Of a stretch of DNA of 52,801 nucleotides, positions 1 through 52,801 are shown piece after piece. Origin of the DNA: an uncultured Gemmatimonadales bacterium (GTDB taxonomy: Bacteria > Gemmatimonadota > Gemmatimonadetes > JACCXV01 > JAHWKZ01). The DNA lies in assembly GCA_947259315.1 (NCBI GenBank), contig CAMYLR010000020.1, positions 1 through 52,801 of the forward strand, written 5' to 3'. Positions within the stretch are counted from its first letter, which is position 1. The number at the start of each line of letters is the position of its first letter. The position numbers and the translations under genes are program-made. A model generated the notes under the pieces. The model made no database searches. It saw only the letters and a list, made by a program, of their open reading frames with translations, and had not been told where the DNA came from.

Positions 1-1
1 G

Positions 2-979
2 GTGATCGCCTATGGTCGCGGTGGCGCGCTGGAGACCGTCACTGTCGACAAGATCGCCGCTTTCCGGTGGCGGTTGGAGCGGCTCCGTGATTTCATCGAC
101 AACGTCTACATCCCGGACGTAATCGCGGTCGCGAAAGCGTACCCCGATTACTTCGAGATCGGCCGTGGACCCCGCCGCTATCTCTCGTACGGCGGCTGGG
201 ATCAAGATTCAGAACCAGACGTCACCGTGCGCCAACGGTTTGTTCCGAACGGAAGACTCAACGGCAGGACGATGGCGTTCGAGCCGCTCGATCCGACCCA
301 GATCACGGAGCAGGTCAAGCACTCCTGGTACAAGAGCGACAGCGACCTCCCGCCCGGCGGGGGTCAGACCGAGCCCGACCCGAAAAAGCGCGGTGCCTAT
401 TCGTTCCTGAAGGCTCCGCGATACGGGGGCGATGTGTACGAGGTCGGGCCACTGGCGCGCATGCTCGTCGCGTACGCCCAAGATCACCCGGTCGCAAAGC
501 CGCTGGTTTCGAGCGCGCTCTCGGAGCTCGGCGCAGGGCCGTCGGCGCTCTCCTCGGTGTTGGGCCGTCATGCGGCGCGGGCACTCGAGTGCAAGATGGT
601 CGCCGATGCGATGGCCGACTGGGTCCTCGAGCTCAAGCCCGGGGAACCGGTCTGCGCTCACTTCGAGGTGCCAGACACAGGCAGCGGCATGGGCCTGGTC
701 GAAGCACCCCGAGGCTCGTTGGGCCACTGGATCGACATCGAAGACGGCGTGATCGCCAACTACCAAGCGGTCGTACCGTCGACGTGGAACTGTTCGCCGC
801 GCGACGATCGCGACCGGCCGGGCGCGTGTGAACAAGCGCTAATGCAGACCAGGGTTCGCGACGAACAAAACCCGTTCGAGCTGGTTCGGATCGTGCGCTC
901 GTTCGACCCGTGTTTGGCGTGCTCGATTCATATGCTCACGCCGAGAAACGAAGAGATCGGCCGTTTCAGGGTGGTGTGA
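2..979 (+). CDS. hybC: [NiFe] hydrogenase large subunit, C-terminal part (gene cut by window start)
   Basis: Carries the Ni-Fe active site of an uptake [NiFe] hydrogenase (H2 to 2 H+ plus 2 e-). The frame is open at the window start, so about the first 250 residues of a usual 550-600-residue subunit lie outside. The C-terminal L2 motif is intact: D302-P-C304-L-A-C307-S-I-H310, with two cysteines that ligate the metal centre. A 15-residue tail (311-325) follows His310 and should be cut off by the maturation protease encoded 5 bp downstream. The HybA/HybB-type partners downstream suggest a periplasm-facing group 1 enzyme donating to quinone; this is an inference from context. Frame and motif leave little doubt about the family; the exact subgroup is unknown. 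Confidence 0.96.
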   Translation: MIAYGRGGALETVTVDKIAAFRWRLERLRDFIDNVYIPDVIAVAKAYPDYFEIGRGPRRYLSYGGWDQDSEPDVTVRQRFVPNGRLNGRTMAFEPLDPTQITEQVKHSWYKSDSDLPPGGGQTEPDPKKRGAYSFLKAPRYGGDVYEVGPLARMLVAYAQDHPVAKPLVSSALSELGAGPSALSSVLGRHAARALECKMVADAMADWVLELKPGEPVCAHFEVPDTGSGMGLVEAPRGSLGHWIDIEDGVIANYQAVVPSTWNCSPRDDRDRPGACEQALMQTRVRDEQNPFELVRIVRSFDPCLACSIHMLTPRNEEIGRFRVV

Positions 980-983
980 ACGA

Positions 984-1514
984 GTGGATATGGATACCTC
1001 CACACCGAATCTGCTGCTCGGCGTCGGCAACGTCCTGCAAGGGGACGATGGAGTCGGCGTGTACGCTGTCGGGCGGTTGGCGGGTGTCGAGTTGCCCGGT
1101 GTCGAAGTGTACGAAGCGGGTACGACCGGGCCGGAGTTGGCGGCGGTGCTCGAGCGACGACAGAAGATCGTCGTGGTCGACGCGATCGATGCCGGGGCTG
1201 AGCCGGGAACGGTTCTCCGCTTGACCCCAGACGAGATCCGGCCATCGCTCGGCGCCACGCTGAGCCTTCACCAGCTGGGCTTTCTGCACGCGTTGGAAGA
1301 GACGCGCCTTATGGATGCCGCTCCCATCGATGTGACGATTCTCGCGATTCAAGTCGCCGACGTGGAAAGCGGGATCGGGTTGTCTGTTCCAGTCGAGGCT
1401 GCGATCGACAAGGTGCTCGAGCTGGCGCTCGAAGAGCTTGGATCACCCACGGACGTCCTTCAGCGCGTCCGAGCGTCCAAGAGCCGCGCTTCGGAGCGGT
1501 TTTGGTGCGCATAA
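984..1514 (+). CDS. hybD: [NiFe] hydrogenase maturation endopeptidase (HybD/HyaD family, M52)
   Basis: Nickel-dependent protease that removes the C-terminal tail of the large subunit after Ni insertion. 176 residues, usual for the family. It has the N-terminal G-V-G-N-V-L-Q-G-D-D-G motif, a V-V-D-A-I-D-A-G segment and a conserved histidine in S-L-H-Q-L-G, which fit the HybD fold and Ni-sensing residues. Start is GTG at 984, four bases after the large-subunit stop; an in-frame ATG at 990 is an alternative. The gene sits between the large and small subunit genes, an unusual place, since it normally ends the structural operon. The C-terminal 20-25 residues are rich in Arg and Ser and are less conserved in character. 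Confidence 0.93.
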   Translation: MDMDTSTPNLLLGVGNVLQGDDGVGVYAVGRLAGVELPGVEVYEAGTTGPELAAVLERRQKIVVVDAIDAGAEPGTVLRLTPDEIRPSLGATLSLHQLGFLHALEETRLMDAAPIDVTILAIQVADVESGIGLSVPVEAAIDKVLELALEELGSPTDVLQRVRASKSRASERFWCA

Positions 1515-1533
1515 ATCGAGAAAGGGGCACGTC

Positions 1534-2685
1534 ATGGTGCTGACCCGAAGAGACTTCCTAGGCGCTGGGGTAGGGGCCAGCGTCATAGGCTTCTCATTGT
1601 GGAACATACCCGGGCTCGTGTCGCTCGCTGATGGGGCCGAGCCCAAGAAGGTGGCAGAGATACCGCTGATCTGGGTTGCGACCGGGTCGTGCACTGGCTG
1701 CTCGGTATCGCTGCTCAACTCCGCCTCGCCGAACATTCAGGAGACCCTCCTCGGAGAGATCCTCCCGGGCAAGCATCTGTCGCTGGCGTTCCACACGACG
1801 GTGATGGCGAGTGCGGGTGAGCTGGCGCTGGAAACGCTCGAAAAGGTCACCACGGAATACCCAGGTCAGTACGTGCTGCTCGTCGACGGGGCCACGGCGA
1901 CAGCCGCCGATGGTCTCTACTGCATCGTCGGGGAGAACGACCGTGGCGAGCCCATTACCGGGTACGACCAGGTGCGGGACCTCTCGCGAAACGCGGCCGC
2001 GGTCCTGGCGGTTGGAGCGTGCGCTTCGTACGGCGGGATCCCCGCCGCGGCGCCGAATCCAACCGGCGCGATCAGCATCCAAGAGTTGCTCGAGCGCGAG
2101 GCGATCGAGACACCGGTCGTCAACATCCCGGGGTGCCCCCCTCACCCCGATTGGATCGTCGGACCGGTAGCTACGATCCTGCTCGGTGGAGTTGAGGCAT
2201 TGCGCCTCGACGAGCACGGCCGCCCGGCACCCTTCTTTACCCCACTGATCCACGACAATTGTCCCTATCGGGGGCACTACGATCGCGGTGAATTCGCCGA
2301 GCACTTTGGTGACCACGGTTGCCTCCTCAAGCTGGGATGCAAAGGGCCCGTCACGTACGGTGACTGCCCGATTCGGAAGTGGAACAACGGGGTCAACTGG
2401 TGCATCCAAGCCGGTCATCCCTGTATCGGATGTGTCGAGCCGGACTTCCCCTACGAAGCGTCGCTGTTTGAAGTCATCAAGCCGACTCAGCTGACACCGC
2501 CGGATTGGTTCCCATGGGCGGACGACGAGGGCGAGGCGAAAGCGATCTCGCCTGGAGCTGCCGCAGTCGTCGGTGGTGCGGTAGGTGCCGCCGCAGTCGG
2601 GGTGGGCATGGGGGCCGCCAAGCTGGCCCGCAAGGACACGCCTCCGAGGCCCGAGTCCCCGGACGAGGGAGGTGAACCGCTGTGA
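1534..2685 (+). CDS. hybO: [NiFe] hydrogenase small subunit, Tat-exported, membrane-anchored
   Basis: Electron-transfer subunit with three Fe-S clusters. The ATG at 1534 is preferred because it follows an AGAAAGG ribosome site and begins directly with a Tat signal (T-R-R-D-F-L-G, then a hydrophobic stretch); the open frame runs further upstream into hybD. Proximal cluster ligands are seen in C-T-G-C-S, G-A-C-A-S-Y-G-G and P-G-C-P-P-H-P. The C-terminal cluster region holds D-N-C-P-Y-R, G-C-L-L-K-L-G-C-K-G, D-C-P-I-R, W-C-I-Q and H-P-C-I-G-C. A Gly/Ala-rich hydrophobic segment about 335-360 followed by a charged tail looks like the C-terminal membrane anchor. 383 residues, normal for group 1. 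It overlaps the next gene by 4 bp (GTGA). Confidence 0.95.
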   Translation: MVLTRRDFLGAGVGASVIGFSLWNIPGLVSLADGAEPKKVAEIPLIWVATGSCTGCSVSLLNSASPNIQETLLGEILPGKHLSLAFHTTVMASAGELALETLEKVTTEYPGQYVLLVDGATATAADGLYCIVGENDRGEPITGYDQVRDLSRNAAAVLAVGACASYGGIPAAAPNPTGAISIQELLEREAIETPVVNIPGCPPHPDWIVGPVATILLGGVEALRLDEHGRPAPFFTPLIHDNCPYRGHYDRGEFAEHFGDHGCLLKLGCKGPVTYGDCPIRKWNNGVNWCIQAGHPCIGCVEPDFPYEASLFEVIKPTQLTPPDWFPWADDEGEAKAISPGAAAVVGGAVGAAAVGVGMGAAKLARKDTPPRPESPDEGGEPL

Positions 2686-3587
2686 TTCTTCAACGACGCG
2701 AGTTTCTGAAGCTGGGTGCGGCGACCGCGGGCTCGGTTTCCGCGGTTACCCTGAGCCCGACCGAGGCCCGACCGGCGGTAAACACCGAAGGGTGCAAGGC
2801 GATGCTATACGACGCAACGAAGTGCATCGGTTGCCGGGCCTGCCAGACCGCTTGTCGCCTCGGGTTCGATATGGAACCCTCGATCAATGGGGACGGTCTG
2901 TACGACGAGCCCAGCGATCTCTCCACGACTTGTCCTACGGTCATCCGTCAGTATCAGGATGAGCAGGGCGAGGAGTGGAGCTTCGTCAAACGTCAGTGTA
3001 TGCACTGTCTCGATCCGGCCTGCGCGTCGGCGTGTTTAGTCAACGCGCTCGAGAGGGACGACTGCGGGGCGGTTACATACGACGTAGACAAGTGCATCGG
3101 GTGCCGGTACTGCATGATCGCCTGCCCGTTCGAGGTGCCGACCTTCGAATACGAAAAGGCGATTCCGTCGATCGTGAAGTGCCCGTTCTGTTTCGACCTC
3201 GTGAGTCAGGGGAAGGCGCCACGCTGTGTCGAGGCGTGCCCGACGGGCGCGATCACGTTTGGCGATCGGGATGAGCTGCTCGAGGACGCGCGGTCCCGGA
3301 TCTACAGCGAGCCCAACCGCTACGTCCATCACGTCTACGGCGAGCACGAGGCGGGAGGGACAGCGGCGCTTTATTTGGCCGGCGTGTCTTTCGACAAGCT
3401 GGGGTTCCCGAAAGGGCTGACGAACAAGTCGATCCCCGACCTCACCAAGGGATTCCTGAACTCGGTGCCGCTGGTGATCATCCTGTGGGCAGCCTTTGGT
3501 ACCGGTCTGCATTGGTTTGTCCAACGCCGCGACGAGCTCACCGAGCGTGAAGTCGTTCCGGCCGAGAGAGAGGAGGGCGGACCGTGA
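2682..3587 (+). CDS. hybA: HybA-type 4x[4Fe-4S] ferredoxin subunit with Tat signal and C-terminal anchor
   Basis: Passes electrons from the hydrogenase small subunit to the membrane quinone-reactive subunit. GTG start overlapping the previous stop (GTGA). Tat motif Q-R-R-E-F-L-K at residues 4-10. Four cysteine clusters are visible: C-I-G-C-R-A-C-Q-T-A-C, C-M-H-C-L-D-P-A-C-A-S-A-C, C-I-G-C-R-Y-C-M-I-A-C, and a final C-P-F-C...C-V-E-A-C, the order usual in HybA/NrfC/DmsB-type proteins. A hydrophobic helix near residues 256-280 (V-P-L-V-I-I-L-W-A-A) anchors the protein, as in HybA. 301 residues, close to the family norm. Translational coupling on both sides argues for a stoichiometric complex. 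Confidence 0.94.
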   Translation: MILQRREFLKLGAATAGSVSAVTLSPTEARPAVNTEGCKAMLYDATKCIGCRACQTACRLGFDMEPSINGDGLYDEPSDLSTTCPTVIRQYQDEQGEEWSFVKRQCMHCLDPACASACLVNALERDDCGAVTYDVDKCIGCRYCMIACPFEVPTFEYEKAIPSIVKCPFCFDLVSQGKAPRCVEACPTGAITFGDRDELLEDARSRIYSEPNRYVHHVYGEHEAGGTAALYLAGVSFDKLGFPKGLTNKSIPDLTKGFLNSVPLVIILWAAFGTGLHWFVQRRDELTEREVVPAEREEGGP

Positions 3588-4759
3588 ACCGGCTAGCGCT
3601 ACCGAGTCCGCTCTTCAAGCGAGAGTGGCTAACACCGTTCAACGTGATCACCGCCGCGATCCTCGCGGTCGGTTTTATCATCGTCGTGATGCGATTCACG
3701 ATGGGCCTGGGGACGGTGACAAACCTCTCGAACCCGTACCCGTGGGGTTTGTGGATCGGGTTTGATGTCCTGTGTGGAGTGGCGCTCGCGGCGGGCGGGT
3801 ACATCCTCGCCTCGACGGTTTATCTCTTTGGGCTCAAGCAGTATCGCCCATTGTTGCGCCCGGCCATTCTAACTGGGTTCCTCGGTTACTTCTTCGTCGT
3901 CGTGGCCCTGCTTGTAGACCTGGGGCGCCCGTGGCGATTGCCGTACCCCGTTTTCTACTCGTACGGGGTGAGCTCCGTCATGTTCCTGGTGGCGTGGCAC
4001 GTATTCCTGTACCTGACGGTTCAGTTCATCGAGTTCAGTCCAGCGGTCTTCGAGTGGTTGAACTGGAAGAAACTGCGGGCGTGGGTCGCAAAGCTGACGG
4101 TGGCCGCTACGATCGCTGGATTGATCCTGTCGACGTTGCACCAATCCGCTCTCGGCGCGCTGTTTCTGCTCGCCCCAACCAAGCTTCATCCGTTGTGGTA
4201 CACGCCACTGCTGCCGGTTTTCTTTTTTGTTTCGAGCATCATCGCCGGACTCACGATGGTGGTCTTCGAGGCCTCCGTTTCGCACCGAGTCTTCAAGGAC
4301 CAGCTCGAACCACACCACGCTACGCAGATCAATGACCTCATTCTCGGGCTCGGGAAGGCTGCGTCGATCGTCTTGTTCGCCTACTTCTGGCTGAAGTGGG
4401 TCGGCGTGGCTCGTGGACACAACTGGGACTTGCTGGCGACCCCGATGGGTCTGTGGTTCTTGGTGGAGGTCTTCGGCTTCGTGCTGGTGCCGTGCTTCCT
4501 CTTGGCGTGGGGTTCGCGAACGCGGAATGCAGGGTTGGTGCGCGCCACCGCGCTCGTCACGGTAGTCGGAATCATCGTGAATCGGCTCAACGTCTCGGTG
4601 ATCGCGTTCCGCTGGAATTACGAGCAGCCCTACTGGCCGCACTGGATGGAGCTCGTTGTCACAGCCTCGATCGTGACGGTCGGCATCCTGACGTTTCGGT
4701 GGATCGTGAAGCGGATGCCGGTCCTGCGGCCACACCCGGACTTCGAGGGCCTGTACTAG
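3584..4759 (+). CDS. hybB: HybB/NrfD-type integral membrane subunit of hydrogenase
   Basis: Polytopic membrane protein (391 residues) that lacks haem and hands electrons to the quinone pool. About nine to ten hydrophobic helices can be traced, including N-V-I-T-A-A-I-L-A-V-G-F near the start and G-F-L-G-Y-F-F-V-V-V-A. A conserved-type loop W-G-L-W-I-G-F-D-V-L-C-G-V-A-L-A-A-G is typical of the HybB branch of the NrfD family. GTG start overlapping hybA by 4 bp. Its presence makes this a quinone-linked uptake hydrogenase rather than one coupled through a cytochrome b subunit. Confidence 0.93.
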   Translation: MNRLALPSPLFKREWLTPFNVITAAILAVGFIIVVMRFTMGLGTVTNLSNPYPWGLWIGFDVLCGVALAAGGYILASTVYLFGLKQYRPLLRPAILTGFLGYFFVVVALLVDLGRPWRLPYPVFYSYGVSSVMFLVAWHVFLYLTVQFIEFSPAVFEWLNWKKLRAWVAKLTVAATIAGLILSTLHQSALGALFLLAPTKLHPLWYTPLLPVFFFVSSIIAGLTMVVFEASVSHRVFKDQLEPHHATQINDLILGLGKAASIVLFAYFWLKWVGVARGHNWDLLATPMGLWFLVEVFGFVLVPCFLLAWGSRTRNAGLVRATALVTVVGIIVNRLNVSVIAFRWNYEQPYWPHWMELVVTASIVTVGILTFRWIVKRMPVLRPHPDFEGLY

Positions 4760-4768
4760 GAGGCGGAG

Positions 4769-4885
4769 ATGCTACCATTCCTGGCCCAAGCCGTGAGCGA
4801 TTCGAGCAAGGGGATCGAGTACGTCATCGCGATCGTCGCCCTGGTCTCGTTTCTGTTCTTCTTGCGGTTTCTGCAGGGCTCCTAG
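4769..4885 (+). CDS. 38-residue single-helix membrane peptide at the end of the hydrogenase operon
   Basis: Short open frame starting ATG at 4769, preceded by an excellent Shine-Dalgarno sequence (AGGAGGCGGAG) that overlaps the hybB stop by one base, and ending TAG at 4883-4885. The product has a polar N-terminal half and one hydrophobic helix (I-A-I-V-A-L-V-S-F-L-F-F-L) followed by R-F-L-Q-G-S. Strong ribosome site, tight spacing and the membrane helix support a real gene despite its size. A role as a small accessory subunit stabilising the HybB-type membrane part is inference only. I recognise no family. Confidence 0.68.
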   Translation: MLPFLAQAVSDSSKGIEYVIAIVALVSFLFFLRFLQGS

Positions 4886-4906
4886 GGAGTCAGCCTACCT
4901 GTAGTA

Positions 4907-4941
4907 CGATCGCCGCCTGCTGTCGGCGCGCGCGGCGATCG
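4907..4941. repeat. Perfect 10-bp inverted repeat between hydrogenase operon and lhr
   Basis: CGATCGCCGC at 4907-4916 pairs perfectly with GCGGCGATCG at 4932-4941 across a 15-base loop. It lies 21 bases after the stop of the small membrane peptide and 16 bases before the lhr start. It may end hydrogenase transcription, though there is no T-tract, or act as an operator or 5' structure for lhr. Confidence 0.5.
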
Positions 4942-4957
4942 AGTAGAATCCGGGGCC

Positions 4958-7900
4958 ATGGCCCTGGACGCTTTCCATCCTGCTGTTCGCACGTGGTTCG
5001 AGCACCGATTCCCTAACGGACCGTCCATTCCGCAGCAACAGGGTTGGCCGGCGATTCGGTCCGGGCGCCACACGTTGATCGCCGCACCGACCGGCTCGGG
5101 CAAGACGCTAGCGGCGTTCCTGTCGGCGATCGACGAGCTCGTCCGGTTGGGGCTCGATCCGTCGGTTGGCGGGCCCGGGGCACTCCCGAACGAAACCCGC
5201 GTCGTCTACGTCTCGCCGCTCAAGGCGCTCAGCAACGATATCGAGAAGAACTTGGCCGAACCGCTGGCCGGCATACGGGCCGAACTCGAGCGGATGGGCC
5301 TCCCCGACGTCGACATACAAACCGCCGTGCGGACCGGTGACACGCCAGCATCGGAACGACAAGCGCACCTCAAGAACCCGCCGCATCTGTTCGTCACCAC
5401 ACCGGAGTCGCTTTTCATCCTGCTGACCACGTACCGCGGCCGCCAGATGCTCCAGACCGTGCGCACGGTGATCGTCGACGAGATCCACGCCGTCGCCAAC
5501 GACAAGCGTGGCTCGCACCTAGCTCTGACGCTCGAGCGGTTGGAGTCGCTGGTGACTCACGGCTCGGTCGGCGACGTGTATCAACAGAACGGCAAGCGTC
5601 ACTACATCGAGAAAGACGATCTGGTCGCCCAACCGGCAGGCCGACCGCCGGTTCGGATCGGCCTCTCGGCGACCCAGCGACCGATCGAAGACGTGGCACG
5701 GTTCCTCGTCGGGGCGCGGCGCACTTCACCGCTCGACTGCCAGATCATTGATATCGGCCACGTGCGCGAGATGGACCTCCAGATCGAGGTCCCCGACTCA
5801 CCGGTCGAGGCGCTGCCGTCGAACGAGATGTGGACCGAGGTCTACGATCGGCTGGCCGCGCTGATCGAGCAAAACCGGACGACGCTGGTGTTCGTCAACA
5901 CCCGGCGGCTCGCCGAACGCGTCGTCCATCACTTGTCCGAACGGATCGGCGAAGAGTGGATCACGTCGCACCATGGAAGCCTATCAAAAGAGCGCCGGCT
6001 AGACGCCGAGCAACGGCTCAAGGCGGGGCAGCTCAAAGCATTGGTCGCGACCGCTTCGCTCGAGCTCGGGATCGACATCGGGACGATCGATCTGGTGTGT
6101 CAGATCGGATCACCACATACGATCGCGGCGCTCGTCCAGCGAGTCGGTCGGTCCGGTCGCAAGATGGGATCCGTCGCCCACGGCAGATTGTTCGCCCTGT
6201 CGCGCGACGAGCTGGTCGAGTGCGCGGCGCTGGTTCGATCGGTAAACGAAGAGCTGCTCGACCGATTGATCATCCCCGAATTACCGTTGGACATCCTGGC
6301 CCAACAGATCGTCGCCGCATCGGCTTCTCGTGACTGGAGCGTAGACGAGCTGTTCGAGCTCATACGCGGTGCCTACCCGTTCCGCAACCTGTCACGCGAG
6401 ACGTTCGACACGATCGTGCTCATGCTGGCCGAAGGGTACGCCGTCCAGCGCGGGCCGCGAGCCGCTTACATCCACTACGACGAGATCAACGGCCGGATCC
6501 GCGGTCGACGCGGAGCGCGGCTGGCGGCGGTGACGTCGGGCGGAGCGATCCCCGACAACTCCGACTATCAGGTGATCCTCGATCCCGAGGGTGTGATGGT
6601 CGGGTCGATCAACGAGGACTTCGCGATCGAGTCGCTACCCGGCGACATCTTCCAACTCGGCAACGCGTCGTGGGAGATTCTCAAGATCGAGACCGGGCGC
6701 GTGCGGGTCGCCGATGCCAAGGGCCAACCGCCGACGATCCCGTTCTGGCTGGGCGAGGCGCCGGCGCGTACCGATGAGCTGTCGTGCGAGGTCAGCCGGC
6801 TGCGCACCGATGTCGAGGTGCGGCTCGCGGAGGGTCCCGGGGTTGCCGCCCGCTGGCTTACCGAGGACGTCAAGATCCCGCCCGCGGCGGCGCGCCAGAT
6901 CGAGGAGTACCTGGCCGCCACCGTGAACGTGCTGACCGTCATCCCCAGCCGCGAGACGCTGGTGCTGGAGCGCTTCTTCGACGAGGCCGGCGGCATGCAG
7001 CTGGTGATCCACTCACCGTTTGGCGGGCGCATCAACCGCGCTTGGGGGCTGGCGCTTCGAAAGCGGTTTTGTCGCGGCTTCGATTTCGAGCTGCAAGCCG
7101 CGGCGACCGAGGACTCGATCGTTCTGTCGCTCGGCCCGACCCACTCGTTCCCGCTCGACGACGTGTTTGGCTACCTGGAAACCACCACGGCGCGTGAGCT
7201 ATTGATCCAGGCGTTGCTGGCGGCGCCGATGTTCCAAACCCGTTGGCGTTGGAACGCATGTCGATCACTCGCCGTGTTGCGGATGCAGGGCGGAAAGAAG
7301 GTCCCGGCGCAACTGCTCCGCATGCGGGCCGAGGACATGCTGGTGGCCGCCTTCCCCCAGGCGGCAGCGTGCCTAGAGAACGTGGTCGGCGACATCGAGG
7401 TGCCGGACCACCCGATCGTCCAACAGACGGTCGAAGATTGCTTGATCGAGGCGATGGACATCGACGGGTTGGAAGCACTGCTCGGGCAGATCGAAAGCGG
7501 AGAACTCAAGCTGATCGCGCGTGATGTGCCCGAGCCGAGCCCGATGGCGCACGAGATCCTGAACGCTCGCCCGTACGCGTTCCTCGACGAGGCACCCGCC
7601 GAGGAGCGGCGGACGCTGGCCGTCTCGACCCGCCGCAGCCTCGACTTCCGGACCGCCGACGAGCTCGGCACGCTCGACCGGGAAGCGATCGATCGGGTGC
7701 GCCAGGAGGCGTGGCCCGAGCCCGAGAACGGGGACGAGGTCCACGACGTCTTGGCGTGGCTCGGGCTCATCACCGACTCCGAGGCCGAGCCGTGGTCGGC
7801 GCTGCTCGATCAACTCGAGGCCGATCGACGCGCCACCCGAATCGTCGCGTCGCGTAGTGAGCGCACGTTTTGGGTCGCCGCCGAACGGCTCCCCGAAGCG

Positions 7901-9415
7901 GCTGCGTTGTACGGTCAGATCGAGCTGCGCCAACCGGTGGAAGCGCCGGAGCGACTCAGAGAACGATCGTGGGGCCGCGCCGAGGCGCTGACCGCGCTGC
8001 TGCGCGGGCGGGTGGAAGCGCTGGGTCCTGTAACGGCGATCGGGGTCGCCGGTACGCTCGGCTTGGATACGGAGTTGGTCGATGCGGCGTTGATCGCGCT
8101 CGAAGGCGAGGGGCTCGTTCTGCGCGGTCACTTTACTCCCGACGCCGCAGAGACCTCAGATCCGCAGCTCGAGTGGTGCCATCGAAGACTGCTGGCTCGA
8201 ATCCATCGCTACACGATCGATCGGTTGCGATCCGAGATCGAACCCGTCACGCCGGCCCAGTTCATGCGCTTTCTCTTTTCTTGGCAGGGGTTGAGCGCAA
8301 CCGACAAGCCCGCCGACCCACCGGGCGTCTTGTCGGTCTTGGAGCAGCTCCAAGGATTCGAGGCGCCGGCGGCGACGTGGGAAACCGACCTGCTCACCGC
8401 GCGCGTTCGCGATTACGATCCAGCGTGGTTGGATCAGCTGTGTCTGTCGGGCGAGATCGCCTGGGGTCGATTGATCCCCCCGACGCCGACGATGGACGAT
8501 GACGGTCAGGTCAAGCCGCGCACCGGACCGGTGCGAAACTCTCCGCTGGCGTTTCTGCGGCGCGATCAGCTGACCGATTTTCTGTGGTTGGCGCCGGCTC
8601 CCCCGGTAGCCGAAAAAGAACTGAGCCATTACGGCCGCACCGTGTTGGGTGCGCTGCGCGAAGGCGGGGCCGCTTTTGCGCAAGATCTACAATCGCGCAC
8701 CGATCTCCTCCCGACTCAAATCGAACGTGGACTCGGTGAGCTCGTCGCGTGGGGTTTGGTTACAGCCGATGGGATCACCGGTTTGCGAGCGCTGATTACG
8801 CCCGAGAGCGAGCGGCGGCGGCGGCGCCATTACCGCGGCCGGCCGCCAAAGTTCACCGCTGGCACGGGCACCGGTCGCTGGTCTCTGTTCCGACCGTTGA
8901 CGGACACGCCGAAGTCGAACGGCTCCGCGGTCGAGCTCGAAGCACACCACGAGGCGATGGTCGAGCTCTTTGCGCGTCAGCTTTTGGCGCGCTACGGCGT
9001 TTTGGTGCGAAGGCTGCTCGATCGCGAACCACCGCTGGCCCCATGGCGGGACTTGTTGCGGGTCCTCCGCAAGCTCGAGATGCGCGGTGAGATTCGCGGT
9101 GGGCGATTCGTGCAAGGGGTTTCAGGAGAACAGTTTGCGCTGCCCGAGGCGGTCGATGCGGTACGCGCGATCCGGCGCCGCGAGTCGGCGGGTGAGATGG
9201 TCGTCGTCAGCGGCGGCGACCCGTTGAACCTGGCCGGGATCATCACGCCCGGGGAGCGAGTGGCGGCGTTACCGTCGAATCGAGTGTTGTACCGCGACGG
9301 CGTACCGATCGCCGTCAAAGAGGGCAAGCGCCGCCGCGTGCTGAGCGAGACCGTCGGCACCGGCGAGCGTCAAGCGATCGAGACGATGCTGACGACCGGC
9401 CGGTTGGTCCACTAG
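4958..9415 (+). CDS. lhr: Lhr family ATP-dependent superfamily 2 helicase, full length
   Basis: Large DNA/RNA helicase of the Lhr family, linked in other bacteria to DNA damage repair. 1485 residues, close to the full-length E. coli type (about 1.5 kb residues), so it has both the Lhr core and the long C-terminal extension. Seen motifs: Walker A A-P-T-G-S-G-K-T at 43-50; DEIH box at 174-177 within V-D-E-I-H-A-V; motif III-like L-S-A-T-Q-R; S-H-H-G-S-L-S before the second RecA domain; motif VI Q-R-V-G-R-S-G-R near 394. The region after residue about 850 carries the winged-helix arrays of the Lhr-CTD. ATG start; only a weak GGGG ribosome site. It stands alone, convergent with the next gene. Confidence 0.95.
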   Translation: MALDAFHPAVRTWFEHRFPNGPSIPQQQGWPAIRSGRHTLIAAPTGSGKTLAAFLSAIDELVRLGLDPSVGGPGALPNETRVVYVSPLKALSNDIEKNLAEPLAGIRAELERMGLPDVDIQTAVRTGDTPASERQAHLKNPPHLFVTTPESLFILLTTYRGRQMLQTVRTVIVDEIHAVANDKRGSHLALTLERLESLVTHGSVGDVYQQNGKRHYIEKDDLVAQPAGRPPVRIGLSATQRPIEDVARFLVGARRTSPLDCQIIDIGHVREMDLQIEVPDSPVEALPSNEMWTEVYDRLAALIEQNRTTLVFVNTRRLAERVVHHLSERIGEEWITSHHGSLSKERRLDAEQRLKAGQLKALVATASLELGIDIGTIDLVCQIGSPHTIAALVQRVGRSGRKMGSVAHGRLFALSRDELVECAALVRSVNEELLDRLIIPELPLDILAQQIVAASASRDWSVDELFELIRGAYPFRNLSRETFDTIVLMLAEGYAVQRGPRAAYIHYDEINGRIRGRRGARLAAVTSGGAIPDNSDYQVILDPEGVMVGSINEDFAIESLPGDIFQLGNASWEILKIETGRVRVADAKGQPPTIPFWLGEAPARTDELSCEVSRLRTDVEVRLAEGPGVAARWLTEDVKIPPAAARQIEEYLAATVNVLTVIPSRETLVLERFFDEAGGMQLVIHSPFGGRINRAWGLALRKRFCRGFDFELQAAATEDSIVLSLGPTHSFPLDDVFGYLETTTARELLIQALLAAPMFQTRWRWNACRSLAVLRMQGGKKVPAQLLRMRAEDMLVAAFPQAAACLENVVGDIEVPDHPIVQQTVEDCLIEAMDIDGLEALLGQIESGELKLIARDVPEPSPMAHEILNARPYAFLDEAPAEERRTLAVSTRRSLDFRTADELGTLDREAIDRVRQEAWPEPENGDEVHDVLAWLGLITDSEAEPWSALLDQLEADRRATRIVASRSERTFWVAAERLPEAAALYGQIELRQPVEAPERLRERSWGRAEALTALLRGRVEALGPVTAIGVAGTLGLDTELVDAALIALEGEGLVLRGHFTPDAAETSDPQLEWCHRRLLARIHRYTIDRLRSEIEPVTPAQFMRFLFSWQGLSATDKPADPPGVLSVLEQLQGFEAPAATWETDLLTARVRDYDPAWLDQLCLSGEIAWGRLIPPTPTMDDDGQVKPRTGPVRNSPLAFLRRDQLTDFLWLAPAPPVAEKELSHYGRTVLGALREGGAAFAQDLQSRTDLLPTQIERGLGELVAWGLVTADGITGLRALITPESERRRRRHYRGRPPKFTAGTGTGRWSLFRPLTDTPKSNGSAVELEAHHEAMVELFARQLLARYGVLVRRLLDREPPLAPWRDLLRVLRKLEMRGEIRGGRFVQGVSGEQFALPEAVDAVRAIRRRESAGEMVVVSGGDPLNLAGIITPGERVAALPSNRVLYRDGVPIAVKEGKRRRVLSETVGTGERQAIETMLTTGRLVH

Positions 9416-9443
9416 CCGACTGCGATCCTCCCCGCTCTAGCTT

Positions 9444-10427
9444 CTAGAACAACGACAGCTGCGGTCCGGTAATCGTCTCAGGACGGCGCCGACGCTCGTC
9501 GCGCGCGACGAGCCCGTGCTTGGCGCGCAACTTCCGCACTAGATCACGCAATCCCGCACCATACTCTCGGGGCAGGTAGGCGCTGCGCTCGAAGTCGCGT
9601 TGATAGCGCTCGACCAAGTCCGGAAACTCCTGCTCGAGAAACGGGAAGAAGACCTTCATCGAGGATGGCATCAGGAAAAGCGACGCGGCCACGAACCACC
9701 CCGCGCCGGCCCCTGCAGCCGCAGCCGCCAGCCGATCCAGTGCCACCGGGTCATCGGTAATCCCGGGCAGGACCGGCATGGCGAAGACGCCGACCGGGAC
9801 GCCGGCTGCGGCCAACTCGCTCACCGTCTTGAGTCGCAGGTCTGGGCGCGGCGCTTTGGGCTCAAGCGCTCGCGCTAACCGTCGGTCAACGGTGGTAACG
9901 GTGATGTTTACGCCGACCCGATGACGCGCGGCCAAACGTTGCAACAACTCCAGGTCGCGCGTCACCAGATTGGACTTGGTGGTGATCGAGAAATCGAGCC
10001 CTTCCCAACCCGCCAACACGCGCAGGATCGCGCGCGTACGGCGGTACCGCTTCTCGGCCGGCTGATAGGGGTCGGTTGCCGTACCGATAGCGATCGACTC
10101 GCTCGGCTTTACCTGATGGAGCTCACGCCGCAACAATTCGCTGACGTTGTCCTTGGCGAAGATCTGCTCTTCGAACGTCACCGGTGTCAGGTCCATGAAC
10201 TCATGGGTGTACCGAGCGTAGCAGTACTTGCAGCCGATCTCGCACCCGCGGTACGGATTGATCGTCCACTGAAAGTGGACTCGGGGGGAGTCGCACCGGT
10301 TGAGGACGCTCCGCGACGGGAGGGTCCGGTAGTCGACCTGCCGCTTGGCGTGCAAAGTCGTCCCGGCGCGTGCCAGGTGTGCGATACCGCGGTTTTGAGG
10401 CGGGGCGGCCTCGATCGTCCCGATCAT
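9444..10427 (-). CDS. Rv2578c-type radical SAM protein (SplB-like)
   Basis: Radical S-adenosylmethionine protein of 327 residues. The [4Fe-4S] motif is C62-E-I-G-C66-K-Y-C69, the CX3CX2C signature, inside N-P-Y-R-G-C-E-I-G-C-K-Y-C-Y-A-R, which I associate with the Rv2578c / spore-photoproduct-lyase-like group. Later motifs E-S-I-A-I-G-T-A-T-D-P-Y-Q-P-A-E-K and I-T-T-K-S-N fit the SAM-binding barrel. Substrate is unknown for the family, so no reaction is assigned. It is convergent with lhr (28 bp gap) and has its own good sigma70-like promoter. The short leader with a poor ribosome site may give leaderless or near-leaderless translation. Confidence 0.9.
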   Translation of the reverse strand: MIGTIEAAPPQNRGIAHLARAGTTLHAKRQVDYRTLPSRSVLNRCDSPRVHFQWTINPYRGCEIGCKYCYARYTHEFMDLTPVTFEEQIFAKDNVSELLRRELHQVKPSESIAIGTATDPYQPAEKRYRRTRAILRVLAGWEGLDFSITTKSNLVTRDLELLQRLAARHRVGVNITVTTVDRRLARALEPKAPRPDLRLKTVSELAAAGVPVGVFAMPVLPGITDDPVALDRLAAAAAGAGAGWFVAASLFLMPSSMKVFFPFLEQEFPDLVERYQRDFERSAYLPREYGAGLRDLVRKLRAKHGLVARDERRRRPETITGPQLSLF

Positions 10428-10436
10428 GGGAGCCCT

Positions 10437-10465
10437 ATTTTCGGTCTTTTTTCGGTATCTGTCAA
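10437..10465 (-). promoter_or_regulatory. Sigma70-like promoter of the radical SAM gene
   Basis: On the minus strand a perfect -35 TTGACA (10460-10465) is followed after 17 bases by GAAAAT (10437-10442, four of six matches). The ATG at 10427 lies only 9 bases further on, so the transcript leader would be only a few bases long. Confidence 0.6.
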
Positions 10466-10482
10466 GGGGCCGCCTGAGCCCC
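10466..10482 (-). terminator. Short GC hairpin after the SLC13-type gene
   Basis: GGGGC (10466-10470) pairs with GCCCC (10478-10482) over a 7-base loop, starting 8 bases after the stop of the transporter gene on the minus strand. No T-run follows; the -35 box of the next gene does. Weak candidate for a terminator. Confidence 0.35.
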
Positions 10483-10490
10483 GGGCTGCC

Positions 10491-12833
10491 CTAGCCGCTC
10501 AGCGGCCAGATCAGCGGCAGGATGAGGACGACGATCAGCAGCAGTAGCACCACGAGCGGCAGGCCGACCTTGGTGTAGTCGGTGAATTTGTACCCCCCGA
10601 CCCCCATCACGAGCAGGTTCACCGGGTGGCCGACCGGGCTCATGAAGGCGGCCGAGCTGCCGACCGCCACCACCATTAAGAGCGCGTGCGGCGACAGCCC
10701 CAGATCTCCCGCACTGCTGAGCGCGATCTGGGACATCAGGACCGCCACCACCGCGGTCGGCATGATCTGCGCAGCGAGCGCCGTGATGACGAACAGCCCC
10801 GCGATGAGGGCGCGCGGTCCGAGCGCCGCAACCGATCCGAGGACGGTGCTGGCGATCATCTGGGCCGCGCCCGATTGCTGCATCGCGACCCCCAAGCTCA
10901 GCATCCCGGCGATCAGCACGACCGCCTTCCACTCTACCGACGAGTACGCCTCCCCAGCGGTCAGACATCCAGTCACCACCATCGCCGTCGCCCCCGCCAG
11001 GGCGGCGATGTAGATCGGCAAGACCCCTAGAACGACCGATGCGACGACCAGCGTCATAATCGCCGCCGCCACCGGCGCCCTGTTCTCACGCAGCGGCTCG
11101 CGTTCGACTTCGGTCAGGACGAGAAAATCAGGCTCCTTTGCGAGCAAGTTGAGCTTTTCGCGTGGCCCGTAGACGAGCAGCGCGTCACCGAACCTGAGGT
11201 TCATGTTGCGCAGTTTGGTTGTGAACGATTGTGCCTCGCGCCAGATCTCCACTACCGTCAGACCGTACTTCTCGTGAAAATCGATCTCGCGCAGCGTCTT
11301 GCCGCTCAAACGAGTGCGCGGCGCCAGTACGACTTCGGCCAAACCCACGTCGTCCGACTCGAGGGTGTCAAGCGTCGGTGGACCCTGCTCATCGATCTCG
11401 AGTTGTTGCATCGCCTCGAGGTTTTCGAAATCGCTTTGCCGGCCTTCGACGAGGCAGAGATCGCCGGCCTGAAGGGTCTCGATCGGCTCGGGCAGGAGGC
11501 GGGTTTCGGTGTCGCGCAGAATTCCCACAACTGACAAACCAAAGGCGTCGCGCAACCGAGTTTCGGTCAGCGACATCCCGGCCAAGCGCGATCCTTCCGG
11601 GATACGAATCGCCAAAAACCGTCGTCGAAGGGCATAGATCCGGGCGACCTCGTCTGGTGTCAGCGTGCGTGGATTCGTGAAGTCGTCGCCTCCTATGAGC
11701 GCCTCCACACGATCCGGAACCCCAACGACGAGCAACCGATCGCCACCTTGCAGCACGAACCGTCGCAGACGGGTCCGACGAAACCGCCCATCGCGCGTTA
11801 TCGCCACGACCAGCACACCGGTCAACCCGCGGAAGTCGACCTCTTCGAGCGTCCGACCGATCAACTTTGACCCGTCGGCTACAGTGAGATCGGCAAACTT
11901 CAGCGCCGTGACGAGGTCTTGCTCGACGTGCCACTCCTCCTCGAGCCGCAGTTGGCGCCAGCTTCGGAGGGCGCTGAGTCGCGCCGGAGTTCCTTGGACG
12001 ACGAGCTTGTCGCCACCACGAAGCTCCGTACGCGCGCCCGGCGCGAGCACTGTTGTGCCATTCCGGACGATCGCCATGACGCTGATTCCAAGCGCTGGAC
12101 GGAAACGGACGTCCCCCAGCGTCTTGCCAGCCAACGCCGATCCTGGCCGTAGCGTGAGCGTGAACAACACGTTTGGCAGTTGATACGCCTGGTCCAACTG
12201 TCGGGCACCGCTCGTCCGGACACGGGTCGGCAACAGCCGACGACCCACGATGATCATGTAGGCCGTGCCCACGGTCAGGGCGATCAGCCCTACTGGCGTG
12301 AAATCGAAGAACGAGAACGGGCGCAGGCCGGCGTCAGCCAGCGCACCGCTGATCAAGATGTTTGGGCTCGTTCCGATCAGCGTCGTGAGACCACCAAGCA
12401 ACGAGCCAAACGCGAGCGGCATCAAGAACAACGATGGCGAACGATCCGTTCGCCGAGCGATATCGAGAACCGCGGGCAGCATCAACGCACCGACGGCGAT
12501 GTTGTTCATGATGCCCGACATCAATCCCACTGCGAGCATCATCACCGCCAGCAGGCGCGTCTCCTGATGGCCCGCCAACCGCAACAAGCGCTGACCGAGA
12601 ATGTTGCCGACACCGGTTCGCATGAGACCGCCCGATAGAACCAGCACCGAGGCGATCGTGACCACCGCTTCGTTGGAGAAGCCTTGGAGAGCTTGCTGAT
12701 GAGTGATCACACCCACCAGCGTCAGGACGAGCAACACCAGCAGCGCCACCACGTCGACCCGCACGCGCTCGGTCACGAAGAGGATGATCGCGCCGATCAT
12801 GACAGCGATGACGATGAGGATGTCGGGGGTCAC
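10491..12833 (-). CDS. SLC13/DASS-type transporter with four central RCK_C (TrkA-C) domains
   Basis: Inner-membrane anion or carboxylate transporter (780 residues). About six N-terminal helices (residues 5-200) include the re-entrant-type motif G-T-S-P-N-I-L-I-S near 154. A cytosolic block of four RCK_C/TrkA-C repeats follows at about 222-300, 310-385, 415-485 and 505-580, each with a G-x-L-x-G-x-T/S-L start and an L-x-x-G-D-x-L-x-V end. The second membrane half spans 595-780. RCK_C domains usually bind small ligands and gate transport. Sulfate, phosphate or dicarboxylate are all possible substrates. GTG start. It follows the large cytochrome operon on the same strand, with the small SnoaL-like gene between, so read-through is possible but not shown. 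Confidence 0.9.
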   Translation of the reverse strand: MTPDILIVIAVMIGAIILFVTERVRVDVVALLVLLVLTLVGVITHQQALQGFSNEAVVTIASVLVLSGGLMRTGVGNILGQRLLRLAGHQETRLLAVMMLAVGLMSGIMNNIAVGALMLPAVLDIARRTDRSPSLFLMPLAFGSLLGGLTTLIGTSPNILISGALADAGLRPFSFFDFTPVGLIALTVGTAYMIIVGRRLLPTRVRTSGARQLDQAYQLPNVLFTLTLRPGSALAGKTLGDVRFRPALGISVMAIVRNGTTVLAPGARTELRGGDKLVVQGTPARLSALRSWRQLRLEEEWHVEQDLVTALKFADLTVADGSKLIGRTLEEVDFRGLTGVLVVAITRDGRFRRTRLRRFVLQGGDRLLVVGVPDRVEALIGGDDFTNPRTLTPDEVARIYALRRRFLAIRIPEGSRLAGMSLTETRLRDAFGLSVVGILRDTETRLLPEPIETLQAGDLCLVEGRQSDFENLEAMQQLEIDEQGPPTLDTLESDDVGLAEVVLAPRTRLSGKTLREIDFHEKYGLTVVEIWREAQSFTTKLRNMNLRFGDALLVYGPREKLNLLAKEPDFLVLTEVEREPLRENRAPVAAAIMTLVVASVVLGVLPIYIAALAGATAMVVTGCLTAGEAYSSVEWKAVVLIAGMLSLGVAMQQSGAAQMIASTVLGSVAALGPRALIAGLFVITALAAQIMPTAVVAVLMSQIALSSAGDLGLSPHALLMVVAVGSSAAFMSPVGHPVNLLVMGVGGYKFTDYTKVGLPLVVLLLLIVVLILPLIWPLSG

Positions 12834-12869
12834 GGTCGTGACTCTAACACCTGGGAGCGACTGAGGCGT

Positions 12870-13331
12870 CTACGAGTGAGCGGCTAGCCCCGCCTCGCGG
12901 GGGTCGAAGTACACCCGCTCACCGCGGAATAATCGTCGTTCGGGATCCCATGGGAAGAAGATGATCACCGTGAAGTCGACGTCCCGGTCGGTGGCCTGAA
13001 AGTCGAGCCAGTCGCCGGCGTGGGTTCCGGTCAGACGAGCTTCCTCGCACACTCCCTGTGGACCGATCACGATGTTCGACAATGCGAAGTCGACATCCGG
13101 GAAAGCGCCGAGAAGCAGAGTGTAGAAGTCGCGCGCCCCATCATGGCCCTCCCAACGATGACCGGTCGGGACGATCTCATACACACAATCGGGCGTAAGC
13201 GTCGCGATCAGCCCGTCCAGGTCGCGATTGTCTTCGGCGATCGAGTGCGCCTTCCAGAGATCACGGATGCGCTCGCATTCGGCCGGATCAAACGGTCGCT
13301 TTAGCAACTCTCGAGGATCAACGCTGGTCAT
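12870..13331 (-). CDS. SnoaL/NTF2-like domain protein
   Basis: 153-residue soluble protein with the NTF2-like cone fold pattern: an N-terminal helix pair (R-I-R-D-L-W-K-A-H-S-I-A-E-D-N-R-D), L-I-A-T-L-T-P-D-C-V-Y-E-I, W-E-G-H-D-G-A-R-D-F-Y, and beta strands ending in F-R-G-E-R-V-Y-F-D. This is the SnoaL-like polyketide-cyclase/limonene-epoxide-hydrolase-type family, whose members have many unrelated functions. No catalytic assignment is possible. It lies 24 bp after the end of the cytochrome b gene on the same strand and may be the last gene of that operon. No signal peptide, so it is cytosolic. Confidence 0.82.
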   Translation of the reverse strand: MTSVDPRELLKRPFDPAECERIRDLWKAHSIAEDNRDLDGLIATLTPDCVYEIVPTGHRWEGHDGARDFYTLLLGAFPDVDFALSNIVIGPQGVCEEARLTGTHAGDWLDFQATDRDVDFTVIIFFPWDPERRLFRGERVYFDPREAGLAAHS

Positions 13332-13355
13332 CGATCTCGATATCCGCGTGGAGGG

Positions 13356-14447
13356 TTACTGTGTTGGATTTGCTGTGTAGCCGAGGATCGTCAACACGAT
13401 GATGTACGCGATGGCAGCGATACCGAGCCAGATAAACAACCGCTCGCGCTGACCGCGAATGCTGGGCCGATCGAGAAACGGGACGAGCAGCAACAGCACA
13501 CCCGCGATGCCGAACGCGAACACGCCTACAGCTTCGCCTTCCATAAAGAGTATGTGCGCCGGCAGGTACTTGAGGGACTGGAACATGAACATGAAGTACC
13601 ACTCGGGCTTGATACCGACAGGTGCAGGCTGGAACGGATCGGCCTTGACGCCGAGCTCGGCTGGGAAGAGCGCCGCCAGGCTGGCTAGAATCGCCAATGC
13701 TGTCAGCCAACCGATCAGGTCACGCAACAGGAAGTTGGGGAAGAACGGCATCGCGCGCGCTCCCTGCTCACCAGCGTTGACACTATCGGGGGTGCTCATG
13801 CCGTGCTTCTGAACCAAGAACAGGTGAACCGCCAGGAAGACGCCGGCCGCGGCCGGAAGTAAGGCCACGTGGATCGCATAGAACCGCGTCAGCGTCGCCC
13901 CGGAGACGTCCGGGCCACCGCGAAGGAGGCTCAGCATGAACGTCCCGACGATCGGCACCACGCCGATGATCTCAGTCCCGACGCGGGTCGCGAAATAGGC
14001 CAGCTCGTTCCAGGGCAGCAAGTAACCGGTGAAACCAAAGGTGATCGACAACCCGAGCAGGGCGATCCCCGAGATCCACGTGATCTCGCGCGGCGGACGG
14101 TACGCCTTGAGGAGCAGCACGCTGAATAGATGGATGAACACTGTCAGGATCATGAGGTTGGCGGCCCACGCGTGGATCGATCGGATCAGCCACCCGAACT
14201 CCACCTCCGCCATCAAGAACTGGATCGACTCGTACGCTTCCTCGGCGCTCGGTCGATAGTAGAACAACAGCAGCACGCCGGTAGCGACCTGGACCATGAA
14301 GAGGAAGAGCGTCATCCCTCCCAGGTAGTACCAGATCGTATGCCGATGAACCGGAACGTCTTTCTTTGCGGCGATCTTCTGGACGTACGAAAGGCCCAGC
14401 CGAGCGTCCAGCCACGTCCACAGGTCACCGAGCCAGCGCCGATCCAT
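13356..14447 (-). CDS. qcrB: Cytochrome b of a bc/b6f-type complex (b6 and subunit IV fused), canonical
   Basis: Quinol-oxidising membrane subunit with two b haems. The start at 14447 lies two bases after the Rieske stop; the frame is open further upstream but only as overlap. Haem ligands H92/H106 and H193/H208 have the 14- and 15-residue spacings seen in the family. G-Y-L-L-P-W follows the first helices, and the Qo-site P-E-W-Y is intact at 281-284, in the part corresponding to subunit IV. 363 residues with about eight helices. With the adjacent intact Rieske protein it should form a working bifurcating complex. A c1 or f subunit is not seen; the nonaheme cytochrome just upstream may take its place. 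Confidence 0.93.
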
Positions 14448-14449
14448 CC

Positions 14450-14905
14450 CTAGGTGCCCTTGCTCACGACGATCTGATCGGCCAACTCGTTGACGACGAA
14501 CTGTTCCAACGGGCGTGGGGGTGGACCTGAGATGTTGATGCCATTCAGGTCGAAGTGACCGTTGTGACACGCGCACCAGATATGACCGATGTCCTCACGG
14601 TACTGGACGGTACAGTTGAGATGCGTGCAGGTAGCTTCGAACGCGCGCAGCTCTCCTGCTGGGGTGCGTACGAGAATCCCGGCTTTGCTGCCGAACTTGA
14701 AGATCTTGGCCGTGTTGGGCGGGACTTCTTCGGGACCGAACGGCAACCGAACCGTTGTCGCCGCGGATTCAGCGGCTTCCGGCGGAATAAGGTAGCGGCT
14801 AACCGGGAAACCTGTCGCCAACAGGAGCCCTCCGACGCTGGTACCCAACAGCCAGTTTAGAAATTTCCGGCGCGATGGCTCCGGCGACTTTGCTTCATCG
14901 ATCAT
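14450..14905 (-). CDS. qcrA: Rieske [2Fe-2S] protein, intact cluster site
   Basis: Electron carrier from quinol to cytochrome c in a bc-type complex. 151 residues. Tat-like N-terminus [11 protein letters not shown] with a hydrophobic anchor, then the Rieske fold. Cluster box I is C93-T-H95-L-N-C98 and box II C111-A-C113-H114-N-G, so both Cys and both His ligands and the disulfide pair are present; 12 residues separate the boxes. Box II has A and N where P and G are more common. The gene is read from the minus strand just before cytochrome b (two-base gap) and after the nonaheme cytochrome (14-base gap). Confidence 0.94.
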
Positions 14906-14919
14906 GTGCGACCCCCTGT

Positions 14920-16182
14920 CTAAGCACCGTGCTCGATCTCCCGGATCTTCATGACCAACCCTATGATGAGCGCGACGATAATGACGACCGAAGCCACCAA
15001 TCCGAGGCGCCGGAAACGGAGGTCGGCCAGCGCCTCCCGTCCCCGCGACTGAGCTTCGACCGCGATCTCGAGCCCGGCTTCCGTCTCCGTGGTGACAGCG
15101 TCAACATCGAACGAGTGGACGGTCGCCCGAACCTTGATCAACGCATCCTCCGCACCGTTTAGCTCGAACAGCGCCTGGCTAACTTCCATCCCCGCGTTCT
15201 CCGCCCGCAGCAGGAGCGCATGTGCTTCTTCTGTCGTCATGCGCAGCGAGTCGATCGCGCTTCGGAAAGCGACTGCGGTTTGACCACCGGGATCCTCGTC
15301 GGTGTGGCACCGGGCACAGACCGACCCTTCCCCGAGCCCCAGCATATCGTCGTTGGCCGGATGAACATCGTGGTTGTTATGACACGTGGCGCAACCCGGA
15401 CTCCCCAACAGAGCGAAGACCCTCGAGTGCCGGCTCTCGTTGAAGAGATCCGCCATCATGGCGTGACATTGGCCACAAACATTCCCGACCCATGAGACGC
15501 CGGGTGGAGCGGCCCCATGGTTGCCATGACAATCGTTACACGTTGGCGCCGACAAATCGCCTCCGTCGGTGATCATTTGCCAGTGAACGCTGGTTTGATA
15601 ATCGTCCAACTGGTTGGTCGGGAGCCTGTACGGCTCCATGCGCGTCGAGTCTGCGTGACAATCGCCGCACATCTCGGCGACGTTGAGAGGATGGACGGTC
15701 GACCTCGGATCCGACGCCGCTTTGATCGAGTGGGATTGGTGACAGTCGGTGCACGTCGCGACGTTGGGGTCGTCGTTCTCGCGCAAAGCTTGGCCGTGTG
15801 CCGAGGTCTCGTACTCCGCGACTTGATCGACCCGAAGCGCGGGGTTGAAGCGCTTCATGAACTCCGCATTGGAATGGCATCGGCCGCAGAGCGCGGGAAT
15901 CTGCTGTCGTTCGGGGGTGCCGATGTACCCCTTGTCAGGGTCCATCGCCGCTGGTCCGACCACCGTCGCATCGCCGCCGTGACACGCAATGCACCGGAAG
16001 CCTTCGGCCGCGTGAACGTCTTCGGCGTACAGTGTCGCCGGGTCCGCAAGCCGTCCCGCCGGGAGGGCACGGTGACACGTCAGACAAGTGTCTTGCTGTT
16101 CCTGTGCGAGCGCCGAATCCGCCTGTCCGACTGTCATGGCGATGCACGCGAGTATCACGGCGGCTGAGAACCGGCGCCTCAC
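14920..16182 (-). CDS. Nonaheme c-type cytochrome with C-terminal membrane anchor
   Basis: 420 residues with a Sec signal (cleavage probably after A-L-A-Q) and nine CXXCH motifs between about residues 33 and 290. A helical linker and one hydrophobic helix (V-A-S-V-V-I-I-V-A-L-I-I-G-L-V-M) follow near the C-terminus, placing the haem domain in the periplasm. The ATG overlaps the stop of the preceding tetraheme gene by 4 bp. It is a paralogue in architecture of the nonaheme protein at 27183-28424: same haem number, same G-T-P-[ED]-[RK] motif after haem 2, same helical linker and anchor. Both lie beside a cytochrome b / Rieske module, so a role as the electron acceptor of these complexes is likely but inferred. 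Confidence 0.92.
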   Translation of the reverse strand: MRRRFSAAVILACIAMTVGQADSALAQEQQDTCLTCHRALPAGRLADPATLYAEDVHAAEGFRCIACHGGDATVVGPAAMDPDKGYIGTPERQQIPALCGRCHSNAEFMKRFNPALRVDQVAEYETSAHGQALRENDDPNVATCTDCHQSHSIKAASDPRSTVHPLNVAEMCGDCHADSTRMEPYRLPTNQLDDYQTSVHWQMITDGGDLSAPTCNDCHGNHGAAPPGVSWVGNVCGQCHAMMADLFNESRHSRVFALLGSPGCATCHNNHDVHPANDDMLGLGEGSVCARCHTDEDPGGQTAVAFRSAIDSLRMTTEEAHALLLRAENAGMEVSQALFELNGAEDALIKVRATVHSFDVDAVTTETEAGLEIAVEAQSRGREALADLRFRRLGLVASVVIIVALIIGLVMKIREIEHGA

Positions 16183-17369
16183 CGTCGTGGAGGCTGTAGC
16201 TGAAGAAACGCCGCCAGGTTTGCCATCTCCCCGTCAGTAAATGAGGGCCAGCTTGTGGGCGGTCCGTCCTCGCCGTTGACGAGTGCGTGATTCCACAATA
16301 CCGAGATCACTTCCGCTGGTGTACCGAGACCGGCCACCTGACCGAGATCAGGCGCCCGCGTGGCCCCGCGGCCACCCAGTGCGTGGCAGCCGAGGCACCC
16401 TTTTTCGGCGACCAGCGCCCGCCCTCTCTGAGGCGATCCGGCATCGGCGAAGTAACGGACGGAGTAAAGATACGCCACCAGGTCCGCCATCTCCTCGGCG
16501 CTCAACTGTTGAACCGCGATGCGCTCTGACCCCTGGGCCGCGAACATGCGGGGCTGCTTGTTCCACATCGCGGCCGCGAAGTCGACCAGGCTACGCCTCC
16601 TAGCCAGCTCGGGACCGACGTTACCACCCAGACCCCGAGCGCTGTGGCACTGGATACAACCCTTCTCGCCAAACAGGTCGCCCCCGTTTATCGCATCACC
16701 CGGGAGCACGTACAACCCTTCGTCCGTAACCGCTGTCGATGCCATCCGGACGTAACCGATGAGGTCGAGCAGCTCGTCCCCCGTGAAGCTCGGGCGTTCG
16801 AGCCCCCTCGCCTCCAACGCTCGGGTCATGGCCGGACCGTGGTTCCACATCGCGGATGCGATCTGGATCGGCGAGCCAGACGCGGCCACGTAGTCAAGAT
16901 CGGGTCCCACGACCCCTCCCACGCCACCCACCTGGTGGCACAACACGCACCGCTTTCGCGTGAACAGGCTTTGACCTTTCTCGGGGTCCGGCGAGCGGTC
17001 GAAGTAGTTGACGGTGAACAGGAAGGCGATGAGATCTCCGGCTTGTCGACGGCTCAAGCGCGGCCACTCGACCGCAAGCTGTTCCGTCCGCTCGATCATC
17101 CGTGGAACGTGGTTCCACATATCGGCGGCCAAGCCATAAAGGGACCGCGCCTCGCGAGCGCGACCCAAATCCGGCCCCACGGTCCCACCGGTACCGTCGA
17201 TCGCGTGACACTGAGCGCATCGCTTTGCGCCGAAGACCTGCGACCCTGCGATCGCGCTCTGCGTCGGGCCACCGAGTTGCTGAGCGACCGCGGGCAACGG
17301 GATCAACAGAAACAGGCCCACGACTGCCAGTACGACGAGACCCAGACCGGCTCGATCGGTGCGGCTCAT
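16179..17369 (-). CDS. Tetraheme cytochrome made of four class I cytochrome c domains
   Basis: 396 residues from an ATG at 17369, chosen because it is followed at once by a Sec signal (G-L-V-V-L-A-V-V-G-L-F-L-L-I-P-L, ending A-V-A-Q) and sits two bases after the upstream stop; the longer open frame is out of character. Four repeated mono-haem units of about 95 residues each contain one CXXCH (C-A-Q-C-H, C-V-L-C-H, C-I-Q-C-H, C-L-G-C-H), a G-P-D/E-L segment, a W-N-H or W-N-K motif and an L-I/V-A-Y/F helix end. The class I folds differ from the packed multihaem proteins around it, suggesting a flexible periplasmic shuttle, possibly at higher redox potential. Confidence 0.92.
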   Translation of the reverse strand: MSRTDRAGLGLVVLAVVGLFLLIPLPAVAQQLGGPTQSAIAGSQVFGAKRCAQCHAIDGTGGTVGPDLGRAREARSLYGLAADMWNHVPRMIERTEQLAVEWPRLSRRQAGDLIAFLFTVNYFDRSPDPEKGQSLFTRKRCVLCHQVGGVGGVVGPDLDYVAASGSPIQIASAMWNHGPAMTRALEARGLERPSFTGDELLDLIGYVRMASTAVTDEGLYVLPGDAINGGDLFGEKGCIQCHSARGLGGNVGPELARRRSLVDFAAAMWNKQPRMFAAQGSERIAVQQLSAEEMADLVAYLYSVRYFADAGSPQRGRALVAEKGCLGCHALGGRGATRAPDLGQVAGLGTPAEVISVLWNHALVNGEDGPPTSWPSFTDGEMANLAAFLQLQPPRR

Positions 17370-17371
17370 GC

Positions 17372-18760
17372 TCAATCCAGCTGCGAGGCGAAGTGGCAGA
17401 TCGCACATGACATCTCGCTCCGGTCGGCAACACGATCGGGATCGAAATCCGGACCATGCGGGTTGATCCTCCACCCGTTTTTCGCTGAGTGACAGCGCAA
17501 ACAAGAGGTTTGTTGATGGCACGTCACGCAAGCCTCCATATTCTGACGTGCGGCCCGTCCGTGACCGATCAGCCACGAGTCGGTCGCGTCGTGATAAGCG
17601 GCGCCGCTTCGGCCTCCCTGCGCAAACCCAATCCCCTCGTGACAATCGCGACAAAACGCTTCACTCGAGTGACACGTCGAGCACTCGCTCTCCGTGGCGA
17701 ACGCCTCGGCGCCGTGGCGGGCGACGAAGTTAACCGGATGGAAGCCGGGACTCGACGGACCATCATGACAATCCGCGCAATACGTTTCGGTGTGACACGT
17801 ACTGCAGTTCGGGATCCCGGCGACCGCCGCCGAACGGTGTTGGGTCTTGAAATCCGGGGTGTGACCCGGCGGACCGGTGGCAGCAAACATCACACCCTGC
17901 GGCCCATCCGATGTTGGCACCGGCAGCTCGCGAATGACGACCGGTCCCGCATCCCCGTGGCACGTCTCACAACTCGGTTGGGCGTGACAGTTCGCGCAAG
18001 TGGCGATCGCCTCGTTGGCCGGGGCTCCGTGCGTCTCGTTCCAATCGAGCCGGCCGTGGCTCGCGGGCTTGGGCCACCGTCCAGGCCGATCCGCGGTCAA
18101 CGATGCGACGCGCTCGTCCCGTGGCAAATCCTGGATCGCGCTGATCTGGTCAGCGTTCAGATGGCAGCGTTGACAGCTGTCGCGAGTGTGGCAGACTGCA
18201 CACCGCGTCAGGTCTTCCGCTGCACCCGAGGCGTGCGTCGAAAGGAAGCCAGCGACTTCGTGATCGCTCGGCTGTGGGAACAACGCGATCTGATCCACCG
18301 TCAGTGTAGTCGCCTCGCCCAGTGACTGGTGGCACTTGGAGCACGTCACCCCGGCTGCCTGATGCTCCTCCGCGCCGGGTGCGTGGCACGTGAGACACGA
18401 CGGCAGGTTCGCCCGTTGGATCTCCATCGGTGCCGCACCATCCGGCATCTCGTGACACAGCGCGCATGGTGCCGGCGGGTGCTCAGCGTGAGAGAAGTTC
18501 ACGTTGCTCGCCGGTGGCGAGGGGCCGGCCCAATCGACCTCAGGCTGCACCGTTCCGTTGTGACAACCGGCGCATGTCTCAGGGGTTACTGAGTAGACAG
18601 CGGTCGTGTCGCCGCTGGTCACGCCGGAATGGCAGCCTTCACAGCTGGGAAACAAGCCGGCATGCTTGGCGTGCGGGAAGCGGTCAGGCTGTGGAACCGA
18701 AAACAGCGCGCCGCCCCCGATCCCGAGGACCGCAACAAGGAGAAGTGCACTCTTTTTCAT
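17372..18760 (-). CDS. Hexadecaheme (16-heme) periplasmic c-type cytochrome
   Basis: 462 residues, Sec signal at the N-terminus, sixteen CXXCH motifs and no second membrane helix. Five of them come as close pairs, CXXCH-x4/5-CXXCH (for example C-A-V-C-H-T-R-D-S-C-Q-R-C-H), the doubled-CXXCH arrangement. Many extra histidines lie ahead of the motifs (F-S-H-A-E-H, F-P-H-A-K-H) and can be sixth ligands. It overlaps the upstream beta-barrel gene by 4 bp, so the two are translationally coupled. By analogy with porin-cytochrome conduits, where a periplasmic multihaem protein plugs a barrel, it may be the plug; this is inference. It would be large compared with MtrA-type decahaem plugs. Confidence 0.92.
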   Translation of the reverse strand: MKKSALLLVAVLGIGGGALFSVPQPDRFPHAKHAGLFPSCEGCHSGVTSGDTTAVYSVTPETCAGCHNGTVQPEVDWAGPSPPASNVNFSHAEHPPAPCALCHEMPDGAAPMEIQRANLPSCLTCHAPGAEEHQAAGVTCSKCHQSLGEATTLTVDQIALFPQPSDHEVAGFLSTHASGAAEDLTRCAVCHTRDSCQRCHLNADQISAIQDLPRDERVASLTADRPGRWPKPASHGRLDWNETHGAPANEAIATCANCHAQPSCETCHGDAGPVVIRELPVPTSDGPQGVMFAATGPPGHTPDFKTQHRSAAVAGIPNCSTCHTETYCADCHDGPSSPGFHPVNFVARHGAEAFATESECSTCHSSEAFCRDCHEGIGFAQGGRSGAAYHDATDSWLIGHGRAARQNMEACVTCHQQTSCLRCHSAKNGWRINPHGPDFDPDRVADRSEMSCAICHFASQLD

Positions 18761-20211
18761 CGGTAGCCTCCTTCCCCACCGCCTATGTTACTTCCAAAAC
18801 GATAGGCGAGGCCTATGTGGCCGCGTGTCTGGGTCCAGTCAGAAACTCGCGCCCGATCGAACGAGAGGCTATAGCCGCTCAGACTTCCGGTGAGTGAAAA
18901 GTCTCCGATTCGCCATGCGCCTTCAACACCACCTCCGGACGTGACCTGCTCGCCGAGCCGGAACTCACTGAACGTCTGAGTCGACGAGCCGCGAGCGGCG
19001 AGATACGTGCCCGGTGCGAACTCGTAGCCGACCGTCAGATCGCCGCCGTATCGCGCGGCGCCAGAGCCGCGTTCGGCACGATAGATCCCGTCGGCGAACC
19101 ATCCCCTGTGCTCGAACCGTGCGCGGCCGTGGGCCCGCCACCCGTCTTCCTCGAAGCCCAGGAACTCGGCCCCGGCGTCGGTTTCTTCGTAGCTCCTGTA
19201 CGCACCTCCACCCTCGAGGTTGAGCATCGTTCCCGGCACGCTCCACAGGACCGTCCCACCGCCTTCAGTGTAACCGACCGGCATGAAGGCACCCCAGATC
19301 GTCCAAAGCTCGAAGTATGGTTCGTAGTGACGCGCGTAGCCGGCTACCCGCACGCCCGCGGCGATCGGCGCGCTGGCCCGCAGCTGAAGCTCGTTGAACT
19401 CGTCGTACGCAAAGTCATAGTCGGCCGAGAAATCCACCGTGACCCGATCGACCAACGCCCGCGCGTCGAACGCCATCCGTTCGGTGTAGAGCGCGGCCCG
19501 ATCGGTGCGCATCTCGCGCTGGTACGTGAAGGTCCCGGAAACGGTTTGTCCCAATCGCGCGTTGACGTCGAACCCGGCTATCCGAGCGCGTTTGTCGGGC
19601 GCGAAATCGTCGGCGTCCTCTAGCAGATCACCGTCACGCGTGGCGTTTAGACCACGCGCTAGACCCCAGCCCCAGAACGCTTCGACCCGCACCGGTTCCA
19701 GACCACGCCACAACACCGACCCACCGTCGAAGTTGTAGTAGCCCAGGCCCGACGTTCGAGCGATCCGACCGCCACGAAAACGAAAGTCCGCGCGGTCGTA
19801 GGTGAGGTAGGCGGTAACCGCGTCGAGCTCCTGGCTGCTGCGCGGCCAGAAACTGTCGGTCCCGTAGCGCCCACGCAGATGGACGTTCGCTGATAGACCG
19901 CGAATCCCGGGCCAAGCGATCAGGCTGAGATCTTGGGTGACGACCGAGATCGATTCCTCTTCGTCTACTGAAGCGAACCAACGGCAGAACTCCCCCGGTA
20001 TGCAGCTCACGATCGTCCCGTCGTCGAGCACGCGACGAATGCCGTCGCCAGCCACCACTCCTTCGGGGAGGCTGTCGCGTTCCAGACCGCGCAGTTCGAG
20101 GAAGCTTCCGGCGACTCGAAACTCGCCGCGATACCCCTGGGCCATGAGGCATTCGGGACCCAGCAGCACCGCCAGGGCGAGGGCAACCCCTGCCAACCAG
20201 TGAACTTTCAT
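18757..20211 (-). CDS. Outer-membrane beta-barrel protein of the cytochrome operon
   Basis: 484 residues. Sec signal ending near A-Q-G, then strands of alternating aromatic and polar residues with Tyr/Trp/Arg and acidic turns (for example F-R-G-G-R-I-A-R-T-S, G-Y-E-F-A-P-G-T-Y-L-A-A-R-G), to a last strand G-H-I-G-L-A-Y-R-F-G. The C-terminus adds a short Gly-rich tail rather than ending on the usual aromatic residue. There is no homology I can name. Tight coupling to the 16-heme gene suggests a porin-like sheath for electron transfer. Ribosome site AGGAGAGG directly before the ATG. Only two cysteines occur in the mature part (I-V-S-C-I-P-G-E-F-C-R), so it binds no haem c itself. Confidence 0.82.
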   Translation of the reverse strand: MKVHWLAGVALALAVLLGPECLMAQGYRGEFRVAGSFLELRGLERDSLPEGVVAGDGIRRVLDDGTIVSCIPGEFCRWFASVDEEESISVVTQDLSLIAWPGIRGLSANVHLRGRYGTDSFWPRSSQELDAVTAYLTYDRADFRFRGGRIARTSGLGYYNFDGGSVLWRGLEPVRVEAFWGWGLARGLNATRDGDLLEDADDFAPDKRARIAGFDVNARLGQTVSGTFTYQREMRTDRAALYTERMAFDARALVDRVTVDFSADYDFAYDEFNELQLRASAPIAAGVRVAGYARHYEPYFELWTIWGAFMPVGYTEGGGTVLWSVPGTMLNLEGGGAYRSYEETDAGAEFLGFEEDGWRAHGRARFEHRGWFADGIYRAERGSGAARYGGDLTVGYEFAPGTYLAARGSSTQTFSEFRLGEQVTSGGGVEGAWRIGDFSLTGSLSGYSLSFDRARVSDWTQTRGHIGLAYRFGSNIGGGEGGYR

Positions 20212-20220
20212 CCTCTCCTC

Positions 20221-22998
20221 CTAGCGGTAACCGAACAGCATTGTAAGAACGATTAGAAAGATCAGCGTCAGCCCGACCCCGAGAGCGAAGAAACCGAAGA
20301 TCTTGAATCCCCGCTCGACCTTTTCGGGGTATGGATCGACCAGCCGCTCCTCCAGCTTACCTGTAGCTACGAGCTCTTCATACTCCTTCGGTTTGTCGTG
20401 CTTTAGCTCATCGATCGAGACACGTCCAGTGAAGATGACCGGGTCCATCGGGAACTTGTCCAACCGAAAGTGCGTGTTGAAAAAGTGTACGGTGAAGATG
20501 AATGCCACCGCCAGCAGAGCTTCATCGCTGTGGATGATCGTCGCGATGTTGATCGATTTGCCTGGCAGAACGTAGGTGAACAACTCGGGGAACCATAGGA
20601 TCAGACCCGATATCCCGATCACTATCATGCCCCAGAAGACCGCGAAGTAGTCGAACTTCTCCCAGTACGTGTACCGCCCGTACCGTGGCCGTGGCCCGAA
20701 CCCGAGAAACCACTTGATCGACCCGATGAGCTCGGTAAGGTCGTTTCGGTTGAACAACATGGAGTCAGCGCCAAAGATGAGCTGCCGCCAACTCCTGCCC
20801 GAGCGCTCTTTTTGGCGTCTCAAGTCCCACAGATGAACTACGAAGATCCCTATGAGGACGATCGCTCCGATGCGGTGCAGAACCCCCGTAGTGACAAAGC
20901 CACCGATCATCGACGCCGTGAATTGGGCCCATCCGGTGTAGGAAAACTTTAGCACCATCCCTGTGATCGCGAGCGTAAAGAAGCTCAGCAACATGACCAT
21001 GTGGAGCATGCGCTGGAAGTAAGTGAACCGCCGATAGACTTTGCCATCTCTCGCTGGCTTCGGACGTTTCCACATGCCGGGGGTACGCCATAGCCGATAC
21101 ATCCATGCCAGTACGTGAAACATCGCGAACGTCAACGTGCCGACGAGCAGCGTCGTCATCGCCCAGAAGGTCCAGAATAGGAACGGGTACTTGTCCGCGT
21201 CGTGGTGAGTCGCGTGCGTGAGGTAGCCAGCGAATCGGCGGTGCGCGCCCTCATGGCATTGACTGCACGTCTCGACGATGTTGCTTCGGCTCAGCATCGA
21301 CCCGAGATCCTCGATCGGCAAGATGTTGTGCGTGCCGTGGCAGTCGTAGCACTTCGCCGCACCTGCATCTCCCAGACGAGACACCTTGCCGTGGTAAGTC
21401 TCGAAGAACGTTTCTGACTCGTCGATATGGCACCGCCCACATTGATCCATCATCAGCAGACGGAAGTCGGCTCGGTCCGTTCGGCTGATCGTGTGTGAGG
21501 TGTGACAATCCTTGCAGGTCGGAGGTTGCTGCTCCGAATCCGTTACCTCTACGGTTGCGTGAACACTGTTCTCGAACTCCTCCTGAATCCCGTGGTGACA
21601 CGTGCCGCACGTGTCGGGGATGTTGTCCGAGTGAACTGTCGATGTCGGGTCATCGGCGGGCTGCTCGCCGTGGGCGGTGTGACAGTTGGTGCACATAGCG
21701 GTCACGACAAGACCGCTCTCCAGCAACCCCTTTCCGTGGGTGCTCATCTCGTAGCTCTGAAGAATGTCTGGATCATCGATACCGATTCGCACCGCCGCCG
21801 CTTCTCCCTGGCGATGACACTGCGCACAGAGCTCGGGGACGTTGCGTGGAAACGTCGGCGACGCGGGTTGCGACTTGTCTTGCGTGGCGTGCTTGGCGTG
21901 ACAGTCCAGACAAACCGGTGCGTCGGGATCGCCGCGCGCCGCCAACGTTCCGTGGACGCTCGAATCGTACTGCCCGACCTGTTCGGCGTGGCAGACGCCG
22001 CAATCGACGTCTGAGACCACCGTTTCACACGGCCGGCTCAGCGATGTCGTGACCTCGGTGTGGCATTGAGCGCAGGCAGTCCCCGAATGGTCGGTGGCGT
22101 TGTACGTCTGCTCGTCCACGTAGAGCGAGATCGTCTGCCCGTTCTTCTCCATCGCCAGCTCGGTGTCGCCGTGACAGGCCAGACAATCCGCGTTGGCCGA
22201 GCCGGCGGCATAGAAAACGCGTCGGACCTTGTGGGGCGAGTGACAATCCGGACACGCCGGGATCTTGTCCGGTTCCGTCCTCCAGAGATGGCCCTCGATC
22301 ACCTGACGGTGAACCTGCTCGATCTGCGCGTGGCATCGGGTACACATCCGGGACACGTTGTCCTCGTGGATGCTCGATCGCCGGTCGGTGTGGGGCAGGA
22401 TCCTGTGTGCGGTGTGACAGGAAGTACAGACAGCGGTCACCGTAAGACCTTGCCGGAACAACCCCTCGCCGTGCATCGACTGCGAGTAGTTCTCGAGGAT
22501 CCTCTCCTCCGGGATATCTCGCATGCGCGAGACGGGCGTGCCCTCGTGGTGACACTCACCGCAGAGGTACGGGATGTTCATGACGCCCGTCGGCGATCCT
22601 GGCGTCGTGCTCCGTTGCATGTCGTGACGCCCGTGACAATCGACACAGCTCGGCGCCAGCGGATCCCCTCTCGCGGCCGCTTGCCCATGAAGCGACGAGT
22701 CGTGCTGCGACACCTGACGGCCGTGGCAGCTGGAGCAGTTCGCCGCGGCTCGCTCTTCGGGGTGTGGAAACGCCATCCCCTGATGGCAAGCGACGCACTG
22801 CACTTCGGTCGCTCCGTGAACCGACCTTTCGTACACCCGGCGATTGACGACCAGGCGAGCGCCGTCGTTTCGTGAGGCGAACATCGCCGCGTTCTCGTGA
22901 CATGCGAGACAGGTGGCGTTCTCTTGGGCCGACAGCGTCGTGGCTGTGCCCAGCGTGGCGACGCCGAACATAAACGCGAGGGCTACCACGACGCGCAT
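20221..22998 (-). CDS. 19-heme cytochrome c fused to a formate-dehydrogenase-gamma-like cytochrome b (CbcL-like architecture)
   Basis: 925 residues from ATG 22998, which has a GGAGGT ribosome site and starts a Sec signal. Nineteen CXXCH motifs lie in residues 30-580, then about six membrane helices (600-925) with histidines in Q-R-M-L-H, V-L-H-R-I, V-V-H-L-W and I-I-H-S-D-E-A-L-L that fit b-haem ligation. The c part is an internal duplication: residues 30-223 and 272-468 each hold seven haems in the same order, with shared Q-V-x-Q-x-D-S-S-x-H-G and T-A-x-C-T-x-C-H-T-A-H. The b part matches the separate cytochrome b at 23001-23861. The fusion recalls Geobacter CbcL, a quinol-to-periplasm oxidoreductase, but with about twice its haems. 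Likely an inner-membrane quinol oxidase. Confidence 0.93.
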   Translation of the reverse strand: MRVVVALAFMFGVATLGTATTLSAQENATCLACHENAAMFASRNDGARLVVNRRVYERSVHGATEVQCVACHQGMAFPHPEERAAANCSSCHGRQVSQHDSSLHGQAAARGDPLAPSCVDCHGRHDMQRSTTPGSPTGVMNIPYLCGECHHEGTPVSRMRDIPEERILENYSQSMHGEGLFRQGLTVTAVCTSCHTAHRILPHTDRRSSIHEDNVSRMCTRCHAQIEQVHRQVIEGHLWRTEPDKIPACPDCHSPHKVRRVFYAAGSANADCLACHGDTELAMEKNGQTISLYVDEQTYNATDHSGTACAQCHTEVTTSLSRPCETVVSDVDCGVCHAEQVGQYDSSVHGTLAARGDPDAPVCLDCHAKHATQDKSQPASPTFPRNVPELCAQCHRQGEAAAVRIGIDDPDILQSYEMSTHGKGLLESGLVVTAMCTNCHTAHGEQPADDPTSTVHSDNIPDTCGTCHHGIQEEFENSVHATVEVTDSEQQPPTCKDCHTSHTISRTDRADFRLLMMDQCGRCHIDESETFFETYHGKVSRLGDAGAAKCYDCHGTHNILPIEDLGSMLSRSNIVETCSQCHEGAHRRFAGYLTHATHHDADKYPFLFWTFWAMTTLLVGTLTFAMFHVLAWMYRLWRTPGMWKRPKPARDGKVYRRFTYFQRMLHMVMLLSFFTLAITGMVLKFSYTGWAQFTASMIGGFVTTGVLHRIGAIVLIGIFVVHLWDLRRQKERSGRSWRQLIFGADSMLFNRNDLTELIGSIKWFLGFGPRPRYGRYTYWEKFDYFAVFWGMIVIGISGLILWFPELFTYVLPGKSINIATIIHSDEALLAVAFIFTVHFFNTHFRLDKFPMDPVIFTGRVSIDELKHDKPKEYEELVATGKLEERLVDPYPEKVERGFKIFGFFALGVGLTLIFLIVLTMLFGYR

Positions 22999-23000
22999 CG

Positions 23001-23861
23001 CTACCTCCATCCCCCCTGGATCAGGGCCCAGATGATGAGCCCGATCAACAGGATGCCGAGGCTGAGAGCGATCAACCCGAGCGTGACCGACCACAGGTAG
23101 GCGGCTCGAGACGGCGGCGGGGCGATCAACTCTCCGAGCCGTCCCTCCCGACTCAACCGCTCGTACTGCAGCGGGTGTTCCTCTTTCATGTAATCCAGCG
23201 TCGCACGGCCGGTGAACATGACGACATCCACCGGGAACTTCTCAGGACGGAGGTTCACGTTGAAGAAGTGAATCGTGAAGATGATGCCAGTCGCGAGCAG
23301 CGCCTCGATGCCGTGGATGATCGTCGCCACGTTGAACATCCAACCCGGCAGAACCTTCGAGAAGAACACCGGGAACCACAGGACCAAGCCCGAGCCGCCG
23401 ATCACAGTGACCCCCCAGAACTCGCCCCAGTAGTCGAGCTTGTCCATGTAGTTGAATCGGTCGAACTGGGGTCGTGGACCCTTCCCGGCAAACCACTTGA
23501 ACGTGTCCCGGATGTCCTGGAGGTCCCTGGGCTGTCCAACCATCGAATCGGGACCCCAGAAGAAGCGCTTCTTGTTGGTGCTCTTGGCGATTCGGTACGT
23601 CAGATGACCGATGTGGATGAAGAAGTACCCAAAGGTGATCACGGCACAGATACGGTGAATGAACCCCGCCGCTTGAAACCCGCCGACCATTCGGATGAGC
23701 GTTCTCGCCCATGGCATGTGCGAATAGAGCAGCGGCGTGCCGGTAATCACGAGCCCGAAGAACGACACGATCACCATCGCGTGGAGAACCCGCTCGATCC
23801 CCGAGAACCGCCAGATGTAGGGCCCCGCTCCGCGATCAGAGGACGCGAGCTTACGTCCCAT
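23001..23861 (-). CDS. Formate-dehydrogenase-gamma/HydC-like cytochrome b
   Basis: 286 residues from ATG 23861, which has a GAGGGA ribosome site and overlaps the 11-heme gene by 11 bp; a TTG at 23885 is a poorer alternative. Membrane diheme-b protein with histidines in E-R-V-L-H-A-M, F-I-H-R-I, F-F-I-H-I-G-H and [10 protein letters not shown]. The motif F-P-x-D-x-V-x-F-T-G-R near the last cytosolic loop is shared with the b domain of the neighbouring 19-heme fusion. Together with the 11-heme cytochrome it should form a two-subunit quinol:cytochrome c oxidoreductase, the split version of the fused protein and similar in layout to Geobacter CbcBA. Its stop lies two bases before the next start. 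Confidence 0.92.
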
Positions 23862-25140
23862 GGCCAGTCCCTCGCGCCCGTTCAATCGTCACTCGAATCA
23901 GCCAAAACAGTGAGTGCAACCCAAAGAACGTCCATACGCTGACCAGCAGCGTCGTCATGAAGAGCCAGCTCCAGAACAAAACCGGGTATCTTTCCCGGTC
24001 GCTCGCGTCACCGTGAGCGTAGTAGCGGACGAAGCTCTGATTCGCCTCGGGGTGACACCTTGCGCACGTCTCCACCAGGTTCAACGGATGAACGCTCGAC
24101 TCGGGATCCGTGGCCGGGCGCATGTTGTGCGGCGTGTGACAGTCGCTGCACTTGGCGGTGAGTTCAAAACCGAGTGCCGTTACCTGCCCGTGATAGGTGC
24201 TGAAGTACGTCTCGTAGACGTCCTCGTGACACTTGCCGCACTCCTCGACGACACCCACAAACCACCTGGGCTCGTCCGCTTCGACGATGCTATGGGCGGA
24301 ATGACAATCGACGCAGGCCGGAGCCTCGTGTCCGGTCGGCCCGCGTAAGTGCTCGCGGTAGGCTGCGCCATGTGCCGACCCCTCCTCGTACGTCTCGAGG
24401 ATACCGACATGACAATCGCCACACGTCTTCACGACGTTGGCCCGGTTGACCGATGACTCAGGCGAACTAGCCGGCAGCACGCGGTGGGATTCATGACAGT
24501 CGTTGCAAGTTGCCGAGAGCGCGAGGCCGGCTCTTTCGAGCGCGGCGCCGTGAACGGTCTCGTGATACTGCTCGACCGCGACCCGGGCTTGGGCCTCCTC
24601 GGGAGAAGAGAAGTACGTGCCGATGATGCTCGGATCGGCGTGACAGCGGCCACACATCGTCGCCACGTTGAGCGGGTAGGTCGGCGAGCGGCGGTCGTCT
24701 ATCGAGTACACCTCGTGCACGCCATGACAACCCGCGCAGGTCGGTGCATCGCCGTCCTCGATCACATCGAGCGCGTGAATCGAGACTTCCCAATCGGTCT
24801 GCTCTGACTCGTGACATGTCCCGCAGCCCACCGCGACTTGTGGTCCGTGCGGGTAGCCCATGGCGGGACCGGGATGACAGTCCACGCACTTGAGTTGGCT
24901 ATGCACGGTGTCCAGCAGAAGAGAGTCCGGCACGAGCAACGCTGCCTGTTCTTCGGCCGTTTCTTTGCCAACGAGAAAACGAGGATCGCCGTGGCACGCC
25001 TCACAAGTCACGATCGGTGATTCCTGGTTCTCGACCTGAGCGGCGACCGTCGACGCGTTACCGACCGCGAGACCAAATACGAACACCACGGGGAGCAGGG
25101 TTCGCACGATTCTCGCTGGTCCTCGTTTGCGCTCACGCAT
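23851..25140 (-). CDS. 11-heme c-type cytochrome with C-terminal membrane anchor
   Basis: 429 residues from ATG 25140; the open frame is longer upstream but lacks a signal. The Sec signal (L-L-P-V-V-F-V-F-G-L-A-V, ending V-A-A-Q) is followed by eleven CXXCH motifs. The first seven match in spacing the seven-haem repeat unit of the 19-heme protein, and the last four match that protein's final four, including the closing S/T-x-C-x-x-C-H-x-x-A/E and L-F-W-x-x-x-x-M-T-T-L-L-V membrane helix. So it equals the 19-heme protein without one repeat. The C-terminal helix anchors it beside the cytochrome b encoded directly downstream with an 11-bp overlap. Confidence 0.92.
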   Translation of the reverse strand: MRERKRGPARIVRTLLPVVFVFGLAVGNASTVAAQVENQESPIVTCEACHGDPRFLVGKETAEEQAALLVPDSLLLDTVHSQLKCVDCHPGPAMGYPHGPQVAVGCGTCHESEQTDWEVSIHALDVIEDGDAPTCAGCHGVHEVYSIDDRRSPTYPLNVATMCGRCHADPSIIGTYFSSPEEAQARVAVEQYHETVHGAALERAGLALSATCNDCHESHRVLPASSPESSVNRANVVKTCGDCHVGILETYEEGSAHGAAYREHLRGPTGHEAPACVDCHSAHSIVEADEPRWFVGVVEECGKCHEDVYETYFSTYHGQVTALGFELTAKCSDCHTPHNMRPATDPESSVHPLNLVETCARCHPEANQSFVRYYAHGDASDRERYPVLFWSWLFMTTLLVSVWTFFGLHSLFWLIRVTIERARGTGHGT

Positions 25141-25174
25141 GGGTCGCCCTTCAGCGGTACGCTTCAACCTCCCG

Positions 25175-27175
25175 TCAACTGGTCTCCTCACGCGCCCCGG
25201 CCAAGGCCGGAATCTGGTGGCACTGAGTGCACTGTAGCGGCGCGTTGTGCTCGATCCGATCGGTGTGACAAACGGTGCAGACCTGCCGACTCCATTCGCC
25301 GACGCTCGATATCTCGTCCCCGTGACAGACCGCGCACTGGCCGTGCATAGCCGGCGTGTGTTTCTCGATCGTCCCCTGCTGATGACAACCGAGACAGGTC
25401 GCTTCGGGCTGATGGTGCTGTTCGTGGCACGTCGTACAATCGAGATCGCTTGCGCCCATCGCGGGCGGGGTGTGACATGTAGCGCAGGCGAAACCCGCAC
25501 CGCGATGGACGTCGTGCGAAAAATTGCCGGTCGGATGTGCGATTACCGACGACGGAGCTCCACCCGGCCCGGAGTGGCAACGGGCACAGTTCATCGGCCG
25601 GATCTGCGGATGGTGACACGTGTTGCATGTTTCTCGTGAGTCGATCGTCGTACCCCCGTGTTCATCCAGGGATGTGTGGCAATCGGCGCAACCCAACCCC
25701 GCGGTAGTGACGTGGGGCCGGTGATCGAACCGCGCACCTTGGAACTGCACCTGCAGATCCTCGGCTCCCAGGTGGCAGCGCAGACAGACGTTTCTCCTGA
25801 TCCGGGTCCCGAGATCGACGTTGTCGACCGAGTAGGGGAGCCCGCCGGATTCGATCGCCTCACGCACCAGATCAACAGCCGACGCCAGCAACTCGTCGGC
25901 ATAGGCGATGTTGTGGGCGCCCTTGCCGATGCGAACGAACTCGACGTTCTCGCTCGCCAAGCCGAGTAGGCTGTCGACGGTAGCGCGGGTGCGGACCGGA
26001 CTGGAGCTGGCTCTTCTCTGCGCTCCGGCAACGACCGCGCCGACTCGACTGACGCGTTCTTCCATCTCGGTTTGCCACGACGGCAGGATGTTGGCGTAGC
26101 GGATGCCGTGACACGACAAACACGCCGCCTCGCCAGCCTCCTGAACCTGATCGTGGCCTTCCATCTCGCTCGGCAGCCCGTGGCACCCCTGGCACGAGAC
26201 ACGAGCCAGGTACATGTAGCTCGGCATGTTCTCGGTCGCGTGACCACCGGTGCCTGCGTACATACGCCGCTGCAAATCGTGAACCCCCTGATGGCAGCTC
26301 GCACAGTCGAGGTCGAAGGTCGACGCGAGCGAAGTGACGCGGTGCTCGATCCCCATGTGACACTGGGCGCACTCGATGTTGTGATCGGCGAGGTGGGTGC
26401 GGTGCACGAAATCAACGTTCTCGTATTGATCGATCCGTTCGGGCTCGTTGTGACACGTGAAGCAACGGGCTTGATTGGCCTCCCCCGACCCGCTCGTCAC
26501 CTCTTCATGACAACCCACGCAAGAGGTGAGCTCTTCGACGTACCGGGGATGGTCAACCACAAAGCCGACATCGGAGACCAAGCGGGGGGGATCGACGTGG
26601 CAGCCGGTGCATCCGGCGATCGGCTCCCCCAGCGGCTGATCCTTGAAATGGCACAGGTAACACGTATCCGCGGTTACCGCGACGTGATCGCCCTGGACGA
26701 TCTGAGAATGACATGCCGTGCAGCGCAACTGCTTTCCGCGACGCAACTCCCCGAGATGTTGTGCGTGGTTGAAGCTGATCCCCCGATAGTCGAGCTCCGA
26801 TTCCAGTTTTCGCTCGACGTGGCACCCCGAGCGCAGGCAGGAAGCGTCCTCGATCTCCGCCCAAGGCTTCATGCCGTACGTACCGGTGACGTACTTCACG
26901 ACCTGATTGGCGGCCTGGAACTTCCCCATCGCTTCGGCTTTGACACCCGGCGCGTAGTGGCACTCGATGCAAGCCACGTCGTTGTGCGATGACGTGACCC
27001 ACGAATCGTAGTACGGCTCCATGATGTGGCAGTTGAGACAGAAGCTCGGCTGAGCGCTGTACTCGACGAACCCGACGGCCCCGACGGCGATGACGATCAC
27101 CGCCAGAATCGAAACTTGAATGGCGATTCTCATCGGTCGTGAGAAGCGCGCGAGCAGGTTGTAGAGGGTTCGCAT
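25175..27175 (-). CDS. NapC/NirT-like membrane-anchored cytochrome with 21 CXXCH and one CX4CH motif
   Basis: 666 residues. An uncleaved N-terminal helix (I-L-A-V-I-V-I-A-V-G-A-V-G-F) is followed by the NapC/NrfH-type start C46-L-N-C-H-I-M-E-P-Y-Y-x-x-W-x-x-S-S-H and a second haem, C-I-E-C-H. A wide-spaced C113-L-R-S-G-C-H119 comes third, then nineteen more CXXCH motifs, so up to 22 c haems. A Ser/Arg-rich haem-free linker at about residues 375-455 splits the haem groups. NapC-type anchors oxidise menaquinol, and Geobacter ImcH is a related quinol oxidase with far fewer haems. This suggests a quinol-oxidising anchor fused to a long periplasmic wire, perhaps reaching the outer membrane. Neighbours overlap or are within 34 bp. 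Confidence 0.92.
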   Translation of the reverse strand: MRTLYNLLARFSRPMRIAIQVSILAVIVIAVGAVGFVEYSAQPSFCLNCHIMEPYYDSWVTSSHNDVACIECHYAPGVKAEAMGKFQAANQVVKYVTGTYGMKPWAEIEDASCLRSGCHVERKLESELDYRGISFNHAQHLGELRRGKQLRCTACHSQIVQGDHVAVTADTCYLCHFKDQPLGEPIAGCTGCHVDPPRLVSDVGFVVDHPRYVEELTSCVGCHEEVTSGSGEANQARCFTCHNEPERIDQYENVDFVHRTHLADHNIECAQCHMGIEHRVTSLASTFDLDCASCHQGVHDLQRRMYAGTGGHATENMPSYMYLARVSCQGCHGLPSEMEGHDQVQEAGEAACLSCHGIRYANILPSWQTEMEERVSRVGAVVAGAQRRASSSPVRTRATVDSLLGLASENVEFVRIGKGAHNIAYADELLASAVDLVREAIESGGLPYSVDNVDLGTRIRRNVCLRCHLGAEDLQVQFQGARFDHRPHVTTAGLGCADCHTSLDEHGGTTIDSRETCNTCHHPQIRPMNCARCHSGPGGAPSSVIAHPTGNFSHDVHRGAGFACATCHTPPAMGASDLDCTTCHEQHHQPEATCLGCHQQGTIEKHTPAMHGQCAVCHGDEISSVGEWSRQVCTVCHTDRIEHNAPLQCTQCHQIPALAGAREETS

Positions 27176-27182
27176 CGCGCAG

Positions 27183-28424
27183 TTACTCCTTCAATCGCCG
27201 CAGTTTGAACCAACCCATTACGATCGCCGACAGTGTGAGAAACCACACCGGGATCAGCAGGAGCTTGTGCTCCCACGTTCGCTCAGCACTGCCCTCCGCT
27301 GTGGCTCGAATGTCCCGCGAGATCGACCCCACCCGCCGGCTCAGGTCTCCGACCCGTTCGACGTCCAGCCCGTGCTGGAACTCGGCGATCTGGAGGTAGT
27401 CTGTAAGCGCCGTCTGATACCGGAACCGGAGATCGCTGACCTGCCAGCCGGCGGCGACCAGCTCCTCGATCGCTTCGTCGGCTGCGTGCAGATCTCTCTC
27501 GGCGTCGACGATCAACTCCTCGGCTTCCACGCCGAGCTGCGCCGCGCGACTGTCGGGATCGTGGCACTCGACGCAAGTCTCGGCGACCGCATCCGGCGCA
27601 ACGCGCTCCGTCTCGTGGTTGCTGTGACACGCAGTGCATCCGGGCAGGTCACCGGCGCGGGCGGCCGCGCCGTGAGGACCCGCGTCGAACGCCTTCCGCA
27701 CGAGCACGTGACACTGGCCACACACGTTCGCGATCTCGGTAACCTGCGGGGGCATAGCGGCATGGGAGCCATGACAACCCACGCAGCTCGGTGACGCGAA
27801 GTTCTTGCGTTCGAACAGGCCGACGCCGTGGGCGCTGGCGCGGTACAGGTCGAACTGATCCGTCGAGAGACCGTACTTCGCCATCAGACTCTCGTCCTGA
27901 TGACAACCCGCGCATGTGCCAGAGATATTCGTCGGGTGGACGCGGCTGCGAGCGTTATCGGGGGTCAGGATCGTGTGTGCATCGTGGCAGCTCGTGCACG
28001 TCGGCGCGTCGGTGTTGCGTTCCCCGAGCAGCAGTTGGCCGTGGCGGCTGGTGCGAAACTCGGCCACTTGGCCGACTTGGAGGCCGTACTGCCGCATCCG
28101 ATCGGGGTCTGAGTGGCACGAACCGCAAAGCTGAACGATACCGATCTTGTCTGGTGTTCCCACGTAGTCGCCCGTGTGAGCCGCGGCGGTCTCCAAGGCT
28201 GCGGGATCACCACCGTGGCAATCATGGCACGCGATGCCGCGCTCGGAGTGGATACCCTCTACAAACGCCCGGCGCATGTCGGCATGACAAACGACGCAGC
28301 CGTAGACTGGGTCGGCTTGGACTGCCTGCAGCTGAGCGCTTTGGCCGGTGGCTGCGTAGCCGCCTCGTGGGCCACCGACAACAGCGACGATGGCTACCAT
28401 CGCGGTGAGCGCGCCACTCGTCAT
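27183..28424 (-). CDS. Nonaheme c-type cytochrome with C-terminal anchor, partner of the divergent cytochrome b
   Basis: 413 residues, Sec signal ending in G-Y-A-A-T, nine CXXCH motifs, a helical stretch (residues about 300-375) and a terminal helix (L-L-L-I-P-V-W-F-L-T-L-S-A-I-V-M-G-W). ATG start overlaps the cytochrome b stop by 4 bp, so the two are coupled. Same architecture as the nonaheme protein at 14920-16182. The second motif is C-H-D-C-H, giving an extra His beside the haem. As the attached Rieske-like protein lacks its cluster, this cytochrome is the obvious electron acceptor for the b haems; that is inference. Confidence 0.91.
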   Translation of the reverse strand: MTSGALTAMVAIVAVVGGPRGGYAATGQSAQLQAVQADPVYGCVVCHADMRRAFVEGIHSERGIACHDCHGGDPAALETAAAHTGDYVGTPDKIGIVQLCGSCHSDPDRMRQYGLQVGQVAEFRTSRHGQLLLGERNTDAPTCTSCHDAHTILTPDNARSRVHPTNISGTCAGCHQDESLMAKYGLSTDQFDLYRASAHGVGLFERKNFASPSCVGCHGSHAAMPPQVTEIANVCGQCHVLVRKAFDAGPHGAAARAGDLPGCTACHSNHETERVAPDAVAETCVECHDPDSRAAQLGVEAEELIVDAERDLHAADEAIEELVAAGWQVSDLRFRYQTALTDYLQIAEFQHGLDVERVGDLSRRVGSISRDIRATAEGSAERTWEHKLLLIPVWFLTLSAIVMGWFKLRRLKE

Positions 28425-29686
28425 TGAGATCCCCCGCTCTCGGCTGGTCCTGGCTGCACCGGACTCGGGCCGAGCTCGCGTAGCGGCGAGCCCGCCTCCG
28501 GCGGCTCACCGACCTCAGCCGGAGTTACCGACCGGACGTCCGGCGCGGCGAATCGGAGCTGGTGTCCGACCAACCAAAGAACCAAGAACCCGGCGAAAAA
28601 GACGATCCCGAGCACGATTACCGGTCGGTGACGCCGCTCTGGGTGGCGGTCAAACAACGGGATGAGCGCCATCGCTAACCCGAGGAGCGCAAAGAGCGTG
28701 ATCCCCCACGGGCCGAAGAACCGCACCATCGCGAGTGTCACGTCTATCACCACCCACGTTGACACGAGCTCGCTCGGGGGCGCGACCGAAGAAGCGGGCT
28801 CGCCGATCGGCCGCGGGAACAGCGTCGCCAAGGTGATCACAACGGCGAGGACGACGACCGAAACCAGGAATAACCGCAGCAAGTGATGCGGAAAGAAGGG
28901 ATCGCCTAGCGCCTCGCTTCCGGTGGCGCCTCGTGGCGGCGCGACGCCGTGCGTGCGGATCATCCGAAAGTGGAAGAGAAGCAGGGCGAAGGCGATCCAC
29001 GGCAGGATGATCACGTGGATCGCAAAGAAGCGGCTCAGCGTGGCACCTGACACGAACGCGTCGCCGGTCAACGCCGTCACGATTACACCGCCTAGCACAG
29101 GCAGTTTCTCGGCGGTGTCCAAAAACTCGGTCACCGTCCAGTACGCCCACTGGTCCCACGGCAGGAGGTACCCCGATGCGCCAAACGCCAGCACGACGAA
29201 AAGCAGCAACAGACCGATCAGCCAGCTCGTCTCGCGCGGCGGCTTGTACGCGCCGTCGAAGAAGACTCGCGCCATATGGGCGAGCACGACGATCACGATC
29301 AAGGTCGCCGACCAGACGTGGACGTCGCGGACCAACCAGCCAAAGGTGACACCGGTCACGATGTGCTGGATCGAGCCGTAGGCTTCCCCCGACGAAGGGC
29401 GATAGTGGAGCGACAGCAGCACGCCGGTAACGACCAGGACCATGAACAGCAGGTACGCGATGCCACCCAACGCGTGACGCCACCCGACGTGCGCCGGCAG
29501 GCGGCGTGCCAGCGCTTTGCGCAACGCTTCATCGATCGGCAGGCTGCGATCGATAGGCCCGTAGAGGAGGCCCAAGAACCGCGGAGCGGTGAGGAAGCTG
29601 GCGTCGGTGCTGGCCTTGAGGTCAGCCCGGAAGCGGCGACGCCAGCGAGAGACCACCTCCCGCGTGCGATCGATCACGCTAGCCAT
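28421..29686 (-). CDS. Cytochrome b (bc/b6f type) lacking the PEWY motif
   Basis: 421 residues with a longer N-terminus and a Pro/Gly-rich C-terminal tail. All four b-haem histidines are kept: H123/H137 and H224/H239, with the same 14/15 spacing as the canonical paralogue at 13356-14447. G-Y-L-L-P-W and K-P-P-R-E are also present. The Qo-site P-E-W-Y is not: at the equivalent place (about 303-313) the protein reads P-P-S-E-L-V-S-T-W-V-V. The Glu and Tyr needed for quinol oxidation at Qo are therefore absent or moved. Overlaps the Rieske-like gene by 8 bp and the nonaheme gene by 4 bp. Probably a non-bifurcating b subunit passing electrons to the nonaheme protein. Confidence 0.9.
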   Translation of the reverse strand: MASVIDRTREVVSRWRRRFRADLKASTDASFLTAPRFLGLLYGPIDRSLPIDEALRKALARRLPAHVGWRHALGGIAYLLFMVLVVTGVLLSLHYRPSSGEAYGSIQHIVTGVTFGWLVRDVHVWSATLIVIVVLAHMARVFFDGAYKPPRETSWLIGLLLLFVVLAFGASGYLLPWDQWAYWTVTEFLDTAEKLPVLGGVIVTALTGDAFVSGATLSRFFAIHVIILPWIAFALLLFHFRMIRTHGVAPPRGATGSEALGDPFFPHHLLRLFLVSVVVLAVVITLATLFPRPIGEPASSVAPPSELVSTWVVIDVTLAMVRFFGPWGITLFALLGLAMALIPLFDRHPERRHRPVIVLGIVFFAGFLVLWLVGHQLRFAAPDVRSVTPAEVGEPPEAGSPLRELGPSPVQPGPAESGGSQ

Positions 29687-30164
29687 GGGTCAGGTAGACG
29701 ACGCCGTCTCGAACGAAAACCGAGTAGCGTCGTAACGATTGGGTCGTCAGGCCGGTGACGACGTTCCCACGCAGGTCGTAGACGATGTAGTTGCAGGGTG
29801 AGACGACGCGTTGCGACTCATCGTCCCAACGCAGGATGCATCCGTCAGTCGGCGAGGTGCCTTCGAGGGCGTAGTACTCGTCCTCGCCGCGGCGCACGAC
29901 GAGAATGACCTGCTCCCCCCAGTTCTGGACGCGACTTGTCCCAATACCAAAGGCGTCTTCGCTTGCGACGGGAATCGCCGACTGGACCTCGGGGATCGTC
30001 AGCGGACGGGTAGAGAAAACGTACAGCGTGCCGCCGAGAACCCAGCCGGTCACGATCAGCACACCGATCCCGACCAGCAGCAACTCCTCGAACCCGAGCC
30101 ATGGTTTCCGTCTCGGTTGTCGGGTCGCTGTGGAGTCGGTCTCGACTGCGGTCATGGTGCCCAT
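29679..30164 (-). CDS. Rieske-fold protein that has lost all [2Fe-2S] ligands
   Basis: 161 residues: charged N-terminus, one membrane helix (about 27-50), then a beta-rich domain. Aligned with the intact Rieske protein at 14450-14905, box I C-T-H-L-N-C becomes S104-P-T106-D-G-C109 and box II C-A-C-H becomes S122-P-C124-N125. Both boxes are 12 residues apart in both proteins. Thus the ligands changed Cys to Ser, His to Thr, Cys to Ser, His to Asn, while the two disulfide cysteines (109, 124) remain. The G-N-V-V and V-Y-L-T strands that close the Rieske fold are still visible. The reading frame is intact and coupled to cytochrome b, so it looks like a retained structural subunit and not a pseudogene. 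Confidence 0.8.
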   Translation of the reverse strand: MGTMTAVETDSTATRQPRRKPWLGFEELLLVGIGVLIVTGWVLGGTLYVFSTRPLTIPEVQSAIPVASEDAFGIGTSRVQNWGEQVILVVRRGEDEYYALEGTSPTDGCILRWDDESQRVVSPCNYIVYDLRGNVVTGLTTQSLRRYSVFVRDGVVYLTHG

Positions 30165-30176
30165 CTTCCCAAAAGT

Positions 30177-30217
30177 GAGGCGCCGCCGATCGCGGTCATC
30201 GTGGTCAGCGGCGCCTC
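30177..30217 (-). terminator. Perfect 10-bp stem-loop with short T-run inside the cytochrome array
   Basis: GAGGCGCCGC (30177-30186) pairs perfectly with GCGGCGCCTC (30208-30217), loop 21 bases. Read on the minus strand it follows the 30276-31784 gene and is followed by ACTTTTGG, ending 12 bases before the next start. It may terminate or attenuate transcription between the first cytochrome gene and the remaining twelve genes. Confidence 0.55.
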
Positions 30218-30275
30218 TGTTACGTTCCGACCCCTTTGGCCGGACCTCGGTTGTCTTTGCCTCCGGTCTCTGTCG

Positions 30276-31784
30276 CTACCTCCCCACTCTGGCCTTCACC
30301 ATCTGTAGCTCCGCGTCCCAATCTACGACCCCCAGGCTGTTCATGACGCCGTACTCCTCTTCCACGACGTCGATGCTGGCGATCAGCAGCGCTTCCATCA
30401 AGAACGGGTTGTGAGCACTCGATCCGATGACACTGAAGGTACCGAAATCCTCGTTACCGAAGAGCGCCAATGCGTGATTGAAGAACGCCCCCTCAGCGAC
30501 CGTAAACGTCGGATTGGTGGGATCGATCTCCCCGCCTGGATCCTCGCCGTTCGGGTCAACTTCCTCGAGCAGCTCCTCCAGCTCGTCGGCCAGCCCCTGG
30601 ATCCGGGTCGACGCCGCCGTGAGCGCCGAGAACGCCGCCTGCTGGTCGCCGTGACAAGGGCCACCGGTGCACGACTCGTACGTGCGCGCCGGTGGAGCCA
30701 GGTCGCAATCGGTCTCGAACCCCTCCGGGATCCCGCTCGCATCCACGCACGGGATCGGCCGGAACAGGTGGCCCGTCGCGCTAAACGCGAAGCCACCTGT
30801 CGCCGCATCGGTGACGGTGAACTCCGACAGGTGGCACGTCGCGCACAGCTCCGGGTTGGCGTCGCTACCGTGCGAACCGCGGATCTGACCCAGTCCGATA
30901 TCGGCGCCCGGCGGGAACCAACCGGCCTCGCCGATCAGCAATGCTGACTCGGGGGAGTGTGGCTCCAACCCGTGTGACGAGTTGGGATCGGGAGCGGTCC
31001 GCCGATTGTGGCACTGTGAGCAGAGGTGCGTCTCGATCGACGTCGTATTGACCGGTAACCTGAGCTGGTGCTCGTTGTTGTCAGCGTGCGGGTCGTGGCA
31101 TACCACACACACCACCGCCAACGGTTCCGAGTCGAACTTCTCGGTGTAGTCGGCGTTCGAACCGAACCGCTCGATCGAGGTCTGCCCCCTATGACACGGC
31201 GCACACGACTCACGGGCGGCGGCGAAGCCGACCACCCCGGAATGCGGTGACGCCTCCCACTCTTCGACAAACGGGTGGTGGGTGCCCTGGTGGCACTCGC
31301 CACAACCGGTGTCGAGGTCCAACCCAACCGACGCTTGAGCAATTGGCTGGCTCGCGTCCGGGTTGTTGGCGTGCGCCTCACCCGGGCCGTGACAGTTCTC
31401 GCACTGCACGTCGTGATAGCGCGAGTCCTGGGTCGTCGCCCAGCCGCCGTCGGTCTCGGTGAGGTTGCCGTTTTGGCTCACCGCGTGGCAGTTCTCACAG
31501 AAGGGCTGCGCGCTGCCGCTACCGATCAACGATTGCCAAGCGTCCGCGTGAGCGGTGTCCTCCCACTCCGACTGGACTCCGATGTGGCAGTTACCACAGA
31601 CGGTTAGGTTAGCCGCTTCCTCGTCGTAACCTAAGAAGCCGACCGCCATTGCCGGTGGGTCTTCGAAGAACGGTCGTTCAACCTCCACGATCACCTCGTC
31701 CTCACACACCGACCCAAGCATCGAGCCGAGCAGGACGAGCGCCGCGGGGAGAACGAGGAGTCGTCTTACATCGATTCTTGTCAT
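30276..31784 (-). CDS. Exported nonaheme-type cytochrome (8 CXXCH plus one CX4CH), first gene of the array
   Basis: 502 residues with an N-terminal hydrophobic signal (L-L-V-L-P-A-A-L-V-L-L-G) near a cysteine (G-S-V-C27-E-D). Val at -1 is a poor lipobox, so lipidation is doubtful. Eight CXXCH motifs, from C-G-N-C-H to C-A-T-C-H, plus a late C-T-G-G-P-C-H near residue 371. W-E-x-T/S-x-H motifs after haems 1 and 4 recall cytochrome c554-like proteins. The last 120 residues are haem-free, acidic and helical, and may be a binding or oligomerisation domain. The gene has its own promoter with the CCCTAC direct repeats and is followed by a hairpin, so it may be expressed at a different level from the genes behind it. 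Surface or periplasmic electron carrier. Confidence 0.9.
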   Translation of the reverse strand: MTRIDVRRLLVLPAALVLLGSMLGSVCEDEVIVEVERPFFEDPPAMAVGFLGYDEEAANLTVCGNCHIGVQSEWEDTAHADAWQSLIGSGSAQPFCENCHAVSQNGNLTETDGGWATTQDSRYHDVQCENCHGPGEAHANNPDASQPIAQASVGLDLDTGCGECHQGTHHPFVEEWEASPHSGVVGFAAARESCAPCHRGQTSIERFGSNADYTEKFDSEPLAVVCVVCHDPHADNNEHQLRLPVNTTSIETHLCSQCHNRRTAPDPNSSHGLEPHSPESALLIGEAGWFPPGADIGLGQIRGSHGSDANPELCATCHLSEFTVTDAATGGFAFSATGHLFRPIPCVDASGIPEGFETDCDLAPPARTYESCTGGPCHGDQQAAFSALTAASTRIQGLADELEELLEEVDPNGEDPGGEIDPTNPTFTVAEGAFFNHALALFGNEDFGTFSVIGSSAHNPFLMEALLIASIDVVEEEYGVMNSLGVVDWDAELQMVKARVGR

Positions 31785-31838
31785 AGCCGCCTCGCCTGCA
31801 AAGCGTTATCGCCTGTGCCGTTAGGATAATCCACTGGT

Positions 31839-31898
31839 ATTATGGCTGGTGGCCACAAGGGTGTCTGTAGGGAAAACTCCGTAGTCTCCCGTAGGGAA
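31839..31898 (-). promoter_or_regulatory. Promoter of the large cytochrome array with paired CCCTAC elements
   Basis: Coding (minus) strand: TTCCCTAC (31891-31898) and again TTCCCTAC (31867-31874), 24 bp apart. The second copy overlaps a -35 CAGACA (31862-31867), then a 17-bp spacer and -10 CATAAT (31839-31844). The start codon is about 48 bases past the expected start of transcription. The same layout recurs at 44388-44446, 44485-44543 and 51725-51783. Confidence 0.6.
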
Positions 31899-31941
31899 GC
31901 CCCGGGGGCAGACTCGATCCAACCACACATGGAGTGAAGCA

Positions 31942-32403
31942 ATGGCTCGTCAATACTGGCTCTTCAAATCCGAGCCCGACGTGTACTCGATCCACGATCT
32001 CGAGCGCGACGGCTCGACGGAGTGGGACGGGGTGCGTAACTACCGCGTACGCAACTTCATGCGCGACAAGATGGTGGTCGGGGACGGAGTTCTGTACTAC
32101 CACTCGAACACCGACGTGCTCGGGGTGTACGGCACGGCGAAGGTGAGCGCGCCGGCCCACCCCGATTCGTCGCAGTTCGAAATAGGGAACAAATACCACG
32201 ACCCAAAATCGGACCCCGACCAACCACGTTGGTGGTGCGTCGATGTGAGCCACCAGAAGACGTTCAGCCAGCCGGTTACCCGAGAAACGATGAAGGAGAC
32301 GCCGGGCCTAGAGGAGATGTGGGTGCTGAAACGCGGCATGCGGCTCTCGATCACACCGGTCACCAAGCGGGAGTTCAACATCATCGTGCGGTTGGGCCGG
32401 TGA
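31942..32403 (+). CDS. EVE domain protein (YTH/PUA-like fold)
   Basis: 153 residues, cytosolic. Typical EVE start Q-Y-W-L-F-K-S-E-P-D-x-Y-S-I, then W-D-G-V-R-N-Y-x-A/V-R-N-F-M, the K-x-G/V-D-x-V/L-Y-Y-H-S core and a late L-K-R-G-M-R-L-S-I-x-P-V. EVE proteins are thought to recognise modified bases in nucleic acid; many bacterial ones are stand-alone as here. It is divergent from the cytochrome array; the 157-bp gap between them holds the array promoter. A weak GGAGTGA ribosome site precedes the ATG. Confidence 0.94.
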   Translation: MARQYWLFKSEPDVYSIHDLERDGSTEWDGVRNYRVRNFMRDKMVVGDGVLYYHSNTDVLGVYGTAKVSAPAHPDSSQFEIGNKYHDPKSDPDQPRWWCVDVSHQKTFSQPVTRETMKETPGLEEMWVLKRGMRLSITPVTKREFNIIVRLGR

Positions 32404-32494
32404 GTTCTTGCCGCCCCCCCGGCGCGACCGTACACTCCGGGCGTTCTCGGCGCCGGTCGCCAATCAGATCGTCGTTCGAATCGGAGGTTTCACG

Positions 32495-32872
32495 ATGAAA
32501 GCGCTGCAGTGGTCCATCTTGATCGCCCTTCTGCTCGCCATGCCGTCGGTATCGGTAGCCCAACAAGCCCGCGTCGTCGATTCCGAGCCTATTCAGCTGA
32601 CCACCCAGGCCGACATCGATCAGGCCAACCGCGAGACCCTGGGTGCGTTCATGAGCCGTGATGAAGTGCAGCGGGCAGCCAGAATCGCCCGCGTCGACAT
32701 GAGTCAAACGATGGCTGCCGTCAACTCCATGGACAGCGATCGCCTCGCCAACGCGGCGCAACAAGCGCGGGTGATCGAGGAACAGTTCGCGCTCGACGAC
32801 GTGATCTCGATCCGCGCCACGACACTGATCATTATTCTGTTGCTGCTGATCATTATTATCGTCGCGGCTTAG
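32495..32872 (+). CDS. Small exported protein with C-terminal Ile/Leu-rich helix (PA2779-like)
   Basis: 125 residues from ATG 32495, behind a GGAGG ribosome site; the frame is open upstream without signal character. A Sec signal ends in S-V-A-Q. A soluble helical part follows (F-M-S-R-D-E-V-Q-R-A, M-D-S-D-R-L-A-N-A), then an extreme C-terminal helix made almost only of Ile, Leu and Val. Size, signal, helical middle with a residue run like R-D-E-V and the terminal helix resemble PA2779-type proteins of unknown function. That resemblance is from memory and unverified. 19 bp before the dipeptidase gene, so possibly co-transcribed. Confidence 0.72.
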   Translation: MKALQWSILIALLLAMPSVSVAQQARVVDSEPIQLTTQADIDQANRETLGAFMSRDEVQRAARIARVDMSQTMAAVNSMDSDRLANAAQQARVIEEQFALDDVISIRATTLIIILLLLIIIIVAA

Positions 32873-32891
32873 CCGACGAAACCGAAACGAC

Positions 32892-34103
32892 GTGACCGTG
32901 CCCATCCGCACATCTTTGAAACTCGCCGTTGTGAGCTTGGCGCTGGTTGCGCCGGCTTTCGGTCAGACACCGCAAGATCGATCCGACGCGGTCGCGCATG
33001 CGCGCGCGTTGATGGCCGAAACACCGCTAATCGATGGCCACAACGACCTGCCGTGGCAGATGCGTGACCACGGCGCCGGAGATTTCTCCCGGATCGACAT
33101 CGCCAAACCCCAGCCAGAACTCCACACCGACATCCCGCGGCTTCGTCAGGGGTTGATGGGCGGCGCGTTCTTTGTCGCCTATGTGCCGGCCGAGCTGATC
33201 GCCAACGGCGCGACGCGGTTCGGCCTCATGCAGATCGATGTCATTCACCGCATGGTCGACCGCTACCCGGACACGTTCGCCCTCGCCACCACCGCCGACG
33301 AAGTCACGGCTGCGTTCGACAACGGGCGGATCGCTGCGTTGATCGGGCTCGAGGGTGGCCACGCGATCGAGGGCTCGCTCGATGTGTTGCGCACTTTCCA
33401 CGCGCTTGGTGTTCGGTACATGACGCTGACCCACTGGCGCACCCATGCCTGGGCGGATGCCGCCACCGACGAGCCCCGCCACCAGGGGCTGTCCGAGTTT
33501 GGCGAATCTGTCGTGCGCGAAATGAACCGGTTGGGAATCCTGATCGACTTGAGTCACGTCTCGGATGAGACGATGATCGACGCGCTTCGACTCTCGGAGG
33601 CACCGGTCATCTACTCCCACTCGTCGGCGCGGGCGCTGACCGATCACGTGCGTAACGTGCCCGACTCGATACTGAGACAACTGGCCGACAACAGCGGAAT
33701 CGTCATGGTCAACTACGCGCCACCGTACGTGAGCGACGAAGTGCGCGAGTACAGAGAAACAGACAGCGATTCTTCTCCGGCGCCGCGCGCGACGCTGGCC
33801 CAAGTCGCCGACCACTTCGAGCACTTGATCCGCGTGGCCGGGATCGACCACGTCGGGTTCGGCTCGGATTTCGACGGCATCGATACGACACCGGTCGGGC
33901 TCGAGGACGTATCGACGTTTCCAGCGATCGTGGCCGAGCTCATTCGACGGGGCTACACCGACGAGGAGATCAAGAAGCTGATCGGTTTGAACGTGCTCAG
34001 GGTTCTGCGCGACGCGGAGGCGACCGCGAGCCGTCTGCAGGCCGAGAGCGATCCCACCGTGGCCACGATCTCGCCCCAGATCGACGAACCCGAACAGCGA
34101 TGA
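32892..34103 (+). CDS. Membrane dipeptidase, M19 (renal dipeptidase) family, exported
   Basis: 403 residues, GTG start. Sec signal ending P-A-F-G-Q. Zinc-binding residues of the M19 family are visible: H50-N-D52 in D-G-H-N-D-L-P-W, the E-G-G-H bridging glutamate, S-H-S-S-A-R and a late G-F-G-S-D-F-D-G. These enzymes cleave a wide range of dipeptides, including D-amino-acid-containing ones. The product should act in the periplasm. Its stop overlaps the tkt start by 4 bp (ATGA), so it may share the transcript of the pentose phosphate genes, a link with no obvious metabolic reason. Confidence 0.95.
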
Positions 34104-36133
34104 CCAAAAACCGTTTTGGCGACATCGATCGGCTGTGCGTAAACGCGCTCAGAACGTTGTCGATCGATCAGCCGCAGCGGGCAAACTCGGGCCACCCAGG
34201 GTTGCCGATGGGCGCCGCCCCGATGGCCTACGTCACGTGGCAGCGGCACCTGTCGTTCGACCCGCGTGACCCCAAGTGGCCCAACCGCGACCGTTTCGTG
34301 TTGTCGGCGGGTCACGGTTCGGCGCTGATCTACTCGTTGCTCCATCTGTACGGGTACGATCTGCCGCTCACCGAGCTCGAGCGGTTCCGTCAGTGGGAGA
34401 GCCAGACGCCCGGCCACCCCGAGTACCACCTGACGCCTGGTGTCGAGGCCACGACCGGCCCGCTCGGACAAGGGTGCGCGAACGGGGTCGGGATGGCGAT
34501 CGCCGAGCGTTGGCTAGCGAACCACTTCAATCGCCCCGGCTTCCCGGTCGTGGACCACCGCACGTTCGCGTTGGTCTCCGACGGCGACATCATGGAAGGC
34601 GTCGCCGCCGAAGCGTGCTCGATCGCCGGGTTTCTCAAGCTCGGCCGGTTGATCCTGCTGTACGACGACAACAAGATCACATTGGACGGTCCGCTATCGC
34701 AGTCGATGGACGAAGACGTCGCCATGCGGTACGAAGCGTACGGCTGGCAGGTGCTGACCGTGGACGATGGCGACAACGATCTGGGGGCGATCGACGGTGC
34801 CATCGATGCGGCCATCGCCGACACCGAGCGACCGTCGCTCATCTCGATACGGACGACGATCGGGTTCGGATCTCCGAGCCGGGCGGGCACACACAAGGCA
34901 CACGGAGAACCGTTGGGCGACGAGGAAGTCGTGCGCACAAAAGAGGCGCTCGGTTGGCCCGCGCCCGAGAAGACGTTCTACGTCCCCGAGGAGGCTCGCG
35001 CTCACATGTCCGATGCGGGAGCCCGAGGCGACACCGCGCGACGCGGTTGGCAAGAGATGTTCGATCGTTACCGCGAGCGACACCCGGAGCTGGCCGAGGA
35101 GTGGCACCTCGCGCAGTCGGGCGCATTACCAAACGGCTGGGATGGCGACCTTCCGGCCTGGGAACCGGGCGAGCCGGTCGCGACCCGAGTCGCCGCGGGC
35201 ACCGCGTTAAACGCGATCGCCCAACGGGTGCCTTGGCTGATCGGGGGCGACGCCGACCTGGCCGGATCGACCAAGACGACGATCGCCGGCGCCGAAGATT
35301 TCGACGGCCAGACCGGGAGCGGTCGCAACTTTCACTACGGCATCCGCGAGCACGCCATGGGGGCGATCTCGAACGGCATGGCGTATCACGGCGGCGTGCG
35401 ACCGTTCGCGGCCACGTTCTTCGTCTTCTCCGATTACATGCGCCCGGCGGTGCGGCTGGCGGCGCTCAACGAGCTGCCGGTGATCTTTGTCTGGACCCAC
35501 GACTCGATCGCCATCGGCGAGGATGGACCGACCCACCAGCCGGTCGAACACCTGATGTCGCTACGGGCGATGCCAAACTTGACCGTCATCCGGCCGGCCG
35601 ACGCGAACGAAGCCTCGGCGGCGTGGCGCTGGACGATGACCCACACCGCTGGCCCGGTGGCGCTCGTCCTGACACGTCAGAAGCTGACCACGATCGATCG
35701 TACCGATCGACCCGCAGCCGACGCACTGGCGCGCGGGGCGTACGTGTTGTCGGATGCGCCGAGCGGAGAACCGGAAGCGATCTTGATCGCTACCGGCTCC
35801 GAAGTCGCGGTGGCCCTCGAGGCGCAGTCGGCACTCGCCGCCGAGGGGATCGGTGCTCGCGTCGTGTCGATGCCGAGCTGGGAGATCTTCGCCAACCAAG
35901 GCGTCACATATCGCGATCAGGTGTTGCCGCCCGGGCTCACCGCCCGGGTCTCGGTCGAGGCCGGGGCGACGCTCGGGTGGGAACGATGGATCGGCGATCG
36001 CGGCACCGCGATCGGGGTCGACCGTTTTGGTGCATCCGCTCCGGGCCCAACCAACCTCGAGCGGTACGGCGTCACCGCAGATCGGGTGGCCACCGCCGCC
36101 CGCGCATTGGTCGGCCAGCCCGCGTCCGCATGA
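34100..36133 (+). CDS. tkt: Transketolase
   Basis: Thiamine-diphosphate enzyme that moves two-carbon units between pentose phosphate sugars. 677 residues, normal size. Seen: the N-terminal Q[15 protein letters not shown] motif, L-S-A-G-H-G-S, the ThDP/Mg motif G-D-G-D/S-I-M-E-G with D-D-N-K-I-T-L-D-G, and in the pyrimidine domain [14 protein letters not shown] and [16 protein letters not shown]. All active-site histidines expected are present. First pentose phosphate gene in a run that continues with rpiB, tal, gnd, zwf and pgl. Confidence 0.97.
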
Positions 36134-36167
36134 TGCGACCACGCGCCGGCCGCGTGGCGAGCGCACG

Positions 36168-36638
36168 ATGATCGTCGCCGTCGGCGCAGATCACGCTGGC
36201 TACCCGCTAAAGCCACGCGTCATGGCGGCTATCGCCGACGCGGGTCACGAGATCTCCGACGTCGGCGCGCACGATCTCGAGCCCGATGACGATTACCCTG
36301 ACTACGCTCGCCTGGTCGGGACCGCGATCGCACATGGGAATGCGGACCGCGGCGTGCTCGTATGCGGTAGCGGTGTCGGAGCGGCGGTCGCAGCGTGCAA
36401 GATCCCCGGAGTGCGCGCCTCGGTGGCCCACGATACCTTTTCGGCCCGGCAAGGCGTCGAAGACGACGACGTCAACGTGCTCGCACTCGGGGCGCGCGTG
36501 ATCGGCCCGGAGCTGGCAGCCGAAGTCACGGCCGCTTTTCTGGCGGCCCGCTTTTCCGACGCCGAGCGGCATACTCGTCGCCTGGCCAAGGTGATCGAAA
36601 TCGAGCGCGACGCGCTGGCCGGCGAGTTCGACCGGTAA
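36168..36638 (+). CDS. rpiB: Ribose-5-phosphate isomerase B
   Basis: Interconverts ribose 5-phosphate and ribulose 5-phosphate. 156 residues from ATG 36168; the open frame begins far upstream inside tkt and is not used. RpiB/LacAB signatures: V-G-A-D-H-A-G-Y-P-L-K, D-Y-P-D-Y-A, and the catalytic-cysteine loop G-V-L-V-C-G-S-G-V-G-A-A-V-A-A. The usual H-N-D-A-N-V-L stretch reads E-D-D-D-V-N-V-L, a small departure. 34 bp after tkt; 18 bp before tal. Confidence 0.95.
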   Translation: MIVAVGADHAGYPLKPRVMAAIADAGHEISDVGAHDLEPDDDYPDYARLVGTAIAHGNADRGVLVCGSGVGAAVAACKIPGVRASVAHDTFSARQGVEDDDVNVLALGARVIGPELAAEVTAAFLAARFSDAERHTRRLAKVIEIERDALAGEFDR

Positions 36639-36656
36639 GACCCTAAGGAGGATCCC

Positions 36657-37781
36657 GTGGCCAACCCGCTCAACCAACTTCGCGAGCTCGGTCAGAGCAT
36701 TTGGCTCGATTATATCCGCCGCGATCTGTTCGACGGCGAGCTCGCCCGCTTGATCGAAGAAGACGGTTTGGCGGGGATGACGTCGAACCCGACGATCTTC
36801 GACGGCGCGATCAGCGACAGCGATCTGTACGACGAAGACATCCGCAGTGCCGGCAGTGGCGTCGAGCCGGATGTGGTCTTCGAACGACTGGCAGTGGCCG
36901 ATGTACAGCGTGCGGCCGATCACTTCCGACCGCTGTACGACAGCACCGAAGGCAAGGACGGCTTCGTCTCGATCGAGGTGCGGCCGAGCCTGGCATACGA
37001 CACCGACGGCACGGCCGAAGAAGTGCGCCGTCTGTGGGAGGCCTGTGACCGGCCCAACGTGATGGTGAAGATCCCCGGGACGTACGAAGGGTTACCCGCG
37101 ATACACCAATCATTGCTCGACGGCGTCAACATCAACATCACGCTGTTGTTCTCCGTCAACAGGTACCACGAGGTGATGGATGCTTGGTTCTCCGCCCTCG
37201 AGGAGCGCGTGGAGCGCCACCTCCCGGTTGATCGGCTGGCGTCGGTGGCGAGCTTCTTTGTCAGCCGCGTCGACTCGATGGTCGACAAACGGTTGGATCA
37301 GGTGATCGAAGCCGAGACCGGCGACAAGCGCGAGTTGGCCGAGCGCCTCAGGGGCCAGATCGCGATCGCCAACGCGCGGCTCGCGTACCAGGCGTTCGAG
37401 GAGCGGGTCCAGGCGCCGCGGTTCGCGGCGTTGGCCGCCGCCGGGGCCAGGGTCCAGCGCCCGCTCTGGGCTTCGACTTCGACCAAGAACCCCGACTACT
37501 CCGATGTTTATTACGTCGATTCATTGATCGGGCCCGAGACGGTGAACACGCTGCCACCAAAGACGCTCGATGCATTCCGCGATCACGGCGACCCCGTCGT
37601 GCGGATCTACGAGGACCGCAAGGAGTGTCACGAGATGATCGGCGAGCTTGACCACGTGGGGATCGATTTCGATGACGTCACGCAACAGCTCGAGAAGGAA
37701 GGCGTGAGCAAGTTCGCCGCCTCGTACGACCAACTGCTCGAAACGATCCGCCGCGAACAGCGCCTCGTTCAAACCGCCTGA
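36657..37781 (+). CDS. tal: Transaldolase
   Basis: Transfers a dihydroxyacetone unit between sugar phosphates. 374 residues, the longer Tal class found in actinobacteria, cyanobacteria and others. GTG start with an AAGGAGG ribosome site. Schiff-base lysine is probably K138 in V-M-V-K-I-P-G-T; also seen are S-N-P-T-I-F, N-I-T-L-L-F-S and S-T-K-N-P. The substrate-binding serine and arginine motifs around R-P-L-W-A-S-T-S-T-K-N are intact. Confidence 0.96.
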   Translation: MANPLNQLRELGQSIWLDYIRRDLFDGELARLIEEDGLAGMTSNPTIFDGAISDSDLYDEDIRSAGSGVEPDVVFERLAVADVQRAADHFRPLYDSTEGKDGFVSIEVRPSLAYDTDGTAEEVRRLWEACDRPNVMVKIPGTYEGLPAIHQSLLDGVNINITLLFSVNRYHEVMDAWFSALEERVERHLPVDRLASVASFFVSRVDSMVDKRLDQVIEAETGDKRELAERLRGQIAIANARLAYQAFEERVQAPRFAALAAAGARVQRPLWASTSTKNPDYSDVYYVDSLIGPETVNTLPPKTLDAFRDHGDPVVRIYEDRKECHEMIGELDHVGIDFDDVTQQLEKEGVSKFAASYDQLLETIRREQRLVQTA

Positions 37782-37806
37782 TCTGAGTTAGGCGAAAGGC
37801 ACCACT

Positions 37807-38382
37807 GTGGATCTCGTCACGCTGAGCCGGGCGTTCGGATTCTCCTTCACCGCCGGCATCAACCTGTACGCCACCGTAGCGATCATCGGTTTGGCCGAGC
37901 GCTACGGTTGGGTCGATCTCCCACCGCAATTCCAGGTTTTCGACAACGACATCGTCATCTACGGTGCTTTGGCCTTGTACGCGATCGAGTTCCTGGCCGA
38001 CAAGATCCCGTGGATCGATACCGTTTGGGACACCGTGCACACGTTGGTCAGACCGTTGGGCGGTGCACTGATCGCGGTCGCGGCGATGGGCGAGGCCGCG
38101 CCGCTCCTGCAAGGCATAATCGCGTTGATGGGGGCCACGGTCGCCGCCAGCACGCATGTGACCAAGGCCGGCTCGCGAGCGGCGATCAACACGTCACCCG
38201 AGCCGTTCTCGAACTCGACCATGAGTCTGGCCGAGGACGGGTTGGTCATCGGGCTGGGTTTCTTGACGTTGGCGGTTCCGATCTTCGCGTTGCTCGTTAC
38301 GGTCGCCTTGCTGGTCATCATCCTCGTCTTCTCACGACGACTTTACGTCGGCGCGAAACGCCGGTTCTCCTCTCGAGCGTGA
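37807..38382 (+). CDS. DUF4126 family membrane protein
   Basis: 191 residues with about four to five hydrophobic helices. F-T-A-G-I-N-L-Y-A-T-V near the N-terminus, a D-K-I-P-W-I-D-x-x-W-D-x-V-H-T-x-V-R-P-x-G-G-A motif and H-V-T-K-A-G-S-R-A-A-I-N-T-S-P-E-P are features I associate with DUF4126. Function is unknown. It is set between tal and gnd and overlaps gnd by 4 bp (GTGA), so it is made with the oxidative branch enzymes. A transport or membrane-organising role is possible but not supported by any motif. Confidence 0.9.
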   Translation: MDLVTLSRAFGFSFTAGINLYATVAIIGLAERYGWVDLPPQFQVFDNDIVIYGALALYAIEFLADKIPWIDTVWDTVHTLVRPLGGALIAVAAMGEAAPLLQGIIALMGATVAASTHVTKAGSRAAINTSPEPFSNSTMSLAEDGLVIGLGFLTLAVPIFALLVTVALLVIILVFSRRLYVGAKRRFSSRA

Positions 38383-39814
38383 GCCCGCACGCACAATTCG
38401 GCCTCATCGGCCTAGGCACGATGGGCTCCAACCTGGCGCTCAACATCGAGGAGCATGGCTTCCCGGTCGCCGTATGGAACCTGGAGGCCGATCGCACCGC
38501 CGAGTTCGTCGCCGAGCACGCGGGTCGCGCGTTTACTCCAGTCGACACATTCGAGGAACTGGTCGCCGCGATCGCGCCACCGCGCCGGATCTTGATGATG
38601 ATCCCGGCCGGCGAGCCGGTCGACCAGACGCTCAACGGTCTGACGCCGCTGCTCGAACCGGGGGATATCGTCATCGACGGCGGCAACTCGAACTTCAACC
38701 AAACCGAGCGCCGCGGTGGTGAGCTGGCCGATCGCGGCTTGGCGTTCTTCGGAGTCGGCGTTTCCGGCGGCGCCGAAGGCGCGCGCCACGGACCGTCGCT
38801 CATGCCGGGCGGCCCCCGCCAAGCGTACGCCGCCATTCAACCGGTGTTGGAGGCGATCGCCGCAGTGACCGATTTCGGTCCGTGTGTCGGCTACCTGGGG
38901 TCCGGGGGCGCCGGTCATTTCGTCAAGATGGTCCACAACGGAATCGAGTACGCCGACATGCAATCGATCGCCGAGGGGTACGACGTGCTCGGGAACGGGC
39001 TCGGGTTTGACGCCGACTCGCTGGCCGAGTTGTTCGGTGCGTGGAACGAGGGTTCGCTGGCGTCATATCTGATCGAGATCACGGCCGAGATCTTTCGCGT
39101 TCACGACGCGACGACCCACCAGCCGTTGGTCGAGCAGATCGTCGACGAAGCGTCGCAGAAGGGGACCGGCCGATGGACCGCTGTGACCGCGTTCGAGCTG
39201 GGCGTTCCGGTACCATCGATCGTGGCTGCCGTCGACGCGCGCGTGATCTCAAGCCGACGCGAAGAGCGCCAGCGAGCGAGCCATTTGCTACAAAGCCCCG
39301 AGCGGTCGCCCCCCGACGGTGATCTCGAGCAACAAGCCAACGATGTTCGCGACGCCCTCTATGGGTCTCGGATCGCCGCGTTCGCGCAGGGCATGGACTT
39401 GATCATGCAGGGATCCGACCATTACGACTGGTCGATCCCGCTGGCCGAGGTGGCGCGGGTCTGGATGGGCGGCTGCATTATCCGAGCGAAGCTCCTGGAG
39501 CCGATTCGATCGGCGTTCGAGCGAAAGCCGGGTCTCGTCAACCTGCTGCTCGACGACGACATCGCGTCGAGGGTCAACGAAGCACAGCACGGTTGGCGAC
39601 GTGCGATCGCGACCGCCGCTCGACTCGGCATCCCGGTTCCCAGCTGGAGCGCTTCGCTGGCCTACTTCGACGGTTACCGCAGCGCTCGGTTGCCTCACAA
39701 CTTGACCCAGGCCCAGCGCGACTACTTCGGCTCGCACACCTACCGGCGGCTCGACGATCCCCAAAGCGAACCAGTGCACACCGATTGGGAAGCCCACGCA
39801 CGAAAGGCGGTGAA

Positions 39815-39818
<4 letters not shown>
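38379..39818 (+). CDS. gnd: 6-phosphogluconate dehydrogenase (decarboxylating)
   Basis: Oxidises 6-phosphogluconate to ribulose 5-phosphate and CO2. 479 residues from GTG 38379; the frame stays open upstream through DUF4126 but the Rossmann start [11 protein letters not shown] fixes the N-terminus. Catalytic region [15 protein letters not shown], then G-T-G-R-W-T and the terminal [12 protein letters not shown] are all intact. Ends in a 4-bp overlap with zwf. The length is that of the long, tetrad-type Gnd class found in E. coli. Confidence 0.96.
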
Positions 39819-41368
<1,550 letters not shown>

Positions 41369-41370
41369 CC

Positions 41371-42114
41371 TTGGGTCGACGAGCGATCGTCATCCACCCC
41401 TCCCGAGAGACGCTGTTGGACGACGCGGCGGTGCAGATCGAAACCGCAATCGACACCGCGGTTCGGGCTCGTGGCCGAGCGCTTATCGTCTTGACGGGGG
41501 GCTCGACGATCCCGCCCGTCTACGAGCGGCTGGCTCGATCAGCCATCGATTGGAACCGGGTCGAGCTCTTCTGGAGTGACGAGCGGTGCGTGGGGCCGGA
41601 CGACCCCGACAGCAACTACGGCATGACGCGGGAGGTTCTACTCCAACCGGCGAGGGTCCCGGACGCGAACGTCCACCGGTTCGACGGCGAAGAACCCGAT
41701 CGCGACCGCGCTGCCCGGGCCTACGCGGCCGAGATCGAAGCCGCGCTCGTCGACGCCTCGCGATTCGACTTGATCGTCCTCGGTATGGGCACCGACGCGC
41801 ACGTCGCCTCGCTCTTCCCCGGCCATCCACTGATCGGTGAGAGCGACCGCTGGACCGGCGCGGTTTTGGCCGATCGTTTCTCCATCCCAAAGCCGTCCGT
41901 CGATCGGTTAACCCTGACGCCGCGCGCGCTCCACGCCACCCGTGAGGTACTGCTCATCGTGACCGGCGCTAAGAAAGCACCCGCAGTACATGGCGCACTA
42001 GGGTCCGTGCGTGACCCTCTGCAGTGGCCGGTGCAACTCGTCGACGGTCCCGAGTCTCGCGTCACTTGGCTTCTAGACAGTGATGCCGCAGCTGAAATCG
42101 AGGGTGAGCTCTAG
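41371..42114 (+). CDS. pgl: 6-phosphogluconolactonase (DevB/SOL type)
   Basis: Hydrolyses 6-phosphogluconolactone. 247 residues from TTG 41371, two bases after the zwf stop. This is the only start that gives the normal N-terminus; no ATG or GTG in frame lies nearby. Motifs: L-T-G-G-S-T-I-P-P-V-Y, F-W-S-D-E-R-C-V, D-S-N-Y-G-M, and L-G-M-G-T-D-A-H-V-A-S-L-F-P-G. Completes the zwf-pgl-gnd oxidative branch. It is convergent with ppk, whose stop is only 3 bp away. Confidence 0.92.
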   Translation: MGRRAIVIHPSRETLLDDAAVQIETAIDTAVRARGRALIVLTGGSTIPPVYERLARSAIDWNRVELFWSDERCVGPDDPDSNYGMTREVLLQPARVPDANVHRFDGEEPDRDRAARAYAAEIEAALVDASRFDLIVLGMGTDAHVASLFPGHPLIGESDRWTGAVLADRFSIPKPSVDRLTLTPRALHATREVLLIVTGAKKAPAVHGALGSVRDPLQWPVQLVDGPESRVTWLLDSDAAAEIEGEL

Positions 42115-42117
42115 CGA

Positions 42118-44379
42118 CTACAGATCGTCGAGCGGCGCAGGAACGGGCAGCTCCTCCAACTCCGCCTCGATGAACGGAGTCACCGACGCTGGAGTGCCCC
42201 GACCACCGGCCAAGATGAAAACCTGCTGCGCGGCGCGGTGTTCTTCCCCACCGTTCGGTGTGCGGCGCACGTACGTACCGTCCGGCCGGCAGTCCCAGGC
42301 CGAGCAGTTGTCCTCCGAGTAAACGTTCAAGATCTGCTCGAGACGATCCTTCACTTCGTCGTCGAGCACCGGCGTGATCGTCTCGACCCGATTGGTGAGG
42401 TTGCGGTGCATCCAATCCGCCGAGCCGATAAAGAACTCGGGATCGCCTCCGTTCTCGAAGCGGTAGATACGACTGTGCTCGAGAAACCGGCCGATGATGC
42501 CAAACACGCGAATTGTCTCCGAAAGGCCGGGCACTCCCGGCCGGAGACAGCAGAGGCCACGCACGTTGAGCTCGATCCCCACGCCCGTCTGGCTAGCGAG
42601 GTAGAGCTCGTGGATGACCGGTGGATCCTGGAGCTGGTTGATCTTGGCGCGGATCCCGGCGGGGCGGCCGGCCCTGGCGTGGGCAGCCTCGCGGCGGATG
42701 AGATCGACGAACCGGTCACGCATCGTCACCGGCGCCACCAGCATGTGACGATACTCTGGAGCCGTGAGCGCTCCGGTGAGCTGATTGAATACTTTCGCGA
42801 CGTCATCGCAGATCTCGGGATGACACGTCAGTACCCCCAGGTCCTCATAGATGCGCGCGGTACCGGTGTGGTAGTTGCCGGTCCCCACGTGGGCGTAGCG
42901 TCGTATCTGGCCTCGTTCCTCCCGCACCACGAGGGCGAGCTTCACGTGGGTCTTCAGTTTTTCGACGCCGTACGCGACGTGCACGCCCTCCTTCTCGAGG
43001 AAGCGACCCCAGGCGATGTTGGGAGCTTCGTCGAACCGTGCGGTGATCTCTACCAGCACCGCTACCTGCTTGCCCCGGCGGGCGGCCTCGGCGAGAGCCT
43101 GGATGATCGGTGAGTCCTTGCTGGTGCGGTAGATCGTCAACTTGATCGCCAGCACCGCCGGATCCACAGCCGCCGACTCGATGAATCGGAGAACAGATGT
43201 ATCGAAGCTGTCGTAGGGGTGGTGGAGCAGGATGTCGCCGTGTTGGATCCGACGAAAGATCGCCTCGCAGTCGGAGCGGGGTAAGTGCTTCAGCCGCGGG
43301 TGCGTCACCGGCTGGTGTCGTGGCAGCTGCAATTCATCCCGACCTTTCGTGTCGAGGCTGAGCAGATCATTAATCCCCAGAAAGACACTCGCGGGATACA
43401 CATCGTCGGCGGTGACACCCAAGCGCTTGCCGATCCAGGCAACCACCTCCTCGGGCATGTCCGCTGCCACCCCTAGCCGCACCACCCCAGCGAAACGCCG
43501 CGCCTTGAGCTCGGCCGATACCTGCTGCACGATGCTTCCCGGCTCGTGGAGTTCGTCTTCGCTGAGATCTGCATTCAGATCGATTTCGCCCTCCGCTCCG
43601 CGGGTAACCCGGAACGCGTAGGCGTGACTCGGTGGCCGGGCGGGGAACAACAAATCAAGGTTGGCGGCGATAACCTGCTCGAGCGGCACGAACCCGCCCG
43701 CATCGGATAGCGGTACCCATCGCGGACGGTTATCCGGCACCTTGATCCGGACAAAGGTCTCCTGTTTTTCGCCATCCGTCGGCAACATTACGGCGAGGTT
43801 GAGCGCATCGTTGCTGATGAAAGGGAAAGGATGCTCAGCGTCAACGGCTAGAGGTGTGAGGATCGGCATCACCGATTCCTGGAAGTAAGCGCGGAGCTTC
43901 TGCTGCTCGGATTCCTCGACCGCGGTGTAATCGACGATCGGGATCCCCTCGTCGGCCAGCGCCGGCAGAATCTCCTCGCGCATGACGACGGCGAGGGCCT
44001 CGGCTTGCCGAACGAGCTCCGTGCGGCAGGCCTCGAGCTGCTCGTGAGCAGTGCGACCATCGAGCGACAGCTTGATCGACTTCTTTCGAATGCGCCGCTT
44101 GATGCCGCTCATCCGCTTCATGAAGAACTCGTCATGAAGCATCCCCATGATGCCAGCGAACTTGACGCGCTCGAGAAGCGGCAAAGAGGAGTCCTCGACC
44201 TGGGCCAAGACCCGGCGTGCGAAAACCAACCAGCTCAACTCGCGATCGAAGAAAGCCTCGGGTGGAAACGCAGGAACCTCTTGAGGACCGTGCTTAGACA
44301 TAACCGCCGAGTCGCGATTCCAAACGTGGACGTCGCGGCTCGGAGCGCTCGGCGCTGCCGGTGTGATGTCCGGTTCCAT
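42118..44379 (-). CDS. ppk1: Polyphosphate kinase 1
   Basis: Makes inorganic polyphosphate from ATP. 753 residues: an N-terminal domain starting F-D-R-E-L-S-W-L-V-F, a head domain, and two phospholipase-D-like catalytic domains. The autophosphorylated histidine is in H-V-G-T-G-N-Y-H-T-G-T-A-R near residue 495; I-Y-R-T-S-K-D-S-P and K-T-H-V-K-L-A-L-V are also family motifs. The N-terminus has about 40 extra residues. The promoter is divergent from that of the NHL lipoprotein gene and shares its CCCTAC repeats, so polyphosphate synthesis may be co-regulated with the electron-transfer genes. The expected transcript start is at or next to the ATG (leaderless). Confidence 0.96.
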   Translation of the reverse strand: MEPDITPAAPSAPSRDVHVWNRDSAVMSKHGPQEVPAFPPEAFFDRELSWLVFARRVLAQVEDSSLPLLERVKFAGIMGMLHDEFFMKRMSGIKRRIRKKSIKLSLDGRTAHEQLEACRTELVRQAEALAVVMREEILPALADEGIPIVDYTAVEESEQQKLRAYFQESVMPILTPLAVDAEHPFPFISNDALNLAVMLPTDGEKQETFVRIKVPDNRPRWVPLSDAGGFVPLEQVIAANLDLLFPARPPSHAYAFRVTRGAEGEIDLNADLSEDELHEPGSIVQQVSAELKARRFAGVVRLGVAADMPEEVVAWIGKRLGVTADDVYPASVFLGINDLLSLDTKGRDELQLPRHQPVTHPRLKHLPRSDCEAIFRRIQHGDILLHHPYDSFDTSVLRFIESAAVDPAVLAIKLTIYRTSKDSPIIQALAEAARRGKQVAVLVEITARFDEAPNIAWGRFLEKEGVHVAYGVEKLKTHVKLALVVREERGQIRRYAHVGTGNYHTGTARIYEDLGVLTCHPEICDDVAKVFNQLTGALTAPEYRHMLVAPVTMRDRFVDLIRREAAHARAGRPAGIRAKINQLQDPPVIHELYLASQTGVGIELNVRGLCCLRPGVPGLSETIRVFGIIGRFLEHSRIYRFENGGDPEFFIGSADWMHRNLTNRVETITPVLDDEVKDRLEQILNVYSEDNCSAWDCRPDGTYVRRTPNGGEEHRAAQQVFILAGGRGTPASVTPFIEAELEELPVPAPLDDL

Positions 44380-44387
44380 GCTTTTTC

Positions 44388-44446
44388 AGTGTATCAGACG
44401 TGTTGCGTTTGTATCTGTAGGGAGAAGCATGATGCGCTGTAGGGAA
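44388..44446 (-). promoter_or_regulatory. ppk promoter with paired CCCTAC elements
   Basis: Minus strand: TTCCCTACAG (about 44437-44446) and CTCCCTACAG (about 44415-44424), 22 bp apart. -35 CAGATA (44412-44417) starts inside the second copy; after 18 bp comes -10 TACACT (44388-44393). Only 8 bases separate the -10 from the ATG, which predicts a leaderless mRNA. Confidence 0.6.
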
Positions 44447-44484
44447 TAAGAGTACATCGGCCCCGCGCGCTCTTTGTCCTCCTA

Positions 44485-44543
44485 TCCCCTACACAGATCT
44501 CGCGTTTACCCCTACAGAACAGATCGTATAGCTCTGGTAGACT
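44485..44543 (+). promoter_or_regulatory. Promoter of NHL lipoprotein/pentaheme unit with paired CCCTAC elements
   Basis: Plus strand: TCCCCTAC (44485-44492) and ACCCCTAC (44508-44515), 23 bp apart. The second copy runs into -35 CAGAAC (44515-44520); 17 bp later comes -10 TAGACT (44538-44543). The ATG at 44551 is 7 bases past the -10, so the mRNA should be leaderless. Mirror arrangement to the ppk promoter across 38 bp. Confidence 0.6.
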
Positions 44544-44550
44544 CAAGACG

Positions 44551-45465
44551 ATGTTATCCCGCTTTGCGCAGGCAGCGCTGGTGATTGTCGTTCTCGGCGG
44601 TTGTCAGGAAACACCCGGGTTCCAACCGGAGTCGGCCGCTCTATTGGGTCGCGGTGCTCTCCCACCTGCGGCTGAGCTTCAGTCGCCACTCAGGATAGCC
44701 GCTCATAAGAGCGGCTCGTTCTTTGTTTCCGACTACATGGCGGGGATGGTCTTCGAGGTCGAAGTGAACCTCGCCCGCGCGATGATCACGCGCGCTTTCG
44801 ACGTGAGCGGACGACCTCTGGGTGTCGCCGCCGCGGGCCAACTGCTCCTGGTAGGAAACGCTGAGGCGGGTAGCGTCGACGCCTATAACGCCAAGAACGG
44901 CAAGTGGCTCTTCTCGCTGGGGGGTATCACCGATCCAACCGACATCGCGGTGGACGAGAAGGGCCGACGTGCCTTTGTTCTCGATGGTCGTGCGGGCCAA
45001 GTCAAGATCTTCAACCTGAAGCGCGGGAATTTGGTCGGCACGATCTCCGGTCCCGGAGTGGGCGAATACGATCTCACACACCCGACTGGGATCGCATACG
45101 ACCGGGGCCAGATCATCGTGAGTGATTACGGGGACCCGAGTCTCTCCGTGCCGGCGAGGATCAAGATCTTCGACACCGGTGGCTCTTCGGTGATCGCGTT
45201 TTCGGGCAACGCGAGATTCTCCCGACCACAAGGTTTGGACGTGGACAGTCGCGGCCGGATCGTGTTCGTCGAAGCGGTGGCGGGGGAGGTCCACGTTCTC
45301 GATCGCGAGTCGGGAGCGACTGTCGGAGTGGTGGGGGGGTTCGGCACCAATCCGGGCGAACTGTGGCTGCCCTTGGACGTGGTCGTTGACGACACCGACC
45401 AGGCTTTGGTCACCAGCAACCGAACGCGGCGCGTGGAGATTCTCGATCTGGGAGGCTTGCCGTGA
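44551..45465 (+). CDS. NHL-repeat lipoprotein of the second electron-transfer locus
   Basis: 304 residues. Lipoprotein signal V-I-V-V-L-G-G-C18. The mature part is a run of NHL-type blades: D-P-T-D-I-A-V-D-E-K-G, T-H-P-T-G-I-A-Y-D, S-R-P-Q-G-L-D-V-D-S-R-G and L-P-L-D-V-V-V-D, about six, enough for one beta-propeller. No catalytic residues are apparent. NHL-repeat proteins are common beside porin-cytochrome and nanowire cytochrome genes, where they may help assembly; this is recollection and inference. It overlaps the pentaheme gene by 4 bp and is the counterpart of the NHL protein at 50428-51669. Confidence 0.88.
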   Translation: MLSRFAQAALVIVVLGGCQETPGFQPESAALLGRGALPPAAELQSPLRIAAHKSGSFFVSDYMAGMVFEVEVNLARAMITRAFDVSGRPLGVAAAGQLLLVGNAEAGSVDAYNAKNGKWLFSLGGITDPTDIAVDEKGRRAFVLDGRAGQVKIFNLKRGNLVGTISGPGVGEYDLTHPTGIAYDRGQIIVSDYGDPSLSVPARIKIFDTGGSSVIAFSGNARFSRPQGLDVDSRGRIVFVEAVAGEVHVLDRESGATVGVVGGFGTNPGELWLPLDVVVDDTDQALVTSNRTRRVEILDLGGLP

Positions 45466-46061
45466 GAAAGTGGTGGCTGACCTCGGGGCTGATCTTCGCG
45501 ATAGCGATCGTCGCCTCTTTGCTGGACTCGCCGGGGACCAAACCGGTGAGCGCACTCAGTATGCTCAACCCGAGCCACGAGTGCGACTTCTGCCACAACG
45601 TTCACGGCGTCGGTTTTCCGCAGCTCCTCAATAACGCCTCCGTCGAGGCGCTTTGCCTAAGTTGTCACGGACCGGCCGGGCCTTCTTCTCTCAAGGCCGA
45701 CGTCCATCTATACGACAACTCGACCTGCAAGGATTGTCATGTCTCCCACAGCAACGTGCAGAACTGGCTGGGAGGGACGAACCTCAAGCTCGTGCGGGAA
45801 GAAGTGGTCGACCCACGGCTTGGGACGGATCGACCGCTCGTCTTCGAGAGCCGCGGCACCAGCGTCGGTGACCCAACGCTTCATTCCTTCTGTGACGGCG
45901 ACGAGGATGGAAACGGTGTCTGGGACGGCGCCTGCGACACCTGCCACACGGATGAAGATGAGCACGACTACAACGACACCGGCTCCCACTCCCACCGGCA
46001 AGGCCAGACGTGCACCCAGGGCGGATGCCACACGCACGTTACGAGGTTTAAGGACCCATAG
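45462..46061 (+). CDS. Exported pentaheme-type cytochrome (4 CXXCH plus one CX4CH) with an Asp-rich loop
   Basis: 199 residues, GTG start overlapping the NHL gene. Hydrophobic signal/anchor at 6-21. Haem motifs are C41-D-F-C-H, C-L-S-C-H, C-K-D-C-H, C-D-T-C-H and C184-T-Q-G-G-C-H190. Between haems 3 and 4 lies D145-G-D-E-D-G-N-G-V-W-D, spaced like a calcium-binding EF-hand or dockerin loop, placed between C144 and the C-D-T-C-H motif. The C-terminus is rich in His and Asp. Convergent with the heptaheme gene (15-bp gap). Periplasmic or surface electron carrier; possibly calcium-stabilised. Confidence 0.88.
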   Translation: MRKWWLTSGLIFAIAIVASLLDSPGTKPVSALSMLNPSHECDFCHNVHGVGFPQLLNNASVEALCLSCHGPAGPSSLKADVHLYDNSTCKDCHVSHSNVQNWLGGTNLKLVREEVVDPRLGTDRPLVFESRGTSVGDPTLHSFCDGDEDGNGVWDGACDTCHTDEDEHDYNDTGSHSHRQGQTCTQGGCHTHVTRFKDP

Positions 46062-46076
46062 GACTGATCTAGCCGC

Positions 46077-46898
46077 CTACCTGTGCGCAGCGTGACAATC
46101 GAGGCAACGACCGCTCGTCGCGCCTGGCTGGCTGAAATGGGAGCTACCGTCGCTGGGCGCGATCGTCGTTTGGTCGCCACTTCCCGTGAGCCCACCACCG
46201 ACGTGACAAGAGAGGCACAAAAGGTCGGGCGTTGCGTCAGTCAGTAGCGACTCCTCCGCACCGCCGTGGAGGTCGTGGCAAGCGGTGCACGAGAGGCCGG
46301 TGTGCTCCTGCATGCCGTACGTAGAGGGGTCGTGACAGCCGAGACAGGTTTCGCGCTCGGCTTCGAGCGCGACAACCGATTGTCGGCCGTGGACGTCGTG
46401 ACAGGTCGTGCACTCCGGCGCCGTGAGGATAGCCGTCACGGGGCGGGGGGTCGAAGCTGAACTCCGGCGCGCCGAGCGTATCCCCCTGCTGAGGGCCGCC
46501 GTGGTTCCTGATGCGCCGCGATCCTCGCCGAAACGCGCCAGCGGGTGATCGTCGCTGAGATCCGGACCGAGAAACCCCTCGGTCGTCGCCGACCACTCGG
46601 GACGTTCCTTCGCGACCCGTGTTCGTGCTCGCGCGTCCGGCGTCGAGTGACAGGCGAGGCAGCTCGCCGAGCTGATCGAGAGGTCGGCCACGAGACCCGC
46701 CGTCGCGCCTGCGACGCCCAGCGAGCTCGAAACTCCACTCTCTGCCATCGGAGTGAGGAGGTGGGGACCCCCACGTGGATCATGTGATACATGACACGTC
46801 GCGCACCTCGCTCCACCACCCTCGGCATGATTCTGCCCCCTCGCCGTGGCGGGCAGTGCGAGCGCTAGCGCGACGCCGAGGAAGACGCAACCGCGCAC
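46077..46898 (-). CDS. Heptaheme c-type cytochrome (doubled CXXCH type)
   Basis: 273 residues, GTG start one base after the barrel stop. Sec signal ending T-A-R-G-Q. Seven CXXCH motifs; the last five are in C-x-x-C-H-D-x-H-G type units (C-T-T-C-H-D-V-H-G, C-T-A-C-H-D-L-H-G), the doubled-CXXCH pattern. Residues about 95-155 have no haem and are Arg/Ser-rich. Coupled to the 639-residue barrel, so it may be the periplasmic side of a porin-cytochrome conduit. Confidence 0.88.
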   Translation of the reverse strand: MRGCVFLGVALALALPATARGQNHAEGGGARCATCHVSHDPRGGPHLLTPMAESGVSSSLGVAGATAGLVADLSISSASCLACHSTPDARARTRVAKERPEWSATTEGFLGPDLSDDHPLARFGEDRGASGTTAALSRGIRSARRSSASTPRPVTAILTAPECTTCHDVHGRQSVVALEAERETCLGCHDPSTYGMQEHTGLSCTACHDLHGGAEESLLTDATPDLLCLSCHVGGGLTGSGDQTTIAPSDGSSHFSQPGATSGRCLDCHAAHR

Positions 46899-46899
46899 G

Positions 46900-48819
46900 C
46901 TACAGCCGCCTTACCAGACGAGCCATGAAACGGTTCTCGACTCGCGTGACGTCGAAGTCCGATCGGTTGTGCTCATACCGCGCCATCAGCTCGACCTTCC
47001 CCACCCGGTACTCGACCGCCACGCTCCCACCGACAAACGTCTCGCGCGGCGAGTTATCCTGATCCCAGAACCATGCTGTCCCTCGCGCTAGCACGTGAAG
47101 CGCTCGGGTAGGCGTCCAGCGGAGCGTCGGATCGATCGACACGACGTAGTTCCGGATCCCCTCCGCCTCCGTGTGGCTCCCGCTCACCGAGAGCGCGGTG
47201 TTCACCTTGGGATTGATCGCTCGAGTCGCGGTGCCGCGACCACGGTACGTGATCGCCGCGAAGCCGTTCGACTCGTAGTCTCGGCGTTCCGCGAGGAGCT
47301 GGAGCGTCGTCTGCCCGGAGCTCCGATTGTAACGCGCCCCGGTGACGTGATCGTCGAACTCGACGAGCCCCAACCCAGTCCCTTCCACGATATCCCCCTC
47401 CCGCAGCGACCTGCGATCGAAAATCTGGAAGCCACCCCGGGTCAGCCCCACCGAATAGCTACCGACGAAGACGTCGAACCGCTCATCCGGCGTGATCACA
47501 AAAACGTAATCGACTACCAGGAGGTCCCCTTCCAATATGCGACCGCCCGGGAGGACGAGGACTTCCACGAGCCCGTCGACTCGGACGAGGCGATAATCGG
47601 TGCCTTCGATGAACTCGATCGTGCGGTCCGAGTTGGAGACGACAATGCTCTCCGGGTTGGGGTTGTCGAGTAGGAATCTCCCTGACGCGTCGACGACATG
47701 CTCCTCGCCCACGACCGGCACGATGCCGTCCGCAGCCTCGCGGTCGAGGATCTCAAAGCTCGCTGCCACGCTGGTCGACAGCGTGGTTGTCGGTGAGAGG
47801 GCAACGGCGTACGCGATCCGCGGACCGGCTCCGTACCCTTCCTCCCGACCCGTGCTGAAGTCGCTCCTTCTCGCAAACGCTAGGCCACCAAAACTCAAAG
47901 CAGATGTCGCGTCATAGTCCATCGAGAACGATCCCGACTTGGCGTCGATCGAGGAACCGCGGGTGTCGAGAGAGAAGAAGCGATACCGAGTGTCGGAGCG
48001 GAGCTTCCACGTATGTTGGATTCTGAGCCGCTCGGTCCATGTGAACCTCTCGTACGGAGAGTTGCCCTCCCGGTCGAGGTAGTCGACCTGCGACGACAGG
48101 TGGCTCCCCTTTCCCCAGCGAAGTGAGTGGTCAAAGTCGACGCGGTCTGCGGTGAAGTCGCGATCGCCTTCGAGATCGTCCAGCGTCATCCGCTCCACCA
48201 TGATCCCGGTCTTGCTGTTCCGCGCGGTCAGCCGGACCGTCTCGATCTCCTCGTTCAACCGAAAGACGACGTCCTGAGTCGCCGGACTCCACGAGTTGTC
48301 GCGCGAGTAGTCGATGTACTCCAGATCCGTTGGCAGATACTGGTTTCGCCATCGAAGTTGCGCGTTGAACTGTCGGGTCGAGAAGTCGCTCAACGTCCCG
48401 AACTCGCCGGAGGTCGTCCCATCGGCCCGGAGCGCGGAGAGCGTCAGCGAGACGGGCTCGCTGGAGAGAAAGTTGACCACGCCATCGATGCCGATCTGAT
48501 CGCTGTCGACGTCGTCGTTCTCCTCGGCTGACTTGCGCTGAGCGAAAGCGGGTCGAATCGCCAGCCGGTAGTTAACGATCCGGGGATCGAGGATCTGCCC
48601 AGCGACCTCGATTCTGACCCACTCGCGATACGCGAGCCGCCGCTGCCCCTCGGACGGCTCGTAGTCCAGCCAATGGCCGTCGAAGTCCACCCCCGCTTCG
48701 GCGTAGTCGAGAACCATCACGCCTCTCGCGCGAGCCCTTTCCTGTGCCGCAACCGATGACGCCGAAAGGAGCAGCGCCCCACCCGCAAGGCCTGCGAGGA
48801 GCGCGGCTCGGGGTTTCAT
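46900..48819 (-). CDS. Large outer-membrane beta-barrel protein of a porin-cytochrome locus
   Basis: 639 residues, Sec signal ending S-S-V-A-A-Q. Long series of amphipathic strands with aromatic girdles and charged turns (L-R-W-R-N-Q-Y-L-P-T-D-L-E-Y, V-E-Y-R-V-G-K-V-E-L-M-A-R-Y), ending F-M-A-R-L-V-R-R-L. Around residues 370-455 the strand pattern changes to a compact domain (V-V-G-E-E-H-V-V-D, V-L-V-L-P-G-G-R-I-L-E-G-D-L-L-V-V-D-Y), probably a plug or external domain. No cysteines. Flanked by hexaheme and heptaheme genes, both coupled or adjacent, which is the porin-cytochrome layout. ATG overlaps the hexaheme stop by 4 bp. Confidence 0.85.
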   Translation of the reverse strand: MKPRAALLAGLAGGALLLSASSVAAQERARARGVMVLDYAEAGVDFDGHWLDYEPSEGQRRLAYREWVRIEVAGQILDPRIVNYRLAIRPAFAQRKSAEENDDVDSDQIGIDGVVNFLSSEPVSLTLSALRADGTTSGEFGTLSDFSTRQFNAQLRWRNQYLPTDLEYIDYSRDNSWSPATQDVVFRLNEEIETVRLTARNSKTGIMVERMTLDDLEGDRDFTADRVDFDHSLRWGKGSHLSSQVDYLDREGNSPYERFTWTERLRIQHTWKLRSDTRYRFFSLDTRGSSIDAKSGSFSMDYDATSALSFGGLAFARRSDFSTGREEGYGAGPRIAYAVALSPTTTLSTSVAASFEILDREAADGIVPVVGEEHVVDASGRFLLDNPNPESIVVSNSDRTIEFIEGTDYRLVRVDGLVEVLVLPGGRILEGDLLVVDYVFVITPDERFDVFVGSYSVGLTRGGFQIFDRRSLREGDIVEGTGLGLVEFDDHVTGARYNRSSGQTTLQLLAERRDYESNGFAAITYRGRGTATRAINPKVNTALSVSGSHTEAEGIRNYVVSIDPTLRWTPTRALHVLARGTAWFWDQDNSPRETFVGGSVAVEYRVGKVELMARYEHNRSDFDVTRVENRFMARLVRRL

Positions 48820-49706
48820 TCGCCGGGACTGGCGGTGGGCTCAGGTGCGTGACAGCGGTTGCACTCGCCAAAACCGCTCGAAAAGGCGTCGGTTCCGTTG
48901 TGGCAGGCGCCACACGATTCGCCTTCCGAGATCATCGCCATCGTGACGACGTTGGCACCCGACTCCATCTCGAAAGAGCTCGGGTGGCACGCCTTGCACT
49001 GGTAACGGATGCGGTGTGACCAGTGTGAGAACCTCGCCGGTGGCAGGTCGAACCCCATATTCGCCGAGCGCTCGAATACGATGTCTCCGATCAACGCGGG
49101 CGACATGCGGCCTGCGGGAAGCTCCATGTTTCGATGACACCGCTCGCACGTCGCGGCCGAGAACGCAACCGGCCCGTGGCACTCGCCACAAGCCTCGCCA
49201 CCGTTGATCGCCTGCATCGTGATCGCCGCGTTCCGGTACGGGAAGATCGCCGGGTGACACGACTCGCAGCCGAGCCACTCGACGTGCGTGGAGTGGGGGA
49301 AATACGTATCAAAGGTCGCGGTCTCGGCCTGGTAGACGAAGTCGAACCCAAACCCTTCGGTGCTCGGTTTCGGCTCCTGGCCGGGTGGGGCCGCCCTCGG
49401 GCGGATGACTCCGGCCCGCAACGCGGTCACCCAATCGATGTTCCCGGCGTTGTCCTTCGGCAAGATCGCGATGACCGAGTCGGGGTCCGCAACCGACTCG
49501 ATGTCGGGTCGCAGCGTATCGGCCACCGCTTGCGGGAGGGAGGCGTCTGCCAGAGCCGGGTCGAGAGTCGCTTCCGGGCCCGACTCCGGCTCTGGCACGT
49601 CAAGAAAGACGTTAAGCGCCCGCCGATTGCAGGCGAGGACCGCGACGGCGATCGCCATGGCTGTCGCCAGGAACCATGGCCTTCCACTTGCGATCCAGCT
49701 CGACAC
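48816..49706 (-). CDS. Hexaheme lipoprotein with two cytochrome c7-like triheme units
   Basis: 296 residues, GTG start. Lipoprotein signal A-V-A-V-L-A-C26. Residues 27-135 are haem-free and Pro/Asp-rich. Then two triheme units follow: F-P-H-S-T-H with C-E-S-C-H, C-G-E-C-H, C-E-R-C-H, and F-S-H-W-S-H with C-K-A-C-H, C-G-A-C-H, C-N-R-C-H. Both share the spacing P-x-x-F, M-x-x-I-x-x-G-E-x-C-G-x-C-H-x, that is, the cytochrome c7-type triheme domain. Lipid anchor and coupling to the barrel suggest an outer-membrane component. Confidence 0.88.
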   Translation of the reverse strand: MSSWIASGRPWFLATAMAIAVAVLACNRRALNVFLDVPEPESGPEATLDPALADASLPQAVADTLRPDIESVADPDSVIAILPKDNAGNIDWVTALRAGVIRPRAAPPGQEPKPSTEGFGFDFVYQAETATFDTYFPHSTHVEWLGCESCHPAIFPYRNAAITMQAINGGEACGECHGPVAFSAATCERCHRNMELPAGRMSPALIGDIVFERSANMGFDLPPARFSHWSHRIRYQCKACHPSSFEMESGANVVTMAMISEGESCGACHNGTDAFSSGFGECNRCHAPEPTASPGE

Positions 49707-49726
49707 GGGCGCTCAACGTGTGTTCG

Positions 49727-50431
49727 TCACTTGATGTGACAAGTCGTACACATCGCGCTGTTGGCGTTCGAGATCTGCAGGAACGGCCGCCACTGAGCCG
49801 AGTGCGGCTCATGACAGCTGCTGCACTCCACTCGACCGCTGGGCAGCGGCAACCCGGCCCCCTCTACGCTCCCCGCCGGATTGAAGTCCGGGTCCGCTCC
49901 CGGATCGTAGGTGATCGAGATCGGGTGATCGTTTGACAGATCTTGGCCCATGTTCGTGGCCGAGAAGTCGAACCCACCCGGCGGGCTTGACCCGGAGTGG
50001 CAGCCGGCGCAGTCGGCGATGTTGTCGCCGCCCCCCGGTGTGCCACTGAACGCGTTGGGGACGTTGATGATCTCATCGACCGCGATCGTCCCGTCGTGAC
50101 ACGACAGACACGCTAGCGATACCCCGAGAGGTGAGCTGGCGATCGTCATGTCGATCGACGAGCTGGTGTACATCGTGAACGGGCCCGTCGGTGCGGCGCG
50201 GTTCCAGAGCGGTGCCTCGATCGCGGCGTTCCCCTCGTGAGGTGTGTGACAGTAAACGCAGATCTCGCCGTAGTCGTCGATGTCCATCGGGCTCCCCGTG
50301 GACTGAAGCATGTTGTGAAGCGTCTCCTCCACCACCGTTCCATCCGGGAACTGGGCGAGAGCCGTCGACGTCATGGCGAGAAACAGCGTGGCCCCCGCTA
50401 GCGCCGTAGCGCATCGGAGCACGCGATTCAT
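49727..50431 (-). CDS. Pentaheme cytochrome resembling filament-forming OmcE-type proteins
   Basis: 234 residues, strong ribosome site AAAGGAGGAAC. Sec signal ending T-A-L-A-Q. Five motifs: C-V-Y-C-H, C-L-S-C-H, C-A-G-C-H, C-S-S-C-H, C-T-T-C-H. The stretch I-C-V-Y-C-H-T-P-H, then A-P-L-W-N-R, then A-C-L-S-C-H-D-G-T-I-A, is a signature I recall from OmcE-like extracellular cytochromes that polymerise into nanowires; this is memory, not a search. Extracellular cytochromes of this kind have no membrane anchor, as here. Coupled to an NHL-repeat gene upstream by a 4-bp overlap and 20 bp from the hexaheme lipoprotein. Confidence 0.85.
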   Translation of the reverse strand: MNRVLRCATALAGATLFLAMTSTALAQFPDGTVVEETLHNMLQSTGSPMDIDDYGEICVYCHTPHEGNAAIEAPLWNRAAPTGPFTMYTSSSIDMTIASSPLGVSLACLSCHDGTIAVDEIINVPNAFSGTPGGGDNIADCAGCHSGSSPPGGFDFSATNMGQDLSNDHPISITYDPGADPDFNPAGSVEGAGLPLPSGRVECSSCHEPHSAQWRPFLQISNANSAMCTTCHIK

Positions 50432-51669
50432 GGCATGTTCCTCCTTTCAGATTCAGCGCTGACCTGACTGGTTGGGTTTGGTAGGTACTCAAAGATCTGC
50501 ACGCGACTGTTGATGGCGTCGACTACATAGATGCGATCCTCCATATCGATGTGAACCGCCTCCGGGAACCACAACTGCCCACCCCCACGGCCCATGTCCC
50601 CAAAGACGAGGAGCAGTGTGCCCTCACTGTCGAAAACCTGAACGTTGCTGAATGAAGCGTCGGCGACGTAGACGTGGCCCTCGCTGTCAACGCCCACGCC
50701 CTTAGGCCGCGCGAACGATCCCGGCGCGTCCCCGACCTTGCCGATCCCCCACAAGTACTGACCGCCGCTGCCGAACACCTGGATCCGAGAGTTCATCGCG
50801 TCAGTGACGTAGAGCGTTCCGTCCCGGTCGATCGCACCGAATACCGGGAACCGGAACTCGCCGGGCTCACTGCTCCGATTAGCGACGACGTCGAGCGGTC
50901 CTGTGAGACGCCGACCCCCGTGACCGGCGGCCGCCGCGTCGTCGGCTTTCTCGGGATCGAGCTCACCCGCGTCGCGCCCGATCCGGTCGACGACCTCTCC
51001 GGCCTGGTTGAACACCACCACCTGATGGAGCCGGCTGTCGATCACGTACACGCGATCTCGAGCAGAGTCGACAACGACGTCAACCGGATTGAGGAGCACG
51101 TCTTTACCTCCCAGGGCATCGACATACCCGCCCCCATCGTCGTACACGACGACGCGTTGCGTTCCCGGGTCGGTCACGTAGATCCGCCCCTCACCATCCC
51201 CACCAACTCCCATCGGAGCTTTCAGCCGGTCGAGTCCTTCTTGGCCCCAGAGCTCGGCCGACTTGGTCGCCGGGTCGAAGACGACGAGCGCCTGGCGTGC
51301 CTTATCGGTTACGAGGATGCGGGATCGCCGATCGACGTAGACGTCGTGCGGTCGTCGCAACCCGATCATCGGGTTACGCGTGCCGAGCACGGCACTCTTC
51401 AGCTTGTCGCCAAACGAGCGCTCCTTGCCGACATCGAGCTCGGAGTGGACGTAGCCCGCGTAACGGATGCGCGGGGCTTCCGGCGGGCGCGGCCAAACGA
51501 TCTCACCCGTGGGCGGCGTCTGTGCCTCTAGGCCGCTCGGCAGAACTCCCAGCGCGGCACATAACAAGAGATTGACACCGAGGATAAAGAGCCACTGACG
51601 TGGGCCCAATCGGGGGGGCACAACCACGAGGGAACCTGCCTTCGGCCTGCCAGACGCGCGCAACAGCAC
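50428..51669 (-). CDS. NHL-repeat (six-bladed propeller) exported protein
   Basis: 413 residues from GTG 51669. A hydrophobic signal (W-L-F-I-L-G-V-N-L-L-L-C-A-A-L-G-V) sits unusually far in, about residues 26-45, so a start further downstream is possible. Six NHL blades follow: L-R-R-P-H-D-V-Y-V-D, L-K-A-P-M-G-V-G-G, L-N-P-V-D-V-V-V-D, F-R-F-P-V-F-G-A-I-D, F-A-R-P-K-G-V-G-V-D and L-W-F-P-E-A-V-H-I-D. First gene of the five-gene minus-strand unit (NHL, pentaheme, hexaheme, barrel, heptaheme). Its promoter shares the CCCTAC repeats. Confidence 0.9.
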   Translation of the reverse strand: MLLRASGRPKAGSLVVVPPRLGPRQWLFILGVNLLLCAALGVLPSGLEAQTPPTGEIVWPRPPEAPRIRYAGYVHSELDVGKERSFGDKLKSAVLGTRNPMIGLRRPHDVYVDRRSRILVTDKARQALVVFDPATKSAELWGQEGLDRLKAPMGVGGDGEGRIYVTDPGTQRVVVYDDGGGYVDALGGKDVLLNPVDVVVDSARDRVYVIDSRLHQVVVFNQAGEVVDRIGRDAGELDPEKADDAAAAGHGGRRLTGPLDVVANRSSEPGEFRFPVFGAIDRDGTLYVTDAMNSRIQVFGSGGQYLWGIGKVGDAPGSFARPKGVGVDSEGHVYVADASFSNVQVFDSEGTLLLVFGDMGRGGGQLWFPEAVHIDMEDRIYVVDAINSRVQIFEYLPNPTSQVSAESERRNMP

Positions 51670-51724
51670 TTGTGACGGATTTCACAAGAACTGTCCGTCG
51701 ATTCTATCCTCGATGGAGCACTCC

Positions 51725-51783
51725 TTCCTAGAGGGCTTCCTCCGTATCTCCCTGTAGGGGAAATCACGGGCAAGGGTGGGGTT
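51725..51783 (-). promoter_or_regulatory. Promoter region of NHL/pentaheme/barrel unit with CCCTAC-like pair
   Basis: Minus strand: AACCCCAC (51776-51783, degenerate copy) and TCCCCTAC (51754-51761), 22 bp apart. The second runs into a -35-like CAGGGA (51749-51754). A -10 is weak (TAGGAA or CTAGGA about 17-18 bp on). The leader would be near 50 bases. This is the poorest of the four sites. Confidence 0.45.
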
Positions 51784-51814
51784 TTATCCTTCGTGGGGTC
51801 GAGGATTTGTGGTA

Positions 51815-51886
51815 TAGTACGTTATCGAACTACTACACCGAAGAGATTGCGCCAGGGGGTTGCGACCATCTAGTACGTTGTCGAAC
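51815..51886. repeat. Two direct copies of TAGTACGTTRTCGAAC in a non-coding stretch
   Basis: TAGTACGTTATCGAAC at 51815-51830 and TAGTACGTTGTCGAAC at 51871-51886, 15 of 16 bases identical, 56 bp apart. The first copy overlaps a plus-strand -10-like TATAGT (51813-51818). No coding frame of note spans them. Could be an operator pair, an attachment-like repeat or part of an unrecognised RNA. The rest of 51670-51925 holds only the NHL promoter. Confidence 0.5.
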
Positions 51887-51910
51887 CAAGGCTCGGGTGG
51901 AGGCCAGGCG

Positions 51911-51926
51911 GGGCTCGCGAGAGCCC
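51911..51926. terminator. Hairpin GGGCTC-GCGA-GAGCCC after the racemase unit
   Basis: Perfect 6-bp stem (51911-51916 with 51921-51926). Its loop reads GCGA, a GNRA tetraloop, on the plus strand and TCGC on the minus strand. On the minus strand it begins at the last base of the small-ORF stop; there is no T-run. Possible terminator for the racemase genes, or the end of a plus-strand RNA starting near 51825. Confidence 0.4.
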
Positions 51927-52042
51927 TAGCCGCTCTCCCGCGGGGTTCTACCTCGCCACAGCACGAGCCCTGCCAGCACGATCACGATCAACGGCACGAT
52001 CGGCTGGCTCGGTTGCAGCGGAGGCGCTACAGGCCCGGCCAC
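51926..52042 (-). CDS. Possible 38-residue membrane peptide overlapping the racemase gene end
   Basis: GTG at 52042 opens a frame that overlaps the last 16 bases of the racemase gene and ends TAG at 51926-51928. It encodes a Pro-rich start ([10 protein letters not shown]), one helix [15 protein letters not shown] and a basic end R-G-R-T-P-R-E-S-G. The helix-plus-positive-tail composition is what a small membrane protein would have. There is no clear ribosome site and a chance open frame is possible. Confidence 0.35.
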
Positions 52043-52800
52043 GTATCGGCGAGGCGGTAGCCATCGGGCCAGGGGTCGTCGGGATCGAGCATCAGCTGAT
52101 GTGTTCCCGTAATCCACGCGCGGCCCGAGATGGTCGCCACAATCGCTTCCCATGTGCCAACCGATGTCGCCGACTCGATCGCACATTCGAACTCCGACCC
52201 AATGATCGACCTCGCTCGATAACGGTCGCCGACCTGCATTCGACCTTGCGCGTGTAAGACGGCCATGCGCGCCGAACAGCCTGTGCCGGTGGGTGACCGA
52301 TCGATCTTGCCCGGACGGACGCACACCGCGTTCGGTCCCACCAACTGGCCGTTCTGCTCCACAAGCGGGCCGGCGAACTGACAGAATGAGATGTGATCCC
52401 ATTCGGTGTGCAGGGGATGCTGAAACCCCAATTGCTCGTTGGCCGCGGCCGTTATATTCATGCCCATCTCGGCAAGCTCACGCGCTTCTTCCGGTACGAT
52501 TTCAAAACCCAGTGCGGCCGCATCAACGATCACGAAGCTGTCGCCGCCGTACGCCGTATCGACGGTGAGCGTCCCGAGCCCTTCCACTTCCAGCGGCACC
52601 GCCAGCTTGTCAGGAAACGAAGGCACGTTGGTGATTGTGATGCGCTCCGCCTTGCCGTTACGACACACAGCACGGGCCTTGACCAGTCCGCCGGGCGCTT
52701 CCATGAGGAGCTCGGTTTCCGGCTCGGTCATGGGCACGATGCCCGTGTCGAGCACCACCGTCGCTACACAGATCGAATTCGACCCGGACATCGGTGGCGT
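52027..52800 (-). CDS. Proline racemase / hydroxyproline epimerase family protein, N-terminus outside window
   Basis: The frame is open at the window end; about 80 N-terminal residues of a usual 330-345 are missing. The visible start [10 protein letters not shown] corresponds to the family's first catalytic loop (M-C-G-H-G in proline racemase), with Ser for the catalytic Cys. The second loop reads [12 protein letters not shown], with Thr where racemases have Cys. Cys/Cys enzymes racemise proline or epimerise 4-hydroxyproline, and Cys/Thr ones dehydrate trans-3-hydroxyproline. Ser/Thr fits neither, so the reaction is unclear. A-Y-G-G-D-S-F and [10 protein letters not shown] are normal family motifs. 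Confidence 0.9.
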
Positions 52801-52801
52801 G

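Follow-up and report, generated by a model that had tools for sequence, protein, structure and literature searches.

A bc-type gene cluster without Rieske cluster ligands or the PEWY motif in a clade of Gemmatimonadota

Gene content of the respiratory cluster

The window, meaning the whole stretch of DNA that was analysed (52,801 nucleotides from an uncultured Gemmatimonadales bacterium), carries on its minus strand a long series of respiratory genes that begins at about 31.8 kb and ends at 13.4 kb. This series includes four core genes of a putative variant bc-type complex, which follow one another in the reading direction in the order listed here, the first two being called RieskeX and bX.

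29679-30164, minus strand: RieskeX, a Rieske-fold protein (PF13806, E 3e-6; structure prediction) that has a transmembrane (TM) anchor at its N-terminus and no cluster ligands
28421-29686, minus strand: bX, variant cytochrome b of the fused b6 plus subunit-IV type, 421 aa, four haem histidines present, PEWY absent
27183-28424, minus strand: nonahaem c cytochrome, third core subunit, with nine CXXCH motifs and a C-terminal TM helix
25175-27175, minus strand: fourth core gene, a NapC/NrfH-type N-terminus with a multihaem chain, 21 CXXCH motifs

Further genes of the series lie on both sides of this core.

30276-31784, minus strand: c554-like cytochrome, 8 CXXCH motifs, in relatives often upstream of RieskeX
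23851-25500, minus strand: multihaem cytochrome, 11 CXXCH motifs, an adjoining gene in several relatives
23001-23885, minus strand: b561-type membrane cytochrome b (PF01292)
20221-23094, minus strand: cytochrome with 19 CXXCH motifs and a fused membrane domain of the b561 type, an architecture like that of CbcL
18757-20211, minus strand: possible outer-membrane barrel, no family match

The CbcL-like fusion of 19 haem motifs and a b561 domain adjoins a split version of the same arrangement (23001-25500). At 17372-20211 of the window, a cytochrome with 16 CXXCH motifs stands beside the barrel-like protein, a pairing that may represent a porin-cytochrome conduit, and a class I-type protein with four CXXCH motifs sits between this cytochrome and the genes of an ordinary bc complex. 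A cytochrome of the MtrA-like type and a putative porin, both within the cluster, point to extracellular electron transfer.

Variant cytochrome b

In comparison with Pfam, bX matches PF00033 (E 6.4e-48) and PF13631, not PF01292; the C-terminal model PF00032 gives no match, whereas it does match the ordinary cytochrome b of the window (E 6.8e-12). The predicted structure of bX, which is of moderate confidence, matches bc1 cytochromes b (Foldseek E 1e-13). Its best NCBIfam match is ExtP (NF040969), at 206.5 bits and thus under the curated cut-off of 290; ExtP and ExtQ are families that we take to be the b subunits of the Geobacter GSU2930-2937 complex.

The first-pass annotation, made from the letters of the window, had described a cytochrome b that keeps all its haem ligands and has exchanged its Qo motif, and both observations hold across the clade. 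The four histidines H123, H137, H224 and H239 are invariant in all 30 variant cytochromes b that were aligned. Residues 303-312 of bX read PPSELVSTWV, with STWV falling on the PEWY columns, and in these columns neither E nor Y is kept in any of the 30 variants, while W is kept in 28. A displaced PEWY-like motif, which the annotation had named as contrary evidence, was looked for and did not turn up, and the cytochrome b at all 32 variant loci of other genomes is devoid of PxWY.

28751-28762, minus strand: codons of S309-T310-W311-V312, aligned with PEWY (alignment columns)
29147-29149, minus strand: codon of W180 in the Qo-pocket loop, a Trp absent in sisters
29471-29473, minus strand: codon of A72, which aligns with the cysteine that attaches haem cN (Cys35 of cytochrome b6; alignment columns)

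Judged from the alignment, the Qo pocket of the variants is altered beyond PEWY, with residues that have turned bulky or charged. Three positions of the Qo loop and cd1 helix are changed, namely W180 (30/30), T184 (26/30) and E187 (24/30), and by comparison with well-studied bc1 sequences these presumably belong to the inhibitor-contact region. The haem-cN column likewise holds no cysteine in the variants (0/30; A in 25, S in three, M in two), whereas 10 of the 11 sister-group sequences have it. On the N-side, R244, equivalent to Arg207 of b6, is conserved in 30 of 30 variant cytochromes b.

Rieske-fold subunit without cluster ligands

The structure prediction for RieskeX, which is of high confidence (pLDDT of about 97 in the head), shows a TM anchor (helix 25-50) followed by a Rieske fold. 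The predicted fold matches known Rieske structures (VIA Z 16.3), the closest being the Rieske protein of Chlorobaculum. The two boxes that would normally carry the cluster ligands are changed as follows.

29838-29855, minus strand: box 1, SPTDGC in place of CTHLGC (wider context TSPTDGC), disulfide Cys109 kept
29790-29801, minus strand: box 2, SPCN in place of CPCH, disulfide Cys124 kept

The neighbouring Rieske protein had been called cluster-less by the first-pass annotation, which is borne out well beyond this one gene: none of the four ligands is present in any of the 32 RieskeX proteins compared, that of the window included, and the column count finds the two disulfide-type cysteines retained in all 32, whereas all six positions are intact in 54 of 54 other Rieske proteins. 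The Tat twin-arginine motif was found in 0 of 32 RieskeX proteins, as opposed to most other Rieske proteins, by a simple, loose RR pattern applied to ORFs with uncertain starts. Such a loss would be in line with export that is not preceded by cofactor insertion.

It is probable, as we infer from these sequences, that the Rieske fold has been retained as a cofactor-free structural subunit that covers the Qo side, now out of use, and keeps the cytochrome in place. It is very unlikely that RieskeX carries instead a new redox centre, whether a metal bound by Cys109, Cys124, Asp107 and Ser122 or a redox-active disulfide. The invariance of D107, C109, S122 and C124 among RieskeX proteins would fit such a centre; against it, these two cysteines are the ones that form the structural disulfide in ordinary Rieske proteins, and the other ligand positions vary freely.

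The ordinary bc complex of the same genome

A complete ordinary complex, consisting of a Rieske protein, a PEWY cytochrome b and a nonahaem cytochrome, lies 13 kb from the variant genes in the same cluster.

13356-14576, minus strand: cytochrome b of the ordinary type, PEWY present; at its start the ORF overlaps the Rieske gene, and translation probably begins more internally
14450-14905, minus strand: ordinary Rieske protein with CTHLNC/CACHNG and a Tat-like SRRKFL
14920-16182, minus strand: second nonahaem c cytochrome, with nine haem motifs, partner of the ordinary complex

Because of this neighbouring complex, the variant is regarded as an added complex and not as a product of decay, and the idea that it replaced the only bc complex is rejected for the genome of the window. 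An orthologue of the ordinary complex was found in 11 of 18 related genomes. The gene orders of the two complexes differ, the nonahaem gene coming first in the ordinary complex (13356-16182) and last in the variant. In one related genome (G129, 95% complete), the variant is the only cytochrome b found, and unless an assembly gap is responsible, this organism may manage with no bifurcating bc complex at all.

The genome of the window holds further genes of these families. A third cytochrome b-family gene (contig C9:17822-18856, equivalent to L007:1396-2430) is without PEWY, reads TKPPLPFLWLV at that place, and has c-type cytochrome genes beside it and no Rieske gene. On the same contig, an intact orphan Rieske gene (C9:48260-48721, L004:1321-1782) has no adjacent cytochrome b. 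Furthermore, three haem-copper oxidase genes were found in this genome, and a search for RuBisCO gave no match, results that do not favour one direction of electron flow through the variant over the other.

These intact copies, at 14450-14905 and on contig C9, lend some plausibility to the notion that a normal Rieske protein from elsewhere serves bX and that the complex still bifurcates, a notion that we hold to be even less probable than a new centre in RieskeX. PEWY and the Qo pocket are lost within bX itself, and RieskeX adjoins the variant cytochrome b wherever the contig reaches. An intact second Rieske gene forming the complex had been put forward beforehand as evidence that would speak against a non-bifurcating complex; an intact Rieske gene is indeed present in the cluster, but it lies beside a PEWY cytochrome b and a nonahaem protein of its own.

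Distribution, ancestry and selection

Among 298 genomes from this phylum, 18 further orthologues of 52-66% identity were recovered, after which identity drops to about 41% and below over most of the length. In a scan of 84,980 species genomes, which was seeded by the cytochrome b alignment and used two short peptide patterns, so that other variants may be missed, 32 loci of the variant kind were obtained, followed by cytochromes b from other phyla. The labels of the 32 loci are Gemmatimonadota, a Gemmatimonadota subgroup or uncultured bacteria, and nearly all of them come from metagenome-assembled genomes. Matches beyond these loci have PEWY or the split b6/IV form, in which the IV part, where read, has PEWY. 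RieskeX precedes the variant cytochrome b where the contig reaches, the nonahaem and NapC-type genes mostly come next, and the full order of four genes recurs in most loci whose contig is long enough.

Trees were built with IQ-TREE in fast mode and with FastTree. The variant cytochromes b are monophyletic (SH-aLRT 90) and group with split b6/IV forms (SH-aLRT 100) from Nitrospirae, Deltaproteobacteria and Poribacteria. The RieskeX clade has a support of 1.0 whether or not the motif columns are included, and nearest to it is an intact Rieske protein from Syntrophobacterales (support 0.63-0.74). On these sequence comparisons, the variant state is a fixed trait of one Gemmatimonadota clade that is sister to intact complexes of other phyla. 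In the sister locus L090, an intact Rieske gene is followed by b6, a IV subunit with PEWY, a nonahaem gene and an 11-haem NapC-type gene, matching the variant order; in L087, b6, IV (with PEWY), nonahaem and NapC-type genes occur in this order on a contig that begins at b6, the Rieske position being off the contig. The gene order of these two loci makes a bifurcating ancestor with this operon the simplest starting point.

The four core genes are under purifying selection, as dN/dS relative to an 83% identical locus (L038) is 0.22 for RieskeX, 0.12 for the cytochrome b, 0.11 for the nonahaem gene and 0.08 for the NapC-type gene. These values of 0.08-0.22, together with the identical state at 32 loci of other genomes with open frames, reduce the chance of a decaying pseudogene or an assembly error to practically nil. 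The loss of the cluster ligands and that of the Qo site had been proposed to be one and the same change, one that removes bifurcation between Rieske and Qo; this is now well supported, as both are fixed in a monophyletic clade with no intermediate seen. Judged from the sequences, the Rieske ligands and the Qo motif have been lost jointly, and with neither cluster ligands nor Qo motif present, standard bifurcation would presumably be unable to run.

Multihaem partners and possible alternative quinone sites

The nonahaem cytochrome that had been described as coupled to bX does possess nine CXXCH motifs, and it shows a further clade-specific feature where its TM helix enters the membrane.

27240-27275, minus strand: WEHKLLLIPVWF, motif specific to the clade, where the TM helix of the nonahaem subunit enters the membrane

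This motif, WE[HR]xLxxxPxWF (P-x-W-F in short), is present in 26 of 27 variant nonahaem proteins, the sole exception ending in masked sequence, and is absent from the ordinary complexes listed. It may mark another P-side quinone site, and together with the retention of both b haems it would be compatible with bifurcation without a Rieske protein, in which quinol bound at a re-sited P-side site between the cytochrome b and the nonahaem TM helix would deliver one electron straight to a c haem and its second electron to haem bL. This mechanism appears decidedly unlikely, since the motif has no acid at the position of the PEWY glutamate, tryptophan and proline are common at the interface where TM helices start, and the residues of the Qo pocket are now bulky or charged. 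The related claim that the nonahaem cytochrome, by means of its P-x-W-F helix, took over the work of the Rieske cluster, sending one electron to its c haems and the other to bL, is more doubtful by a small degree.

The NapC/NrfH-type protein contains an NrfH-like CLNCHIM motif. Its 21 CXXCH motifs are also found in most relatives of the clade, and the sisters from other phyla (L087 and L090) have 11. Since this motif occurs in the product of the fourth core gene, the NapC/NrfH-type domain might itself oxidise quinol, with bX and RieskeX serving mainly as a scaffold or as a side relay of the nonahaem protein. We consider this unlikely, as the invariance of both haem-ligand pairs and the strong purifying selection on the cytochrome b would be needless for a pure scaffold.

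A probable linear, non-bifurcating complex

The reading preferred here, with a probability of roughly 0.6, is that the variant connects a menaquinone site on the N-side with the chain of the nonahaem and 21-haem proteins without bifurcating electrons, the empty Rieske fold acting as a structural cap. A linear path between quinone and the nonahaem cytochrome had been suggested in the first-pass annotation, and it is the most likely one on present evidence. The ancestor would have been a menaquinol:multihaem-cytochrome complex of the Rieske/b type, whose bifurcating half, made up of Qo site and Rieske protein, was presumably dismantled in a single ancestor. What remained would be a transmembrane pair of b haems linking the N-side quinone site with c haems on the P-side. 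If the core proteins assemble as a single complex, electrons would travel one by one along a linear path that joins menaquinone, next to haem bH, with the nonahaem cytochrome, next to haem bL, and that continues to the 21-haem protein of the NapC type and to the cluster's proteins for extracellular electron transfer. RieskeX, held by its disulfide, would cap the old Qo side and anchor the cytochrome. Outward flow would spend membrane potential on exporting electrons toward low-potential acceptors, a role like that of CbcL and CbcBA, and inward flow would generate membrane potential and conserve energy. It counts against this linear reading that the P-x-W-F motif of the nonahaem TM helix may mark another P-side quinone site, that haem cN appears to be lost too and that the N-side site is judged from R244 only.

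Relation to known systems

In Geobacter, GSU2930-2937 encodes a conserved Rieske/b complex with 2-, 5-, 10- and 12-haem partners and an ordinary Rieske Fe-S protein (PMC2825233). The variant resembles this system, likened here by description, and the sister operons L069, L087 and L090 in the layout of Rieske, b6-type cytochrome b and multihaem genes, and it has the order of b, nonahaem and NapC genes in common with L087 and L090. Unlike the variant, the sisters tested carry PEWY, and those whose contig includes the Rieske gene also have its ligands intact.

Anammox bacteria contain Rieske/b complexes with multihaem subunits (Kustd1480-1485 and Kuste4569-4574), for which unusual energetics have been proposed (PMC12954380). 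Like the variant, these resemble b6f and have multihaem c subunits, which in anammox are hexa- or octahaem, in place of cytochrome f; unlike it, they retain both the Rieske cluster and haem cN, have been proposed to bifurcate, and have gained an NAD(P) oxidoreductase (PMC12954380). No NAD(P) oxidoreductase gene was seen among the core genes of the variant.

CbcL and CbcBA are inner-membrane quinone oxidoreductases of extracellular electron transfer that serve low-potential acceptors, and CbcBA has been proposed to run in reverse in syntrophs (PMC9129911, PMC10553843). As in these proteins of Geobacter and syntrophic sulfate reducers, membrane b haems would be joined to multihaem c domains in the variant, CbcL having two b and nine c haems and no Rieske protein. 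By description, the six-helix di-haem b domain of CbcL is set apart from the PF00033 bc-type cytochrome b and relic Rieske protein of the variant, which would be comparable to CbcL and CbcBA in function, not by descent.

Significance

It is usual to regard the Rieske cluster and PEWY site as the inseparable core of bc complexes. The variant has in common with canonical bc1 and b6f complexes the cytochrome b fold with its four histidines, the Rieske fold and a TM-anchored c cytochrome, and differs from them in being without the Rieske ligands, PEWY and the haem-cN cysteine. The open-access papers searched contain no description of a bc complex whose Rieske subunit is without ligands. The variant would represent a natural, selected and widespread complex from which both the Rieske cluster and PEWY have been removed while the rest is kept. 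It offers a test case for what the remaining parts of a bc complex do without bifurcation and for the survival of a Rieske protein as a structural subunit, and it bears on how Gemmatimonadota of soils and sediments connect their quinone pool with external electron donors or acceptors.

Follow-up and report, generated by a model that had tools for sequence, protein, structure and literature searches.

Results

The pseudo-Rieske gene and its neighbours

The window analysed here is a 52,801-nucleotide stretch of DNA from an uncultured Gemmatimonadales bacterium whose genome comprises 2.4 Mb in 33 contigs. At positions 29679-30164 of the minus strand lies a reading frame, open over 161 amino acids, encoding what we term the pseudo-Rieske subunit (psR), with a transmembrane (TM) helix at residues 25-51, a hinge and a predicted Rieske-fold head. 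The true start is probably M4 (30155), which is the start in the sister genome. The ligand-box sequence reads ALEGTSPTDGCILRWDDESQRVVSPCNYIVYDLRGNVVTGL. An intact paralogous Rieske protein, with the ligand boxes CTHLNC...CACH, is encoded 15 kb away (14450-14905, minus strand) and served as the comparator. Against it, the four ligand positions of psR are changed from Cys to Ser104, His to Thr106, Cys to Ser122 and His to Asn125, just as the original prediction had read them. The disulfide pair Cys109/Cys124 is retained and the 12-residue spacing between the boxes is identical, both as claimed, and Asp107 lies at the tip. The frame was also said to be intact and coupled to cytochrome b, which agrees with the open frame and with the position of the cytochrome b ATG inside the end of psR, an 8-nt overlap (ATGGCTAG). 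One wording fell short of the full change: besides the four ligands, a proline loop and a Tat motif have gone as well.

The partner cytochrome b (28421-29686, minus strand, 421 aa) is a fused b6/subunit IV protein with heme-b ligands H123, H137, H224 and H239, the residues STWV (309-312) in place of the Qo motif, and Arg292 in the ef loop. Its stop is overlapped by 4 nt by the start of a membrane-anchored nonaheme cytochrome c with nine CXXCH motifs (27183-28424, minus strand, 413 aa), and the last conserved member of the operon is a 21-CXXCH cytochrome c with a NapC/NrfH-like N-terminal domain (25175-27175, minus strand, 666 aa). The genes for psR, cytochrome b, nonaheme and 21-CXXCH cytochrome lie side by side in nearly all loci whose contig extends far enough. 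A further multiheme cytochrome c with eight CXXCH motifs lies upstream (30276-31784, minus strand); its linkage is looser, with roughly half of the loci having it next to psR.

The intact Rieske protein belongs to a canonical complex in the same genome (13356-16182) that has the same three subunit types, comprising in addition a cytochrome b with the Qo motif PEWY (13356-14576, minus strand, the real start being inside the ORF) and a nonaheme cytochrome c with nine CXXCH motifs (14920-16182, minus strand). Unlike the psR complex, it has its CTHLNC/CACH ligands, Tat motif (SRRKFL), proline loop (GPPPRPL) and PEWY intact. Between the canonical nonaheme cytochrome and a 16-CXXCH cytochrome (17372-18760), positions 16179-17654 (minus strand) encode several tandem class I cytochrome c domains with four CXXCH motifs. 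Adjoining the 16-CXXCH gene is a 484-aa protein with a signal-like N terminus (18757-20211, minus strand), kept in several psR loci. It is possibly the outer-membrane barrel of a porin-cytochrome conduit; it gave no Pfam match and no PDB sequence match, and its AF2 model reached a pLDDT of only 29.5. Positions 20221-23094 (minus strand) encode a 957-aa protein in which a 19-CXXCH multiheme region is fused to a membrane domain resembling cytochrome b561/formate dehydrogenase gamma.

Predicted fold of psR

An AF2 model of psR was built from 20 orthologs and has a mean pLDDT of 79, rising to about 90 in the head, with a single TM helix at residues 25-51. In a Foldseek search its best match among solved structures was the Rieske domain of Chlorobaculum tepidum (8hn2), with a target-normalised TM-score of 0.76 and an rmsd of 2.1 Å, and a psR sequence profile run against Rieske chains returned the same best match (E=7e-13). 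NirD structures also appeared in the fold search, matching less well than 8hn2. The best Pfam match is the NirD-type family Rieske_2, just over the cut-off at E=3e-6, and psR matches cytochrome b6f Rieske models at 2e-6. Superposition on Rieske domains had been proposed as a check, and the predicted fold is indeed that of a Rieske protein; on the evidence of the model, psR is a membrane-anchored member of this fold.

Orthologs, distribution and selection

Searching 395 Gemmatimonadota genomes with psR gave a bimodal result, with 26 matches at E<1e-29 followed by ordinary Rieske proteins, whose E-values start at about 1e-8. Together with four from a species collection this gave 30 distinct orthologs from at least six families, and the named relatives are Gemmatimonadota MAGs. 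The species collection was scanned with a subset alignment, A2, whose patterns are narrow, so that it is a weak test of absence outside Gemmatimonadota. A close relative of the window's canonical Rieske protein occurs in 18 of the 26 psR genomes, where the psR complex is therefore an addition and not a replacement.

None of the 30 orthologs has the two Cys and two His of a Rieske [2Fe-2S] protein; all four are missing in every case, and none was found to keep ligands elsewhere in the chain. The first ligand position is Ser in 23, Ala in six and Gly in one, the box-2 Cys has become Ser in all 30, and the former His positions are never His and drift freely. The expectation of homologues with the same four substitutions was thus borne out as regards ligand loss, while the exact combination Ser, Thr, Ser, Asn is confined to the window and its closest relative. 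The disulfide pair of high-potential Rieske proteins is present throughout, as Cys109 and Cys124 (30/30, the residues being read and the bond predicted), and the spacing is 12 in all.

The most conserved region of psR is the former cluster tip. Mean majority identity is 79% and 77% in the two former cluster loops, compared with 65% in the base and 52% in the TM helix, and few positions are as poorly conserved as the two that once held His (21% and 24%). Asp107, at the tip, is found in 30/30 orthologs at a site where canonical proteins have Leu, Ala or others, and the four residues Asp107, Cys109, Ser122 and Cys124 are invariant in the 29 full-length sequences. The dN/dS ratio of psR is 0.12-0.23 over seven pairs; for three neighbouring operon genes it is 0.08-0.11 (one pair). 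Judged from the alignment, psR behaves like a protein released from its cluster in which another constraint holds the tip.

Coordinated losses in psR and its partner

A Tat twin-arginine motif precedes the TM helix in 28 of 29 canonical Rieske proteins (the 29th is masked by N) and in one of 30 psR proteins, that of locus L078, where it is a marginal RRGLF; the psR of the window has none. The TM helix of psR is also more hydrophobic than its canonical counterpart. The proline loop GPPPxPL has become GLTTxPL or similar in all 29 orthologs that are readable there. Rieske proteins are reported to depend on Sec-Tat or Tat for export (PMC5449189, PMC3623810); since it is the cluster-bearing protein that Tat exports, loss of the motif fits an apo-protein.

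The partner cytochromes b have changed in step. All 23 in our alignment keep the four heme-b histidines, and all 23 lack the PEWY motif, the position being S-[ST]-W-[VIL] in nearly all and the surrounding stretch LVSTW(V/I)V in most. In that alignment, the intact complexes have PEWY, PDWY, PEWF, PQWY, TDWY or APWY (one is unreadable), and the canonical paralogous cytochromes b retain PEWY. The Qo motif has been described as common to all cytochrome bc complexes (PMC9162462). This type of cytochrome b occurs in 25 of the 395 genomes and psR in all 25; in the 26th psR genome the contig breaks off. The ef loop, at which the tip would dock, carries Arg292 in 23/23 partners, and no canonical sequence has Arg at that column. 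There are also new acidic residues, Asp315 (21/23) just after the former PEWY and Glu187 (19/23) in the cd1 region, where canonical cytochromes b have hydrophobic or variable residues. The P-side site may therefore have been reshaped to serve some quinol chemistry instead of being given up. The top curated match of the partner is NCBIfam ExtP, the cytochrome b of the selenite/tellurite Ext operon, at 206.5 bits, below the cut-off of 290. Taken together, the dN/dS values, the loss of the Tat motif and the loss of the partner's Qo motif support the view, put forward in the original prediction, of a role retained without a [2Fe-2S] cluster.

Discussion

A bc-type complex that may no longer bifurcate

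That psR has lost the usual [2Fe-2S] ligands is strongly supported by the sequences; it presumably binds no cluster and plays a structural role. The reading we favour, and consider rather probable, is that a duplicated Rieske/cytochrome b complex gave up Q-cycle bifurcation, with psR becoming a locked cap and the b hemes linking quinone linearly to the multiheme cytochromes. The psR head would stop shuttling and instead be docked permanently, through its conserved tip, on the P-side face of cytochrome b, where Asp107 possibly pairs with Arg292. This salt bridge is offered as a hypothesis, drawn from one clade and one partly similar case, and from few evolutionary events. The head would cap or brace what was once the Qo pocket, and likewise the site at which the nonaheme cytochrome c attaches. 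A single electron path could then connect an N-side quinone site, heme bH, heme bL, the nonaheme cytochrome, the 21-heme NapC/NrfH-like cytochrome and a periplasmic multiheme chain. Electrons might take this path in either direction, of which inward flow to quinone would be the energy-conserving one; the route and the cap role are inferred.

Other explanations deserve consideration. Quinol oxidation could persist at a remodelled P-side site, with Asp315 and Glu187 accepting protons and a c-type heme of the co-encoded nonaheme cytochrome replacing the Rieske cluster as second acceptor. The conservation of both acids at sites otherwise hydrophobic or variable speaks for this, as does the multiheme cytochrome itself. 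However, both acids are absent from L079, the most divergent member, and Asp315 from L077, the Qo motif is erased, and the usual substitutions PDWY, APWY and PEWF go with an intact Rieske protein; we know of no Rieske-free bifurcation at Qo, and we regard this alternative as unlikely, if worth keeping in mind. It is also conceivable that the pocket of psR itself has been refitted, Asp107-Gly-Cys109 and Ser122-Pro-Cys124 forming a redox-active dithiol/disulfide switch or another metal site, by which electron transfer between heme bL and the nonaheme cytochrome would be gated. The invariance of the four residues, in what is the best conserved part of the protein, would suit such a site, and were it real the complex would be a redox-controlled successor of complex III. 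But Cys109 and Cys124 sit at the ordinary structural disulfide positions of high-potential Rieske proteins, psR has acquired neither a histidine nor a further cysteine, and it has lost the Tat motif that is typical of proteins exported with their cofactors, so that both the refitting and the gating appear improbable.

Two further accounts fare worse still. The Rieske_2 match and the NirD structures in the fold search might be taken to mean that psR is just another Rieske domain of the clusterless NirD kind and has nothing to do with cytochrome bc complexes. We rejected membership of Rieske_2/NirD, where the partner would be NirB: psR has an N-terminal TM anchor and hinge, its gene overlaps that of a cytochrome b, its disulfide is kept, and by profile and fold alike its best solved-structure match is a respiratory Rieske protein. 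There is very little chance that this account is right. Less credible again is that psR is a decaying pseudogene whose frame is open by chance. It has lost its catalytic residues, as such a gene might, but its occurrence in at least six families, the dN/dS and conservation across orthologs, the invariant tip, the kept operon and the complete co-occurrence with cytochrome b led us to reject it.

Comparison with known systems

A clusterless Rieske domain is in itself not new, given that NirD, the small subunit of NADH-nitrite reductase, has a Rieske fold without cluster ligands. Whereas NirD belongs, as a soluble subunit, to a cytoplasmic enzyme, psR has a membrane anchor, retains the disulfide and is partnered by a cytochrome b that has no Qo motif. 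Closer in composition are the Rieske/cytochrome b complexes of the anammox bacterium Kuenenia (Kuste4569-4574 and Kustd1480-1485; PMC12954380), which share a Rieske-fold subunit, a b6-type cytochrome b with a subunit IV part, and, in the place of cytochrome f or c1, a multiheme cytochrome c anchored in the membrane. The Kuenenia Rieske proteins, however, bind [2Fe-2S] clusters with measured potentials (PMC12954380), whereas in the psR complex neither the cluster ligands nor the proline loop, Tat motif or Qo motif survive. In the Geobacter Cbc/Ext-type complexes and in CbcL/ImcH, quinol oxidases/quinone reductases of extracellular electron transfer, hemes likewise link the quinone pool and the periplasm, and quinone enzymes joining a cytochrome b to multihemes are already known in the CbcL type (PMC6295460). 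The psR partner differs in being a cytochrome b of the bc type whose Qo site has degenerated, and the CbcL/ImcH paper mentions no Rieske subunit (PMC6295460). In the literature searched, which included few subscription papers, we found neither a clusterless Rieske protein in a cytochrome bc complex nor a bc-type complex without both halves of bifurcation.

Bifurcation in complex III has two halves, the Rieske cluster and the Qo motif, and this lineage has lost both together and kept the fold, the b hemes and the entire operon under selection. It thereby indicates that complex III can outlive its defining reaction. In some Gemmatimonadota the complex seems to have been converted into an electron conduit of another kind, which points to a quinone-multiheme route so far unrecognised in these uncultured organisms. 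The psR complex also offers a direct test of the roles of the Rieske head beyond electron transfer, such as docking, sealing Qo and assembling partner cytochromes.

Relatives and possible origin

The same operon order is found in another phylum. One such locus (L166) has a fully canonical Rieske protein and PEWY; another (L099:6884-8641) has three of the four ligands (CTHDGC...CPCD), the Qo variant PQWY and a retained Tat motif, a sequence that possibly reflects either an Asp-ligated cluster or partial loss. L099 is an attractive candidate for a genuine ancestor or intermediate. In the cytochrome b tree, however, the psR-linked clade groups with APWY-type complexes that have intact Rieske proteins, at 100/100 support. 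L099 and L103 are placed elsewhere with weak support, and neither L099 nor L166 falls beside the psR clade in this tree. As the branches are long, L099 may be a parallel partial loss. The APWY-type complexes differ from the psR operon in gene order. Closest in the tree are four Gemmatimonadota cytochromes b (L027, L029, L031 and L055) with the Qo motif APWY, in which the Glu of PEWY is replaced by Pro, each beside an intact Rieske protein. In a further locus (L165:5608-10882, genome G680) nonaheme and 26-heme genes are present and a transposase-like ORF occupies the place of the Rieske and cytochrome b genes; it is flanked, as is L099, by heme-biosynthesis-like genes (HemA, CobA/HemD-like).
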